51,332 nt of DNA from assembly GCF_000424065.1 (NCBI RefSeq), contig NZ_AUJE01000031.1, positions 1 through 51,332 on the forward strand. Reading direction: 5' to 3'. Below the pieces are notes generated by a model, which worked only from the letters and a program-made list of their open reading frames with translations, made no database searches and had not been told where the DNA came from. The position numbers and the translations under genes are program-made. Shown piece after piece: positions 1-51,332 of this stretch; within the stretch, counting starts at the first letter, position 1; each line of letters begins with the position of its first letter. This stretch comes from Selenomonas ruminantium subsp. ruminantium ATCC 12561. GTDB taxonomy: Bacteria > Bacillota > Negativicutes > Selenomonadales > Selenomonadaceae.

Positions 1-278
1 CGAATTTTGTACTTCCGACAAATATCCAGCTGACCAGCCTTACCGTTTAAGTATTCTAGAACGGCCATTGTCTTGGTTTCTGGTGAATAAACTCTGTTAC
101 CGTTGTCCGTATAAAATCCGTCAACACCTTCTGCCTCGTAACGCTTAATCCACATTTGTACTGAGGATAATCTTACTCCTGTAGCTTTGCTAATATCACC
201 TTGAGTAATTTCTCCGCGCAGATAAGCTCTTACATATTCTATTTTTTCTTCTATTGCTATTTTCTGGTGTTTGGGCAT
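1..278 (-). CDS. IS3-type transposase OrfA, 5' part only
   Basis: The reading frame starts at an ATG at 278, after a GGGGGAG ribosome site, and stays open to the window edge, so the C-terminal part is missing from view. The roughly 92 visible residues begin MPKHQKIAIEEKIEYV and hold a helix-turn-helix (DISKATGVRLSSVQMWIKRY, about residues 34-53). A second helix-turn-helix appears to start near residue 75 (LEYLNGKAGQLDICRKYKI). This double layout is typical of the first ORF of IS3/IS150-like elements, which binds the element's ends. No other gene lies between it and the window edge. It could also be a stand-alone helix-turn-helix protein, but the transposase reading fits better. Confidence 0.75.
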   Translation of the reverse strand, partial: MPKHQKIAIEEKIEYVRAYLRGEITQGDISKATGVRLSSVQMWIKRYEAEGVDGFYTDNGNRVYSPETKTMAVLEYLNGKAGQLDICRKYKI

Positions 279-284
279 AGAAAA

Positions 285-333
285 CTCCCCCTATGATGAC
301 AGTTATATTTTTTACTGTCTCTCATAAGGGGAG
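285..333. repeat. Hairpin covering the transposase ribosome-binding site
   Basis: The arms CTCCCC (285-290) and GGGGAG (328-333) pair. So do TATGA (292-296) with TCATA (322-326), and GACAGT (298-303) with ACTGTC (314-319). In the transposase transcript the arm nearest the start codon is the Shine-Dalgarno sequence itself. A transcript entering from outside the element would therefore hide the ribosome site, a known way for insertion sequences to limit expression from flanking promoters. The element's outer end probably lies at about 334-350; I cannot fix it without the other end. Confidence 0.65.
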
Positions 334-367
334 CATATCAGTATGCAGATTTGTTTGTATACAGCCT

Positions 368-411
368 TTTATTAGTGCTTTATTAGTACTTTATTAACGT
401 TATATTAGTGC
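368..411. repeat. Four 11-bp tandem repeats upstream of the diguanylate cyclase
   Basis: Four consecutive 11-bp units are seen: TTTATTAGTGC, TTTATTAGTAC, TTTATTAACGT, TATATTAGTGC, followed by TTTAG, the start of a fifth. The period is close to one helical turn, so the units lie on the same face of the DNA. They sit just upstream of the promoter at 430-458 and could be an AT-rich upstream element or a regulator-binding array. They could also be a leftover of the adjacent insertion sequence. Confidence 0.6.
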
Positions 412-429
412 TTTAGTCCCAATTCTTGC

Positions 430-458
430 TTGCATGTTCATTGATGAATTGTTATAAT
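430..458 (+). promoter_or_regulatory. Promoter for the diguanylate cyclase
   Basis: A -35 box TTGCAT (430-435), a 17-bp spacer and a perfect -10 box TATAAT (453-458) lie 47 bp before the start codon at 506. This is a standard sigma-70/sigma-A arrangement. Confidence 0.7.
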
Positions 459-505
459 TGTAAGTAATATTTAGAGAAAATTTCACTTACATCAAGGAGC
501 AGCTT

Positions 506-1600
506 ATGACTCAGTCCGCTGCAGTCATCCCTAGCAATTTTAATCCTACCGTATATGAAGCACTAGAATCAGCAGATAATGTTATCTTTTTCCAATGGGA
601 TTTGACTGCCGATACGTTCAAGCTCCGCGACACCAGCAGCAAGCATCGTTATGCTCTGCCCAATCAGTTCAATCATGCATCTACCCAATTAACGCTGGGC
701 GGCTTGGTTCATCCTGATGATGCCGGTATGCTTGAACAATATTTACACCGTATTTATCATGAACGCCGCATTCGGCGGAAACAATATAATATATCCGCCC
801 GTCTGCGCAGCAACAAGCGCCCGCTGTGGCTCTGGTCAGAGGTTCATTTAGTAACTTACTATCAGGGCAGGCATCCCATGATGGCCTTTGGCAACATCCG
901 CAATATTCAGGCCGAAAAACTTTGGCAGGAACGCATCAGCCGCCGGGCCAACACCGATGATTTAACAGGACTCCTCAGCAAGGGAACGGCACAGCTCCGC
1001 ATACGCGCGGCGCTGCGTAAAATGGTTCCCGAGACCGGTTCTGCCAGTCTGTTGATTATCGATGCCGACGAGTTCAAAACCATTAACGATACCTTCGGTC
1101 ATCTCTTTGGCGACAAGGTGCTCCGCGAAATTGCTCAGGCCATCAACAAAAACTTTCGCCAAAACGATATCAAAGGGCGCATTGGCGGCGATGAGTTTAT
1201 CGTTCTCCTGCCCGGCATGAGCAACGCTGATGTTCTCAAAAGGCATTGTTCAGCTCTCTGCCGCAGACTTTCCCTCGTCCTTCATAAAGATGGCAAACAC
1301 CATGCTTTTTCCATCAGCATTGGTGCCGCCCAATATCCCGCCCACGGACAAAGCTATGAAGAGTTGTTCGCCCGGGCAGACGAAGCACTTTATGAATCCA
1401 AACGCCGCGGTAAAGGACGTTATGTGCTCTATCAGCCGGATATGTCCGAAACGTCTGACAGCAATGACAGCCCGCTTCCAGACAGTCGTCCCATACAGAC
1501 GGAAAGCATTACTGAATTGCAAGCTCGCATTCAGCAAATGCAAACGACCATCACCTATTTGGAAAAAATGATGTGTACGCTGTTGGAAGCAAAAAAATAA
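506..1600 (+). CDS. PAS-GGDEF diguanylate cyclase
   Basis: It makes the second messenger cyclic di-GMP from two GTP. The ATG at 506 follows AAGGAG at good spacing. Residues about 20-140 look like a PAS-type sensor fold (FFQWDLTADTFKLRDTSS at the front, FGNIRNIQ at the end). A GGDEF domain follows from TDDLTGLLSKG onward. The signature GGDEF is intact at residues 227-231. An allosteric inhibition site RxxD (RQND, residues 218-221) sits five residues before it, as in product-inhibited cyclases. The C-terminus (about 340-364) is a short predicted coiled coil. There is no transmembrane segment, so it is cytoplasmic. The PAS ligand is unknown. It is a single-gene unit with its own promoter and terminator. 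Confidence 0.92.
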   Translation: MTQSAAVIPSNFNPTVYEALESADNVIFFQWDLTADTFKLRDTSSKHRYALPNQFNHASTQLTLGGLVHPDDAGMLEQYLHRIYHERRIRRKQYNISARLRSNKRPLWLWSEVHLVTYYQGRHPMMAFGNIRNIQAEKLWQERISRRANTDDLTGLLSKGTAQLRIRAALRKMVPETGSASLLIIDADEFKTINDTFGHLFGDKVLREIAQAINKNFRQNDIKGRIGGDEFIVLLPGMSNADVLKRHCSALCRRLSLVLHKDGKHHAFSISIGAAQYPAHGQSYEELFARADEALYESKRRGKGRYVLYQPDMSETSDSNDSPLPDSRPIQTESITELQARIQQMQTTITYLEKMMCTLLEAKK

Positions 1601-1618
1601 TGTTCTACACAATAAAAC

Positions 1619-1655
1619 GCCCTGGTTGGACTTTGGGGAAAAATCCAACCAGGGC
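1619..1655 (+). terminator. Terminator of the diguanylate cyclase gene
   Basis: A perfect 12-bp stem GCCCTGGTTGGA / TCCAACCAGGGC (1619-1630, 1644-1655) is followed by TTAATTTATT. The rest of the gap up to 1833 shows no further gene or strong signal. Confidence 0.85.
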
Positions 1656-1833
1656 TTAATTTATTATGCGAACTGGGGAAGCTCGCGAAGGGCATTGACG
1701 AATGGGGATTGGGAATCGGTCAATGCCGCTCAAACACTACTCGTTTATTATATGACATATAAGCAATGATTATACTGTAATATTTTACAAGAAATATAGT
1801 ATACGACTGTATAAATTTACAAGTCAGAACATT

Positions 1834-3009
1834 TCACATAATCTGCCGGGTTATGCGCAATGCCTGACAGGCCACATAGAAGCGCACCCGCACATCTGCC
1901 TGATTCAATTCTACGCCCAAAATGCTTTCGATTTTTTTCAAGCGATTCCGCAGGGTATTGGCATGGATAAAGAGTTTTTCTGCAGCCAGCGACAAAGACT
2001 CATTTTCCTGAAAATAGATTTCCAGCGTGCGAAGCAAATCCGTATCATTATGACTGTCATAGGCAATCAGCGCCTCCAGTGTCTCCTGCGCAAAATCGTC
2101 CAACTCCTCTGTACGGATATGCGACAAGAGTTTCAACACGCCCAAATCCTCATAACAGGTTATGCCATTTTCCGGCTGACGAAAACGCCCCAGACTTAAG
2201 GCCTGTCTGGCTTCCTGAAAGCTGCGGCAGATTTCGGACACCGAATAATGCAGCCGGCCAATACCTATAGAAAAGGGCAGAATCGTGGGAAAGTCCTCCT
2301 TAACCTTAGCCATGGCATCGGCCATGATGGCAGCCAGTTCCCCTTGACTGCGTGCCGGCTCCCGGTCATCTTCAAAGAGAATGATTAACTGCATATTCAG
2401 CAGCATCAATATCGGCTGTACAAAGCGGGCCGACAGCACCCGCATCCATTCCCGGTCCAGTTCAGCCAAAAGCTGGGCATGCTTATCCACATCAATGTGC
2501 TGGTCAAATTCCACCACCACCACATGATGTGGTTTCTCCAGCCGCATATTCCAAAACCTGCCCATGCGGATAACTTCCTCGGAGGACGAAAAATTATGAT
2601 AGAGAATATCATAGAGAAACTGTTCCCGATGTTTCCGCTCGATACTGCGGATTTCCTCCTCATGCCAAAGCAAAAAAGTCAGCTGCATGCTAAGTTCCCG
2701 AAACAGGCAGTCTGCCTCCTCCGTCATAGTGTCTGCCGGCCGATCAGCAGCCAGCCACCCCCGCAGCTGCCGCTCTTGTTTCAAAGGGATAATCGTTAAG
2801 TTTTCAAAGAACACCAGGTCATTTTTCTGCAGCGCCTGCTGATTCCGGCGCAGCAGGGAATAATCTTCCTCGCGAAAACCTGCGGTTTTCCCCCGCAAAT
2901 CACCTAAATTGTCCAATACCACGAGTTCCAGTCCTGTGTAGTTGTGAACGACGGCCAGCTTGCCTGCAATGTCTTCAGCCTGCCATAGTTCCACTCGTTC
3001 TTTTTCCAT
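1834..3009 (-). CDS. PucR/CdaR-family transcriptional regulator
   Basis: The C-terminal 65 residues form the PucR helix-turn-helix (LLRTLEIYFQENESLSLAAE, then HANTLRNRLKKIESILG). The middle (about 130-275) resembles the degenerate GGDEF-like region of CdaR/PucR proteins, and the first 110 residues would be the sensor part. Members usually activate catabolic genes for purines, sugar diacids or amino acids. The start ATG follows GGGAGG at 8 nt. The stop codon of the upstream ferredoxin gene directly abuts the start (3010/3009), so the two are co-transcribed and probably co-regulated. The effector cannot be deduced from the sequence. Confidence 0.85.
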   Translation of the reverse strand: MEKERVELWQAEDIAGKLAVVHNYTGLELVVLDNLGDLRGKTAGFREEDYSLLRRNQQALQKNDLVFFENLTIIPLKQERQLRGWLAADRPADTMTEEADCLFRELSMQLTFLLWHEEEIRSIERKHREQFLYDILYHNFSSSEEVIRMGRFWNMRLEKPHHVVVVEFDQHIDVDKHAQLLAELDREWMRVLSARFVQPILMLLNMQLIILFEDDREPARSQGELAAIMADAMAKVKEDFPTILPFSIGIGRLHYSVSEICRSFQEARQALSLGRFRQPENGITCYEDLGVLKLLSHIRTEELDDFAQETLEALIAYDSHNDTDLLRTLEIYFQENESLSLAAEKLFIHANTLRNRLKKIESILGVELNQADVRVRFYVACQALRITRQIM

Positions 3010-3552
3010 CTATCGATCCTCCCGCCAAAAACATACAGGCTGCCGCGCCTTGATGAACTTCAAGGACGGCTGCGTATAGCGCACCAAGGGATAATCCTGC
3101 CAATCCCCCCCGGTTCCGTCCATTTCGCAAAGCCGCAGGGCCTCCACAGGGCAGGCTTCCACACACCGGGGCTGTCGTCCCGCAGCCAGCCGTTCGCGGC
3201 ACATATCACACTTGGCTGCCTTCCCTGTAGACGGCAGAATCCTGGGCGCATGAAAAGGACAGGCCCCCACACAGCGTCCACAACCAATACACTTGGCACT
3301 ATTATGCAAAACCACGCCGTTGCGGCGCTTTTCATAACAGCCGCACGGACACACCCGCATACATTCCGGCGAAGCGCAATGATTGCAGGACATGGATAAA
3401 AAGCCCTGTTCCCGTCTGTCCCCCGACCACTCGTCCACATGACGGAAGGCCTGCGGCAAATCCGGGTGCTTGTGATGGCAGGCCTTTTCACAGGCTCTGC
3501 ACCCTACACAGCGGGACAGGTCCACCTGAAACCCCAACTGCTGCGCTTCCAT
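3010..3552 (-). CDS. DmsB/NrfC-type electron-transfer protein with four [4Fe-4S] clusters
   Basis: The 180-residue protein carries 16 cluster-type cysteines in the order typical of DmsB, NrfC and HycB subunits. They lie in CVGCRACEKACHHKH near the N-terminus, CNHCASPECMRVCPCGCYEK in the middle, CIGCGRCVGACPFHAP, and CDMCRE...CVEACP. Such subunits carry electrons between a membrane quinol oxidase and a molybdenum enzyme or hydrogenase. Neither partner is encoded next to it here, which is unusual. The start chosen is the ATG at 3552, 7 nt after GGGGG; an upstream in-frame ATG has no ribosome site. There is no Tat signal, so it is cytoplasmic. It is followed without a gap by the PucR regulator. 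Confidence 0.88.
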   Translation of the reverse strand: MEAQQLGFQVDLSRCVGCRACEKACHHKHPDLPQAFRHVDEWSGDRREQGFLSMSCNHCASPECMRVCPCGCYEKRRNGVVLHNSAKCIGCGRCVGACPFHAPRILPSTGKAAKCDMCRERLAAGRQPRCVEACPVEALRLCEMDGTGGDWQDYPLVRYTQPSLKFIKARQPVCFWREDR

Positions 3553-3559
3553 AAAAAAT

Positions 3560-3608
3560 CCCCCTTGCGATAACACATACTTATAACGTATATGATACCA
3601 CAAGGGGG
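3560..3608 (-). promoter_or_regulatory. RNA hairpin in the ferredoxin leader that includes its Shine-Dalgarno
   Basis: On the minus strand CCCCCTTG (3608-3601) pairs with CAAGGGGG (3567-3560). Inside, CATATAC pairs with GTATGTG around a 7-nt loop (3594-3574). The last arm is the ribosome site of the ferredoxin, followed by ATTTTTT and the start codon. Folding would both hide the ribosome site and resemble a terminator. Whether it ends transcripts coming from the mutase operon or regulates translation cannot be decided by eye. Confidence 0.6.
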
Positions 3609-3620
3609 CAAAATAAACCG

Positions 3621-4181
3621 CTAAAATTTTACATACTCCCGCAATTTCTGAAAATCAATATAGGTTTCCACTTGCGGATTCTTCGTTAAATAATCCTGAT
3701 GTTCTTCTTCGGCCGCCTGAAAATGCCTTAATGGCCCGGAAACTGCACAAAACCTACGGGCAAGTTTGGGATTGCTGTTCGGGTCATTGAGCGTAAGCTC
3801 ACCGTCTGGTGCCGGTGCCTTGCCGCGGTTGGCGATGAAATTCAGATGCAGCTGTATCTGTGGCTCATCTTCCCCATGCACATAGAATACACCTGCCCTG
3901 TACATCTCGCCCCGCGCCTTCCCCTGCCCATCGGGCACATAGGGATTGACCACGGCAAAAAGGATATCCAGCAGTTTAGAAATATCCATCTTTTTGGGGT
4001 TGTAGGTCACTTCCACGCCCATATAGGCGTTGCACCTGCCCGCAGCAACATCAGCATAGGTTGTATCCCCGTCCCCATTGATATAGCCTGTGCAAGTTAC
4101 CACAACGCCCGGCATATGGGCAAAAACCTCCTGCAGTTCATGGAAATTCCCGCCGGAAAAGTAGATTTTCTTGGTATACAA
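3621..4181 (-). CDS. MsrA-like protein lacking the catalytic cysteine
   Basis: The fold is that of peptide-methionine (S)-S-oxide reductase. GVVVTCTGYINGDGDTTYAD, MGVEVTYNP, MYRAGVFYV and HQDYLTKNP all align with family landmarks, and the length (186 residues) is normal. The catalytic motif GCFW is replaced by GNFH: Asn12 (codon AAT) stands where the nucleophilic cysteine belongs, and the tryptophan is lost as well. The conserved GHAE segment reads CNAY. It is thus unlikely to reduce methionine sulfoxide by the known mechanism. Cysteines remain at about 30 and 50. The TTG at 4181 is taken as the start because it lies 7 nt after AGGGG. It follows meaB by 4 bp and is the last gene of the mutase operon. 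Confidence 0.75.
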   Translation of the reverse strand: MYTKKIYFSGGNFHELQEVFAHMPGVVVTCTGYINGDGDTTYADVAAGRCNAYMGVEVTYNPKKMDISKLLDILFAVVNPYVPDGQGKARGEMYRAGVFYVHGEDEPQIQLHLNFIANRGKAPAPDGELTLNDPNSNPKLARRFCAVSGPLRHFQAAEEEHQDYLTKNPQVETYIDFQKLREYVKF

Positions 4182-4185
4182 ACAC

Positions 4186-5379
4186 TCACCCCTTTTCCTG
4201 CTCGGGATGGAAAATATCCACCTGACGATGCGCCGCCCGCTCCACATCAAAGAGTTTCACGAGCTCGGCCACCGCCTGCGTGGGCGAAATCGTGCCGTCG
4301 AGCACTGCCTCGCGCACCTCCGGCATTCTCCCCGTAATCACCGGGTCTTCAAAGAACAGATTGTGCAGATGCTCGTCAATCATGCTGTGCATCCAGTCCA
4401 AAAGCTGTCCATCCCGGCGCTTATCCCAGATGCCGCTCTTTTGGGTATTCTCCCGAAAGCCCTTGATGACTTCCCAAAGTTCTTTTAAGCCCGTCTTTTC
4501 GAGGGCCGAACACATATAGGCATGCGTTGGCCAGCCCGGAGTAGCCGGGCGGATGTATTCGAGCATCCGCTCATACTGGCCCCGCGATACCTTTGCCTTG
4601 ACCAGATTATCCCCATCGGCCTTGTTGACGACAATGGCATCGGCCAGTTCCATAATCCCCTTCTTGATTCCCTGCAATTCATCCCCGGCGCCAGTGAGCA
4701 CCACGAGCAGGAAGAAGTCCACCATCGAGCGCACGGTGGTTTCTGACTGGCCCACCCCAACGGTCTCAATGATAATCACATCATAACCTGCCGCCTCGCA
4801 CATCAGCATGGTTTCGCGGCTCTTGCGGGCAACGCCCCCCAGCGTCCCGCCTGCCGGCGAAGGACGGATAAAGGCCTCCCGCCGCCGTGACAGAGTCCCC
4901 ATCCGGGTCTTATCCCCCAGTATGGAGCCCTTGGTGACGGAACTGGTCGGGTCAACGGTCAGCACGGCAACCTTATGCCCTGCATCACAGAGCATATTGC
5001 CGAAAGCCTCAATCATGGTGCTTTTACCCGCTCCTGGCACACCGGTAATGCCAATGCGCAGGGCGCTCCCCGTATGCGGCAAAAGCCGCTGCAGCACCCT
5101 TTGGGCCTTGGCAAAATGGCGAGGGCTGTTGCTTTCAATCAGCGTGATGGCGCGGGAAAGCGTCATCCTGTCCCCCTTCAGCACCCCATCCACATAGTCA
5201 TCTTCGGACATGATCAGCCGTTTTTTCGGTTTCATCTTCCCGCTTTGCAGTGCAGGATTGATATTCCCCACGGTAGTATCCTTGATGCCTTCAATGCCCC
5301 CCATGACCGAACAGGCAAATTTTTCATTTGGTTCCTCTGGCACCCAGCTGGGCTTTGATGTACTGTATCTTTTCTCCAT
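4186..5379 (-). CDS. meaB: MeaB/ArgK-family GTPase, methylmalonyl-CoA mutase chaperone
   Basis: It is a G-protein that loads and protects the adenosylcobalamin cofactor of methylmalonyl-CoA mutase. The P-loop GVPGAGKST lies at about 111-119, followed by VDPTSS. The family hallmark ETVGVGQSE comes next, and NKAD is the guanine-recognition motif. The C-terminal helices are typical of this family. The first 60 residues form a longer N-terminal extension than in most MeaB proteins. Start: ATG at 5379 (or the adjacent one at 5382), 5 nt after GGAGG. It lies directly downstream of the mutase large subunit, but a strong terminator-like hairpin sits between them, so it may be made at a lower level than the mutase. 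Confidence 0.93.
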   Translation of the reverse strand: MEKRYSTSKPSWVPEEPNEKFACSVMGGIEGIKDTTVGNINPALQSGKMKPKKRLIMSEDDYVDGVLKGDRMTLSRAITLIESNSPRHFAKAQRVLQRLLPHTGSALRIGITGVPGAGKSTMIEAFGNMLCDAGHKVAVLTVDPTSSVTKGSILGDKTRMGTLSRRREAFIRPSPAGGTLGGVARKSRETMLMCEAAGYDVIIIETVGVGQSETTVRSMVDFFLLVVLTGAGDELQGIKKGIMELADAIVVNKADGDNLVKAKVSRGQYERMLEYIRPATPGWPTHAYMCSALEKTGLKELWEVIKGFRENTQKSGIWDKRRDGQLLDWMHSMIDEHLHNLFFEDPVITGRMPEVREAVLDGTISPTQAVAELVKLFDVERAAHRQVDIFHPEQEKG

Positions 5380-5392
5380 CATTGCCTCCTTC

Positions 5393-5425
5393 AAAAAGCC
5401 CTCCCTCAACATGCAGGGAGGGCTT
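5393..5425 (-). terminator. Terminator-like hairpin between mutase large subunit and meaB
   Basis: On the minus strand AGCCCTCCCT (5424-5415) pairs perfectly with AGGGAGGGCT (5406-5397), followed by TTTTT. It lies after the mutase stop codon and just before the meaB ribosome site. No separate meaB promoter is obvious, so it probably acts as a partial terminator that sets the ratio of mutase to chaperone, or protects the mutase mRNA 3' end. Confidence 0.8.
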
Positions 5426-5430
5426 GTCGG

Positions 5431-7629
5431 TTATTCTTCGGCCAGTTCCTCCTTCGCCCGGTCAATCAGCAGGGTCAAGAGCTTAATACCGGCCTCCGGG
5501 ATATTGGTGCCCGGCGCGAAAATCGCCACCGCACCATGCTCATAGAGATTGTCGTAATCCTGTACAGGAATTACGCCGCCAATGCAGACCATGATATCCT
5601 CACGGCCCAGCTTTTTGAGTTCCTCCACCAGTTGCGGCAGGAGGGTGTTATGACCGGCAGCCAGCGAGCTGAAGCCGACCATATGCACATCGTTGTCCAC
5701 GGCATCCTGCGCCGTTTCTTCCGGGGTCTGGAACAGCGGGCCCACATCGACATCCCAGCCCATGTCCGCAAAGGACGAGGCGATAACCTTCTGGCCACGG
5801 TCATGGCCGTCCTGGCCCATCTTGGCCACGAAGATACGCGGACGGCGCCCCGTGAGTTCTTCGAACTCGTCAGCCATGGAGCGGGCTTTCTCCAGTTCCG
5901 TCTTGTCGGTGAACTCGGAGGAATACACGCCGGAAATGGTATGGATAACCGCCTGATAGCGGCCCGAAACCTTTTCGACGGCATCGGAGATTTCGCCCAG
6001 GGATGCGCGTACTCGCGCGGCTTCCACGGCACATTCGAGCAAGTTGCCGTTATCGCGACTGTCAGCCGCCTTGGTAATCGCTTCGAGTGCCCGACGCACA
6101 TCATCGTCATTGCGTTCACGCCGCAATTTTTCGAGGCGTTCCACCTGTGCATTGCGCACGGCGGTGTTGTCGATGGCGAGGATTTCCAGCGGGTCTTCCT
6201 TTTCGAGACGGTACTTGTTCAGGCCCACAATCGTTTCGTTGCCAGAGTCGATTTGTGCCTGACGGCGGGCAGCGGCTTCCTCGATACGCATCTTGGGCAG
6301 GCCGGTAGAGATGGCCTTGGCCATGCCGCCCAGAGCTTCGACTTCCTGAATATGCGCCCAGGCACGGCGAATGATTTCGTTGGTAAGCGCTTCCACATAG
6401 TAGGAACCGCCCCAGGGGTCGATAATCTTGCAGACCTGCGTCTCGTCCTGAATATAGAGCTGCGTATTACGCGCAATGCGCGCCGAAAAATCCGTCGGCA
6501 GAGCGATGGCCTCGTCGAGGGCATTGGTATGCAGAGACTGGGTGTGCCCGAGAGCTGCGCCCATGGCCTCCATCGCCGTACGCGAGATATTGTTGAACGG
6601 ATCCTGCGCCGTAAGCGACCAACCCGAAGTCTGGCAATGTGTTCTGAGCGCCATGGACTTTGGTTCCTGCGCGCCAAAGGACTTGACGATTTTTGCCCAA
6701 AGCACGCGGGCCGCCCGCATCTTGGCCACTTCCATAAAGTAGTTCTTGCCAATCGCCCAGAAGAAAGACAGACGCTTGGCAAAGGCATCCACCGGCAGGC
6801 CGGCATTGATACCCGTGCGGATGTATTCCAGGCCATCGGCCAGCGTATAACCCAGTTCGATATCGGCAGGTGCGCCGGCCTCCTGCATGTGATAACCGGA
6901 AATCGAAATGCTGTTGAACTTGGGCATGTATTTCGTCGTGTACTCGAAGATATCCCCGATGATGCGCATGGACATTTCCGGCGGATAGATATAGGTGTTA
7001 CGCACCATAAATTCCTTCAGGATATCGTTCTGAATCGTGCCGGCCAGGATTTTCTTATCCACGCCCTGTTCGACACCGGACTGGATGAAGAAGGCGAGAA
7101 TCGGCAATACGGCGCCGTTCATGGTCATGGATACGGACATCTGGTCAAGGGGAATCCCCGAGAACAGGATGTTCATATCGAGCATGGAGCAGACCGACAC
7201 ACCGGCCTTACCTACATCACCGACTACGCGGGGATTATCCGCATCATAGCCGCGATGCGTCGGCAGGTCAAAGGCGATGGACAAGCCCTTCTGACCAGCG
7301 GCCAGATTGCGGCGGTAAAAGGCATTGGATTCCTCAGCCGTGGAAAAGCCTGCATACTGGCGTACCGTCCAGGGACGGAACACATACATGGTCGAATATG
7401 GCCCACGCAGGCATGGCGGAATACCGCTGGCAAAGTCCAGATGGTTCATATGGTCGTATTCATCATGGTTGTAGAATGGCTTTACGGGAATATGTTCCAT
7501 GGTACGGCGGGTAAGGTTATCAAACTCAGCCCCAGCCTGCGCAGAAAAGAGTTTTTCCCACTCTTTGGCATCTGCTCCCGTCGGTTCCCGCAGGCTCATC
7601 TTGGTAAAGTCAGGATTTTGGTAGCTCAT
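5431..7629 (-). CDS. mutB: Methylmalonyl-CoA mutase, large (catalytic) subunit
   Basis: It interconverts succinyl-CoA and (R)-methylmalonyl-CoA using adenosylcobalamin, the key carbon-skeleton step of propionate formation. At 732 residues it is full length. The N-terminal two-thirds form the substrate-binding barrel ([65 protein letters not shown]). The C-terminal cobalamin domain carries DGHDRG near residue 608-613, including the histidine that replaces the lower cobalt ligand, then GFSSLAAGH and CIGGVIP. The start overlaps the stop of the small subunit by one base (TAATG), so the two are translationally coupled into a heterodimer. Confidence 0.97.
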
Positions 7630-9806
7630 TATGCAATCATCCCTTTCTTCTGCTGCAGGAGCTGCAGGATTTTATAACAGTTGGCTTTAACGGAAATATA
7701 TTCGTCAATACCAGCTTCGTTGTAAGTTTCGAGCAAATCCTTCGGTGCGGCACCGGCCAAGAACACTGTCGCTTCAGGCAGTACCTCATGGAGTTTGGGC
7801 GCCAGCTGCGGCACGATTTCGGGATAGGTCGCATCGGTCGAACAGATAACCACGGCATCAGCCCCGGATTCTTTCGCTGCCTGGGCAGCTTCTTCCACGG
7901 TTGGGAAACCGTTATTGCCCAGCACCTCAAAGGCACCGACCTGCAAAAAGCCCGTGGTGAAATCGGCTCTGGCCTTGTGCTGCGGAATCGGCCCCATATT
8001 GGCGAGGAAAATCTTCACATTATCGTTATGCTCAGCCTTGTAAGCCTCCGTGGTCTTGCGCAGGGCTTCAAAGCGTTCACTCCAGCGGTGCGGGTCAATA
8101 GCCGTAACCGTTTCGCTTTCCTTGCCGGCCAAAGCAGCAGCGATTTCGACCGTCGTGGCACCGGCCTGTGCCGCTTCGACAGCCAGGCTGACCAGGCAGC
8201 CCTCACCATTCTGCAAGGCTTTGATTTTTTCGGCCTTGAAGGCTTCGTCGATATCGGCCAGATAGGCTTCGACCTGTGCCGTACGCTGTTTCTTGTTCTC
8301 CTCCACATCTTCGGGACGCGGGTCGAGCAATTTTTCCGTCATATTCGGGTACATATTGTTGCCCACGATACGGTCCTTGCGGGTTTCCGCAGCCTTGAAG
8401 CGGGCGGCAAGAATAGTTGCAATCTCACTCTGCGGATAACCTTCCTGCAAAGCCTTCAGCATCCCGCCCTTGCCCTCGATTACCTGGAACTCGGCCCAGA
8501 CTTTTTCCTTCATCTGCTTCGTGAGCGTTTCCACGGCCCAGGAGCCGCCGGCCGGGTCAATCGGCTGCAAGAGGCCGAATTCTTCCTGCAGGATAATCTG
8601 CACGTTACGCGCAATGCGGCGGGAGAATTCATCACCCTTGCGAATGGGCTCATCAAAGGGCGAGCTTTCAAAAGAATCCACGCCGCCCACGACACCGGAG
8701 AAAATCTCCGTGGTATTGCGGAGCATATTCACATAGGGGTCATAGACCGTCTTGAAGAACAATGCGGGACGCGCATGGATATGCATGCGCTGCGCGTCCT
8801 TACTGCCACCGAAAGCTTCGACAATCTGTGCCCAAAGCGGACGCAGGGCACGCAGTTTGGCAATCTGTAGGAAGAAGTTTGCCCCCATGGAGAAACCGAA
8901 CATTATCTGCCCGGCCGCTTCGTCTATGGTCAAGCCGCGTTCGAGCAAAGCCCGCAGATAAGCTACTGCTGTGGCCAGCGTATAAGCCGACTCCTGCACA
9001 TCATTGGCCCCGCCACGGCTGTACACATCACTGCGCACAAAGACCGTTTTTAGTCCCGGTGCATGTTTCACTGCCCACTTGGCGCACTTGGCCATATCGC
9101 AGTAAAGGCTTTCGAGGTCCTTGCTGTTTTTGCCCTTCGCCGTAAGTTCCCCCAACGGGTCAGCACCGACAATGCCGCGGATTTTCGTCAAATCCTGCCC
9201 GGAGGCTTTCAGTGCCCCGGCAAAGAGCGACAACATCGGCAGTGCCGATTCTCCGGCATAGAGATAGACAGGATATTTATCGAGTTTCAAGCCACTCAGC
9301 AGGGTGTGCATATCGTCCAGGGTCGTCACCGACACGCCCTCATCTCCGGGTGCAGCGGCCTTGCGCACATCTTCGGACTTTAAGCTCGCGCTGTCCAGTT
9401 TGATATGATAGATGGTCGAGCCCTTCTCCTGCTCATGGCGCAGAAGCTCGTTATTTTCCTCCGGCAGGGTTTCATCACAAACCTGCGCAATGCCCCAGGG
9501 CTTGCCCACATACCCGCTGGGCTGGGCACCGCGCAAATAGTCCCCCATTCCTGGGAAGGACTCTTTGGGCAGAATGTCCTCCGTGTCCTTGCGGAAGTAC
9601 ATGGGGTCAAAGGTGATGCCCTCATAGGTCTTGGTATACATCTTCTTGTCAAAGGGCGCCCCTTTGAGCAGGGTGATACAGGCCTCTTTCCACTCCTCAT
9701 AAGTCGGTGGAGTGAACTCATCAAGTGGCACATCAGGAAAGTCCGTCTGCTGCTCGGCCTTTTTCAAGATGGCCTGTAAATCCAGCTCGCTAGTTTCTTT
9801 ACTCAT
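7629..9806 (-). CDS. mutA: Methylmalonyl-CoA mutase, small subunit
   Basis: It is the non-catalytic partner of the heterodimeric mutase, 725 residues long. It shares the barrel-plus-B12-domain layout of the large subunit ([36 protein letters not shown]). Its C-terminal domain has lost the cobalt-binding DxHxxG motif: the equivalent region reads [16 protein letters not shown]. This is expected for small subunits, which do not hold cobalamin. The ATG at 9806 follows GGAGG at 7 nt. It is the first gene of the operon, 38 bp downstream of the riboswitch terminator. No methylmalonyl-CoA epimerase or decarboxylase gene lies in the operon. Confidence 0.95.
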
Positions 9807-9844
9807 AGCACAGCCTCCTCTTGTCTTGTGAAAACCCGCACACC

Positions 9845-9884
9845 AAAAAAAGGCAATCCATCTGCGAAATACAGATAGATTGCC
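9845..9884 (-). terminator. Rho-independent terminator at the end of the cobalamin riboswitch
   Basis: On the minus strand GGCAATCTATCTG (9884-9872) pairs with CAGATGGATTGCC (9864-9852), a 13-bp stem with one G-U pair and a 7-nt loop, followed by seven T. It lies between the riboswitch and the mutase genes, so it is the likely expression platform. Confidence 0.88.
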
Positions 9885-9929
9885 CTCTACTTGCGCACAA
9901 AGTCCCCACGCTTAGATTCAATCCCCTAC

Positions 9930-10135
9930 CCATCGCTCGCAGGCACGACACGAAATTTCGCATCACGGTGATGTCAGAACAGGCAGTTCTCCTGGCTCGG
10001 TTTCATCATCCTGCATCGCCTTCCCAAGGTACGCATTTCTACCCCAGTGACATATTGTGCAGGACTCCATCTTACAGTGGCGGGACCGCTCCGGCTTATA
10101 CCGGATTCCCTATTAAGTCCATAGGACACCTATTC
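9930..10135 (-). promoter_or_regulatory. Cobalamin (B12) riboswitch controlling the mutase operon
   Basis: On the minus strand the aptamer landmarks occur in order. The 5' arm is GGTGTCC near 10130. Then come TTAATAGGGAATCCGGT, GCCGGAGCGGTCCCGCCACT, and the near-invariant B12 box GAGCCAGGAGAACTGCC (complement of 9982-9998). The aptamer closes before about 9930 and is followed by the terminator at 9845-9884. Cobalamin riboswitches normally shut off B12 synthesis or uptake genes when the ligand is present. Here the genes behind it need B12, so the sign of the response is an open question. Confidence 0.93.
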
Positions 10136-10159
10136 CCAATATATTAAAATCTAATGTTA

Positions 10160-10188
10160 ATATTAATGCTAATTATGCAATTTGTCAA
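10160..10188 (-). promoter_or_regulatory. Promoter of the riboswitch-mutase operon
   Basis: On the minus strand a perfect -35 box TTGACA (10188-10183), a 17-bp spacer and a -10 box TAATAT (10165-10160) place the start point near 10152, just ahead of the aptamer. The remaining 165 bp to the dhaK start (10355) shows only the AT-rich dhaK leader. Confidence 0.8.
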
Positions 10189-10354
10189 GAAACTCTGTCA
10201 CTTTCTGCAAAGGAAATTATTTTTTTCACAAGCAGGAAATACGCCGTTCCGGCACGAATAAAAATCAACAATAACGGGAGTGCATTTATGCCCTTTTATT
10301 GTTGCCTTTAAGCATTTGAAAAAAATTTTGTCTGATACGCAAAGAGGTGAGATT

Positions 10355-11341
10355 TTGAAAAAATTCATCAATGGAGCGGAAAATTTGGAAACAGAAACCG
10401 CACGCGGTATGGCTTTGGCTAAACCAAACATTCTCCGACAATTGCCGGGCTGCAATGTCATGGTCAGACAGAATAAAAAAACAGACAGAGTAGCTCTGGT
10501 ATTTGGCTGTGGGAGCGGCCATGAGCCCGCTCCCAATGGCTATGTGGGATATGGAATGCTCGATGCCGGCATTCCTGGAAAACTTTTTTCCTCCCCTACG
10601 CCGGACATGATTCTTAAAGCAATCAAGGAAGTCAATAACGAGGCAGGCGTGCTCTGCATGATTGTCAATTATACCGGTGACGTACTGAATTTTCGCATGG
10701 CTATCGAAATGGCCCAAATGGAAGGCATTGCTGTGGAATCCGTCATCATCGCCGATGATGTTGCTACCCAAAAGACAAAATCTGTAGGACGCCGCGGCCT
10801 GGCAGGTGTAATGCTGGTCATGAAAGTTGCCGGCGCTGAAGCCGAAATGGGTTCCGACCTCTATCGAGTCAAAGAAGTTGCCGAATGGGCAGCCTCAGGC
10901 CTTAGAACCATCGGCGTGGCCTGCCGTCCCTGCATTATTCCTACAGATGGTGAACCAAGTTTCGAACTTGGAGAAACGGAAATGGAAATCGGCATGGGCC
11001 TGCATGGCGAACCAGGCGTACTGCGCTGCAACATGATGAGCGCTAAAGAGACCGTCGCACAAATGCTGGAACTTATCCTTTTGGACTGCAATTATGAAAA
11101 CAGCGAAGTGGTCGTTCTCATCAACGGTCTGGGCGGCACACCTCCCATGGAACTTTATGTGGTCAATGAATGCGTACACGACTATTTGTCTGCGCAGGGC
11201 ATAAAAATTTATGACACCATGATTGGCAATTTCATGACTTCTTTGGAAATGGGTGGTTTTTCCATTAGTCTCATGCGTCTGGACCCGCATCTAAAAGCTC
11301 TTTATGATGCAACGGCAGTAACATCCATCATCAGGCGTTGA
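10355..11341 (+). CDS. dhaK: Dihydroxyacetone kinase-type subunit DhaK
   Basis: It binds a small ketose through a covalent bond to histidine; DhaL then transfers phosphate. GCGSGHEP, YTGDVLNF and GMGLHGEPG are all present, with the substrate histidine at residue 217, matching His218 of the E. coli enzyme. The residues after GHEP are PNGY rather than the usual AHAG, so the substrate may not be dihydroxyacetone itself. Relatives act on erythrulose and other C4 sugars. Start: TTG at 10355, after AGAGGTGAG; this gives 328 residues, the normal length. An earlier in-frame ATG at 10280 would add 25 atypical residues. dhaL follows 14 bp after the stop. Confidence 0.88.
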   Translation: MKKFINGAENLETETARGMALAKPNILRQLPGCNVMVRQNKKTDRVALVFGCGSGHEPAPNGYVGYGMLDAGIPGKLFSSPTPDMILKAIKEVNNEAGVLCMIVNYTGDVLNFRMAIEMAQMEGIAVESVIIADDVATQKTKSVGRRGLAGVMLVMKVAGAEAEMGSDLYRVKEVAEWAASGLRTIGVACRPCIIPTDGEPSFELGETEMEIGMGLHGEPGVLRCNMMSAKETVAQMLELILLDCNYENSEVVVLINGLGGTPPMELYVVNECVHDYLSAQGIKIYDTMIGNFMTSLEMGGFSISLMRLDPHLKALYDATAVTSIIRR

Positions 11342-11355
11342 GGGAGGATTGCTAT

Positions 11356-12003
11356 ATGACCGGAAAAAATTTTCTGCTTGCAGCCTTAGAGGCCATAAGC
11401 CATAATATCATCGAGCATGAAGAAGAGTTGAATCATCTGGATAATGCCATCGGTGATGGTGACCACGGCACCAATATGGCGCGTTTTTCCCGCATCATAT
11501 TAACAGACCTGCCTGAACTATCCGAAAGCAATGATGACCTGGGCAAAATCCTGCATCATGTCGGCATGCGCTGCATCACCGAAATCGGTGGCTCCGCCGG
11601 CCCGCTGTTTGGCAAATTTTATCTGCAGGCCGGCCAGAGCAACACAAACAACACCACCATGGAATCCGCTAATTGGGTATTAGCCTTTGAAGAAGGAACG
11701 TTGGGTGTTGCCCAGATAGGCCGCAGCACCGAAGGTGAAAAAACTATGCTGGATGCGCTCTTTCCCGCCAGCAGAGCAATGCAGGAAGCCTTAGAAGAAG
11801 GATTGAGCCTGTCCGCAATTTTCCAAGCCGGATCAGAAGCAGCCAAGACGGGTGTGGAATTTACCAAAACCATTTCGGCCAGCAAGGGGCGAGCCGCCTA
11901 TATCGGCCAGCGCAGTATTGGCCATCAGGATCCTGGCGCCACTACCGTTCTGCTGATGCTGCAGGCTCTGCACAAAACAGCCATAGAAATGAATGTCGAA
12001 TAA
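11356..12003 (+). CDS. dhaL: Dihydroxyacetone kinase-type subunit DhaL
   Basis: It is the nucleotide-binding partner of DhaK. DNAIGDGDHGTNM carries the aspartates that hold the Mg-nucleotide. GGSAGPLFGKF, GEKTMLDALFPA and GHQDPGATTVLLM are the other family blocks. It has 215 residues, full length. The ATG at 11356 follows GGGAGG. No DhaM phosphotransfer subunit is present in the window. The kinase may therefore use ATP directly, or draw on a DhaM or general PTS protein encoded elsewhere. Confidence 0.88.
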   Translation: MTGKNFLLAALEAISHNIIEHEEELNHLDNAIGDGDHGTNMARFSRIILTDLPELSESNDDLGKILHHVGMRCITEIGGSAGPLFGKFYLQAGQSNTNNTTMESANWVLAFEEGTLGVAQIGRSTEGEKTMLDALFPASRAMQEALEEGLSLSAIFQAGSEAAKTGVEFTKTISASKGRAAYIGQRSIGHQDPGATTVLLMLQALHKTAIEMNVE

Positions 12004-12014
12004 AATATTCCGCC

Positions 12015-12050
12015 ATAAGGGCTGACCGTTTATATGGTTCAGTCCTTATT
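12015..12050 (+). terminator. Probable terminator after dhaKL
   Basis: ATAAGGGCTGA (12015-12025) pairs with TCAGTCCTTAT (12039-12049), with one G-U and a small bulge, followed by TTTC. A -10-like TATAAT at 12058-12063 just beyond could start the phosphatase transcript. Confidence 0.55.
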
Positions 12051-12094
12051 TCACTGCTATAATAAGAATAAATCAATTGAGGAGTTTTTAAACA

Positions 12095-12559
12095 ATGAAC
12101 AAAATCTTATTCGTATGCCACGGCAATATCTGCAGGTCAACAATGGCCGAATTTGTGATGAAGGAACTTGTACGCCAAGCGGGAAAGGAACAGGAATTCT
12201 TCATCGATTCCAAAGCCTGCCGCACCGATGAAATCGGCAATGACACCCATAAAGGCACCAAATCAGCCCTGCAGGCTCACGGTATTCCCTTTACCAAACG
12301 AAAAGCCCGCCAGATTCAGCGGGCTGATTATGATGCTTTTGACTATATCATCGCCATGGATGAGGAAAATATGCGCGATTTGCACCGCCTGACCGGCGGT
12401 GACCCACAGGGCAAATGCCATCTGCTCCTGACCTTTGCCGGCGAAGAACGGGAAGTTGCTGACCCTTGGTATACAGGCAACTTTGAAGTCACCTATCGAG
12501 ATGTCGACAAAGGCTGCCACGCACTGCTGAAGCAGCTTACAAGCGGCGGGCCGCAATGA
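12095..12559 (+). CDS. Low-molecular-weight protein-tyrosine phosphatase
   Basis: The signature CHGNICRS (Cys8 to Arg14) forms the phosphate-binding loop. The general-acid aspartate is in DPWY at about residue 123. At 154 residues it is typical in length. Bacterial members dephosphorylate tyrosine kinases of exopolysaccharide export, or act on small phosphoesters and arginine phosphate. No kinase is nearby, so the substrate is unknown. The ATG follows GAGGAG. Its last 23 bp overlap the end of the convergent RpiR gene. Confidence 0.92.
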   Translation: MNKILFVCHGNICRSTMAEFVMKELVRQAGKEQEFFIDSKACRTDEIGNDTHKGTKSALQAHGIPFTKRKARQIQRADYDAFDYIIAMDEENMRDLHRLTGGDPQGKCHLLLTFAGEEREVADPWYTGNFEVTYRDVDKGCHALLKQLTSGGPQ

Positions 12560-13382
12560 CCTCTCTCATCTTCTGCAGATTGGTATGGTACTGCTCTGGC
12601 ATTTTCATAGCCAGACAGGTATAAAGGATATCGCCAATAGCCATATGCACCAGCCGTGAGGCAGCCGCTTCCGAACGGTAATGGACCTCCCGGCCCATGC
12701 CCACCAGAGCTATGTCCGCACTGCGGGCCAGCTCAGATTGCGCATAGCTGGTTATAGCAATGATTTTCACCCCATTTTGGCGAGCTATGCGCAAGGATTC
12801 CAAAATATCCTTATTAGCACCCGTATGGGATACGGCAATCACCACATCGCGGGCATCCAGCAACGCGGCTGAAGTCACCTGCATATGCACATCATTGAAA
12901 GCTTGTACTGCCATGCCAAAACGCAAAAGGCGCGTTTCCATGTCCTGACAGACCGTTGCTGAATTACCAAAACCATAGATGGCCACCCGGCGGGCTGACT
13001 GTAAAAGATCCACCGCTGCTGCAATCAGGGAAAAATCCAAAATCTTCAATGTATCTTGCAGACCGTCTGTGATATTACGGAAAATCTTCCCCGCCACAGC
13101 TGCCTCATCATCCGTCTTGTGAATATCCTGATAGGACTGTTCACCAGCCGCCGATAGTTCCGTGGCCAATGCAATCTTCAATCCCTGCAGACCGCTGAAT
13201 CCCAACTTCTTACAAAAGCGGGAAATCGTAATTTCCGAGTTGGCGGTGTTTTTGGCAATTTCCGCCACTGTCTGCCCCATAATCTCATCCTTATGGCCGG
13301 TTATGTAATCGGCTATTTTTTTTTCCGATTTTGTCAAATCCTCATAAGCACTGCGTAAAATCGGTAAAACCTGATCCTTCAT
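12537..13382 (-). CDS. RpiR/MurR-family regulator, probable gluconate regulator
   Basis: The N-terminal helix-turn-helix (TVAEIAKNTANSEITISRFC, about residues 38-57) is followed by a SIS sugar-phosphate isomerase-like domain (about 115-245; VAIYGFGNSATVCQD and AVSHTGANKDI). Such regulators sense phosphosugars. It lies downstream of and collinear with gntP-gnd-gntK, but a terminator separates it from gntP. A -10 box TATAAT (13421-13416, minus) gives it its own promoter. Control of the gluconate operon, with 6-phosphogluconate as effector, is the natural inference. Confidence 0.85.
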   Translation of the reverse strand: MKDQVLPILRSAYEDLTKSEKKIADYITGHKDEIMGQTVAEIAKNTANSEITISRFCKKLGFSGLQGLKIALATELSAAGEQSYQDIHKTDDEAAVAGKIFRNITDGLQDTLKILDFSLIAAAVDLLQSARRVAIYGFGNSATVCQDMETRLLRFGMAVQAFNDVHMQVTSAALLDARDVVIAVSHTGANKDILESLRIARQNGVKIIAITSYAQSELARSADIALVGMGREVHYRSEAAASRLVHMAIGDILYTCLAMKMPEQYHTNLQKMREVIAARRL

Positions 13383-13440
13383 ATTGGTTCCTCTTTTCTA
13401 ACATCCTTCAGGGATATTATACATGATTTTTCCCTATGTA

Positions 13441-13471
13441 AAAAGCCTTCCCAATGAAACGGAAGGCTTTT
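13441..13471 (-). terminator. Terminator of the gluconate operon
   Basis: AAAAGCCTTCC (13441-13451) and GGAAGGCTTTT (13461-13471) form an 11-bp stem with a 9-nt loop. On the minus strand it ends in a T run, 10 bp past the gntP stop. Confidence 0.85.
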
Positions 13472-13480
13472 TGTATAATG

Positions 13481-14797
13481 TCAGATTATCGCTTCGAGAA
13501 CCAGAACCCCGGCCAGCCCCATCACGGAGATGATTGTCTCCAGCACGCACCAGGTACGCACGGTCTGCTTGACCGTCAAGCCGAAGAATTCCTTAAAGAG
13601 CCAAAACCCTGGATCATTCGGGGGACTGAAAATCAGGCTGCCAGCACCTGTAGCCAGCACCATAAGTTCGGGATTCACACCGGTCACGGCCACCACCGGT
13701 GCGGCGATGCCCCCTGCAGTCAGGGCAGCTACCGTTGCACTGCCGCAAGCCGTACGAATTACTGCTGCCACCGTCCACGCCAGCAACAGGGGAGATAACT
13801 GCGACTTGGCGGCAATCTCACCGATATAATTGCCTACGCCACTGTCGATAAGAATCTGTTTCAGCGCACCACCGCCGCCCACAATCAGAAGAATCATGGC
13901 AATGGTCAATACAGCACTTTCACATATTTTCATGATTTCAGGAATAGACTTACCCTGCCGCAGGCCAAAGGTGTAAATAGCTGCAGCCACAGCAATGGTC
14001 AGCGCCATATCCGGCGTGCCTAAAAATGTCAGCCACTGATAGAACGACGAAGCGGGAGCCAATGTCAACTTGGCAATAGCCGAAGCTGCCATCAAGACCA
14101 CGGGAACCATAGCTGTAAACACCGAAATGCCAAAGCCCGGCATTTCATTATCAGCAAACACTTTGCTGCTCTGCATGCCCTCAGGCACTTCCGGCTGAAT
14201 ATGCTTCGTGGTATTGGCAAAGACTGGGCCGGCCACGATGGCCGTAGGGATGGCAATGATGGCACCATAGAGTAGTGTCAAGCCAATGTCGGCATTGTAA
14301 ATGATGGAAATGGCCGTAGGACCGGGATGCGGGGGTAAAAAGCCGTGGGTTACGGACAAAGCTGCTGCCATCGGAATGCCCACTTCCAGCAAGGGAATTT
14401 TCGCTGCCGTGGCAATGGTAAAGACCAGAGGAATCAGCAATACAAAGCCGATTTCATAGAACAACGCTATACCGACGATAAAGCCGGTCAAGGCCACAGC
14501 CCATTTGACCCAGCGGCGGCCAAACACATCAATCAGCGTGGTGGCAATGCGCTGGGCACCGCCGCTTTCTGCCATGAGCTTTCCCAGCATGGCGCCAAAG
14601 GACACGACGATAGCCAGGCCGCCCAGGGTTCCTCCCAGACCTTTTTCAATCACAGGGATAATCTGGCCTTCGGGCAGCCCTTCGGCATACCCGACCAAAC
14701 CAGCGACCAGCAGCAAGGCCAAAAAGCTGTTAAGCCTTACCTTCACAATCAGGAAAAACAAAAAGAGAATACCAACTGCCAAAATGATAAGCGGCAT
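13481..14797 (-). CDS. gntP: GntP-family gluconate:H+ symporter
   Basis: It is a hydrophobic protein of 438 residues with about 12 membrane segments, starting MPLIILAVGILFLFFLIVKV. The family blocks GTLGGLAIVVSFGAMLGKLM, LPPHPGPTAIS and GSATVAALTAGGI are present. It brings gluconate, or a related aldonate, into the cell. Start: ATG at 14797, 9 nt from GGGAGG, preferred to the ATG at 14803. It is the last gene of the operon, after gntK and gnd. Confidence 0.92.
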   Translation of the reverse strand: MPLIILAVGILFLFFLIVKVRLNSFLALLLVAGLVGYAEGLPEGQIIPVIEKGLGGTLGGLAIVVSFGAMLGKLMAESGGAQRIATTLIDVFGRRWVKWAVALTGFIVGIALFYEIGFVLLIPLVFTIATAAKIPLLEVGIPMAAALSVTHGFLPPHPGPTAISIIYNADIGLTLLYGAIIAIPTAIVAGPVFANTTKHIQPEVPEGMQSSKVFADNEMPGFGISVFTAMVPVVLMAASAIAKLTLAPASSFYQWLTFLGTPDMALTIAVAAAIYTFGLRQGKSIPEIMKICESAVLTIAMILLIVGGGGALKQILIDSGVGNYIGEIAAKSQLSPLLLAWTVAAVIRTACGSATVAALTAGGIAAPVVAVTGVNPELMVLATGAGSLIFSPPNDPGFWLFKEFFGLTVKQTVRTWCVLETIISVMGLAGVLVLEAII

Positions 14798-14834
14798 AAT
14801 CATAGACCTCCCTTGTCAAAGGTAAATGCGAATT

Positions 14835-16244
14835 TTAGAAATTTTTCTGCCATTCATGGTGGAACGAGCCTTCTTTATCGATACGCTTAAAGGTGTGTGC
14901 TCCAAAATAATCCCGCTGTGCCTGAATCAGATTAGCCCCTAACGGCGTACCACGCAGGGCATCAATATATTCCACCGCACAAGCCAGTGCCGGCACCGGA
15001 ATCCCCAGCTGCACAGCACTGGCCACCGTCCGGCGCAGAGCCGCGAGGTTTTCATTAACCTTGCCTGCGAAGAACGCATCCTGCAACAGATTATCCAGCT
15101 GCGGAGTCGCGGTAAAGGCTGCGGTAATCCGATTCAGGAAGTCTGCCTGAATGATGCAGCCTGCCCGGAAAATTGCGGCAATCTGCCCCAGATCCAGTTG
15201 CCAGCCATAATGCACATCTGCGGAACGGTAAAGCGCAAAACCTTGCGCATAAGCAGCAATCTTGCCCAGGTACAGACTCTGCCGCACCATTTCCACAAAA
15301 CCAGCATCTGCCTTTGCCTCCGCGCAGGCAGGCTGAATGATTCTTCTCAACGCCTGTCTTTCTGACAGCAGATTCGACATCACCCGGGCATTGCAGGCCG
15401 CCGTAATCAGGGAAGTATTCACGCCCTGCCGCAAGGCCTCAATACTGGTCCAGCGCCCCGTGCCCTTCTGTCCGGCGCTGTCCACAATCTTATCCAGCAG
15501 CTGCCCGCCTGCCTCGTCATCTTCAGCGAAGATATCTGCCGTAATGCCAATCAGGAAACTCCTGAGTTCTCCCTGATTCCACTGATGAACGATTTCGGCA
15601 ATTTGCCTGTTGCTATAGCCCCCAGCATATTTCAATAGCAGATAAGCTTCGGCAATCAACTGCATATCTGCATATTCAATGCCGTTATGCACCATCTTCA
15701 CATAATGCCCAGCGCCATCCGGGCCGATATAACTGCAGCAGGGCTGACCATCTGCCTTAGCCGCTACAGCCTCATAGACCGGCCGTACAAATTCATAAGC
15801 TTCCTTATCTCCCCCAGGCATGATACATGGGCCTCTGCGGGCGCCATTTTCCCCGCCGGAAATTCCCACCCCAAAATAATGGATACCGGCCTGTTGGAGC
15901 TTTGTCTGCCGCCGCCGAGTATCCCCAAAGTAAGAATTACCTCCATCGAGAATAATATCCCCCGGCTCCAAAAGCGGCGTGAGCTGCTCAATCATGGAAT
16001 CCACCGGTTCCCCTGCCATAATCAACAGCATAATGCGGCGAGGTTTCTGCAGTGAATCCACAAACTCCTGCAGATTGAAAAAACCATGCATATGCTTATG
16101 TGGATGCTCTCGCAACACTTTTTCTGTCAAATCCGGCGTGTAATTGTAACAAGCTACATCAAAACCATGGTCAGCCATGTTGAGGGCCAGGTTACTGCCC
16201 ATCACGGCCATCCCCACCATGCCGATATCCATTTTCTTCTCCAT
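14835..16244 (-). CDS. gnd: 6-Phosphogluconate dehydrogenase, decarboxylating
   Basis: It oxidises 6-phosphogluconate to ribulose 5-phosphate and CO2. The nucleotide-binding motif GMVGMAVMGSNLALNMADHG opens the protein. ISGGENGARRGPCIMPGG is the substrate-binding block, and KMVHNGIEYADMQLIAE carries the catalytic lysine. The length (469 residues) is standard. Cofactor-site residues after the first strand read NYTP rather than the usual NRT. Its place between gntK and gntP shows that gluconate is burned through the oxidative pentose phosphate branch rather than the Entner-Doudoroff route in this operon. ATG at 16244, 7 nt after AGGAGG. Confidence 0.96.
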   Translation of the reverse strand: MEKKMDIGMVGMAVMGSNLALNMADHGFDVACYNYTPDLTEKVLREHPHKHMHGFFNLQEFVDSLQKPRRIMLLIMAGEPVDSMIEQLTPLLEPGDIILDGGNSYFGDTRRRQTKLQQAGIHYFGVGISGGENGARRGPCIMPGGDKEAYEFVRPVYEAVAAKADGQPCCSYIGPDGAGHYVKMVHNGIEYADMQLIAEAYLLLKYAGGYSNRQIAEIVHQWNQGELRSFLIGITADIFAEDDEAGGQLLDKIVDSAGQKGTGRWTSIEALRQGVNTSLITAACNARVMSNLLSERQALRRIIQPACAEAKADAGFVEMVRQSLYLGKIAAYAQGFALYRSADVHYGWQLDLGQIAAIFRAGCIIQADFLNRITAAFTATPQLDNLLQDAFFAGKVNENLAALRRTVASAVQLGIPVPALACAVEYIDALRGTPLGANLIQAQRDYFGAHTFKRIDKEGSFHHEWQKNF

Positions 16245-16256
16245 TATCCTTCCTCC

Positions 16257-17807
16257 TTATGCCTGCGCCTGTTGGAACGCTGCGATAGCCGCAAGTTCTG
16301 GCTGCAATTTCCAATACAACTGGTCATAAATCCGATAAAGTTCCTGATAAACTTTTACGTCGTCCTCATCTGGACGGATAATACGCTTGGGTTTAACCAA
16401 TTCTTTAGTCGCACCGATACCTGCCAGTTCACGACTGGCAATAAAGCCCAGCACCGCCGCCCCAAAAGCTGCGCCTTCGCTGTTATCGGGTAAAATCAGT
16501 TCCTCATTGAGAACATTAGCCAGAATCTGCAGCCAAAGTTCTGACTTAGTGAAACTGCCGCTAACCCGGATATCCTTGATTTCCCCAAAATCCCGCAAGG
16601 CCAGCATTACCGCGTTCATGCTATAAGCAATGCCCTCCATACAGGCACGAATCATATGGGAACGGCTGTGATTCAGAGACAGTCCAAAAAACATCCCTCG
16701 AAGCTCCGAATTCCAATAAGGCGCGCGTTCTCCGGTAAAGCTCGGCAGCATAATGAGGCCTTCCGCTCCAGCCGCTACATGAGCTGCCTTCATAGTCATG
16801 AGATCATAACCATCTACATCGAGATTTTCCAGATGATGCGGCGTATAGTGGCAAACCTTATCCCGCACCCAACGCAGAATCATGCCACCATTATTGATAG
16901 CACCACCGGCTACCCACATATCGTCCACGAGATTATAGCACCATGTCCGCATCTTCTTATCCGTCAGCGGTTTTTCCGTCAGCATTCGCAGAGCACCACT
17001 AGTGCCGATTGTTGCACTGAGCTGCCCCGGCTGTACGGCCCCAATGCCCACATTGACCAGCACGCCGTCTGTTGCACCAATAACCACTGGCAGGCCTGCA
17101 GGCAGCCCCATAGCTTGAGCTGCATCGTCCTGCAATTTCTCCATATGTATCGTGGAAACCACTGGCGGAAGCTGCGCCTTTTTTAGGCCCGCATAGTCAA
17201 GTATTTCATCATCCCAATCCATCTTCACTTCGTTGTATAAGCCACTGGTACTGGCCGCCGAGTGATCAATGAGCCATTTGCCTGTCAGCCCATAGAAGAG
17301 ATAATCCTTCAACGAACCCACATAACGCATCTGATGAAACAAATCCGGATGATTCTTGCGCAGCCAGAGTACTTTAGCAAGCGGATAGGAGGCATGGATT
17401 GGACAGCCGGTTTTTTCATAAAAACGGCAGCACAACGCTTCGTCTTTTTTCATCTCCCGCACGATTTCCGCACTGCGGCTGTCTGCCCAGGTCTGCATAT
17501 CCATCAGCGGCTGATAGTTCGCGTCCAAGCCAGCAAAACTATGCATGACCGTACTCAACGAAATACCTGCCAGCTGACGGCTCTTGTATCTCAAGTCAGC
17601 TGCGGCCTTGCCAACTACCTCCTGCACTGCTGAAAAAATCTGCGCCGGATTTTCCTCAGCCCAATTCGGGTGCGGCGTAAGCAACGGATAAAAGGCTTCT
17701 GCTGCCGCTACCTTTCTGCCGGTAATATCATAGGCAATAGCACGAACCCCGGTGGTTCCCACATCAATGCCAATCCAAACGGATTCCTGACGATATTGAA
17801 TATTCAC
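16257..17807 (-). CDS. gntK: FGGY-family gluconokinase
   Basis: It phosphorylates gluconate with ATP. IGIDVGTTGVRAIAYD is the N-terminal ATP-binding motif. MDMQTWADSRS and PYWNSELRGMFFGLSLNHSR follow, and VSGSFTKSELWLQILANVL with EGAAFGAAVLG forms the C-terminal FGGY signature region. The protein has 516 residues. Start: GTG at 17807, 8 nt from AGGAG; the ATG at 17813 is too close to the ribosome site. It is the first gene of the gluconate operon. FGGY kinases are hard to assign by eye, but gnd and gntP next door make gluconate by far the best substrate. Confidence 0.9.
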   Translation of the reverse strand: MNIQYRQESVWIGIDVGTTGVRAIAYDITGRKVAAAEAFYPLLTPHPNWAEENPAQIFSAVQEVVGKAAADLRYKSRQLAGISLSTVMHSFAGLDANYQPLMDMQTWADSRSAEIVREMKKDEALCCRFYEKTGCPIHASYPLAKVLWLRKNHPDLFHQMRYVGSLKDYLFYGLTGKWLIDHSAASTSGLYNEVKMDWDDEILDYAGLKKAQLPPVVSTIHMEKLQDDAAQAMGLPAGLPVVIGATDGVLVNVGIGAVQPGQLSATIGTSGALRMLTEKPLTDKKMRTWCYNLVDDMWVAGGAINNGGMILRWVRDKVCHYTPHHLENLDVDGYDLMTMKAAHVAAGAEGLIMLPSFTGERAPYWNSELRGMFFGLSLNHSRSHMIRACMEGIAYSMNAVMLALRDFGEIKDIRVSGSFTKSELWLQILANVLNEELILPDNSEGAAFGAAVLGFIASRELAGIGATKELVKPKRIIRPDEDDVKVYQELYRIYDQLYWKLQPELAAIAAFQQAQA

Positions 17808-17820
17808 TATCATCACTCCT

Positions 17821-17838
17821 TATATAAAATGTTATATA
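17821..17838. promoter_or_regulatory. Candidate operator in the gntK leader
   Basis: TATATAA (17821-17827) and TTATATA (17832-17838) form a perfect inverted repeat with a 4-bp spacer. It lies between the promoter and the gntK ribosome site, where a bound repressor would block transcription. The RpiR regulator at the far end of the operon is the obvious candidate, but no binding evidence is available. Confidence 0.5.
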
Positions 17839-17856
17839 TCTTTCATTCACAAAGTC

Positions 17857-17885
17857 ATTATAACATGCCCTCCTGTTATTTGCAA
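17857..17885 (-). promoter_or_regulatory. Promoter of the gluconate operon
   Basis: On the minus strand TTGCAA (17885-17880), a 17-bp spacer and TATAAT (17862-17857) precede the start codon by 50 bp. Confidence 0.8.
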
Positions 17886-17940
17886 GGATAAAAACAATAT
17901 CATATATTATTTTTGTTATTTTTATATCATTGTAAGATGT

Positions 17941-17968
17941 AAAAAAGACTGCTTTGTTAGCAGTCTTT
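17941..17968 (-). terminator. Terminator of the ECF S-component gene
   Basis: On the minus strand AAAGACTGC (17968-17960) pairs with GCAGTCTTT, followed by a T run to 17941. It lies 15 bp past the stop codon. Confidence 0.85.
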
Positions 17969-17982
17969 CATGACTTATACAA

Positions 17983-18510
17983 TTACAAACGGCTTTGAAA
18001 CAGTTTTTCCAACGGCTTGATAGCACCATAGAAGGCCAGAATATTCACGGCACCTTCAGCCAAAAGCCCCGGGGCTGAAGCGAGTCCTGCGGCCAGACTG
18101 TCATAGAGCACCGCCCCGAAGGCCGTATACCCGGCCGCCATCACCAGGCAGGCCAGCACGAGCGCCAACAGCGTGCGGGGAGATTTTATAAAATCCTCAT
18201 TTGACATGTCAGATACATGCAGGAAGGTTTCAGCCATGGCCCATTTGATGATGAGGGTCGGCCCTATCCACAGGGGAAATCCTCCCATAAAATCCGCCAG
18301 CATGGAACCGGCACAGGCGGCCACCAAGGCTTCCCGCCGCCCTGCCAGACAGACCATCACAAAGATGGCCGCATCGCCCAAATGGGCATAGCCCAAAGGG
18401 ATGGGAATCTTGGGCACAAACGTCAATAAGAACACCACAGCCGTCATGGCCGCCGTAAGACTAATCTCTCGCGCCGTCCAGCGGCTTTTTTCTACATTCA
18501 AAGTATGCAT
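17983..18510 (-). CDS. ECF transporter S component (vitamin uptake)
   Basis: It is a 175-residue membrane protein with about five or six helices. The N-terminal stretch WTAREISLTAAMTAVVFLLT and the following IPIPLGYAHLGDAAIFV are typical of substrate-binding subunits of energy-coupling-factor vitamin importers. No ATPase or T subunit is adjacent, as usual for systems sharing one energising module. The ligand is not evident. Start: ATG at 18510 after GGAGG; an upstream in-frame start at 18540 lacks a ribosome site and would precede the transcription start. Confidence 0.75.
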   Translation of the reverse strand: MHTLNVEKSRWTAREISLTAAMTAVVFLLTFVPKIPIPLGYAHLGDAAIFVMVCLAGRREALVAACAGSMLADFMGGFPLWIGPTLIIKWAMAETFLHVSDMSNEDFIKSPRTLLALVLACLVMAAGYTAFGAVLYDSLAAGLASAPGLLAEGAVNILAFYGAIKPLEKLFQSRL

Positions 18511-18540
18511 AAAACTCCTCCTTTTGCTCAATATGGACAC

Positions 18541-18569
18541 ATTGTAGCACTTTTCCTCACCCAGTTCAA
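18541..18569 (-). promoter_or_regulatory. Promoter of the ECF S-component gene
   Basis: On the minus strand TTGAAC (18569-18564), 17 bp, TACAAT (18546-18541). The distance to the start codon is 30 bp, so the leader is too short for a riboswitch. Confidence 0.75.
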
Positions 18570-18621
18570 TACTAGGTGTAATATTTTTCCGTTATATAGA
18601 AACAATTATCCATTTTTATCC

Positions 18622-18650
18622 TTGACTTTTCTTATATCCACTTGTAACAT
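18622..18650 (+). promoter_or_regulatory. Promoter of the BASS transporter gene
   Basis: TTGACT (18622-18627), 17 bp, TAACAT (18645-18650), with the start codon 32 bp downstream. Confidence 0.65.
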
Positions 18651-18682
18651 TGTAAACATCATAAAGGAAAGGATTTGGTCTT

Positions 18683-19642
18683 ATGTATTATCTGGAAAAA
18701 CTAAGTGCTCTTATCTCCAAGTACATGGCGGTACTGGTTATCGCCATCGCGGCCATTGCCCTGATTGAACCCATGAGCTTCAAATGGGCAGCCCCGAACA
18801 TCACCATGCTGCTGGGCATTGTCATGTTCGGCATGGGCATGACCTTAAAACTTGCGGATTTCAAGCTGGTGTTCCAACGCCCCCGGGATGTATTCATCGG
18901 CGCGCTAGCCCAGTTCACCATTATGCCTCTGCTGGCTTATTTTCTAGCCACAGCTTTCGGCCTGCCACCTGAGCTGGCCGCTGGTGTAATCCTCGTCGGC
19001 ACCTGCCCCGGAGGCACCTCCTCTAATGTCATGACGTACCTGGCCCGCGGGGATGTGGCGCTATCGGTATCCATGACTATGACCACCACCGTACTGGCTC
19101 CGATTGTTACCCCGCTCCTGACCTGGTGGCTGGCTGGTGCCTGGGTGGAAATCTCCCTGGCGGCCATGATGATGTCCATTGTACAGGTGGTCATTCTGCC
19201 CATTGTCGCAGGACTTATCATCAATTCCTTCTTTGAGGCTCAGGTACAGAAAGTCGTCAAAGTCCTGCCACTCGTTTCCGTTATCGCCATTGTGCTGATT
19301 GTCGGCGGCGTAGTTGCCGTAAGCTCTCAGAAAATCATGGAAACAGGTCTCTTGATTATGGCGGTGGTTATGTGCCATAATCTTTTGGGCTACGGCACCG
19401 GCTTCCTGCTGGCCAAGGCGCTTCATATGGACATTGCCAAAGCCAAGGCCATCTCCATTGAAGTCGGCATGCAGAACTCTGGCCTGGCAACCAGCCTGGC
19501 CATGCTCCACTTCGGTCCTGCCGCTGCCATCCCCGGCGCTATCTTCAGTGTTTGGCACAACATCTCCGGCTCACTTGCCGCCAATTATCTGTCCAACAAA
19601 ATAAACAATGAAGAACTGCCGGAAGTGCAGACCGCAAAATAA
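18683..19642 (+). CDS. BASS-family (bile acid:sodium symporter-like) transporter
   Basis: It has 319 residues and about ten helices. ITMLLGIVMFGMGMTL, LVGTCPGGTSSNVMTYLARGDVALSV, and EVGMQNSGLATSLAMLHFGPAAAIPGA are the conserved sodium-site and substrate-site blocks. Bacterial members carry organic acids such as ketopantoate or pyruvate rather than bile acids. It is divergent from a vitamin ECF subunit, which would fit a precursor of a vitamin, but this is only suggestive. The ATG follows AAGGAAAGGA. Confidence 0.88.
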   Translation: MYYLEKLSALISKYMAVLVIAIAAIALIEPMSFKWAAPNITMLLGIVMFGMGMTLKLADFKLVFQRPRDVFIGALAQFTIMPLLAYFLATAFGLPPELAAGVILVGTCPGGTSSNVMTYLARGDVALSVSMTMTTTVLAPIVTPLLTWWLAGAWVEISLAAMMMSIVQVVILPIVAGLIINSFFEAQVQKVVKVLPLVSVIAIVLIVGGVVAVSSQKIMETGLLIMAVVMCHNLLGYGTGFLLAKALHMDIAKAKAISIEVGMQNSGLATSLAMLHFGPAAAIPGAIFSVWHNISGSLAANYLSNKINNEELPEVQTAK

Positions 19643-19651
19643 TCGAACAGG

Positions 19652-19687
19652 AAAAGCTGTTGCGCAAAAATGTGCAACAGCTTTTTT
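19652..19687. terminator. Bidirectional terminator between transporter and helicase
   Basis: AAAAGCTGTTGC (19652-19663) and GCAACAGCTTTTTT (19674-19687) form a stem with A and T runs on both sides. It can serve both convergent genes. Confidence 0.85.
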
Positions 19688-19701
19688 ATCACCAAAATAT
19701 A

Positions 19702-22700
19702 TCAGCCCACCGCGAGTTTATTGGTCTTTTTCAGGAATTTTGCTGGAATGGGCTGCTCCAGTTTCCACACGATATTGATGGGCTTTTCGCCTTCATGGCT
19801 TACGTAATTCGCCCGCCCCAAATAGGTATAGGCCGCGGCGCCGCCAGTCAGATTGTCCTTCTTGAACTCCCGCACGAACAAAAGGATGGTACTTCCCTGT
19901 TCCTGATGATGAATATACCTCTGCCCCGTAGGCGATTCCACCGTCGTTACGCTCTGGCTCTGCCAATGAAACAGCCATTCATTTAATGAGTAATCATCAT
20001 ACATGGTCGTGGGCGAATATTCTTTGTCCGCCTTGTTCAAGGTTACAAAGAACAAATCCGTTTGCTTATCTTCCAACCACTTAACTCCTTCCCGCACAGT
20101 GTTTGGCTTGTCAAAATCCATCGCTACCAATATCTGGTCACGAGTATAAGTGCAATGCAAATCCAATGGGCAGTCAAAACCAATATCCACCGGTTCATCA
20201 ATAAAGTCAATGCTATCCAACTGATAGCGCAAAAGCTCCTGCATTTCAGCCAAAATATGAGGACTAGCTGCCAGTACTGCGAGATTATCCTGCACTTTCC
20301 CATCCTGCCAATCACTTGCATATTCGCCCCATACCGTTACGTAAAACATCTGCAACATCCGCGCGTCTAACAAGGAAAGACGGTCAAAATCCGTCTCCGC
20401 CAAGCGAGGCAACAAGTTCAGCAAAAATTTTATCCACCGCTGGGAATCTGCCACAGCGAGTTTCTGAAAGACGATACTCAGATTTACCTGCTCTTCCAAT
20501 GGTTCCGGCTCAAAATCGACCTGTACGCCCGCCCGCACACACATGCGGGTGAAACTTTGCCAACTCTTTTGCCGGTAAAGCTGGCGCGGATCCATGTGAT
20601 GGTAGTGCAAAAAATTTGCCAGCGTCAAGGTCAGCCCACTATCATCGGCAAAGCTGGCAATATGTCCAGCCAGCCCCCGCAGGGTATCATAAGCCCCTTT
20701 GATGTTATCCAGAATATACTTAGCCGCTTGTTTTTCCAACTGAATATAGCAGCCTTTAGGTGCAGAAACGAAGCCGTTTTCCACTTCCTGCTGCACACTA
20801 TGAGAAGTATTGCCTAAAAGCGCCGCAAACTTGTGCGTAAAACTGTATTTTTTGTTGGCCTGCCCGATAAAATCCAGTACGGTCAAACATTCCTTTTCCG
20901 GCGAAAGACGCAATCCACGCCCCAACTGCTGCAAAAAGATGGTCAGGGATTCCGTCGGGCGCAGAAAGAGTACCGTATTGATCTCCGGAATATCTACCCC
21001 TTCATTATAGATATCCACGGCAAAGATAAAGTTCAGCTTCCCTTGCGCCAACCGCTTTCGTGCGCTATCCCTATCAGCCTGGGGAGATTGCCCCGTAAGG
21101 CACAAGGAGGGAATCCCCATCTGATTGAAATAGTCACTCATAAATCTGGCATGTTCGACGCTGACACAAAAGCCCAGCCCCTTCACCGCCACTACATCCG
21201 TTACATAGCGCTGCAACGAGTTGACGATTAAATCCGCCCGCCGTTCTGCGACCTTGCCGCTGAGGCTGTACACATTGCTAAGTGCCTGCTTGTCGTAACC
21301 ACCTGCCGTCCATTTTACATCCGTCAAATCCACATTATCGGTAACACCAAAATACTGGAAGGGACACAAGAGCTTCCGCTCGATGGCCTCCGGCAACCGG
21401 ATTTCCGCTGCAATCCTATCCCCGAAGTAAGGCAGGACACTTTTTCCATCCAGTCGTTCCGGCGTGGCTGTAAGCCCTAACAAAACCTGGGGCTGGTAAT
21501 AATTCAGCAGCTTTTGGTAACTGTCAGCCGGTCCATGATGAATTTCATCCACCACGATAAAATCGTAAAAGTCAGGGCTGGTCTTCGTGGTAAAATCCTG
21601 CGAATTAAAGGTTTGGATAGAGATAAAAAGCTGGTCAATACCATGTGGCGTATATTGCCCCACAAAAAGTTCACCAAAATTATTATCCTTCAGCACCGCC
21701 TGAAAGGTTGAACGGCTTTGCTTCAAAATCTCCTGCCGATGTGCCACAAAGAGCAACCGATTCGACTTCCCAGGATTCTCCCTGCAAAAGCGGGCATAAT
21801 CAAAGGCGGCAATAACCGTCTTGCCTGTACCAGTGGCAGCCACTAAGAGATTGCGATATAGTCCCCGCACAGCCCGCTCCGCCGCAAGTTTATCCAGTAT
21901 TTCCTGCTGATAAGAATAGGGCCGCACATCCAATGTATAGCGCGTGGTGTTACCATCTTTAAAATATTTCTCATCACGCAAGGCCCTATACAATCGCAAT
22001 TCCTCAGCTGCTGTATAGGTTTCAAACTCCCGGCTTTCCCAATAGCTGGCAAACGTAGCCGCAATTTTAGCCAAAGTTTCCGGCTGATCCTGCGCCGTGA
22101 TTTTTACATTCCACTCCAAACCGCTGGACATGGCCGCCTGCGAAAGATTAGATGAACCGATATAAGCCGTCGTATACCCCGTATCCCGATAAAACACATA
22201 CGCCTTGGCATGCAACCGCGTACGCTGGGTATCATAACTTACTTTGATTTCTGTATTTAACAATTTGCTGAGCTCTTTGATTGCCTTAACATCTGTAGCC
22301 CCCATATAGGAAGTGGTAATAATCCGCAAATTGCCACCATTTTGGGTGAAATGTTGCAGCTCCTCCATCAGCAGCCGCAAGCCACTCCACTTAATAAAAG
22401 ACACCAACATATCAATACGATTACAACTGGCAATTTCCTTTTTTAACTCCGTATACATCTGCGGCTCATGAACAGCCCCGGTAAACAGACTGGATTGCGC
22501 CAGCGAGGTCTCCGGACGGTCAACTTTATCCTTTCCTTTAGCCCCCAAAGCCAAAATGCTATCCTGCCGATCATACAATGCCAACAGTTGCTGTCCTGTC
22601 TCATCTACCTTCATAGCAGAAAAATCCTGTTCCTGCGTTTTCTCCTGAACCGTAGTGATAATTTCATTCACTAGAGATACCTGGCTCGCAATATCTTCAC

Positions 22701-22878
22701 TATTATCCCGCACCGACTTTAAGCCTCGCTCGACCACAGCTGCTACATACTGCGCCAAAATCTTAGCTGCCTCAGCCTTATCAATAGCGGCCAGTTCTTT
22801 ATACTTATGAGGTAAAGCAGCCAGCTCATTTGACAATGAATCACTAACTACTTTTTCATACAAACCATCTTTCAGCAT
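19702..22878 (-). CDS. PLD-nuclease/superfamily 2 helicase with DUF3427-like C-terminus
   Basis: This is a 1058-residue multidomain protein. After a helical N-terminus (1-130), a phospholipase-D-type nuclease domain carries RLHAKAYVF near residue 223 and IGSSNLSQAAMSSGLEWNV. The helicase follows: ATGTGKT near 349, VVDEIHHG near 444, GLTATPERLDG, and QQLGRGLRLSPEKECL near 650. The last 350 residues match the DUF3427-type end of such helicases as I recall it. Proteins with this order are predicted DNA-processing or anti-phage enzymes, but I know of no firm function for this one. It stands alone, between metabolic genes, with a terminator behind it. All motifs look intact. Confidence 0.85.
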   Translation of the reverse strand: MLKDGLYEKVVSDSLSNELAALPHKYKELAAIDKAEAAKILAQYVAAVVERGLKSVRDNSEDIASQVSLVNEIITTVQEKTQEQDFSAMKVDETGQQLLALYDRQDSILALGAKGKDKVDRPETSLAQSSLFTGAVHEPQMYTELKKEIASCNRIDMLVSFIKWSGLRLLMEELQHFTQNGGNLRIITTSYMGATDVKAIKELSKLLNTEIKVSYDTQRTRLHAKAYVFYRDTGYTTAYIGSSNLSQAAMSSGLEWNVKITAQDQPETLAKIAATFASYWESREFETYTAAEELRLYRALRDEKYFKDGNTTRYTLDVRPYSYQQEILDKLAAERAVRGLYRNLLVAATGTGKTVIAAFDYARFCRENPGKSNRLLFVAHRQEILKQSRSTFQAVLKDNNFGELFVGQYTPHGIDQLFISIQTFNSQDFTTKTSPDFYDFIVVDEIHHGPADSYQKLLNYYQPQVLLGLTATPERLDGKSVLPYFGDRIAAEIRLPEAIERKLLCPFQYFGVTDNVDLTDVKWTAGGYDKQALSNVYSLSGKVAERRADLIVNSLQRYVTDVVAVKGLGFCVSVEHARFMSDYFNQMGIPSLCLTGQSPQADRDSARKRLAQGKLNFIFAVDIYNEGVDIPEINTVLFLRPTESLTIFLQQLGRGLRLSPEKECLTVLDFIGQANKKYSFTHKFAALLGNTSHSVQQEVENGFVSAPKGCYIQLEKQAAKYILDNIKGAYDTLRGLAGHIASFADDSGLTLTLANFLHYHHMDPRQLYRQKSWQSFTRMCVRAGVQVDFEPEPLEEQVNLSIVFQKLAVADSQRWIKFLLNLLPRLAETDFDRLSLLDARMLQMFYVTVWGEYASDWQDGKVQDNLAVLAASPHILAEMQELLRYQLDSIDFIDEPVDIGFDCPLDLHCTYTRDQILVAMDFDKPNTVREGVKWLEDKQTDLFFVTLNKADKEYSPTTMYDDYSLNEWLFHWQSQSVTTVESPTGQRYIHHQEQGSTILLFVREFKKDNLTGGAAAYTYLGRANYVSHEGEKPINIVWKLEQPIPAKFLKKTNKLAVG

Positions 22879-22941
22879 AACATCCCCGCCTTCTCCCCTA
22901 TATCCTACGCATATTTCACTGTTAATTATACGCCCTTTTAT

Positions 22942-22971
22942 TTGTCAAATCCTCTTCACTAGCGGTATAAT
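22942..22971 (+). promoter_or_regulatory. Promoter of the polyferredoxin-molybdoenzyme operon
   Basis: TTGTCA (22942-22947), 18 bp, TATAAT (22966-22971), with the start codon at 23002. On the opposite strand TTGACA (22948-22943) and TATAAT (22930-22925) overlap it but are only 12 bp apart, so the helicase promoter is uncertain. Confidence 0.7.
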
Positions 22972-23001
22972 GAAGAAAATCCGTTTTAGAGGTGAAGTTC
23001 C

Positions 23002-23817
23002 ATGGCCTTGCGTAATATCGACATTAACCGCTGTCTTTTTCAATATACCAACATCACCTGCAACCGCTGTCAGGAAATCTGTCCGCAGCAGGCCATCTGC
23101 AACCACAAAATTGATTCCGAAAAGTGTGATAACTGTGGTCTGTGCACCGCTGTCTGTTCCACGGGAGCCATCCAAAGCGATACCGATTATGATACCATGC
23201 TCACGGCTGTAAAAAACCTTTCGCCGCCAGTCTTGATGTGCAAAAAAGCGTCTCCGCAAGCCATGCCTTGTTTAGGTGCCTTAAACCGCCGCCTGCTATG
23301 GGCACTGGCGGAAAAACAGGCACTTGCCATCGACACCAGCCGCTGCCATACTTGCAATCCTGCTGTAGCCAGCTGGCTTGACGGTGAAATCGAAGCCTGC
23401 AATACTGCGCTGCAAGAAGCAAACAAAGCACCGATAAAGCTGGTTCATGTCAAGGAATCTGCCCCTGCGCCCCAGCCAGTCGCCCGCCGTTCTTTTTTCC
23501 GAACCCTGTTCCATGCAGCTTCCGAAACGGCTGTTGAAATCGCCGCAGCACAGACGAACCGGCAATATGCCTTTGACCCGGTAATCTGGCTAACCAAGCA
23601 AAATACCACCCCAAACGGACTTTTTCCTCATCTCTCACTTGCAAAAAACTGCACCGTCTGCGGTCTTTGCCATATGCTCTGCCCGGAAAAAGCGCTAACC
23701 ATCCGCCAGGAAGCCAATAAACCTGCGCTTGATTTTAATCCCTTAAAATGCACAGCCTGCGGTCTTTGTGTCAACAACTGTCCGCAATCTGCCCTAATCT
23801 TGCAGCACAACGAATAA
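23002..23817 (+). CDS. Polyferredoxin (four cluster motifs) partner of the molybdoenzyme
   Basis: The 271-residue protein has two [4Fe-4S] motifs near each end. The N-terminal ones are CNRCQEICPQQAIC and CDNCGLCTAVCS. The C-terminal ones are CTVCGLCHMLCP and CTACGLCVNNCP. Between them lies a 120-residue region with extra cysteines (CKKASPQAMPC, CHTC) and an alanine- and proline-rich linker. It is predicted to pass electrons to or from the molybdopterin enzyme encoded 23 bp downstream. No transmembrane segment or signal is seen. Start: ATG at 23002 after AGAGGTGAAG. Confidence 0.88.
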   Translation: MALRNIDINRCLFQYTNITCNRCQEICPQQAICNHKIDSEKCDNCGLCTAVCSTGAIQSDTDYDTMLTAVKNLSPPVLMCKKASPQAMPCLGALNRRLLWALAEKQALAIDTSRCHTCNPAVASWLDGEIEACNTALQEANKAPIKLVHVKESAPAPQPVARRSFFRTLFHAASETAVEIAAAQTNRQYAFDPVIWLTKQNTTPNGLFPHLSLAKNCTVCGLCHMLCPEKALTIRQEANKPALDFNPLKCTACGLCVNNCPQSALILQHNE

Positions 23818-23840
23818 ATCACCTTCGAAAGGAGTCCTTC

Positions 23841-25841
23841 ATGTTTTTCCATGGCAACTATCAGGTAACCCGCCATATTTGCCCCCGCAACTGTTATGAT
23901 GCCTGTCCTATTCTCGCCTATACCCGTGGCGGCAAAATCGAATACATCACCGGCGATACAAGCGCCGGTTCTTCTGCGCGTCTTTGCAGCAAGCGTGAGG
24001 ATATTCTGGCCACGGTTTACAACCCGAGACGGATTCTCTACCCACAAAAACAGCACGGCCGCGGTTCCGGCAACTGGCAGAAGATTACCTGGGAGGAAGC
24101 CATTGATACCATTGCCCGGAAAATACTCTCCCTCAAAGAACGCTATAACTCCACGCTGCCCCTGTGCCTCAATAAATATTCGGGGAATTTCGGCCTGCTG
24201 CACTATGCGGTAGAAGGAATGTTCAACGGCTTGGGTGCGACCACGCAGACCATCGGCAGCCCCTGTTTTTCCTCAGGCATTGATGCGCAAAATCTGGATT
24301 TCGGTGCCAATATTACCTGCGATATCCGCCAGCTGCGGGAATCGCGCCTGATTATTCTCTGGGGTGCCAATCCTGCCTGGACCTCCATCCATACCATGCC
24401 CGTGATTTATGCGGCGCAGGAGCGCGGGGCAAAAGTTGTGGTAATCGACCCCGTGTTCACGGAAACCGCCCGCAAGGCCGATTATTATTTTGAACTGCGC
24501 CCCGGCAGCGATTCCGCATTAGCGACCCTGCTGCTGCAAAAACTCGCACAAAACAAGCAGCTTTCCTATAATCCGCAGCAGGTCACCGGTGCTGATGAAC
24601 TCATTGCCGCAACCCTAAAAGCCCCGACTGCAAAACTGCGCAAAGCCACCGGACTTTCCGCAGATGCCATCGATGTTCTGACGGAGTTGCTGGCACAAAA
24701 TCATCCCGCCCATATCTGGTGCGGCTATGGCCTGCAGCGCCATGTAGAGAGCGGGATCGCCGTCCGCCTTATCGACGCCCTGTCCATGCTCACAGGCAAT
24801 ATCGGCATAGCCGGCGGCGGCGTAAACTATGCCGATATGGGACTTGTGGAAAACATCGACTTTAAGTTCATGCTGGAGCGCTCCGATACCCGTTTTATCG
24901 ATATCAATAACTTTGCCCATAGCCTAAAAACATTGCAAGACCCGCCCATAAAATTCCTCTGGATAGCTGGACGCAATGTGCTGCGGCAGGACGCAAACCT
25001 GACCGAGTTGAACAAGCTTTGGTCACAGTTGGAATTCGTGGTCGTCGCCGATAAATTTATGACCCATTCAGCCAGAATGGCCGATATTCTGCTGCCCGTT
25101 ACCACAGAATTTGAACATTTAGATGTCGCCGGCGGTTATTTTGTCCAGCATTTAGGCATCAACGAACCGGCCATTCCTCCGCGCGGCGAGGCCAAAAGCG
25201 ATATCGACATCGCACGCCTGCTGACCAGACGGTTGAATGAATTAGCTCCCGGCACCAGCACTTTCCCGGCGCATCTGAGTGATGAAGAATTTTTGAGTGC
25301 AGAATTTACGCCGGATATTTGCGAAAAGCTGCAGATAAAAAAATGGCAGGACCTTTACCAAGGCCCTGCCCGCTACCGCCCACCCACGCCCCCCTGGCAG
25401 GAGGGAAAATTTGCCACGGCTGACGGCAAATTCCACTGCTGTACACTGCCGGAAAAATTTTACCAGCTGCAGCCAACCAAGGAATATCCCTTCCACCTGC
25501 TCACTCCACATGCACAGGAACATATCAATAGCCAAAGCCATCCCCTGCTCAAGAATCTGCCGGAATATCCGCAGGTTTACCTCCATCCATCGGCAGGAGA
25601 AAAAGTCAACCTGCAGGATAAACATCCGGCCATCCTCTGGAATGATGAGGGCAGTATCACGGTAACGGTTCACTTCCGCGAGGATTTAGCCCCGGATATC
25701 ATTTTGAGCATGCAGGGCGCCAGCGTTAACGGTGGGCTCAATCGCCTGTATAAGGGACTATCCACGGATTTGGGCGAGCTGGTGAATGGGGCGCCAGGAA
25801 CAGCCTTTTATGATGTATTCGTCAATATTCGGGCTAAATGA
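23841..25841 (+). CDS. Molybdopterin oxidoreductase, catalytic subunit of unknown substrate
   Basis: It belongs to the DMSO-reductase family. The N-terminal [4Fe-4S] site is CPRNCYDAC...LCSKRED. The pterin-binding regions include ITWEEAIDTIARKI, WGANPAWTSIHTMPV, VVVIDPVFTETARKADYYFELRPGSDSALA and GNIGIAGGGVNYADMG. The C-terminal domain starts near residue 550. The residue binding molybdenum cannot be fixed by eye; the region GSPCFSSGID has no selenocysteine codon. It has 666 residues, with no twin-arginine signal, so it acts in the cytoplasm. Start: ATG at 23841 after AAAGGAG. The substrate cannot be inferred from neighbours. Confidence 0.88.
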   Translation: MFFHGNYQVTRHICPRNCYDACPILAYTRGGKIEYITGDTSAGSSARLCSKREDILATVYNPRRILYPQKQHGRGSGNWQKITWEEAIDTIARKILSLKERYNSTLPLCLNKYSGNFGLLHYAVEGMFNGLGATTQTIGSPCFSSGIDAQNLDFGANITCDIRQLRESRLIILWGANPAWTSIHTMPVIYAAQERGAKVVVIDPVFTETARKADYYFELRPGSDSALATLLLQKLAQNKQLSYNPQQVTGADELIAATLKAPTAKLRKATGLSADAIDVLTELLAQNHPAHIWCGYGLQRHVESGIAVRLIDALSMLTGNIGIAGGGVNYADMGLVENIDFKFMLERSDTRFIDINNFAHSLKTLQDPPIKFLWIAGRNVLRQDANLTELNKLWSQLEFVVVADKFMTHSARMADILLPVTTEFEHLDVAGGYFVQHLGINEPAIPPRGEAKSDIDIARLLTRRLNELAPGTSTFPAHLSDEEFLSAEFTPDICEKLQIKKWQDLYQGPARYRPPTPPWQEGKFATADGKFHCCTLPEKFYQLQPTKEYPFHLLTPHAQEHINSQSHPLLKNLPEYPQVYLHPSAGEKVNLQDKHPAILWNDEGSITVTVHFREDLAPDIILSMQGASVNGGLNRLYKGLSTDLGELVNGAPGTAFYDVFVNIRAK

Positions 25842-25895
25842 GTTTCCCGAAAAAGGCTCTGTGAGAACTCATCCGTCCCGTGGCAGGTAATGACT

Positions 25896-26141
25896 TTACG
25901 TCTGATCGTCTTCGGCTTCACACGGGAATATTTTTTCTTTTGTGGGCTGTACAGCCCTGCCGATTAATTTCTTATAATAATTGGCTTCCAGTTCGGCATG
26001 ATGGTGAAGGTCATCTACTAGACCGGAAATCATTTTTCGCGTATCCTCATCCCAAATGTCCAGCATGTCATACTGACTCAGCTGGCGGATACAGTTTAGG
26101 ATAACCATGTGACTGGTGGTAATATCATTTTCATCAAGCAT
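25896..26141 (-). CDS. Small helical protein, paralog of the gene at 26324
   Basis: It is an 81-residue acidic protein with no recognised family. The core QLSQYDMLDIWDED and a later LEANYYKKL match the neighbouring gene (LREYDKVAHWDED, KERLFY): about 14 identities in 52 aligned positions, without gaps. It is probably an all-helical bundle. The start codon follows GGAGG at 7 nt, a strong ribosome site. Transcription from the paralog upstream would have to pass the hairpin at 26165-26194. Confidence 0.7.
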   Translation of the reverse strand: MLDENDITTSHMVILNCIRQLSQYDMLDIWDEDTRKMISGLVDDLHHHAELEANYYKKLIGRAVQPTKEKIFPCEAEDDQT

Positions 26142-26164
26142 GATCGAACCTCCGTAGATGAAAT

Positions 26165-26194
26165 AAAAACTCCTACCACATTAAGCGGTAGGAG
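26165..26194 (-). terminator. Terminator or attenuator between the two small paralogs
   Basis: CTCCTACC pairs with GGTAGGAG (26170-26177, 26187-26194) around a 9-nt loop, followed on the minus strand by TTTTT. It lies 23 bp before the start of the 81-residue gene. An 18-codon frame (26229-26173, starting MYFLSGDRRTG) runs into the stem, as in leader-peptide attenuators, but its ribosome site is poorly spaced. Confidence 0.7.
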
Positions 26195-26323
26195 CTGCCT
26201 GTACGCCTGTCACCAGAAAGGAAATACATAGCGGGTGCATCTCCTAAATCGTAACAGAATAATATCTGTAACTGATATTTATAAGGGTAAAATATAGCCA
26301 CAGATATTTAGCGAAAGGCTGTT

Positions 26324-26524
26324 TTAATCATCCGTCAGTTTTATATCACGATTCATAGCGTAAAAGAGACGTTCCTTCTCAATGGTTTTTGTCATTTTCA
26401 TGAGCAAAGCCCGGACTTCATCCTGCATATCCTCGTCCCAATGCGCAACTTTATCGTATTCCCTCAAGGCAGCTAAGGATTGCAAGAGAACGGAATGTAG
26501 TTCTTTATTCCCATGGTTTTGCAT
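26324..26524 (-). CDS. Small helical protein, paralog of the gene at 25896
   Basis: It has 66 residues, beginning MQNHGNKELHSVLLQSLAAL, with the shared motif LREYDKVAHWDEDMQDEVRA. The ribosome site GGGGAG precedes the ATG by 8 nt. I do not recognise the family. The pair probably arose by duplication, and the shorter copy lacks the last 20 residues of the other. The 240 bp upstream (26525-26764) contains no gene that I can support. Confidence 0.65.
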   Translation of the reverse strand: MQNHGNKELHSVLLQSLAALREYDKVAHWDEDMQDEVRALLMKMTKTIEKERLFYAMNRDIKLTDD

Positions 26525-26693
26525 ACTAATCTCTCCCCATTATTTTATGAATGCACACCATCTATATCCTAACGGTCAGGCTGACTGTTGACCTTATCTG
26601 TGTATATGTACACTCCCTAGATATACTATTCTCCCCCCCGTGGATATCCCTGCTTGATTGTAATTTTTTTTTGCAAAAGGCGGGTACCCCCAA

Positions 26694-26724
26694 TAAAAAA
26701 CTGACCCGTCACTTGACGAGTCAG
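26694..26724 (-). terminator. Terminator of the amino-acid permease gene
   Basis: On the minus strand CTGACTCGTCA (26724-26714) pairs with TGACGGGTCAG (26711-26701), followed by TTTTTT, 40 bp past the stop. Confidence 0.85.
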
Positions 26725-26764
26725 CTATGAAAAAGGCATCTAGGTCTTTTCGGTAACGTTGTGG

Positions 26765-28102
26765 TTAATTGTTCTGATACTTAAAACCGAGCCATAAGCA
26801 CAGAAGCCATGCCGGCAGGATATAAACGGCTAAGTCCATACCTTCAATTTGGGTCATTAAGCCCCAAATGCTAAGCAGGAAGGCAATGCACAGATAGTTG
26901 ATGAAGGGATAGAGCGGCGACTTGAACTTTGTGTCCTTTCCGTGTGCCTTGCAATATGCCCGGAATTTCAGATGGGTGATGACAATCGTAAGCCAGCTTA
27001 TGGTCGCCGCTATCGTGGCAATGGACATCAGCAGCATAAAAATCTGTCCTGGGAAAAAGTAATTCAACGCCACGCAGATAAGCGTTATGCCCGAGGAAAC
27101 GAAAATCCCCCGCACCGGCACGCCGCGGCTTGAAAGCTCGCCTAAGAACTTTGGCGCCTCATTCTTAGCCGCCAGACCATAGAGCATACGGCTATTGCTG
27201 TAGATAGCGGAGTTATAAACCGACACTGCCGCCGTCAGCACTACAAAATTGAGGATATGCGCTGCCGCCGGAATGCCCACGCTCATGAAAATCTGCACAA
27301 AGGGGCTGGCCTCCATGCCGACTTCCTTCCAGGGCCAAAGTGCCATAAGAACCGCCATCGTGCCCACATAGAAGATGAGAATACGCCAGATAACCTGATT
27401 GATGGCCGTCGGAATGGTCTTGTCGGGGTTCTCCGCTTCACCGGCGGTGATACCGATAAGCTCAATGCCGCCAAAGGAGAACATGACCACCGCAATAGCC
27501 AGCGCCAATCCCCATACACCATTGGGCAAAAAGCCGCCATAGGACCAAAGATTGCTGAGGTTGTCGGGGAAGGGCTGCGGACTGCCGAGCAAGATATATA
27601 CGCCCAGCACAATCATCAACACGATGGCGGTAATCTTAATCAGCGCCATCCAAAATTCGGTTTCCCCATACAACCGTACATTAATCAGATTCAACGCCGT
27701 AATGGCCACCAGACAGATGAGCGCCGCAATCCACTGCGGCAAGTCCGGGAACCAAAACTGCATATAAATGCCCACCGCCGTAAGCTCGGCCATGGATACC
27801 AGCACATAATTAAACCAATAATTCCAACCGGACATAAAGCCGGGAAACTTGCCCCAATATTTCGTCGCATAATGGCTGAACGAGCCGGACACCGGTTCAT
27901 CTACTGCCATTTCCCCCAACATGCGCATGATGAAAAAAATCATGATGCCGCCAATCAGATAGGCCAGCATCACCGCCGGCCCTGCCAGCGCAATGGTCGA
28001 GGCCGAACCGTAGAACAGGCCCGTGCCAATGGCACCGCCCAGGGCAATCATCTGCAGGTGGCGGTTCTTGAGCCCCCGCTTTAAGTTACCATTCTCATTC
28101 AT
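26765..28102 (-). CDS. APC-family amino-acid permease (AAT type)
   Basis: It has 445 residues and 12 helices. It opens with the family block LKRGLKNRHLQMIALGGAIGTGLFYG and continues with GPAVMLAYLIGG, MLGEMAVDEPVSGSFSHYA and FSFGGIELIGITAGEAENP. These are typical of proton-coupled permeases such as ProY, AnsP and GabP; the amino acid carried is not clear. Start: ATG at 28102 after AAGGGGAA. The frame stays open to 28174, but that extension is unlike the family. A -10 box TATAAT at 28144-28139 (minus) lies inside a large inverted repeat. Confidence 0.9.
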   Translation of the reverse strand: MNENGNLKRGLKNRHLQMIALGGAIGTGLFYGSASTIALAGPAVMLAYLIGGIMIFFIMRMLGEMAVDEPVSGSFSHYATKYWGKFPGFMSGWNYWFNYVLVSMAELTAVGIYMQFWFPDLPQWIAALICLVAITALNLINVRLYGETEFWMALIKITAIVLMIVLGVYILLGSPQPFPDNLSNLWSYGGFLPNGVWGLALAIAVVMFSFGGIELIGITAGEAENPDKTIPTAINQVIWRILIFYVGTMAVLMALWPWKEVGMEASPFVQIFMSVGIPAAAHILNFVVLTAAVSVYNSAIYSNSRMLYGLAAKNEAPKFLGELSSRGVPVRGIFVSSGITLICVALNYFFPGQIFMLLMSIATIAATISWLTIVITHLKFRAYCKAHGKDTKFKSPLYPFINYLCIAFLLSIWGLMTQIEGMDLAVYILPAWLLCLWLGFKYQNN

Positions 28103-28125
28103 AAAATTATTCCCCTTCAAAATTA

Positions 28126-28239
28126 AAAGTACCTGCCTATTATAACGCAATTGTTCAAATTTTGCCATCGGCAAAATCTTCCTTGCAGCGTTTCAACGAC
28201 ATGTTAACATGTCGTTATAACATTAAAGGCAGGTACTTT
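28126..28239. repeat. Nested inverted repeats with a 22-bp perfect palindrome
   Basis: The outer arms AAAGTACCTGCCT (28126-28138) and AGGCAGGTACTTT (28227-28239) are perfect inverted copies. Inner arms TATAACG (28141-28147) and CGTTATA (28213-28219) also pair. Within lies a perfect 22-bp palindrome, 28195-28216, with half site AACGACATGTT. There is also a hairpin ATTTTGCC/GGCAAAAT on the minus strand at 28186-28168. The whole 114 bp fills the space between smpB and the permease. It may be a pair of operators around the permease promoter, the smpB terminator, or a small non-coding mobile element. Confidence 0.75.
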
Positions 28240-28252
28240 ACAATATTACAAA

Positions 28253-28726
28253 TCAGTAGCGCTGTCTATCTTTGAGCGCGCGTTCCACTTCCCGCTTGGC
28301 GGCCTTTTCATGTAAATCCTGCCGCTTGTCGTAGTTGTGCTTACCGGAGGCCAATGCCAGTTCCAGCTTGGCCTTGCCGTTTTTGAAGTAGATTTTCAGC
28401 GGCACCAGTGTGAACCCTTTTTCGCGAGTCTTGGCAAAGAGCTTGACAATCTCACTCTTGTGCATCAGGAGTTTTCTGGCCCGCAGCGGGTCATGGTTGA
28501 AGATATTGCCCTGGTCATAAGGAGAAACGTGCATATTTTCCACGAAAATCTCCCCATCCTTAATCATGGCATAGCTGTCCTTGAGGTTGGCCTTGCCTGC
28601 ACGCAGGGATTTTACCTCTGTCCCCACGAGGGCAAGCCCCGTCTCAAAGGTTTCGTGTATGAAGTAATCGTGGCGCGCCTTGCGGTTTTCGCAGACCACC
28701 TTCATGCCGATATTTTTCTTGCCCAT
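28253..28726 (-). CDS. smpB: SmpB, tmRNA-binding protein of trans-translation
   Basis: It binds tmRNA and helps free stalled ribosomes. [30 protein letters not shown] is the conserved beta-barrel start, followed by NLKDSYA and [21 protein letters not shown], the C-terminal tail that enters the decoding centre. It has 157 residues, full length. It starts 12 bp after rnr in the classical secG-esterase-rnr-smpB operon. No tmRNA gene is seen nearby. Confidence 0.97.
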
Positions 28727-28738
28727 CTCATCACCTCA

Positions 28739-31450
28739 TTATTTGCTGTTAGCCGTACCGCCTTCGGTCTTGCGATGCGGACGAGGACGGCGCGAGCCGC
28801 GGGATTTCTTGGACTTTTCCTTTTCGGCTTTAGCTGCCGCTGCTGCCATCTCCCGTTCCTTCTTTTCATGGTATCCGGGAGGATCCGGCCAGACGGCGCT
28901 GTTGAGCCCCGTCACATAAACGCGATGGTAGCCCACCTCTTTGTCGCTGCGGCGTTCTTCGCGATTGCGGCGGCTTTCGCCACGGAAAGAACCTGTGCCC
29001 ATGCGGCTTTCCTTATCGGCGCGCTCTGCCTTGCCCTGACGGCGGCTGCGGTCAGCCTTAGGCTTACGGACTTCGCCCTCGCGCTTATCCGTATGGGGCA
29101 ATTTTTCCCCGGAAGCACCGCGCTTTTTATGCCCATTATGCTTTCGCGGTTTATGCTCTTTCTGCTTGATTTCTTCTTCCGTCAACATGGGTTCCGCAAT
29201 CAAGTCCTCTTCCAGCAGCGGCTTTTTCTTGGGGCGCGGAGCCTTGGGCTTTCTTTCCCCTTTGCCCTTATTGCTGTTCTGGCCCTTCTGTGCAGGGCGC
29301 TCCGGCACATACTGGCCGTTGTCTTTTAACACAAAATCCAAATTCCGTTCCTCCACATTGGCGCGCGCAAGGATTACTTCAACCTCGTCACCCAAACGGT
29401 ACCGCGTGCGGGTGCGTTCGCCAATCATCGCATATTGTTCTTCCACATATTCATAATAGTCATTGGTCATGGTGGAAACATGAACCAGACCTTCCACGCC
29501 GTTATCGAGCTCCACAAAGATGCCAAAGGCGGTCACACCGCTGATAACGCCGGTGAATTCCTCACCCACGAACTGCGCCATGTACTCGATTTTCTTCATG
29601 TCCGTGGTTTCTCGTTCCGCCTCGATGGCCACGCGCTCCCGCTGAGAAGTATGGTCGGCAATCTCCGGCAGAACCATCTTGAGCTTGGCCTGACGCTCTA
29701 CAGGCAGACTGCCCGTAGCAAAAGTCTCCCTGAGCAACCGGTGCACAATCAAATCCGGATAGCGGCGAATCGGTGAGGTAAAGTGCGTATAGTAGCGGGC
29801 AGCCAGGCCGAAGTGCCCCAGGCTCAGCTCGCTGTAACGGGCCTGCTGCATGGAACGCAGGGATACTGTACTGATAATCCGTTCTTCCGGACGGCCTTCG
29901 ACCTTTTCCAGTACCTTTTGCACGTCCATGGGCTGGATATGCCCCTGCTCGTCCTGCTTGACGAACAGTCCAAAAGCCGCCAGCAGATTGTTGAGCCGCT
30001 CGATTTTTTCTTCACTCGGCTGCTCGTGAACACGGTACATAAAGGGCAGATTCTTCGTGTCCATATGGCGGGCCACAGTCTCATTGGCAATCAGCATACA
30101 TTCTTCAATAATGGATTCGGCCAGACTGCCTTCGCGCTTAATCAGCGCCACCGGATGCCCCTTTTCGTCCAATTTCACCTTGACCTCCGGCAGGTCAAAA
30201 TCAATCGAGCCGCGGCGATGACGCTTGGCCTTTAAGGCATGGCGCAATTCGGCCAGCGTTTCCAGCATGGGCAGGATATCCTCATTGTCCGACAGGAACG
30301 GCTCGGCCTTATCCACGAGCACCTTGTTGACAATATTATAGGTCAGGCGGCGGTAAACATGAATAACCGTCGGGATAATCTCATAGCTTGTTACCTCGCC
30401 ATCTGCGGAAATCTGCATTTCACAGGCCATGGACAAGCGGTCAACGCCGGCGTTCAGACTGCAGATGCCATTGGAAAGCTCCTTGGGCAGCATGGGAATA
30501 ACGCGGTCAACAAGATACACACTCGTCCCGCGGGCGTAGGCTTCCCGGTCAAGCGGCGCATGCTCCCGGACATAATGGCTCACATCGGCGATATACACGC
30601 CCAGGAAGAAGGAACCATCGGGATTCCTGCGGGCATAGACGCCATCGTCCAAATCCTTGGAATCCTCACCGTCAACGGTCACAATCTGCAAATCACGCCT
30701 GTCGCGGCGTCCTGCGTATTCGGCCGGATTCGGTTCCGTTTCCGTAGCCGTGGCTTCTGCCTGCACATCTTCGGGGAAGGTCTCTGACAAATCATACTGG
30801 CGCATAACGGAGAGCACATCCACACCGGGGTCGCCCACCTTGCCCAGCACCTCAATGACCTCTCCTTCCGCGCTGCGGCGGCCATTCGGCCACTTGGTGA
30901 TTTTTACGACCACCTTGCTGCCCGTCTTGGCACCCTTGAAAAACTTTTTCGCCACAAAGATATCCTGCGTGAGTTTCACGTTATCCGGCGTAACAAAACC
31001 AAAGTTCTTGCTGCGCTCGAAAGTGCCCACAATCTTTTCATTGGCACGTTCCAAAATGCGGATGATTTCCCCTTCGCGGGAACGACCTTCCTCCTGTGCC
31101 GGCATGACACGGGCCACCACGCGGTCATCATGCATGGCAGAGCCCACAGCATTGGCGGGCACAAATACATCCGTTTCCTCTTCCGTTTCCCGCACATCGG
31201 GAATAATGAAGCCAAAGCCCTTGGCCGTCATGGAGATGCGCCCCACCACCAGATGCATCCGGCTCGGCACACCATACAGGTCACTGCGGTTCTTGATAAT
31301 GGCGCCTTCTCTTTCCAGTTCTTCGAGCGCCACGGGGAAATCCACTAACTCCTCATCCGTCAGCCCCATCGCTTCGCCTAAATCCTCTTCGGTTAAAGGT
31401 TTATAGGCACTTTCCCGCATATAAGCGAGGATTCTTTCTTTTAAGTCCAT
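28739..31450 (-). CDS. rnr: Ribonuclease R
   Basis: It is a 3'-5' exoribonuclease that degrades structured RNA and works with SmpB-tmRNA. The order is: N-terminal winged helix (1-60), two cold-shock domains (about 65-220), the RNB catalytic domain beginning VTVDGEDSKDLDDGVYARR with the metal-binding aspartates, and an S1 domain (GEEFTGVISGVTAFGIFVEL, about 640-720). A very basic tail of some 170 residues ends the protein. At 903 residues it is longer than the usual 700-820 because of that lysine- and arginine-rich tail. ATG at 31450 after AAGGAG. Confidence 0.96.
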   Translation of the reverse strand: MDLKERILAYMRESAYKPLTEEDLGEAMGLTDEELVDFPVALEELEREGAIIKNRSDLYGVPSRMHLVVGRISMTAKGFGFIIPDVRETEEETDVFVPANAVGSAMHDDRVVARVMPAQEEGRSREGEIIRILERANEKIVGTFERSKNFGFVTPDNVKLTQDIFVAKKFFKGAKTGSKVVVKITKWPNGRRSAEGEVIEVLGKVGDPGVDVLSVMRQYDLSETFPEDVQAEATATETEPNPAEYAGRRDRRDLQIVTVDGEDSKDLDDGVYARRNPDGSFFLGVYIADVSHYVREHAPLDREAYARGTSVYLVDRVIPMLPKELSNGICSLNAGVDRLSMACEMQISADGEVTSYEIIPTVIHVYRRLTYNIVNKVLVDKAEPFLSDNEDILPMLETLAELRHALKAKRHRRGSIDFDLPEVKVKLDEKGHPVALIKREGSLAESIIEECMLIANETVARHMDTKNLPFMYRVHEQPSEEKIERLNNLLAAFGLFVKQDEQGHIQPMDVQKVLEKVEGRPEERIISTVSLRSMQQARYSELSLGHFGLAARYYTHFTSPIRRYPDLIVHRLLRETFATGSLPVERQAKLKMVLPEIADHTSQRERVAIEAERETTDMKKIEYMAQFVGEEFTGVISGVTAFGIFVELDNGVEGLVHVSTMTNDYYEYVEEQYAMIGERTRTRYRLGDEVEVILARANVEERNLDFVLKDNGQYVPERPAQKGQNSNKGKGERKPKAPRPKKKPLLEEDLIAEPMLTEEEIKQKEHKPRKHNGHKKRGASGEKLPHTDKREGEVRKPKADRSRRQGKAERADKESRMGTGSFRGESRRNREERRSDKEVGYHRVYVTGLNSAVWPDPPGYHEKKEREMAAAAAKAEKEKSKKSRGSRRPRPHRKTEGGTANSK

Positions 31451-31497
31451 TTGTTCTCCTTACAAATTTCGATTCTCCCACAGTTGTCCGTTTCCTT

Positions 31498-31593
31498 GGC
31501 ACCCATGGACGGGTGCCCGTGGCCGTAAATCCCCGGATGGGATTTCAGGCCACAGTTTCTTTTGGTACTTTTCTTTGCACCAAAGAAAAGTAC
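31498..31593. repeat. Cluster of three intergenic hairpins
   Basis: GGCACCC/GGGTGCC (31498-31504, 31511-31517) comes first. GTGGCC/GGCCAC (31519-31524, 31548-31553) follows, enclosing AAATCCC/GGGATTT. Last is GTACTTTTCTTT/AAAGAAAAGTAC (31565-31576, 31582-31593), whose end abuts the esterase stop. The array sits inside the operon between esterase and rnr. It resembles extragenic repeat elements that stabilise or process mRNA. Confidence 0.7.
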
Positions 31594-32327
31594 TAAATCT
31601 GTAGGAAGGCCGCAGCCTCTTCAAAAACTCTCTCTCTTTCGCTGGCCAGAGGCAACAGATGCCCGGATTCATTAAGCCAGACGATTCGCGCCTGCCCCTT
31701 TACATGGGACAGGATATAATCCGCACTCACCGGCGCGGCCGTATGATCATCACGGCTGTGCATGATGAGCACCGGAGCCGTTACTTCCTCGATAGCTCCC
31801 TTGGTCTTTTCAATAACGTCCACCAGTTCATGAATGGAAATCAACGGCATTTTCCGATAGGTACAGTTGGCAGCCGGTGGAACATCCTTCAGGCGGCGGC
31901 GCGCCTTGGGCACAAAACCGCCATAGCAGGCCTCCCTTGGCGGCAGTGCCGCAAGCCCACGTTCTTCGGGGATAAAGATGGGGGCCGCCAGCGTCACCAC
32001 ATGGGAGACGATTTCTTCCGTAGCCAAAAGCAGAGCAAAAAGCCCGCCCATCGAATGACCGATAACGGAAATATCCTCGCAATAACCAGACAGCAAGGCA
32101 TAACCATCCCGCACCGAATCCATCCAGTCTTCCCAGGTCATATGGCTCATGTCCTCTACGGTCGTGCCATGGCCGGCTAACCGCACGCCCAGTACCGTAA
32201 AGCCTGCCTTATTCAAATGCTGCCCCATCAGCAAAAGTTCTGCCGGCAGCCCCGTGAACCCGTGGATAAGGAGCACCCCCTTTTTCCCACCAGGCATAAA
32301 AAAGGGCTCCGCTCCCGGTAAAATCAT
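31593..32327 (-). CDS. Alpha/beta-hydrolase carboxylesterase
   Basis: It is a monoacyl-ester hydrolase of the Est30 type that commonly sits between secG and rnr in Firmicutes. LLIHGFTGLPAEL carries the oxyanion-hole region. GHSMGG holds the nucleophilic serine (near residue 90), and SRDDHTAAP and NESGHLLP supply the acid and the histidine. No signal peptide is seen. It has about 244 residues, starting at ATG 32327 or the adjacent 32330, after GGGGGTGG. Confidence 0.9.
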   Translation of the reverse strand: MILPGAEPFFMPGGKKGVLLIHGFTGLPAELLLMGQHLNKAGFTVLGVRLAGHGTTVEDMSHMTWEDWMDSVRDGYALLSGYCEDISVIGHSMGGLFALLLATEEIVSHVVTLAAPIFIPEERGLAALPPREACYGGFVPKARRRLKDVPPAANCTYRKMPLISIHELVDVIEKTKGAIEEVTAPVLIMHSRDDHTAAPVSADYILSHVKGQARIVWLNESGHLLPLASERERVFEEAAAFLQI

Positions 32328-32350
32328 CATTCCACCCCCAAAACCCAAAA

Positions 32351-32378
32351 TATCCCTGCTCGTAAGAGAACAGGGATT
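32351..32378 (-). terminator. Weak hairpin between secG and the esterase
   Basis: ATCCCTG (32352-32358) pairs with CAGGGAT (32371-32377). On the minus strand it is followed by ATTTTGGG, a poor T run, so it is at most a partial terminator. Confidence 0.4.
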
Positions 32379-32395
32379 TTACCGCGATAGCGCTA

Positions 32396-32623
32396 TTAGC
32401 TTGTCATTTTGGCAATCACCATGGTGATAATGGCAAACAAGATGGCAAGTACCACCGTCACCCGCGCCAGCAGGGCATCCATTCCCCGTGCCTTGCCGGA
32501 GAAGACGGTATCTGCACCGCCGCCCATGCCGCCCATGCCAGCGGATTTTGCTTCCTGTCCCAGTACCGATGCGATAAGGCCAATGGCCACAATAGCATCT
32601 ATTATCATCAAAATGGTAAGCAT
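32396..32623 (-). CDS. secG: SecG, subunit of the Sec translocase
   Basis: The 75-residue protein has two membrane helices (MLTILMIIDAIVAIGLIASVLGQ... and LLARVTVVLAILFAIITMVIA). They are separated by the glycine-rich loop MGGMGGGADTVFSGKARGMD, with the family-typical phenylalanine-rich turn after ADT. It assists protein export through SecYE. It is the first gene of the operon leading to smpB. ATG at 32623, 8 nt from GGGAGG. Confidence 0.95.
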   Translation of the reverse strand: MLTILMIIDAIVAIGLIASVLGQEAKSAGMGGMGGGADTVFSGKARGMDALLARVTVVLAILFAIITMVIAKMTS

Positions 32624-32747
32624 TAGATAAGCCTCCCCTTATTACAGTCTCCAATCAATAGTAACACAATTACAATATGATATGCAAGTATTTTCGCTAC
32701 AAAAAAGACTTCCACCCATCGGATAGAAGCCTTATCATATTTCAATA

Positions 32748-32825
32748 TGGTGACCCAGGAGGGACTCGAACCCCCGACCCTTTGATTCGTAGTCAAATAC
32801 TCTAATCCAACTGAGCTACTGAGTC
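32748..32825 (-). tRNA. tRNA-Arg (anticodon ACG)
   Basis: The cloverleaf reads in full on the minus strand: acceptor GACTCAG/CTGGGTC, D-arm GCTC/GAGT, anticodon stem TTTGA/TCAAA with loop CTACGAA, and a T-arm with TTCGAGT. The CCA end is encoded. ACG is read as Arg and becomes inosine-CG after TadA editing. Confidence 0.96.
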
Positions 32826-32858
32826 ATTGGTCAACTGCTCTCGCAATCAACAAGAATT

Positions 32859-32887
32859 ATTATAGCGACTCCGAGAGCAGATGTCAA
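32859..32887 (-). promoter_or_regulatory. Consensus promoter of tRNA-Arg(ACG)
   Basis: Perfect TTGACA (32887-32882), 17 bp, perfect TATAAT (32864-32859), ending 33 bp before the tRNA. GCTCTCG and CGAGAGC flank the -10 box as an inverted repeat. Confidence 0.88.
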
Positions 32888-32900
32888 TACTTTTTTTTAA

Positions 32901-34397
32901 TTATTTTTCAAAAGCAGCTTCTGTTTCCACTACAGCTTCAGCATCGTCCTGTTTGTTAATCAAACGATTGAGCAGGGGAACCGTCAAAGCCATAACCACT
33001 GTTACGCCCAGCGTAACCATACCAATCTGCGTAAATACGTCAGAGTAAACGCCCAGCGTCAGCACAGGGTCCGTAACATCCTTCGGCACAGCCGTAAGGC
33101 TGGCTACCCAGCCGCCGATAATGGAGGAAATAGCCGTGGTCAGGAACCATGCGCCCATCAGGAAGCCAATGAGTTTCTGCGGCACGAGTTTGGAAATCAT
33201 GGACAGGCCCAAACCACTGATCAAGAGCTCACCGATGGAGCTCAGGAAGTAGGAACCCACCAACCACCAAGCAGATACGATACCGGCTTCGCTGGCAAAG
33301 TTAGCCGAGAAACCAACCACCAGGAAGGAAGCTGCCGTCAGCAGCATACCCAGAGCAAATTTAGCCGGCATGGACAAATCCTTGCCCTGGCTGCCAAAAC
33401 GGGAATAAAGGAAAGCCAAAATCGGGCTGGCCAGCATAATCCAGAACGGATTGAGGGTCTGGAACACCTGTGCATCAGGAATATCAATCCCCATAATGCT
33501 GTGTTCCACATTCTTAATCGCAAAGAAGTTCAGTGATGTCGGCATCTGATTGTACAGCGTGAAGAACACGATAGCTTCCACAATCAGAATCATTGCCGCA
33601 ATCATGTGGCTGCGGGTTGCCCCCGTAGACTGGAAAATCATCTTGAAGAACACGCCATAAACGAGAATACCGATGATTAAGAGCAGCCAATGCGCAACAG
33701 ACAGATGCGACAGGAGCCAGCTGGATACAAACGTCATGATGACAACACCGGCAATCGTAGCCGCCAGTTTCACCATCGAGAGTGGCTGAGCACCAGCCGG
33801 AGAGTCAATGCCCTTGACCAGATAACGGAAGCTCACAAAGCCGCCAATAGCCAGCACAAGACCCATAGCACAAATCATGAAGCCCAAATCAAGGCCATAC
33901 TGTGCACCAACAATCGGTACGAGCAACATGGAAATAAACGAACCGATATTTACCGCCATATAATACATGGTGAATGCACTATCCAGTTCTTCCTCGGCCC
34001 CTTCATAGAGCTTAGAAAGCAGGGAGGACGGGTTGGCCTTAAAGATACCGTTACCGCAGGCGATAGCACCGAGTGCCAGGAACACCATGTCCTTGTTGCT
34101 GCCGGCCATGCCCATCAGGAAATAACCAATCATCAGCACCACGGCGCCCAAAGTAATCGTACGCTGCGTTCCCAGCACCTTGTCGCCGATAAAGCCGCCG
34201 ATGGATACATAACCATATACCATGGCACTGAATGCACCGAATACAACAAAGGACTCTGCATCTTCCATGCCCAGGCTCTTAACGAAGAACCCTGCCAACA
34301 CAGCCTGCAGGCCATAATAACCAAAACGCTCCCAGAATTCCAGGAAAAAGAGCATATTAAATGCTTTTTTACGGTTTACTGGATGTGATTCCACCAT
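32901..34397 (-). CDS. POT-family di-/tripeptide:H+ symporter
   Basis: It imports small peptides with protons. FFLEFWERFGYYGLQAVL is the first-helix block with the E-x-x-E-R-F-like proton motif; GGFIGDKVLGTQRTI, GNGIFKANPSSLLSKLYE and FTMYYMAVNIGSF follow. It has 498 residues and about 14 helices. The start is taken at ATG 34397, 7 nt from AGGAG; the ATG at 34403 is too close. The promoter is at 34470-34497. Confidence 0.94.
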   Translation of the reverse strand: MVESHPVNRKKAFNMLFFLEFWERFGYYGLQAVLAGFFVKSLGMEDAESFVVFGAFSAMVYGYVSIGGFIGDKVLGTQRTITLGAVVLMIGYFLMGMAGSNKDMVFLALGAIACGNGIFKANPSSLLSKLYEGAEEELDSAFTMYYMAVNIGSFISMLLVPIVGAQYGLDLGFMICAMGLVLAIGGFVSFRYLVKGIDSPAGAQPLSMVKLAATIAGVVIMTFVSSWLLSHLSVAHWLLLIIGILVYGVFFKMIFQSTGATRSHMIAAMILIVEAIVFFTLYNQMPTSLNFFAIKNVEHSIMGIDIPDAQVFQTLNPFWIMLASPILAFLYSRFGSQGKDLSMPAKFALGMLLTAASFLVVGFSANFASEAGIVSAWWLVGSYFLSSIGELLISGLGLSMISKLVPQKLIGFLMGAWFLTTAISSIIGGWVASLTAVPKDVTDPVLTLGVYSDVFTQIGMVTLGVTVVMALTVPLLNRLINKQDDAEAVVETEAAFEK

Positions 34398-34469
34398 AAT
34401 CATTCTCCTAACTTCTTACAAAAATACACACATAACATCGTTTTTTCACAATGTTTGTTACGAGTAGAC

Positions 34470-34497
34470 ATTATAGCACAAATTGAAGTATCTGCAA
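34470..34497 (-). promoter_or_regulatory. Promoter of the peptide transporter gene
   Basis: On the minus strand TTGCAG (34497-34492), 16 bp, TATAAT (34475-34470). The leader to the start codon is about 70 nt. Confidence 0.75.
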
Positions 34498-34736
34498 ACT
34501 GCCCATAAGTGTAAAAACTGTTACATAGACAACTATACATTTTTCTCCTCTCTAAATCAAAGACATTTGTCTTTTTTCTTTGCCATAATCCATATAACCA
34601 AGCAATATATCCTTCAATAAAGAATTGTATGTTATAAAAATAACACAAAAAATTTATCTTATATGTAAATATGTACTTTAAGGACTACAACAATTCAAAA
34701 TGTCCACAACTTGTATACACCACTCCTTCCTGTAAA
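34498..34736. other. AT-rich intergenic stretch between divergent genes
   Basis: Together with the two flanking promoters this makes a gap of more than 400 bp (34398-34813). I see no supported gene in it. A minus-strand frame covering 34648-34400 has no ribosome site and cysteine- and aromatic-rich composition unlike a real protein. A small hairpin AAAGACA/TGTCTTT lies at 34558-34573. Confidence 0.5.
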
Positions 34737-34764
34737 TTGACATTTAGAGGATATTTGTTACAAT
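34737..34764 (+). promoter_or_regulatory. Promoter of the gene at 34814
   Basis: TTGACA (34737-34742), 16 bp, TACAAT (34759-34764), 50 bp before the start codon. Confidence 0.75.
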
Positions 34765-34813
34765 AATAGCGGACTATACGTCCATGATTATATTGAGAAA
34801 GAAAGGTTTTATC

Positions 34814-35200
34814 ATGCTCTACATTGTTACCTGTCTTATAACAGAGGAAAGTAATACCGAGTTCTCCCTTATCGGCGCTGCTGCCGACAAAAAAAAGGCC
34901 GCTGCTATGGCCGCCGAAATTTACAAGGATTATAATAAGGTTGCTTCCTTTCAGAATATCGAAATGATTACGGAATGGCTTGCTACGCGCAGCAGTTATT
35001 CCTTCCGCAAAGACAAAAGTCATCGCCTACAGCTGGCCATTACGGAAGTTGATGCAGAAAACGATACGCCAAACAAACAGGTTGTCTTCTCTGCTGCCGC
35101 TGAACAAGACGAACTGATGCGCAAAGTCAGTCAGGCACTATTCGAGGGAAAGCATACGGCAGAACGTGGCGATACTACGCCCTCCTGTCCAATTTCCTAA
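34814..35200 (+). CDS. Conserved-looking protein of unknown function, 128 residues
   Basis: I do not recognise the family. The protein starts MLYIVTCLITEESNTEFSLIGAAADKKKAAAMAAEIY. It has an alternating strand-helix pattern, no signal peptide, and a polar C-terminus. It has a good promoter, a usable ribosome site (GAAAGG) and a terminator, so it is very likely a real single-gene unit. An upstream in-frame ATG at 34784 is closer to the promoter but has no ribosome site. Confidence 0.7.
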   Translation: MLYIVTCLITEESNTEFSLIGAAADKKKAAAMAAEIYKDYNKVASFQNIEMITEWLATRSSYSFRKDKSHRLQLAITEVDAENDTPNKQVVFSAAAEQDELMRKVSQALFEGKHTAERGDTTPSCPIS

Positions 35201-35217
35201 AACCATCAGCAGCACTT

Positions 35218-35262
35218 AAGGCACTGTGACGAAATGCGAAGGCACTTTCCCCACAGTGTCTT
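35218..35262 (+). terminator. Probable terminator after the gene at 34814
   Basis: AAGGCACTGTG (35218-35228) pairs with CACAGTGTCTT (35252-35262), with one G-U, around a long loop, followed by ATTCTTATT. Confidence 0.55.
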
Positions 35263-35428
35263 ATTCTTATTGCCGAAAATGAACGGCATCCCGCCTGTAA
35301 TGCCTTCTCTCTTTTTTTCGGCGTCCAGCAAATCACGGTCATATGTCCTTTCTTTTTTCGTCCATTTTTTCATAAAATAAAGATGAAAACGAATAGAACA
35401 AATTAAAACCTGATTTGGAGTGTTAGCT

Positions 35429-36703
35429 ATGGAAAAACAAACTTCTTTTGTTCTGCAGGGAAATATTATCTATACACCGGATAAAGATCATTTTGTCAGT
35501 CTTAAAGACGGCTACCTGGTCATAGAAAACGGCAGGATTACAGCAATTTCTGCACAAAAACCTGCTGATTACAGCAGCCTGCCCCTCAAGGAATGCTCCG
35601 GCAAACTGATTATGCCCGGCTTTGCCGATATGCATCTCCATGCACCACAATACATTCAGATTGGCATGGGCATGGATGACCAGTTGCTGGACTGGCTCGA
35701 CCAATACACCTTTAAGGAAGAGCCAAAATTTGCTGATCCAAACTTTGCCCGCAAGATTTATCCACTCTTGGTAGACGAACTGGCTAACTGCGGTACTACC
35801 TCTGCCGCCATCTTTGCAACCATTCATAAAGAAAGCACCGATATCCTGTGCGACACTCTTGCCCAAAAAGGTCTGCGTGCCTATGTCGGCAAAGTAAATA
35901 TGGATACGAACTCTGCTCCGGCTCTGACCGAAGATACTGAACAGTCTTTAGCCGATACGGAAGCTTTTATCCAAAAATGGCAAAAGCATGATTTGGTCAA
36001 GCCCATCGTTACGCCGCGCTTCGTGCCTTCCACCACCGCAAAGATGATGACCGGTCTGGGCAAACTTGCACAGGAATATCATATCCCCGTGCAAAGTCAC
36101 CTATCCGAAAATCCCGGTGAAATCCAGCTGGTCAAGGAACTTTTCCCAGAGGATAAATACTATATGAGCGTTTATGAACGCTTTGGGCTTTTTGGACAGA
36201 CACCGACCCTGATGGCTCATTGCATTCATCTGTCCGATGAGGAAATAGACATTATGGCCAAACGCAAAGTCTATGCGGTTCATTGCCCTGCTTCCAATCT
36301 CAATCTTGCCAGCGGTCTGATGCCCACGCGCAAGCTGCTGAACGCCGGAGTCAATGTTGCCCTGGGCACCGATATCGGCGGCGGTCATACGCTCTATATG
36401 CCGCATGAGATTGTCCGGGCCATCGAAATATCAAAAATCCGCAGCCTTTACCATCCGGAAGAAACGCCCTTGAAGCTATGTGAAGCCTTCTATCTGGCCA
36501 CCAAGGCCGGCGGTGCCTTCTTTGGGCAGACAGGCAGCTTGGAAGCTGGCTGCAGCGCCGACTTCCTCATAACCGACATACCGGATTTCCAGCAAGACCG
36601 TACCGTTGAAGAACAGCTGCAATACTTCATTTACCACGGCACAGCCCAGGATATCCGGGAAGTTTATGTAAACGGTCGTTCCATCAAAAAACAAACCATT
36701 TAA
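35429..36703 (+). CDS. guaD: Guanine deaminase
   Basis: It converts guanine to xanthine plus ammonia. It is an amidohydrolase with zinc ligands in PGFADMHLHAPQ, HLSEN, HCIHLSDEE and ALGTDIGGG. The stretch LDWLDQYTFKEEPKF after the first motif is characteristic of guanine deaminases. It has 424 residues, full length and cytoplasmic. Start: ATG at 35429, 8 nt from GGAG. The DUF1097-like membrane protein follows after 12 bp. Confidence 0.93.
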   Translation: MEKQTSFVLQGNIIYTPDKDHFVSLKDGYLVIENGRITAISAQKPADYSSLPLKECSGKLIMPGFADMHLHAPQYIQIGMGMDDQLLDWLDQYTFKEEPKFADPNFARKIYPLLVDELANCGTTSAAIFATIHKESTDILCDTLAQKGLRAYVGKVNMDTNSAPALTEDTEQSLADTEAFIQKWQKHDLVKPIVTPRFVPSTTAKMMTGLGKLAQEYHIPVQSHLSENPGEIQLVKELFPEDKYYMSVYERFGLFGQTPTLMAHCIHLSDEEIDIMAKRKVYAVHCPASNLNLASGLMPTRKLLNAGVNVALGTDIGGGHTLYMPHEIVRAIEISKIRSLYHPEETPLKLCEAFYLATKAGGAFFGQTGSLEAGCSADFLITDIPDFQQDRTVEEQLQYFIYHGTAQDIREVYVNGRSIKKQTI

Positions 36704-36715
36704 CGGAGTGTATCA

Positions 36716-37243
36716 ATGGAAAAATTAATCTATGCAATCAAGAATGCCAATCGGGAAGACTTCATCATGGCAACGGCCTCGGGGCTGACCGCACTCTTTA
36801 TGTTGTTGGATATCCCCGTTTGGGCTGTATTCATCGGCTGGACATGGTATCTGTCCATCGGCGCCAATGTCCGCGCCATAAAAGAAGGCACCATCACCTG
36901 CATCTTAGGCGGTGTACTGGCGCTGTCCTCAGTAGTCTGCATCGATTTATTGAAACCTTATCTTCCTTGGCTGCTGCCCAATATTATCGGTGTTTTTCCC
37001 AATATCCTGCTGCTGATTCTGACGTTCAAGATTCCCGGCATTCAGCCTTTGGTTGGCTTCAATGCCTTCTCCTGCATCTTTGCCGGTTATTATCTGAACG
37101 GCTTTCCGGTACATCCGGATTACTGGTTCAACCTCATACTGGCCTTTCTCTATATCAACGGCGGCAATATCATCGGCCTGTTCGAAGGCTGGTTTGTCCA
37201 AAAAATTTGCCGCTTGGCCGGTTATAACCCCAGCCAGAAATAA
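36716..37243 (+). CDS. DUF1097-like membrane protein
   Basis: It has 175 residues and four to six hydrophobic segments, beginning MEKLIYAIKNANREDFIMATASGL. WAVFIGWTWYLSIGAN and the glycine-rich segments resemble DUF1097 proteins such as E. coli YcdZ, although the assignment is from memory. Co-transcription with guanine deaminase suggests a purine-related transport or supporting role. This is inference only. Confidence 0.65.
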   Translation: MEKLIYAIKNANREDFIMATASGLTALFMLLDIPVWAVFIGWTWYLSIGANVRAIKEGTITCILGGVLALSSVVCIDLLKPYLPWLLPNIIGVFPNILLLILTFKIPGIQPLVGFNAFSCIFAGYYLNGFPVHPDYWFNLILAFLYINGGNIIGLFEGWFVQKICRLAGYNPSQK

Positions 37244-37244
37244 A

Positions 37245-37281
37245 AAAAGCTGTGAAGTACGATTTCGACTTCACAGCTTTT
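37245..37281 (+). terminator. Terminator of the guaD operon
   Basis: AAAAGCTGTGAAGT (37245-37258) and ACTTCACAGCTTTT (37268-37281) form a perfect 14-bp stem directly after the stop codon. Confidence 0.92.
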
Positions 37282-37293
37282 CCATTTACAAAC

Positions 37294-37370
37294 TGGTGCG
37301 ATTGGCGCGATTCGAACGCGCGACCTGCCGCTTAGGAGGCGGACGCTCTATCCAACTGAGCTACAACCGC
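37294..37370 (-). tRNA. tRNA-Arg (anticodon CCT)
   Basis: On the minus strand: acceptor GCGGTTG/CAATCGC, D-arm GCTC/GAGC, anticodon loop CTCCTAA giving CCT, T-arm GCGCG/CGCGC around TTCGAAT, encoded CCA. It reads the rare AGG codon. Confidence 0.96.
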
Positions 37371-37404
37371 AACATAATAAGTATAACAGAAAAATCCCCA
37401 AAAG

Positions 37405-37436
37405 AAAAGCCTTGGCCGCAAAATGCCAAGGCTTTT
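37405..37436 (-). terminator. Terminator of murA
   Basis: AAAAGCCTTGGC (37405-37416) and GCCAAGGCTTTT (37425-37436) form a perfect 12-bp stem, 5 bp past the murA stop. Confidence 0.9.
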
Positions 37437-37441
37437 CCTAT

Positions 37442-38707
37442 TTACGATTCCCGGCGGCAGATATCTGCCCCCAGTCCCACTAATTTATCTACCAAATTGT
37501 CATAGCCGCGGTCAATATGGTGAATATAACCCACCTGGGTTTCACCTTCAGCAACCAGCCCAGCTAGTACCATCGCAGCACCAGCTCTAAGGTCTGTTGC
37601 TTTCACCTGACAGCCCGTAAGGGTATCCACGCCTTCCACCACGGAAGTGCGTCCATCAATCTTGATATTGGCCCCCATACGTTTTAACTCGTCCACATGC
37701 ATAAAGCGGTTTTCAAAGACCGTTTCCGTGACTAATCCTGTGCCTTCCGATATCGCCAGCATAGCCATAAACTGTGCCTGCATATCCGTCGGAAAACCCG
37801 GATAAGGCATGGTCTTGATGTCCACAGCACGGGTGCGCTTGCTGCAGGTTACGCGAATGCCATCCACGTCTTCTTCAATGGTGACGCCAGCTTCCTTCAG
37901 CTTGGCAATCACGGGCTTCAAATGCTCACTGATGGCATTTTCGATATAAACATCGCCCTGCGTCATCGCAGCAGCCACCATATAGGTACCTGCTTCAATG
38001 CGGTCAGGAATAATGGTATAATCACGGCCGACCAGTTTGGGTACACCTTCAATCTTAATCACATTCGTACCCGCACCGCGAATTTTGGCACCCATCACAT
38101 TGAGGTAATTCGCCAAATCTACGATTTCCGGTTCCTGTGCCGGATTTTCCAGCACCGTGACGCCCTCAGCCATAGATGCGGCCATCAGAATATTTTCTGT
38201 AGCCCCCACGCTGGGGAAATCCAAATAGATTTTCGTTCCTTTGAGACCGTCCGGAGCCGTAGCTTCGATATAGCCATGACCAATCTTTATCTGCGCCCCC
38301 AGTGCCTCAAACCCTTTCAGGTGCAAGTCAATGGGACGGGTGCCAATGGCACAGCCGCCAGGCAGAGAAATCTTCGCCTGTCCGCAGCGGGCCAGCAGCG
38401 GCCCCATGATGAGGAACGATGCCCGCATCTTCCGCACTAAATCGTAAGGCGCTTCGCAGCTGCCAATAACCGTGCTGTCTACACGCAGCTGATGTTTCGA
38501 CTCATCAAAATCTGCTTTGACCCCTAATTTTTTCAAAACCTCGGTAATGGTATGCACATCTTCCAACGCCGGAACTTCGTCCAATACGCTGGCCGACTCT
38601 TGTCCCAAAAGAGTTGCCGCAATAATCGGCAAAACGGCATTCTTGGCCCCGCTGATTTTTACGCGTCCCTTTAACGGACGTCCCCCATGTATAATCAACT
38701 TTTCCAT
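37442..38707 (-). CDS. murA: UDP-N-acetylglucosamine 1-carboxyvinyltransferase MurA
   Basis: It performs the first committed step of peptidoglycan synthesis. It opens [28 protein letters not shown]. The fosfomycin-target cysteine lies in [15 protein letters not shown] at about residue 116, as in the family, and [12 protein letters not shown] and [14 protein letters not shown] follow. It has 421 residues. Start: ATG at 38707, where the family begins; the AGGAGG is 12 nt away, a little far. Many Firmicutes have two copies, and this could be either MurA or MurAB. Confidence 0.96.
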
Positions 38708-38820
38708 TAAGTTCTTTATCCTCCTAATAGTCATGCTCTCTAAAAAGCACCAACCAATAGTTTACCATTAACCGCCAGTCTTTACAATAGGGGATTGCAC
38801 TTTGCTAAGCAGAAAGTACG

Positions 38821-40860
38821 TTAGCTGCGCTCTACTGTCAGAGCGGAATGGATTACGTTATCAATTATATATCCGGTAGCGAATTTTGTTTCACCTGGAG
38901 TGGGCGCTTGCTTATCAAAATAAGCCAGCTTGCTGACCTGGGATCTGCTCTTAAGCATGGCGTCCTGCTGGGCATTGCGCAAGGCTTCCTTGCTGGGCGG
39001 AGTCTGTACAGGCCCGGGCGCAATCACGATTTCGTTATTTTTCCCTGATTTCTCCAGCTTGCGCAGGCGGTCTTCCGTCGTCAGCCTGTTTTCTGCCGGG
39101 TTAGCCACATCTACTCCCGACTGCTGCAGGAGCATCAGTGCCGTAACTGGCACCAGTCCGCCGCCGCGAATGTCCAGATTCAACGTTCCTGCCGGCTGTG
39201 CATCCGGCACTTTATATGGAATAATCAAGGTTTCCTGTGCCTTGCGATAAGGCTTGATGGTGGTGGTAAATCGAACCGTATCACCAGGTTTTACCTTTTT
39301 CTTGTCCGGCACTGCGGAAATCAGTGACGCGGTCTTTCTGCCGCCGTCCAGTGTGATATCCACCTGCACATCAATGATATCGGATTCCTTGTCGGTATTC
39401 TGACAGATTGTGCTCATGGCCTGCATGAGTTCTGCCATAGCAATCTGTCCGACATCAGCGGTGTTGTAGAACATATTATCCCGCGATACCACACCGTCTT
39501 TCACGGCATCTGTGCGAATCTTAAAGCCCACCTTAGCAGTGCTGCCGCTTAAGTTGTCACTGGTCTTGGAGAGTGCTGCATAAGCAATACCACCGGAAAG
39601 CTGCGGCAGGAAATCCTCGTCATAGGCAATCCGCGCACCATAGTTTTCACTGCGGGCCAGCCCATTATCCCTGACGCTTACCTTGATGGGCACCACCGAG
39701 GGAAATTGTCCCAAAGTACCGGCAATGCCTGTCGCCCGGTCCTGACTGATCCGGCCAATAATATTACCAATGTTGGCCACTTTCATGCCATTGCTCTGGC
39801 CACTGATTGTGCCTACTACCGTAGCATCGGTCATAAAGTAATTGACATTACCCCGATGCAGGAAAGGGTGCCCAAATGCCAGAATCCGGTCACCGTCCAC
39901 TGCCGTTACCGTACCTGTTGCACCTACTGCAAAATCCCCGTAAGTCACAGCCACGCCTACAGCCGCTCCCGGTTCCAGCGTAGCATGATATTCTGTCTTG
40001 TTCATATCTGCTGCACTGGGCGCGCCCATCGGCAGGAAGGAATACGTCCCCTGTGGGTCAATCTGCCGTTTCAAGAAATCCAGACCTGCCTGATTAAAAC
40101 CGGAAAAATACATGACGTCCTTTGGCTCTGTCTGCACATCGGCCTCATCAGGCTGCTCAGTCTCCTGTTTCACCTGCTCATCTGACGGCTCCATCTGCTG
40201 CTCTTCCACCGGCTGTCCATTTTCCGCTGTTTCTTCCTCTGAAGCAGCCTCTTGGGCCCCAGCTTTTTCCTTGTCTTTATCGGCTACCACTGCTGCCCGC
40301 GCACGGTCCATCAGTTCATCGCCATAGACCTTTTTATCTGTAGATTTAGCACGTTCTTCCTGTTGCTTTTTCTTCTCTGCCGCAGCCTTTTCCCTGGTTT
40401 CCGCAGCCTTCTTGATATTTATGGTCGAGATATGGGTCTTGTTCTTCTTATCCGGCATGGACCATAGCGGCAGCATTTCATCAATCGGCGTGATAAAAAA
40501 TGTATACGGCGTCATATCCTTGATACCGGCTGCTACCGCACCAATAAGATAACCGTCCACATATACCGGACTGCCACTCATTCCCTGTAATATGCCGCCG
40601 GTCTGTTCAACCACCGGCCCTGAAGCCTTGGCCATAATCATCGGCTGTGAGCCCTTGCCATTTTCCATATTGCCCACGATATCCACTTGGAAATCCCGCA
40701 GCTGTCCGCTGCTGTCGATAACGGTATAGGCCGTACCGACCATTCCCTCTGTAACTTTATCATGAGGCAGAATGGGGTCCAGTGCCAATCCGGTAGACGG
40801 CGGAATCGTCAGCATGGCGGCCAATCCTAAAGCCGCCATTTTCCTTATATATTTACGCAA
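38821..40860 (-). CDS. Exported SpoIVB-like (peptidase S55) serine protease
   Basis: A signal peptide (about 1-26) leads into KVTEGMVGTAYTVIDSSG, and GGILQGMSGSPVYVDGYLIGAV carries the serine (residues 95-97), as in SpoIVB. Residues 130-245 are a charged, low-complexity insert. The block ILAFGHPFLHRGNVNYFM, with the probable histidine near 330, and DRATGIAGTLG follow. A C-terminal beta-rich part (about 500-679) ends it. Compared with SpoIVB, the serine block precedes the histidine block. There is no PDZ domain that I can see. Start: TTG at 40860, 7 nt from GAGGTG. It lies between cell-wall and flagellar genes; the substrate is unknown. No sporulation genes are in the window. Confidence 0.82.
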   Translation of the reverse strand: MRKYIRKMAALGLAAMLTIPPSTGLALDPILPHDKVTEGMVGTAYTVIDSSGQLRDFQVDIVGNMENGKGSQPMIMAKASGPVVEQTGGILQGMSGSPVYVDGYLIGAVAAGIKDMTPYTFFITPIDEMLPLWSMPDKKNKTHISTINIKKAAETREKAAAEKKKQQEERAKSTDKKVYGDELMDRARAAVVADKDKEKAGAQEAASEEETAENGQPVEEQQMEPSDEQVKQETEQPDEADVQTEPKDVMYFSGFNQAGLDFLKRQIDPQGTYSFLPMGAPSAADMNKTEYHATLEPGAAVGVAVTYGDFAVGATGTVTAVDGDRILAFGHPFLHRGNVNYFMTDATVVGTISGQSNGMKVANIGNIIGRISQDRATGIAGTLGQFPSVVPIKVSVRDNGLARSENYGARIAYDEDFLPQLSGGIAYAALSKTSDNLSGSTAKVGFKIRTDAVKDGVVSRDNMFYNTADVGQIAMAELMQAMSTICQNTDKESDIIDVQVDITLDGGRKTASLISAVPDKKKVKPGDTVRFTTTIKPYRKAQETLIIPYKVPDAQPAGTLNLDIRGGGLVPVTALMLLQQSGVDVANPAENRLTTEDRLRKLEKSGKNNEIVIAPGPVQTPPSKEALRNAQQDAMLKSRSQVSKLAYFDKQAPTPGETKFATGYIIDNVIHSALTVERS

Positions 40861-40951
40861 AATAATTCACCTCATTTGCTCGCTTTATTCGTTATCCCTT
40901 CATTATAACGCCATCACATCGGTTTTACTATAGGTATAAAGTCCTACAAGA

Positions 40952-42442
40952 TTATTTTTGTGTAATAATCAAAGCTGAACCGACCGAACGTTCCCGCCCA
41001 TCACTGGGAGAGTTTTGCAGCAGGCCGCCCACGACCAAAGCACTGGAGCCGCCGCCATCAAGGTTCATGGCGTCCCTTGCTCCCATCTTGACCAACAGTT
41101 TGGCCCAATCGGTCAGCGTGAGCCCGCGGCTGGAAGATTGTCTTCCGTCCACTACCCCAAACAGATAATTGCCATTTTTAAGGATTGCCACCGCACTGCG
41201 CGGTGCACGCCCATAACGGATATCCGAGGGGAACTGCTCATTGCCGGCCGTCACATTGACCATGCCATTCTGCACCAGCCGCGGCCCGGCCCCCATGATA
41301 TAGACAGCCTGATTCCAAGGACTGCTCATCTCCTGAGAAATAACCGCCTTGTCACCAATTTGTACGCCTGAAAAGGCTTCTGCCGCCGAACCATGCACCG
41401 ATACCACACAGCCATTTTTCGGAATGGGTGAATTGCCATTATTTATCGCCGTAACTTCGCCGTCAACTACCGTATATTCCATACCATATTCATTGGTGCC
41501 GGTGCGGCTGCCATACCAGTGATTGTACAACGTCAGATTGTCATAGCCGCGTTCTGCATCTACGCCGGATACCGGCAGGGTCACATCACCTATCGTTACA
41601 TACCCCGTATAACTTACCGGTCCCATAAAGGGCTTGCCGTCCTTGCCGATTCCTAATGCCGTACGCCGATAATAGGTCGTGCCTGCCATATCGCCGTCAA
41701 TTTTTACCATGCCAATGGCATCACCGTTACCGGCAAAATAAGTCGCATTCACCGCCGCAATAGCATCGGTCATATCCGACATGCCGCTTGTGGTCTGCAG
41801 CCCCGGCACCCGCCCGCGGGCCAGCACCGGTTTAATACTGTAAAGATTCTTGTCCGCTTCGATAAAATAAGCGGAAATCTGTCCTGCTGAATCCCAGTAG
41901 ACATACTCCCGGCGGGCCAGCCCCGGGCCTACCATCTCCGTATAGAGTCCGTCAAAGTTAAGATTCAGCACATTGCCAGCCGTTGCCGGTATAGGCTTTT
42001 TTGCCACCGGCTTAGGCCGAACTGCAGCGGGCTTTTTACTCAGGTTTCTATCTGCAGTTTCCGGCACCACATCAATAAAAATCCGGGCAGGGTTTGCCAA
42101 CTTTTCCACCTTGTAGGAAAGTCCGGCTTTCAGCCGCACCGTCACCAGCAGATGACCATTTTTTTCCGTAAACTGCACGCTCTCAATCCGGGAACTGCTG
42201 AAGTTTTTCTCACTGATGCTATTCCGGTCAACGCCAAAGAAATCTAAAGTCAGCTGCCGTTTATCCCCCGATACCGTCGTGTTGTAACGAGGCATAGACG
42301 ACCAGTCAAAAACAATCCGGTCATGCTCTGAACCGCTGTGATAGCGGACAGAATTCAAGTCAGCCGCCTCAGCCAGCATCGGGGCACCCAAAAGAGAAAC
42401 CGCTAAGGTCAAAGCAGCTAAACTGCGTTTTTTGATAAACAA
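40952..42442 (-). CDS. Exported AMIN-domain/phosphodiester glycosidase (NAGPA-like) protein
   Basis: A signal peptide (MFIKKRSLAALTLAVSLLG...AEA) is followed by an AMIN-like beta domain (residues about 25-130; RYHSGSEHDRIVFDW to ARIFIDVVP). AMIN domains tether envelope enzymes to peptidoglycan or septal partners. A proline- and lysine-rich linker (KKPAAVRPKPVAKKP) follows. The C-terminal 250 residues are of the NAGPA type (AAVNATYFAGNGDAIGMVKIDG, MNLDGGGSSALVVGG), a family that cleaves phosphodiester-linked sugars or cell-wall glycans. Start: TTG at 42442, 9 nt from GGGAGG; a farther TTG lacks a ribosome site. It lies downstream of the flagellar genes, past a terminator. Confidence 0.85.
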   Translation of the reverse strand: MFIKKRSLAALTLAVSLLGAPMLAEAADLNSVRYHSGSEHDRIVFDWSSMPRYNTTVSGDKRQLTLDFFGVDRNSISEKNFSSSRIESVQFTEKNGHLLVTVRLKAGLSYKVEKLANPARIFIDVVPETADRNLSKKPAAVRPKPVAKKPIPATAGNVLNLNFDGLYTEMVGPGLARREYVYWDSAGQISAYFIEADKNLYSIKPVLARGRVPGLQTTSGMSDMTDAIAAVNATYFAGNGDAIGMVKIDGDMAGTTYYRRTALGIGKDGKPFMGPVSYTGYVTIGDVTLPVSGVDAERGYDNLTLYNHWYGSRTGTNEYGMEYTVVDGEVTAINNGNSPIPKNGCVVSVHGSAAEAFSGVQIGDKAVISQEMSSPWNQAVYIMGAGPRLVQNGMVNVTAGNEQFPSDIRYGRAPRSAVAILKNGNYLFGVVDGRQSSSRGLTLTDWAKLLVKMGARDAMNLDGGGSSALVVGGLLQNSPSDGRERSVGSALIITQK

Positions 42443-42477
42443 AAGAAAGAACCTCCCAAGCAATCAAGCAATAAATA

Positions 42478-42499
42478 GGGACGGCTGGAAAGCCGTCCC
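42478..42499 (-). terminator. Terminator after flgJ
   Basis: GGGACGGCT and AGCCGTCCC form a perfect 9-bp stem with a 4-nt loop (42478-42486, 42491-42499). On the minus strand it is followed by TATTTATT. Confidence 0.85.
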
Positions 42500-42507
42500 G
42501 CCGCCCT

Positions 42508-42960
42508 TTATTTTAGCATATTTTGTGCCGCATTGCGACTCTCAACCTGCGGTTTAAGCTGTTTGTACATCATATCTGCAATACCAATGCCGCCGCCTGC
42601 AGCCACATTTTTCATCAGCTCATCATCACGCATATCCTGAAAGATTTTCAAGGCATTGGACTCGCCGAACAAGGTATCTTCCGGTACCGTGGCCCGCATC
42701 TGCCGGTACATCATATTGAGGAACATCGCCTCAAAGCCCTCACAGGCTTTTCTCAGGTCCTTATCCCGCTTCTCAGCGGCTTTCGCCTCTTTGAGTGCTG
42801 CGGCTTCTTCAGGTTTTAACGCACTCTCAGTCTTATTCTTCAGTTCGTTTAGAATCTGGGAAAATTTCGCCGATTCTGCCGCCGCCCGTGAGGACTCATA
42901 ACTGTTGTTGCTATGTGCCCCCATTCCTGGGGCAGCCAATGGTGGTATCTGCATATCCAT
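42508..42960 (-). CDS. flgJ: FlgJ-type rod-binding protein without muramidase domain
   Basis: It has 150 residues. The conserved rod-binding stretch KACEGFEAMFLNMMYRQMRATVPEDTLFGESNALKIFQDMRDDEL occupies the second half; the N-terminal half is a charged helix. The peptidoglycan hydrolase domain found in enterobacterial FlgJ is missing, as in many other bacteria. A separate hydrolase, perhaps encoded elsewhere, must open the wall for the rod. Start: ATG at 42960 or 42954 after AGGCGG. It is the last gene of the mbl-flg series. Confidence 0.88.
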   Translation of the reverse strand: MDMQIPPLAAPGMGAHSNNSYESSRAAAESAKFSQILNELKNKTESALKPEEAAALKEAKAAEKRDKDLRKACEGFEAMFLNMMYRQMRATVPEDTLFGESNALKIFQDMRDDELMKNVAAGGGIGIADMMYKQLKPQVESRNAAQNMLK

Positions 42961-42980
42961 CACCCGCCTTTAACCTGTCA

Positions 42981-44099
42981 TCAAATCAGCTGCAGTTCCG
43001 CATGAATAGCCCCGGCAGCCTTCATGGCCTGCAAAATGGAAATCGTATCACGCGGTGTTGCTCCTACAGCGTTAAGCGCACCTACAATATCATTGATGTT
43101 CGCCGTTGCCGGCAATACTACGGTACTGGCCTTGTCCTCAGTCACTTCCACATCGCTTTTTTTCGTAACAATGGTCGTGCCATAGCTGAAGGGTTCAGGC
43201 TGATTAGCCTCCTCATTTTTCTGTACCCGAATGGAAAGGCCGCCCTGTGTGATGGCGATTTCATCTACAGTCACATCTCCGCCCATAACAATGGTGCCTG
43301 TACGTTCATTGACCACAATCTTAGCCACTTTATCCGGCATAATCGGCAATTCTTCAATGGAAGCGACAAAACCGACCACATTGCCTTTATAATAGGCAGG
43401 AATATTGATGTCGATACGGCCGGGATTTACCGCCTGCGCCACGCCGCCATACTGCGAATTGATGGCTTCCGCCATGCGGGTAGCTGTGGTAAAGTCCGGA
43501 TTGGACAGAGAAAGTGAAAGACGCCCATTACGCCCCAAATCATCTTCCACCGTACGTTCCACGATTGCACCATTCGGTGTCATGCCCACAGTAGGAAAAT
43601 TTTTGGTAGCGGTAGAGTTGCCGCCGCCACGGCCAGCAGCAAAGCCGCCTGTAGATACAGGCCCCTGCGCTACCGCATACACTTCGCCATTACCAGCCTT
43701 GAGGGGAGTCTGCAACAGGGTACCGCCCTGAATACTGTCCGCATCGCCGATGGAGGATACGGTAATATCAATGGTGTCCCCTTCCCGTACAAACGGCGGC
43801 AGCGTTGCCGTTACCATAACCGCTGCCACATTATCGGATTTCAGGGAACTTTGGTTTACCGCAACGCCATAAGCTTTCAGCATATTCACGATGGACTGCA
43901 CCGTTTCCACGGACTTATTGGAGTCACCAGTACCGTTAAGCCCCACCACGAGGCCATACCCCATCAGCTGATTGGAGCGTACGCCCTGCACCTTGGCAAT
44001 ATCCTTTATCCTGGCTACCGCGTTATCTGCCGAAGCCGGTGCCGGCATAGCGCCCAGCACCAAAGCCCCAGCAAGTAAACAAGCCAATAATTTTTTCAT
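42981..44099 (-). CDS. flgI: Flagellar P-ring protein FlgI
   Basis: It forms the periplasmic bushing ring around the rod. A signal peptide MKKLLACLLAGALVLGAMPAPASA is followed by VARIKDIAKVQGVRSNQLMGYGLVVGLNGTGDSN, the family hallmark, and PGRIDINIP, NERTGTIVMGGDV and LVDALNAIGATPRD-like sequence at the end. It has 372 residues, full length. The upstream in-frame extension to 44171 overlaps flgH and is not used; ATG 44099 follows GGAGG. A P-ring gene is strong evidence for a diderm envelope. Confidence 0.96.
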   Translation of the reverse strand: MKKLLACLLAGALVLGAMPAPASADNAVARIKDIAKVQGVRSNQLMGYGLVVGLNGTGDSNKSVETVQSIVNMLKAYGVAVNQSSLKSDNVAAVMVTATLPPFVREGDTIDITVSSIGDADSIQGGTLLQTPLKAGNGEVYAVAQGPVSTGGFAAGRGGGNSTATKNFPTVGMTPNGAIVERTVEDDLGRNGRLSLSLSNPDFTTATRMAEAINSQYGGVAQAVNPGRIDINIPAYYKGNVVGFVASIEELPIMPDKVAKIVVNERTGTIVMGGDVTVDEIAITQGGLSIRVQKNEEANQPEPFSYGTTIVTKKSDVEVTEDKASTVVLPATANINDIVGALNAVGATPRDTISILQAMKAAGAIHAELQLI

Positions 44100-44118
44100 A
44101 AAATGCCTCCATATCCCC

Positions 44119-44721
44119 TCAGAACAAGAAATTAAATATCTGCGTAAGTATGCCCTGCCGCTGTTTGGCATTCAGCGGGCCTTTGCCATCAAACCGCACC
44201 GTTGCCGCTGCAATTTTGGTGGAGGGAATCGTATTGCTCGCCGTAATATCTTCCGGACGGCAAATCCCCTTAAACGTTATCTTATGTTCATTCTTGTTAT
44301 TCCAGATAGACTGCGTGCCTTCCAGCACCAGATTGCCGTTAGGCTGCACATCGACCACAGTCACGGTGACATTACCGGTCGTGGTATTCTTTGACGATGC
44401 CGCTCCATTGGCCTTGAACGAATCCGAACCACTGATGGATGCGGCCTTGATGAAGTCAAATATACCGACCCCTGCACTCAAATTGTTGTTGCCGCTCTTG
44501 CTGTTGGAATTGGAGCGGGTATCCGATATTGTAGTGGACTCACTGATAACAATGGTCAGAATATCCCCCACGTCCTGTGCCTTGCGGTCAGCAAAAATAT
44601 TGCGGGTTCTGCCCCCAGCCACAGCCCAAAGCGACTGGGCATCTGCTACCGGTGCCAGCGCCAAAAACAAAGTTCCCGCTGCCAAGACTCCGGCAATTTG
44701 TTTCTTATATAATTGTTTCAT
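44119..44721 (-). CDS. flgH: Flagellar L-ring protein FlgH, without lipobox
   Basis: It forms the outer-membrane ring. DVGDILTIVISESTTISDTRSNS, NVTVTVVDVQPNGNLVLEGTQS and GICRPEDITASNTIPSTKIA are clear FlgH blocks; length is 200 residues. Most FlgH proteins are lipoproteins with a cysteine after the signal sequence. Here the signal ends ALAPVADAQSLW, a type I cleavage site without cysteine, so the protein would not be lipidated. Start: ATG at 44721, or GTG at 44727. Confidence 0.93.
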   Translation of the reverse strand: MKQLYKKQIAGVLAAGTLFLALAPVADAQSLWAVAGGRTRNIFADRKAQDVGDILTIVISESTTISDTRSNSNSKSGNNNLSAGVGIFDFIKAASISGSDSFKANGAASSKNTTTGNVTVTVVDVQPNGNLVLEGTQSIWNNKNEHKITFKGICRPEDITASNTIPSTKIAAATVRFDGKGPLNAKQRQGILTQIFNFLF

Positions 44722-44742
44722 CGTCACTACCTGCCTTTATCA

Positions 44743-45525
44743 TCAGCCTATCTCCACGGTTGAGGCATCAATAACCTTGCCCTGCAATATGCGTGAAGAA
44801 TGTGCATTGCGAACTTTTATCCGGCCGCCGACACGCCCCTTTTGCATGGCAATGCCCTCAGCACTGACCTGTATCCCCTTATGGTTCGTTACGAGTCTTA
44901 CGGGAGCTCCGGTATGGATTACCACGGGATTTTGCAACATATTCTGCTCTATAGGCTGCCCCATGTGAATATAGCGTATCGGCACACGTCCGGCAATATC
45001 TTCATATTTTTCCAGATACCTGCCCTGACCGCCCGCTACTTCCCTTTCCTCTATGCGTACAGCGTTGGGCGCAATCGTTTTTTCCAGGCCCAAATCCATG
45101 CCTGCTACCAGTACTTTTTCAAAAACCTGCACCCGATAATAGCAGATTACCCGCCGATAGAGATTTTCATCAATAAACAAACGGATATGTACCGGCTGCA
45201 CGCCGCTATAGCGTATTTTCCCCGGGAGTTCTGCCTCATAACGCAGTTTGCCTGCGGGCAGGCGGATATTTCCCGGCGCACTGGTGAGTGTCAGCACATG
45301 CCGCCGCGACTCTCCCATTTTATGCAGTTCCAATTCCAGCTGCTGCCGGGCAATCCCCGCCAGTTTCTGCGAACTGATTACCTGGGGAAAAGCGTCCGCC
45401 TGCATACCGCCGCCATAAAGAGCTTCTGCCTGCGGCGGAAATGCAAAAGCAAACAGACAGAAGAAGCCACTCCATAGCATACAGAATATGCTGCGAATGG
45501 CTGAGCGGCTTCTTTTCGTTTTCAT
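44743..45525 (-). CDS. flgA: FlgA, chaperone for P-ring assembly
   Basis: It is a periplasmic chaperone for FlgI. A signal peptide (about 1-36) is followed by an N-terminal region with LTLTSAPGNIRLPAGKL. The SAF-type C-terminal domain (about 140-260) contains VLVAGMDLGLEKTI, VPIRYIHMGQPIEQNML and GIQVSAEGIAMQKGRVGGRIKVRNAHSSRILQG-like family landmarks. It has 260 residues. Its ATG overlaps the flgG stop by one base (TGATG), so it is translationally coupled. Confidence 0.92.
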   Translation of the reverse strand: MKTKRSRSAIRSIFCMLWSGFFCLFAFAFPPQAEALYGGGMQADAFPQVISSQKLAGIARQQLELELHKMGESRRHVLTLTSAPGNIRLPAGKLRYEAELPGKIRYSGVQPVHIRLFIDENLYRRVICYYRVQVFEKVLVAGMDLGLEKTIAPNAVRIEEREVAGGQGRYLEKYEDIAGRVPIRYIHMGQPIEQNMLQNPVVIHTGAPVRLVTNHKGIQVSAEGIAMQKGRVGGRIKVRNAHSSRILQGKVIDASTVEIG

Positions 45526-46316
45526 CAGCGTTTAAGTCCATTGGCGATTTCCAACATGGAATCGGAAGTCGTAATTGCCTTGGAATTGGATTCATAAGCA
45601 CGCTGAGAAACAATCATATTGACCATTTCCTCTACGATCTGCACATTGCTCATTTCCAGTGTCCCCTGCGTCAACGTTCCTGCACCATCTGTACCAGGAT
45701 TGCTCTCAATGGGGTCACCAGATGCCTCTGACACGATAAACAGATTCTTGCCAATAGCGGTAAGACCCGCAGGATTCACAAAACGCGCCAGCGTAATCTG
45801 GCCTACATTCTGCTGGGTACCACCTGCCGGCGTTTCCGAAACCTGACCATCACCGGCAATAACAATGGAATCTACCGGTGAATTTTCACCAAAGGTAATG
45901 CCATCAGCCAGCAGATAACCGTCCGTCGTCACTAAACGCCGCTGGGAATCCAGCTTAAATGAACCATCACGGGTATACCCTGTAGAACCGTCCGGCAATG
46001 TAACGCGGAAATAACCTTCGCCCTGAATACCAACATCGGTTGGATTTTCCGTTGTCTGCAAAGGCCCCTGCGTAATCACACGCTGGGTTGCCGCTACACG
46101 CGTCCCCAGACCGACCTGCAAGCCCGTAGGATACTGATTATCCTGCCCGCTCTGCGCGCCAGCATCACGGAGCGTCTGATAGATTAAATCCTGAAATTCA
46201 GCCCGGACCTTTTTACCGCCGTAAGTATTCACATTGGCAATATTATGGGCAATGATGTCCATATTCGTCTGCTGCCCCTTCATACCCGAAGCCGCCGACC
46301 ATAGTGCTCTCATCAT
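45525..46316 (-). CDS. flgG: Distal rod protein FlgG
   Basis: It starts MMRALWSAASGMKGQQTNMDIIAHNIANVNTYG, the rod-protein N-terminal motif, and ends MIVSQRAYESNSKAITTSDSMLEIANGLKR, the C-terminal helix. It has 263 residues. The 108 bp between it and flgF is AT-rich. It contains a poor match to a flagellar sigma site (TTCGATAT near 46393-46386), too weak to annotate. Confidence 0.95.
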   Translation of the reverse strand: MMRALWSAASGMKGQQTNMDIIAHNIANVNTYGGKKVRAEFQDLIYQTLRDAGAQSGQDNQYPTGLQVGLGTRVAATQRVITQGPLQTTENPTDVGIQGEGYFRVTLPDGSTGYTRDGSFKLDSQRRLVTTDGYLLADGITFGENSPVDSIVIAGDGQVSETPAGGTQQNVGQITLARFVNPAGLTAIGKNLFIVSEASGDPIESNPGTDGAGTLTQGTLEMSNVQIVEEMVNMIVSQRAYESNSKAITTSDSMLEIANGLKR

Positions 46317-46424
46317 AATGAGAAAACCTCCCTTGCACCTTCCTCTGTGAGAAGGCTATAACAAAAAGTATAGAAACATATCTCCAATATATATCGAACA
46401 AAACGGACAAAAACTTAAGCATTA

Positions 46425-47225
46425 TCAGCTAAGACGTCCCACCTCATTGACCGATTTATCCAGCATCGAATCCTGTGTGGTGACAGCCTTCGCCCCGGCT
46501 TCATACAACCGATGGTTATTGATGAGTTCCACCATTTCCGATACCACATTGGTATTGGAGCGCTCCAAAAGCCCCTGCTGGATATCGCCGGTTGCAGGCG
46601 CAGGCCTTGCACCTTCCTGCGGATAATAAAGATTATCCCCCTGCTTCAGCACAGCCCGCCGATTGTCAAACTGCACAAACTGCAGCTGGCCAACCTGCAC
46701 ATTATCGGCATAGATTTCCCCCTTGGCACCGACCATGATGCTGGTGGTATCCGGCGGAATGGTGATTCCCTGACCATTGCGCCCCAGCACCGTCTGCCCG
46801 TTCACCGTCTGAATCTGTCCCCTTGCCGACTTGTAGAAATTACCATCACGGGTATAACGCACGCCATTTGGGGTCTGAATGGCAAAATAGCCATCGCCGG
46901 AAATGGCTAAATCGAGCGGATTGCCTGTGGTTTCAAACGCGCCCTGACTATGCTCCGTAGCAATTTCGTCAATGTAAGAGCCCAGGCCCAAAGTGCCCAC
47001 CGAGGGATACTTTTCCCCTACATGGAACTGTTTGAAACTAGTCACATCGTTCTTATTTATTCCATCGTTGATACGTTTGATCAGCATGGGTTCAAATTCC
47101 CGGCTGATGGCTTCGTCCCGCTTAAAACCAGTAGTATTGGCATTGGCAAGATTATTGGCCAGCGTATCGGTACGCTTGGTTTCCGTAATCATGCCTGTCC
47201 CCGCCGTATAAAGACCACGCCACAT
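46425..47225 (-). CDS. flgF: Proximal rod protein FlgF (FlhO type)
   Basis: It starts MWRGLYTAGTGMITETKRTDTLANNLANANTTGFKR and ends EMVELINNHRLYEAGAKAVTTQDSMLDKSVNEVG, the paired helices of rod proteins. The middle has NPLDLAISGDGYFAIQTPNG. It has 266 residues. Its position directly after mbl matches flhO of Bacillus. ATG at 47225 after AAGGAG. Confidence 0.93.
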   Translation of the reverse strand: MWRGLYTAGTGMITETKRTDTLANNLANANTTGFKRDEAISREFEPMLIKRINDGINKNDVTSFKQFHVGEKYPSVGTLGLGSYIDEIATEHSQGAFETTGNPLDLAISGDGYFAIQTPNGVRYTRDGNFYKSARGQIQTVNGQTVLGRNGQGITIPPDTTSIMVGAKGEIYADNVQVGQLQFVQFDNRRAVLKQGDNLYYPQEGARPAPATGDIQQGLLERSNTNVVSEMVELINNHRLYEAGAKAVTTQDSMLDKSVNEVGRLS

Positions 47226-47276
47226 AATCGGTCACTCCTTAACACATTCCAAACTTATCCTTGCCTGTATATTTCG

Positions 47277-47314
47277 TGCAAAAAGGCGAAACTCCTCTCA
47301 GGGGTTTCGCCTTT
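47277..47314 (-). terminator. Terminator between mbl and flgF
   Basis: AAAGGCGAAAC (47282-47292) and GTTTCGCCTTT (47304-47314) pair perfectly, with a T run on the minus strand. It separates mbl from the flagellar genes, so flgF must have its own promoter or rely on readthrough. Confidence 0.88.
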
Positions 47315-47328
47315 AGTAAATTTTTTTC

Positions 47329-48351
47329 TTAATGTCCGGTTTTTACATTTTTGGCCTTGCCATCAAATTTGCTGAAGCTGTCCAATGCCATGCCACAGCC
47401 AAGGGCCACACAACTCATAGCATCTTCTGCCAGTGCCGTGGGAATATCCGTCTCACGGCGGATAAGTTCATCTAAGCCGTAAAGCATAGCACCGCCGCCC
47501 GTGAGCACAATGCCACAGTTCATCACGTCTGCTGCCAGTTCCGGCGGAGTTTCCTCCAGCACCTTCTTCACGCAGCTGACGATTTTCACTACGCTGCTAT
47601 GCGTGGCTTCTGCCGCCTGCATCGTAGTAATCTGCACCGTCTTCGGAAGACCGGAGAGCATATCGCGTCCCCGGATATCCAGAACTTCATTACGGGCACC
47701 GACAAAAGCAGCACCAACCCGCATCTTGATTTCCTCGGCTGTGCGCTCGCCAATCATGATGTTGAATTCTTTTTTCACAAAAGCAGCGATGTCTTCATCG
47801 AATTTATCTCCGGCAATACGCAGCGATTCGCTGGTAACAATGCCACCAAGAGAAATCACCGCGATATCCGTCGTGCCGCCGCCGATATCCACCACCATGG
47901 AGCCGCGCGGCTCAACGATATCAAGGCCAGCCCCCAAGGCTGCGGCCAGCGGTTCTTCAATAAGCTGTGTATGACGGGCACCTGCCTGTTCAGCAGCTTC
48001 CTGTACTGCCCGCTGTTCCACCATCGTACAACCCGAAGGAATACAGATCATAATCCGGGGACGGAACACAAAACGACGTCCCACGACCTTTTCAATAAAA
48101 TGGCGCAGCATGCTTTCCGTGATATCATAATCCGCGATAACGCCTTCACGCAGCGGACGGATTGCTACAATATTACCGGGCGTACGGCCAATCATCTGCC
48201 GGGCCTCTTCACCGATAGCCAAAACACGGTTTGAATCCCTGTCCACAGCTACAACTGAGGGCTCCCGCAGGACGATTCCCTTCCCCTTCACATACACCAA
48301 CACATTCGCGGTACCCAAGTCAATACCAATATCCAACGACATACCAAACAT
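47329..48351 (-). CDS. mbl: Actin-like rod-shape protein (MreB/Mbl)
   Basis: It polymerises under the membrane and guides cell-wall synthesis along the cell length. DIGIDLGTANVLVYVKGKGIVLREPSVVA is the first phosphate loop, VVDIGGGTTDIAVISLGGI the second, and GIVLTGGGAMLYGLDELI the adenosine motif. It has 340 residues. The order mbl-flgF-flgG is as in Bacillus subtilis, hence mbl rather than mreB. ATG at 48351 lies 12 nt from AAGGAG; an in-frame ATG at 48342 is the alternative. Confidence 0.95.
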   Translation of the reverse strand: MFGMSLDIGIDLGTANVLVYVKGKGIVLREPSVVAVDRDSNRVLAIGEEARQMIGRTPGNIVAIRPLREGVIADYDITESMLRHFIEKVVGRRFVFRPRIMICIPSGCTMVEQRAVQEAAEQAGARHTQLIEEPLAAALGAGLDIVEPRGSMVVDIGGGTTDIAVISLGGIVTSESLRIAGDKFDEDIAAFVKKEFNIMIGERTAEEIKMRVGAAFVGARNEVLDIRGRDMLSGLPKTVQITTMQAAEATHSSVVKIVSCVKKVLEETPPELAADVMNCGIVLTGGGAMLYGLDELIRRETDIPTALAEDAMSCVALGCGMALDSFSKFDGKAKNVKTGH

Positions 48352-48557
48352 ATATGGAACAATCTCCTTCCGAAGGTCTCATTCTTTTACAACAAACAAT
48401 CTATAATATATAATAAAACCCTGCCAATTACAACAGCTTTCCTTCATAAAATCCGCTTTATTTTTTTCCCCTGCAAAAATTTACACATTTTCCCTTCATT
48501 TACAACATTTCACTAATTTTGCGAAAAATATTGCTTTTGTTTCTTTGCATTTCCTTA

Positions 48558-48586
48558 TTGACACTAGGTCTTAATAGTGCTACGAT
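48558..48586 (+). promoter_or_regulatory. Strong promoter of ldh
   Basis: TTGACA (48558-48563), 17 bp, TACGAT (48581-48586). The start codon is at 48638 after AGGGGG. The rest of the 286-bp gap (48352-48637) holds the AT-rich divergent promoter region of mbl and nothing else that I recognise. Confidence 0.78.
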
Positions 48587-48637
48587 TAACACGACTTAGG
48601 GATATATTTCACATTTCAATCAGGGGGTAATAACAAA

Positions 48638-49594
48638 ATGAACAACAGAAGAAAAATCGTCGTTATCGGCGCCAGCAACGTTGGTTCTGCAGTTGCAAAC
48701 AAGATTGCTGATTTCCAGTTGGCTACGGAAGTAGTCCTCATCGACCTCAACGAAGACAAGGCTTGGGGCGAAGCTAAGGACTCCAGCCATGCAACGAGCT
48801 GCGTATACAGCACCAACATCAAATTCCACCTCGGTGACTACGAAGACTGCAAAGATGCAAACATCATCGTTATCACTGCTGGCCCGTCCATCCGCCCGGG
48901 TGAAACTCCGGACCGCCTGAAGCTGGCTGGCACCAATGCTAAGATCATGAGCTCCGTTATGGGCGAAATCGTTAAGCGCACGAAGGAAGCTATGATCATC
49001 ATGATCACCAACCCGCTTGACGTTGCTACTTATGTTGTTTCCACGCAGTTCGATTATCCGCGCAACCTCATCCTCGGTACCGGTACGATGCTCGAAACCT
49101 ATCGTTTCCGTCGCATCCTGGCTGACAAGTACCAGGTTGACCCGAAGAACATCAATGGTTATGTTCTCGGTGAACACGGCAACGCTGCTTTCGTTGCTTG
49201 GTCCACGACTGGCTGCGCTGGTTTCCCCATTGATGATCTGGATGAATATTTCCATCGTACGGAAAAACTCAGCCACGAAGCTGTTGAACAGGAACTCGTT
49301 CAGGTTGCTTACGATGTTATCAACAAGAAGGGCTTCACGAACACCGGTATCGCTATGGCTGCTTGCCGTTTCATCAAGTCCGTTCTCTATGATGAACACA
49401 CCATCCTGCCCTGCTCCGCAGTTCTCGAAGGCGAATATGGCATCAAAGACGTTGCCCTCTCCATTCCTCGTATGGTTTGCGCTGATGGTATCATGCGCTC
49501 CTTCGAAGTTCACCTCACTGACGATGAACTCGAAAAGATGCACAAAGCTGCTCAGAGCGTTCGTTCCGCTCTCGATGGCGCTGGCATCAAATAA
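48638..49594 (+). CDS. ldh: L-lactate dehydrogenase
   Basis: It reduces pyruvate to L-lactate with NADH. VVIGASNVGSAVANKIADF is the nucleotide fold, ITAGPSIRPGETPDRLKL the substrate-closing loop with the catalytic arginine, ITNPLDVATYV the conserved asparagine, and VLGEHGNAAFVAWST the proton-donor histidine (His180). Against the common family pattern two extra residues appear to sit in GETPDRLKL, and GEHGD reads GEHGN. It has 318 residues. The gene uses a restricted codon set (GTT, GCT, CGC/CGT, AAG), unlike its neighbours, which indicates high expression. It closely resembles what I remember of Selenomonas ldh. Confidence 0.95.
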   Translation: MNNRRKIVVIGASNVGSAVANKIADFQLATEVVLIDLNEDKAWGEAKDSSHATSCVYSTNIKFHLGDYEDCKDANIIVITAGPSIRPGETPDRLKLAGTNAKIMSSVMGEIVKRTKEAMIIMITNPLDVATYVVSTQFDYPRNLILGTGTMLETYRFRRILADKYQVDPKNINGYVLGEHGNAAFVAWSTTGCAGFPIDDLDEYFHRTEKLSHEAVEQELVQVAYDVINKKGFTNTGIAMAACRFIKSVLYDEHTILPCSAVLEGEYGIKDVALSIPRMVCADGIMRSFEVHLTDDELEKMHKAAQSVRSALDGAGIK

Positions 49595-49620
49595 TTTCAT
49601 TTGTTGCTTATATGCAGATA

Positions 49621-49654
49621 AAAAAATCGCTGGACTTTCGTCCAGCGATTTTTT
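49621..49654 (+). terminator. Terminator of ldh
   Basis: AAAAAATCGCTGGAC and GTCCAGCGATTTTTT form a perfect 15-bp stem with a 4-nt loop. Confidence 0.95.
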
Positions 49655-49696
49655 ATTGTCCTACCTATGATTTAGAAATTATTCGCCCCACTCTCC

Positions 49697-50281
49697 TTAA
49701 TCTTTGTTATATTCCGGCACTGGTAACCCAAAGCGATATAACGGTATATACTCGAAATAATAATCACATCCTACACTATGAATATAATCTAACACATCTC
49801 TATATTTTTCATCTCTAAACCAGTCGTCAAGAAGATATATGTATTCAACATCCAAATTTGCTTTTGAAAGCAACTTCTTATATTCCTTCTTTTTGAAATC
49901 ACAAGTTTGTAGTTTTTCATCAACAGAGCCACCTACTTGTTGATGTTTACATTCAATAATATATACTGTATTTTTAATTATCACGAATATACTATCGTCT
50001 GGCAAAAGTCTTTTTGATATATACTTTTTCCAGTCAATATCCAATTTTATCAACAATGATTTATAAAACTCATATTTCTTATATAACTCTGCAACCTTCT
50101 CGTTATTATAATACACTGCTCGTACTTTTATGGTGACCTTATTTCCGTTTGAATAAATTTGTTCCTCAACGTCTCGAACTGAATACCCTTTTTGAGTTGA
50201 AAGAAATGTTCCTAAATCTGTTTTCCCTTCGAATATTAGCCCCGTTATTGTATTTCCTCCACCTTTTCCATTCTTTATCAT
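49697..50281 (-). CDS. PD-(D/E)XK nuclease, probable restriction endonuclease
   Basis: It has 194 residues. A core of the PD-(D/E)XK fold is seen at LLPDDSIFVIIKNTVYIIECKHQQVGGSVDEKLQT, with the acidic residue of PDD and the E-x-K of ECK near residue 111-113. LDVEYIYLLDDWFRDEKYRDVLDYI follows. The VGGSVDEKL segment after the core occurs in type II-like nucleases of modification loci. Start: ATG at 50281, 7 nt from AAAGGAG. The gene is clearly more AT-rich than the chromosome around it. It lies 12 bp behind the methyltransferase, so it belongs to that locus. Confidence 0.75.
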   Translation of the reverse strand: MIKNGKGGGNTITGLIFEGKTDLGTFLSTQKGYSVRDVEEQIYSNGNKVTIKVRAVYYNNEKVAELYKKYEFYKSLLIKLDIDWKKYISKRLLPDDSIFVIIKNTVYIIECKHQQVGGSVDEKLQTCDFKKKEYKKLLSKANLDVEYIYLLDDWFRDEKYRDVLDYIHSVGCDYYFEYIPLYRFGLPVPEYNKD

Positions 50282-50293
50282 AAACAAACTCCT

Positions 50294-51049
50294 TTATTTC
50301 ATTGTTTTTTTGAAAACAAACAAATATTCATGGGCAATCAGCAGAAAATTATACTTGACGCTGTTGGTTTTCCAATAGCCAGTAGCCCGGCAATTATGTT
50401 GTTCTTTGATTATCAATTCTTTGAGGGTAAAGCCAGCTTCCTCAAAAATTTTCATTACGTCAAAGGACATAGGAACCATGCAGCCTTTTTTACGGGTATC
50501 GCCCATCAGGATGGCGCAGAATTTATCCTTTTTGAGTACGCGGTAGCATTCCCCGGCGACTTTTTTCATTTCTTCCAAAAAGTCGGCTATCTTCAAACGG
50601 GAGAGGTCTTCTTCTATATCCTCACTGTACTTGATAATATCCGCATAGGGCGGGTGGGTGCAGATAAGGTCAACATGCTCATTGGAAATAAAAGAAAGAT
50701 TACGGGCATCTCCCTTCTTTAGATAGACCTTACCATTGGCTCCTTCATGCTCGAAGTTCGTTTTTTCCCGGCAGCGTTCAAGGGCAACATCGTTTACATC
50801 CACGCCAATAATATTGCGGTTCAATAACTTGGCCTCAACAAGCGTAGTGCCACCACCAGCGAACTGGTCAAGAACGCAATCGCCCTCCTTAGAGTAGCGC
50901 AGCATGATATTGCGGGGAATATAGGGCGACCAGTTCCCGCGCCACTTGGCATCATGGGTAGCCCAATCGCCGCGCTTGGGAAATGTCCAATGTGTGGTCA
51001 TTTCCAGCTCGAAATCATCCGGCTCCCACTTAGTAATCTTCTTGGCCAT
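50294..51049 (-). CDS. DNA methyltransferase of a restriction-modification system
   Basis: The AdoMet-binding motif is VLDQFAGGGTTLVEAKLLNRNIIGVDVN (about residues 59-86). The catalytic motif is THPPYADIIKYS (about 129). HPPY belongs to the N6-adenine/N4-cytosine aminomethylase group; which base is modified cannot be told. Motif I precedes motif IV, unlike the beta-class order. It has 251 residues. The A of its ATG is shared with the stop of the upstream nuclease (TGATG). It protects host DNA from the adjoining nuclease(s). Confidence 0.88.
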   Translation of the reverse strand: MAKKITKWEPDDFELEMTTHWTFPKRGDWATHDAKWRGNWSPYIPRNIMLRYSKEGDCVLDQFAGGGTTLVEAKLLNRNIIGVDVNDVALERCREKTNFEHEGANGKVYLKKGDARNLSFISNEHVDLICTHPPYADIIKYSEDIEEDLSRLKIADFLEEMKKVAGECYRVLKKDKFCAILMGDTRKKGCMVPMSFDVMKIFEEAGFTLKELIIKEQHNCRATGYWKTNSVKYNFLLIAHEYLFVFKKTMK

Positions 51050-51332
51050 CAGATAAATACCTCGGTCATAATGCCCTGTTCCATATCCTTTATGTTATAA
51101 ATATGGGGCAGAACGTCAAAGGTTTCTTCAAGGTTATGCTTGGCACTCGTCCAGCCCTTGCCATCCGTAAACCATACAAAGGTAAAACCATCAATCGTAT
51201 CGCTTTCCATGGACAGCGTTTTGTAGCTTCTGGCGGTTTCATTAAGCTTACTGCCGCCGCTGCCGTAGAAATTGGTTTCGATACCATAGATCATCTTATC
51301 GGTCTTAACTACATAATCGAAGCGTTTTTCCA
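51049..51332 (-). CDS. DpnII/MboI-like restriction endonuclease, C-terminal part
   Basis: The frame runs in from the right window edge and ends at 51049; 94 residues are visible. EKRFDYVVKTDKMIYGIETN carries the acidic residues expected of the nuclease centre. FYGSGGSKLNETARSYKTL, FVWFTDGKGWTSAKHNLEET and the closing IYNIKDMEQGI fit, from memory, the end of DpnII-family enzymes that cut at GATC. The Met at 51294 is internal, not the start. The true specificity cannot be read from this part. Confidence 0.72.
   Translation of the reverse strand, partial: EKRFDYVVKTDKMIYGIETNFYGSGGSKLNETARSYKTLSMESDTIDGFTFVWFTDGKGWTSAKHNLEETFDVLPHIYNIKDMEQGIMTEVFI

Follow-up and report, generated by a model that had tools for sequence, protein, structure and literature searches.

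Methionine sulfoxide reductase A (MsrA) is a widespread repair enzyme for oxidised methionine, and it is usually annotated by homology alone. Besides the nucleophile, Cys51, its Glu94 and Trp53 help to hold the substrate. A second, recycling cysteine, in the motif GYCHID (Cys198 of the Neisseria MsrA), is not used by every known MsrA.

The other described system that bears on this locus is the cobalamin chaperone of methylmalonyl-CoA mutase. In the excerpts of two papers that we cite, MeaB in its GTP-bound state is proposed to keep the mutase open so that AdoCbl can be inserted, and the MeaB–mutase system also removes damaged cobalamin (PMC9974510, PMC10481361). The named parts of this system are MeaB/MMAA, adenosyltransferase and mutase, and the excerpts do not mention an MsrA-fold protein (PMC9974510, PMC10481361). 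The gene analysed here, which encodes a Cys-less protein of the MsrA fold, differs in this respect from the described parts, but it resides in the gene cluster of the operon-type MeaB and has the same phylogenetic profile.

We analysed a stretch of 51,332 nucleotides from Selenomonas ruminantium subsp. ruminantium ATCC 12561 (contig NZ_AUJE01000031.1), hereafter the window, whose minus strand carries the gene order mutA-mutB-meaB-MsrA-like. The methylmalonyl-CoA mutase small subunit (7629..9806; PF01642) scores 393.4 with TIGR00642, below the cut-off of 617.25 of this model, whereas the large subunit with its B12-binding domain (5431..7629; NF006944, 1245.8 versus 876) and MeaB (4186..5412; NF006958, 480.5 versus 329) both exceed their NCBI equivalog cut-offs. 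MeaB, the MCM-associated GTPase, has 408 amino acids and matches PF03308 with an E-value of 7.9e-104; an N-terminal extension precedes its MeaB domain (residues 85-355). The MsrA-like gene (3621..4181, minus strand) runs for 186 codons from a TTG start at 4181 to a stop at 3623-3621, exactly the frame delimited in an earlier, sequence-only reading of this DNA. That reading had also described an MsrA homologue in the mutase operon that is coupled to meaB. We observed a PMSR domain match, and the meaB stop codon (4188-4186), immediately preceded by AAAAGGGG, lies 4 nt upstream of the MsrA-like start, in agreement with that description. Further along the same strand, the window encodes a DmsB-like 4Fe-4S protein (3552-3010) and then a PucR-type regulator (3009-1834), with no adjoining reductase subunit; among the 91 family loci described below, the window genome is the only one with a DmsB-like gene behind the MsrA-like gene.

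The MsrA-like protein matches Pfam PMSR (PF01625) with an E-value of 1.7e-27 and 97 bits (cut-off 23.7), and all 47 members of alignment set A2 match the same domain at E<=0.001. Its AlphaFold2 model has a mean pLDDT of 87.4, with residues 123-136 under 50, and the top Foldseek matches of this model are MsrA structures, the first being the MsrA of N. meningitidis PilB (TM 0.80). The window protein is thus predicted to adopt the MsrA fold. In common with MsrA it has this predicted fold, the domain extent, the GG motif ahead of the first helix, the GY(I/A)N and (M/Q)YR motifs and the HQ-Y-L tail motif.

The reactive residues are different. The position of the nucleophile Cys51 is occupied by Asn12, in SGGNFHELQ, and its codon is AAT (4146..4148), so the replacement of the catalytic cysteine was read correctly from the sequence at the outset. 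The same reading had given CNAY as the counterpart of GHAE; the loss of this motif is confirmed, but the register was one residue out. GHAE aligns with NAYM (residues 51-54), and hence the position of the catalytic Glu94 is Met54 (ATG, 4020..4022). Two losses come in addition to those noted earlier: the equivalent of Asp129 is Ala89 (GCG, 3915..3917), and the second redox cysteine is replaced by Thr173 (ACC, 3663..3665). In general, the Cys-less protein differs from MsrA by the absence of the nucleophile cysteine, the second redox cysteine and the tryptophan, and mostly also of the glutamate and aspartate, by an insert with NDPNS, and by the link of its gene to the mutase operon. The window copy also stays under the cut-off of the NCBI msrA equivalog TIGR00401 (95.1 versus 108.1). 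From the sequence, we infer that the Cys-less protein no longer reduces methionine sulfoxide. Five other Cys-less members were scanned with TIGR00401; three failed and two copies of family f32 passed (125.2 and 109.9). The latter (L183 and L185) have proline in place of the cysteine and would probably be annotated as active MsrA.

The state of the window gene is shared by its relatives. It is the single PMSR gene of the window genome, and 21 of the 22 genomes of the genus have exactly one such gene, without the cysteine in all 21 (Asp in 20, Asn in the window). No GGC string was found in any of the 167 locus proteins, comprising 91 from family genomes of any quality that were read for the motif and 76 from named loci, with many genomes in both sets and one member (L082) lacking a readable N-terminus. 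The individual motifs that were read likewise have no cysteine at this position. Across the family, the protein has a match at E<=0.001 in 156 of 189 genomes, two of which (G048 and G049) show canonical-like scores only. Mitsuokella, Schwartzia, Anaerovibrio, Pectinatus and Megamonas are among the genera of these relatives, and alignments of 29 and then 47 members define a protein with invariant positions of its own.

Within the class, a profile search of 380 genomes revealed further Cys-less forms in two other families. Those of f32 (5 genomes) read GGPYYG or GGSYYG and adjoin meaB; those of f2 (4 genomes) read AGGYVYDLQ, SGISVYDLQ, SGISACDMQ or an eroded AGKIDELLQ, and reside directly upstream of mutA. 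Outside the class we used a pattern-based contig scan, GG[DSN][FP][HYR]ELQ[EA], which demands D, S or N and therefore does not count Cys-bearing forms. Among the 147 stretches it yielded, 76 were relatives, and their titles all name Selenomonadaceae (the family or one of its genera), Selenomonadales or Veillonellaceae.

Next, we placed 43 Cys-less and 27 Cys-bearing sequences, chosen as rows, in one unrooted tree. All 43 Cys-less rows fall on one side of a single branch (bootstrap support 100/99), and the same branch has a support of 99/94 after removal of the active-site columns; the f32.G319, f1.G177 and L200 copies have long branches in this tree. Both redox cysteines are kept in 27/27 Cys-bearing rows. 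In the Cys-less rows, the Cys51 position is D in 18, S in 13, N in 5, P in 4 and Y, A and K in one each, and the GYCH cysteine is present in 0/43 (one row being gapped there). The highest-scoring Cys-bearing relatives are the MsrA proteins of family f34 (G348-G351), which have NPKKTDL- and GEDEP-like stretches in common with the Cys-less protein. Unlike it, they keep both cysteines, Glu, Asp and Trp, and two of the copies, with 184.1 and 187.0 bits, score above the cut-off of TIGR00401. A mutB-meaB pair of the long type is present in G348 and G349, but the MsrA gene of these two genomes is located elsewhere, next to a gene that we identified by eye as a putative acetyltransferase. Glu94 persists in the four f32 copies whose Cys is replaced by Pro, which suggests, short of proof, that the cysteine was lost first, ahead of the glutamate.

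In an alternative reading, the reworked pocket, in which Cys is replaced by Asp or Ser and Trp by His or Tyr while two tyrosines are retained, would have a new function, either catalysis on or binding of a small molecule from the pathway of methylmalonyl-CoA or cobalamin. The stability of GGDFHELQ or GGSF[HY]ELQ within many Selenomonadaceae is compatible with this, as is the presence of Tyr at the Tyr82 and Tyr134 positions in 34/43 and 31/43 Cys-less rows. Across the clade, however, the nucleophile position takes any of the seven residues listed above, and together with its two neighbours it shows about average column variability (47-62nd percentile). Moreover, the GHAE loop is shortened or missing in several lineages, and nothing is left of the nucleophile motif in the L200 copy of f2. 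Seven MsrA pocket positions are nearly invariant in the 27 Cys-bearing rows but vary to an intermediate degree in the 43 Cys-less ones; the catalytic columns move from the 0-12th entropy percentile in the former to the 34-70th in the latter. D66, E104, K63, Q17 and F115, on the other hand, are conserved to 93-100% in the Cys-less rows versus 11-23% in the others. This is the pattern expected if the active site was lost and other positions came under new constraints. It also argues against the pocket having become a different, conserved active site, and we consider such a function unlikely. One specific candidate, the replacement of methylmalonyl-CoA epimerase, was rejected, since the window genome has a true epimerase (TIGR03081 over its cut-off; G000:C6:34468-34857). 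A second, 46%-identical mutase is encoded near this epimerase gene (G000:C6:31374-34857), and the corresponding cluster in G148 adds a short meaB.

We then asked how closely the gene follows meaB, since the sequence-only reading had called for a count of orthologs in this arrangement. A same-strand meaB precedes the gene in 80 of the 91 family loci (two of which, L001 and L002, are one gene), at no more than 281 nt from the BLAST hit and mostly within 20, and in 67 of the 76 named loci, a set that overlaps the former in many genomes. Of the other nine named loci, two start near a contig end and one (L110) is preceded by fragments of the mutase; the remaining six, which all belong to genus g11, have neither meaB nor mutase in the available upstream sequence. 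No other conserved neighbour was observed: once the Cys-less gene, the mutase, MeaB and shadow frames on the reverse strand are set aside, the largest further cluster occurs in 8/76 loci. Seven of eight apparent meaB–MsrA-like overlaps arose from BLAST alignments running past the meaB stop and the eighth (L156) from a partial meaB with a shifted frame, so a fusion of the two genes was rejected. Four loci devoid of the Cys-less gene (L228, L230, L231 and L232) have a small ORF after meaB, with a core of ~97 aa that ends in ...NILLLxDSL; in L232 it has no Pfam match and a weak match to the LacT antiterminator (25.1 bits, far below the cut-off).

Presence and absence were compared in 99 family genomes that are at least 90% complete and at most 5% contaminated. 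Absences were assigned by subtraction for genomes with no listed match, and the motif was read in part of the 79 genomes scored as present. One genome with a weak, unclear match (G068) was dropped, and two were counted as lacking (G048, with a canonical MsrA only and a divergent meaB; G038, with a divergent meaB). The gene occurs together with operon-type meaB in 77 genomes and with an adjoining meaB cut at the contig end in two more. All 79 gene-bearing genomes thus have operon-type meaB, versus 4 of the 19 gene-less ones, 15 of which lack both (Fisher p 2.6e-12, a value that ignores shared ancestry). Sixteen genomes without gene and meaB were checked for mutase: eight have only a second, 45-49%-identical mutase, seven have none, and one (G023) has the operon-type mutase without either gene. 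In four genera, members without both have sisters with both: g1 (G145), g8 (G040, G041), g22 (G167) and g23 (G170, G171, G173). These seven genomes possess only the second mutase, 45-46% identical, or none. Operon-type meaB without the gene was found in genus g3 (G007, G012, G015, G018), in genus g11 (G059, G061, G062, G065, G093, G105, mostly incomplete assemblies) and, cut by a contig end, in G133. The Cys-less protein is therefore not needed for the mutase everywhere. Neither end of MeaB served as a marker of the gene: matches in gene-less families also start at query residue 13-17, so that the N-terminal extension was rejected as a co-marker, and the C-terminal tail looks longer in gene-bearing genomes but follows descent.

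These exceptions, namely the six g11 loci away from meaB and the mutAB-meaB clusters that do without the gene, could mean that the protein has a function unrelated to the mutase and shares the operon merely for expression. We regard this as quite unlikely, because it would then be a coincidence that some members of g1, g8, g22 and g23 lack the gene together with operon-type meaB, and that f2 links it to the mutase in a second gene order.

An inactive MsrA might also continue to bind methionine sulfoxide and act as a reader or shield of oxidised methionines in the mutase. In its favour, the fold is retained, as are some pocket residues (the two tyrosines and often Phe). The pocket Glu and Asp, however, are gone in most Cys-less members; Glu94 is lost in 39/43 rows and persists in 4/43, namely the f32 copies with proline described above, and Trp53 is lost in 43/43. 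The genus of the window also counts against it, since 0/22 genomes have an MsrB (SelR) match, as compared with 10/14 control genomes, and we consider this reading very improbable. As no Cys-bearing MsrA was found in these 22 genomes either, both of the standard enzymes that reduce methionine sulfoxide seem to be missing from the genus.

To assess constraint, we compared substitution ratios. Of 25 pairs of the MsrA-like gene, 19 have dS<1, and their dN/dS is 0.027-0.164; it is 0.077-0.247 in the six saturated pairs, which include all four window pairs. The value for meaB is 0.013-0.133 (22 pairs computed), and the MsrA-like gene evolves several times faster than meaB. That it is a decaying pseudogene or a neutral hitchhiker, as this faster evolution and its absence from some lineages might suggest, is largely refuted and retains hardly any probability, given the low dN/dS in the pairs with dS<1, the lack of internal stops among the family matches listed, except in G091, and the new near-invariant positions. 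Neither cysteine-bearing sisters nor relaxed constraint, the two findings that the sequence-only reading had named as refuting its proposal, were observed, and the proposal of a new role rather than decay is supported; the role suggested there, a binding protein or an assembly factor for the mutase, would fit these results. In comparison with L095, L097, L098 and L099, the two genes of the window differ: its meaB is 98-99% identical to theirs, its MsrA-like protein only 75-76%. Where dS was computed, for two pairs, it is 1.2-1.35 for the MsrA-like gene versus 0.27-0.40 for meaB. A recombination boundary at the meaB/MsrA-like junction of the window is likely.

The reactive parts have been lost, yet the gene is kept under selection beside the mutase and MeaB, and its product is therefore probably a non-enzymatic partner. 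The explanation we favour, as probable, is a pseudoenzyme of MsrA descent that works for the methylmalonyl-CoA mutase/MeaB module, in several families of the class. Such a protein would bind MeaB, the mutase or their complex, the newly conserved E15, Q17, K63, D66, D72, E104 and F115 being candidate binding positions, and it may act as an adaptor or stabiliser in GTP-driven cobalamin loading or in the removal of damaged cobalamin. Its translation directly behind meaB on a shared mRNA would provide matched amounts of the two proteins. More tentatively, and with somewhat less than even confidence, we suggest that this pseudoenzyme could be a third dedicated part of the machine for maturation and repair of the B12-dependent mutase, beside MeaB and adenosyltransferase, which was recruited once from an active MsrA and has been kept even in a genus without MsrA and MsrB activity. 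Our searches of open-access papers brought up no description of Cys-less MsrA homologues tied to the mutase.

For annotation, these results mean that about 90 of the genomes read appear to carry a version of MsrA without MsrA chemistry, and that two Cys-less members of f32 still pass the automatic msrA cut-off. The human counterpart of MeaB, MMAA, is defective in methylmalonic aciduria, according to the cited excerpt (PMC9974510). If the Cys-less protein is a true partner of MeaB, it would be a new component of the cobalamin chaperone system, and a part of the mutase pathway that lends itself to tests in rumen Selenomonas.
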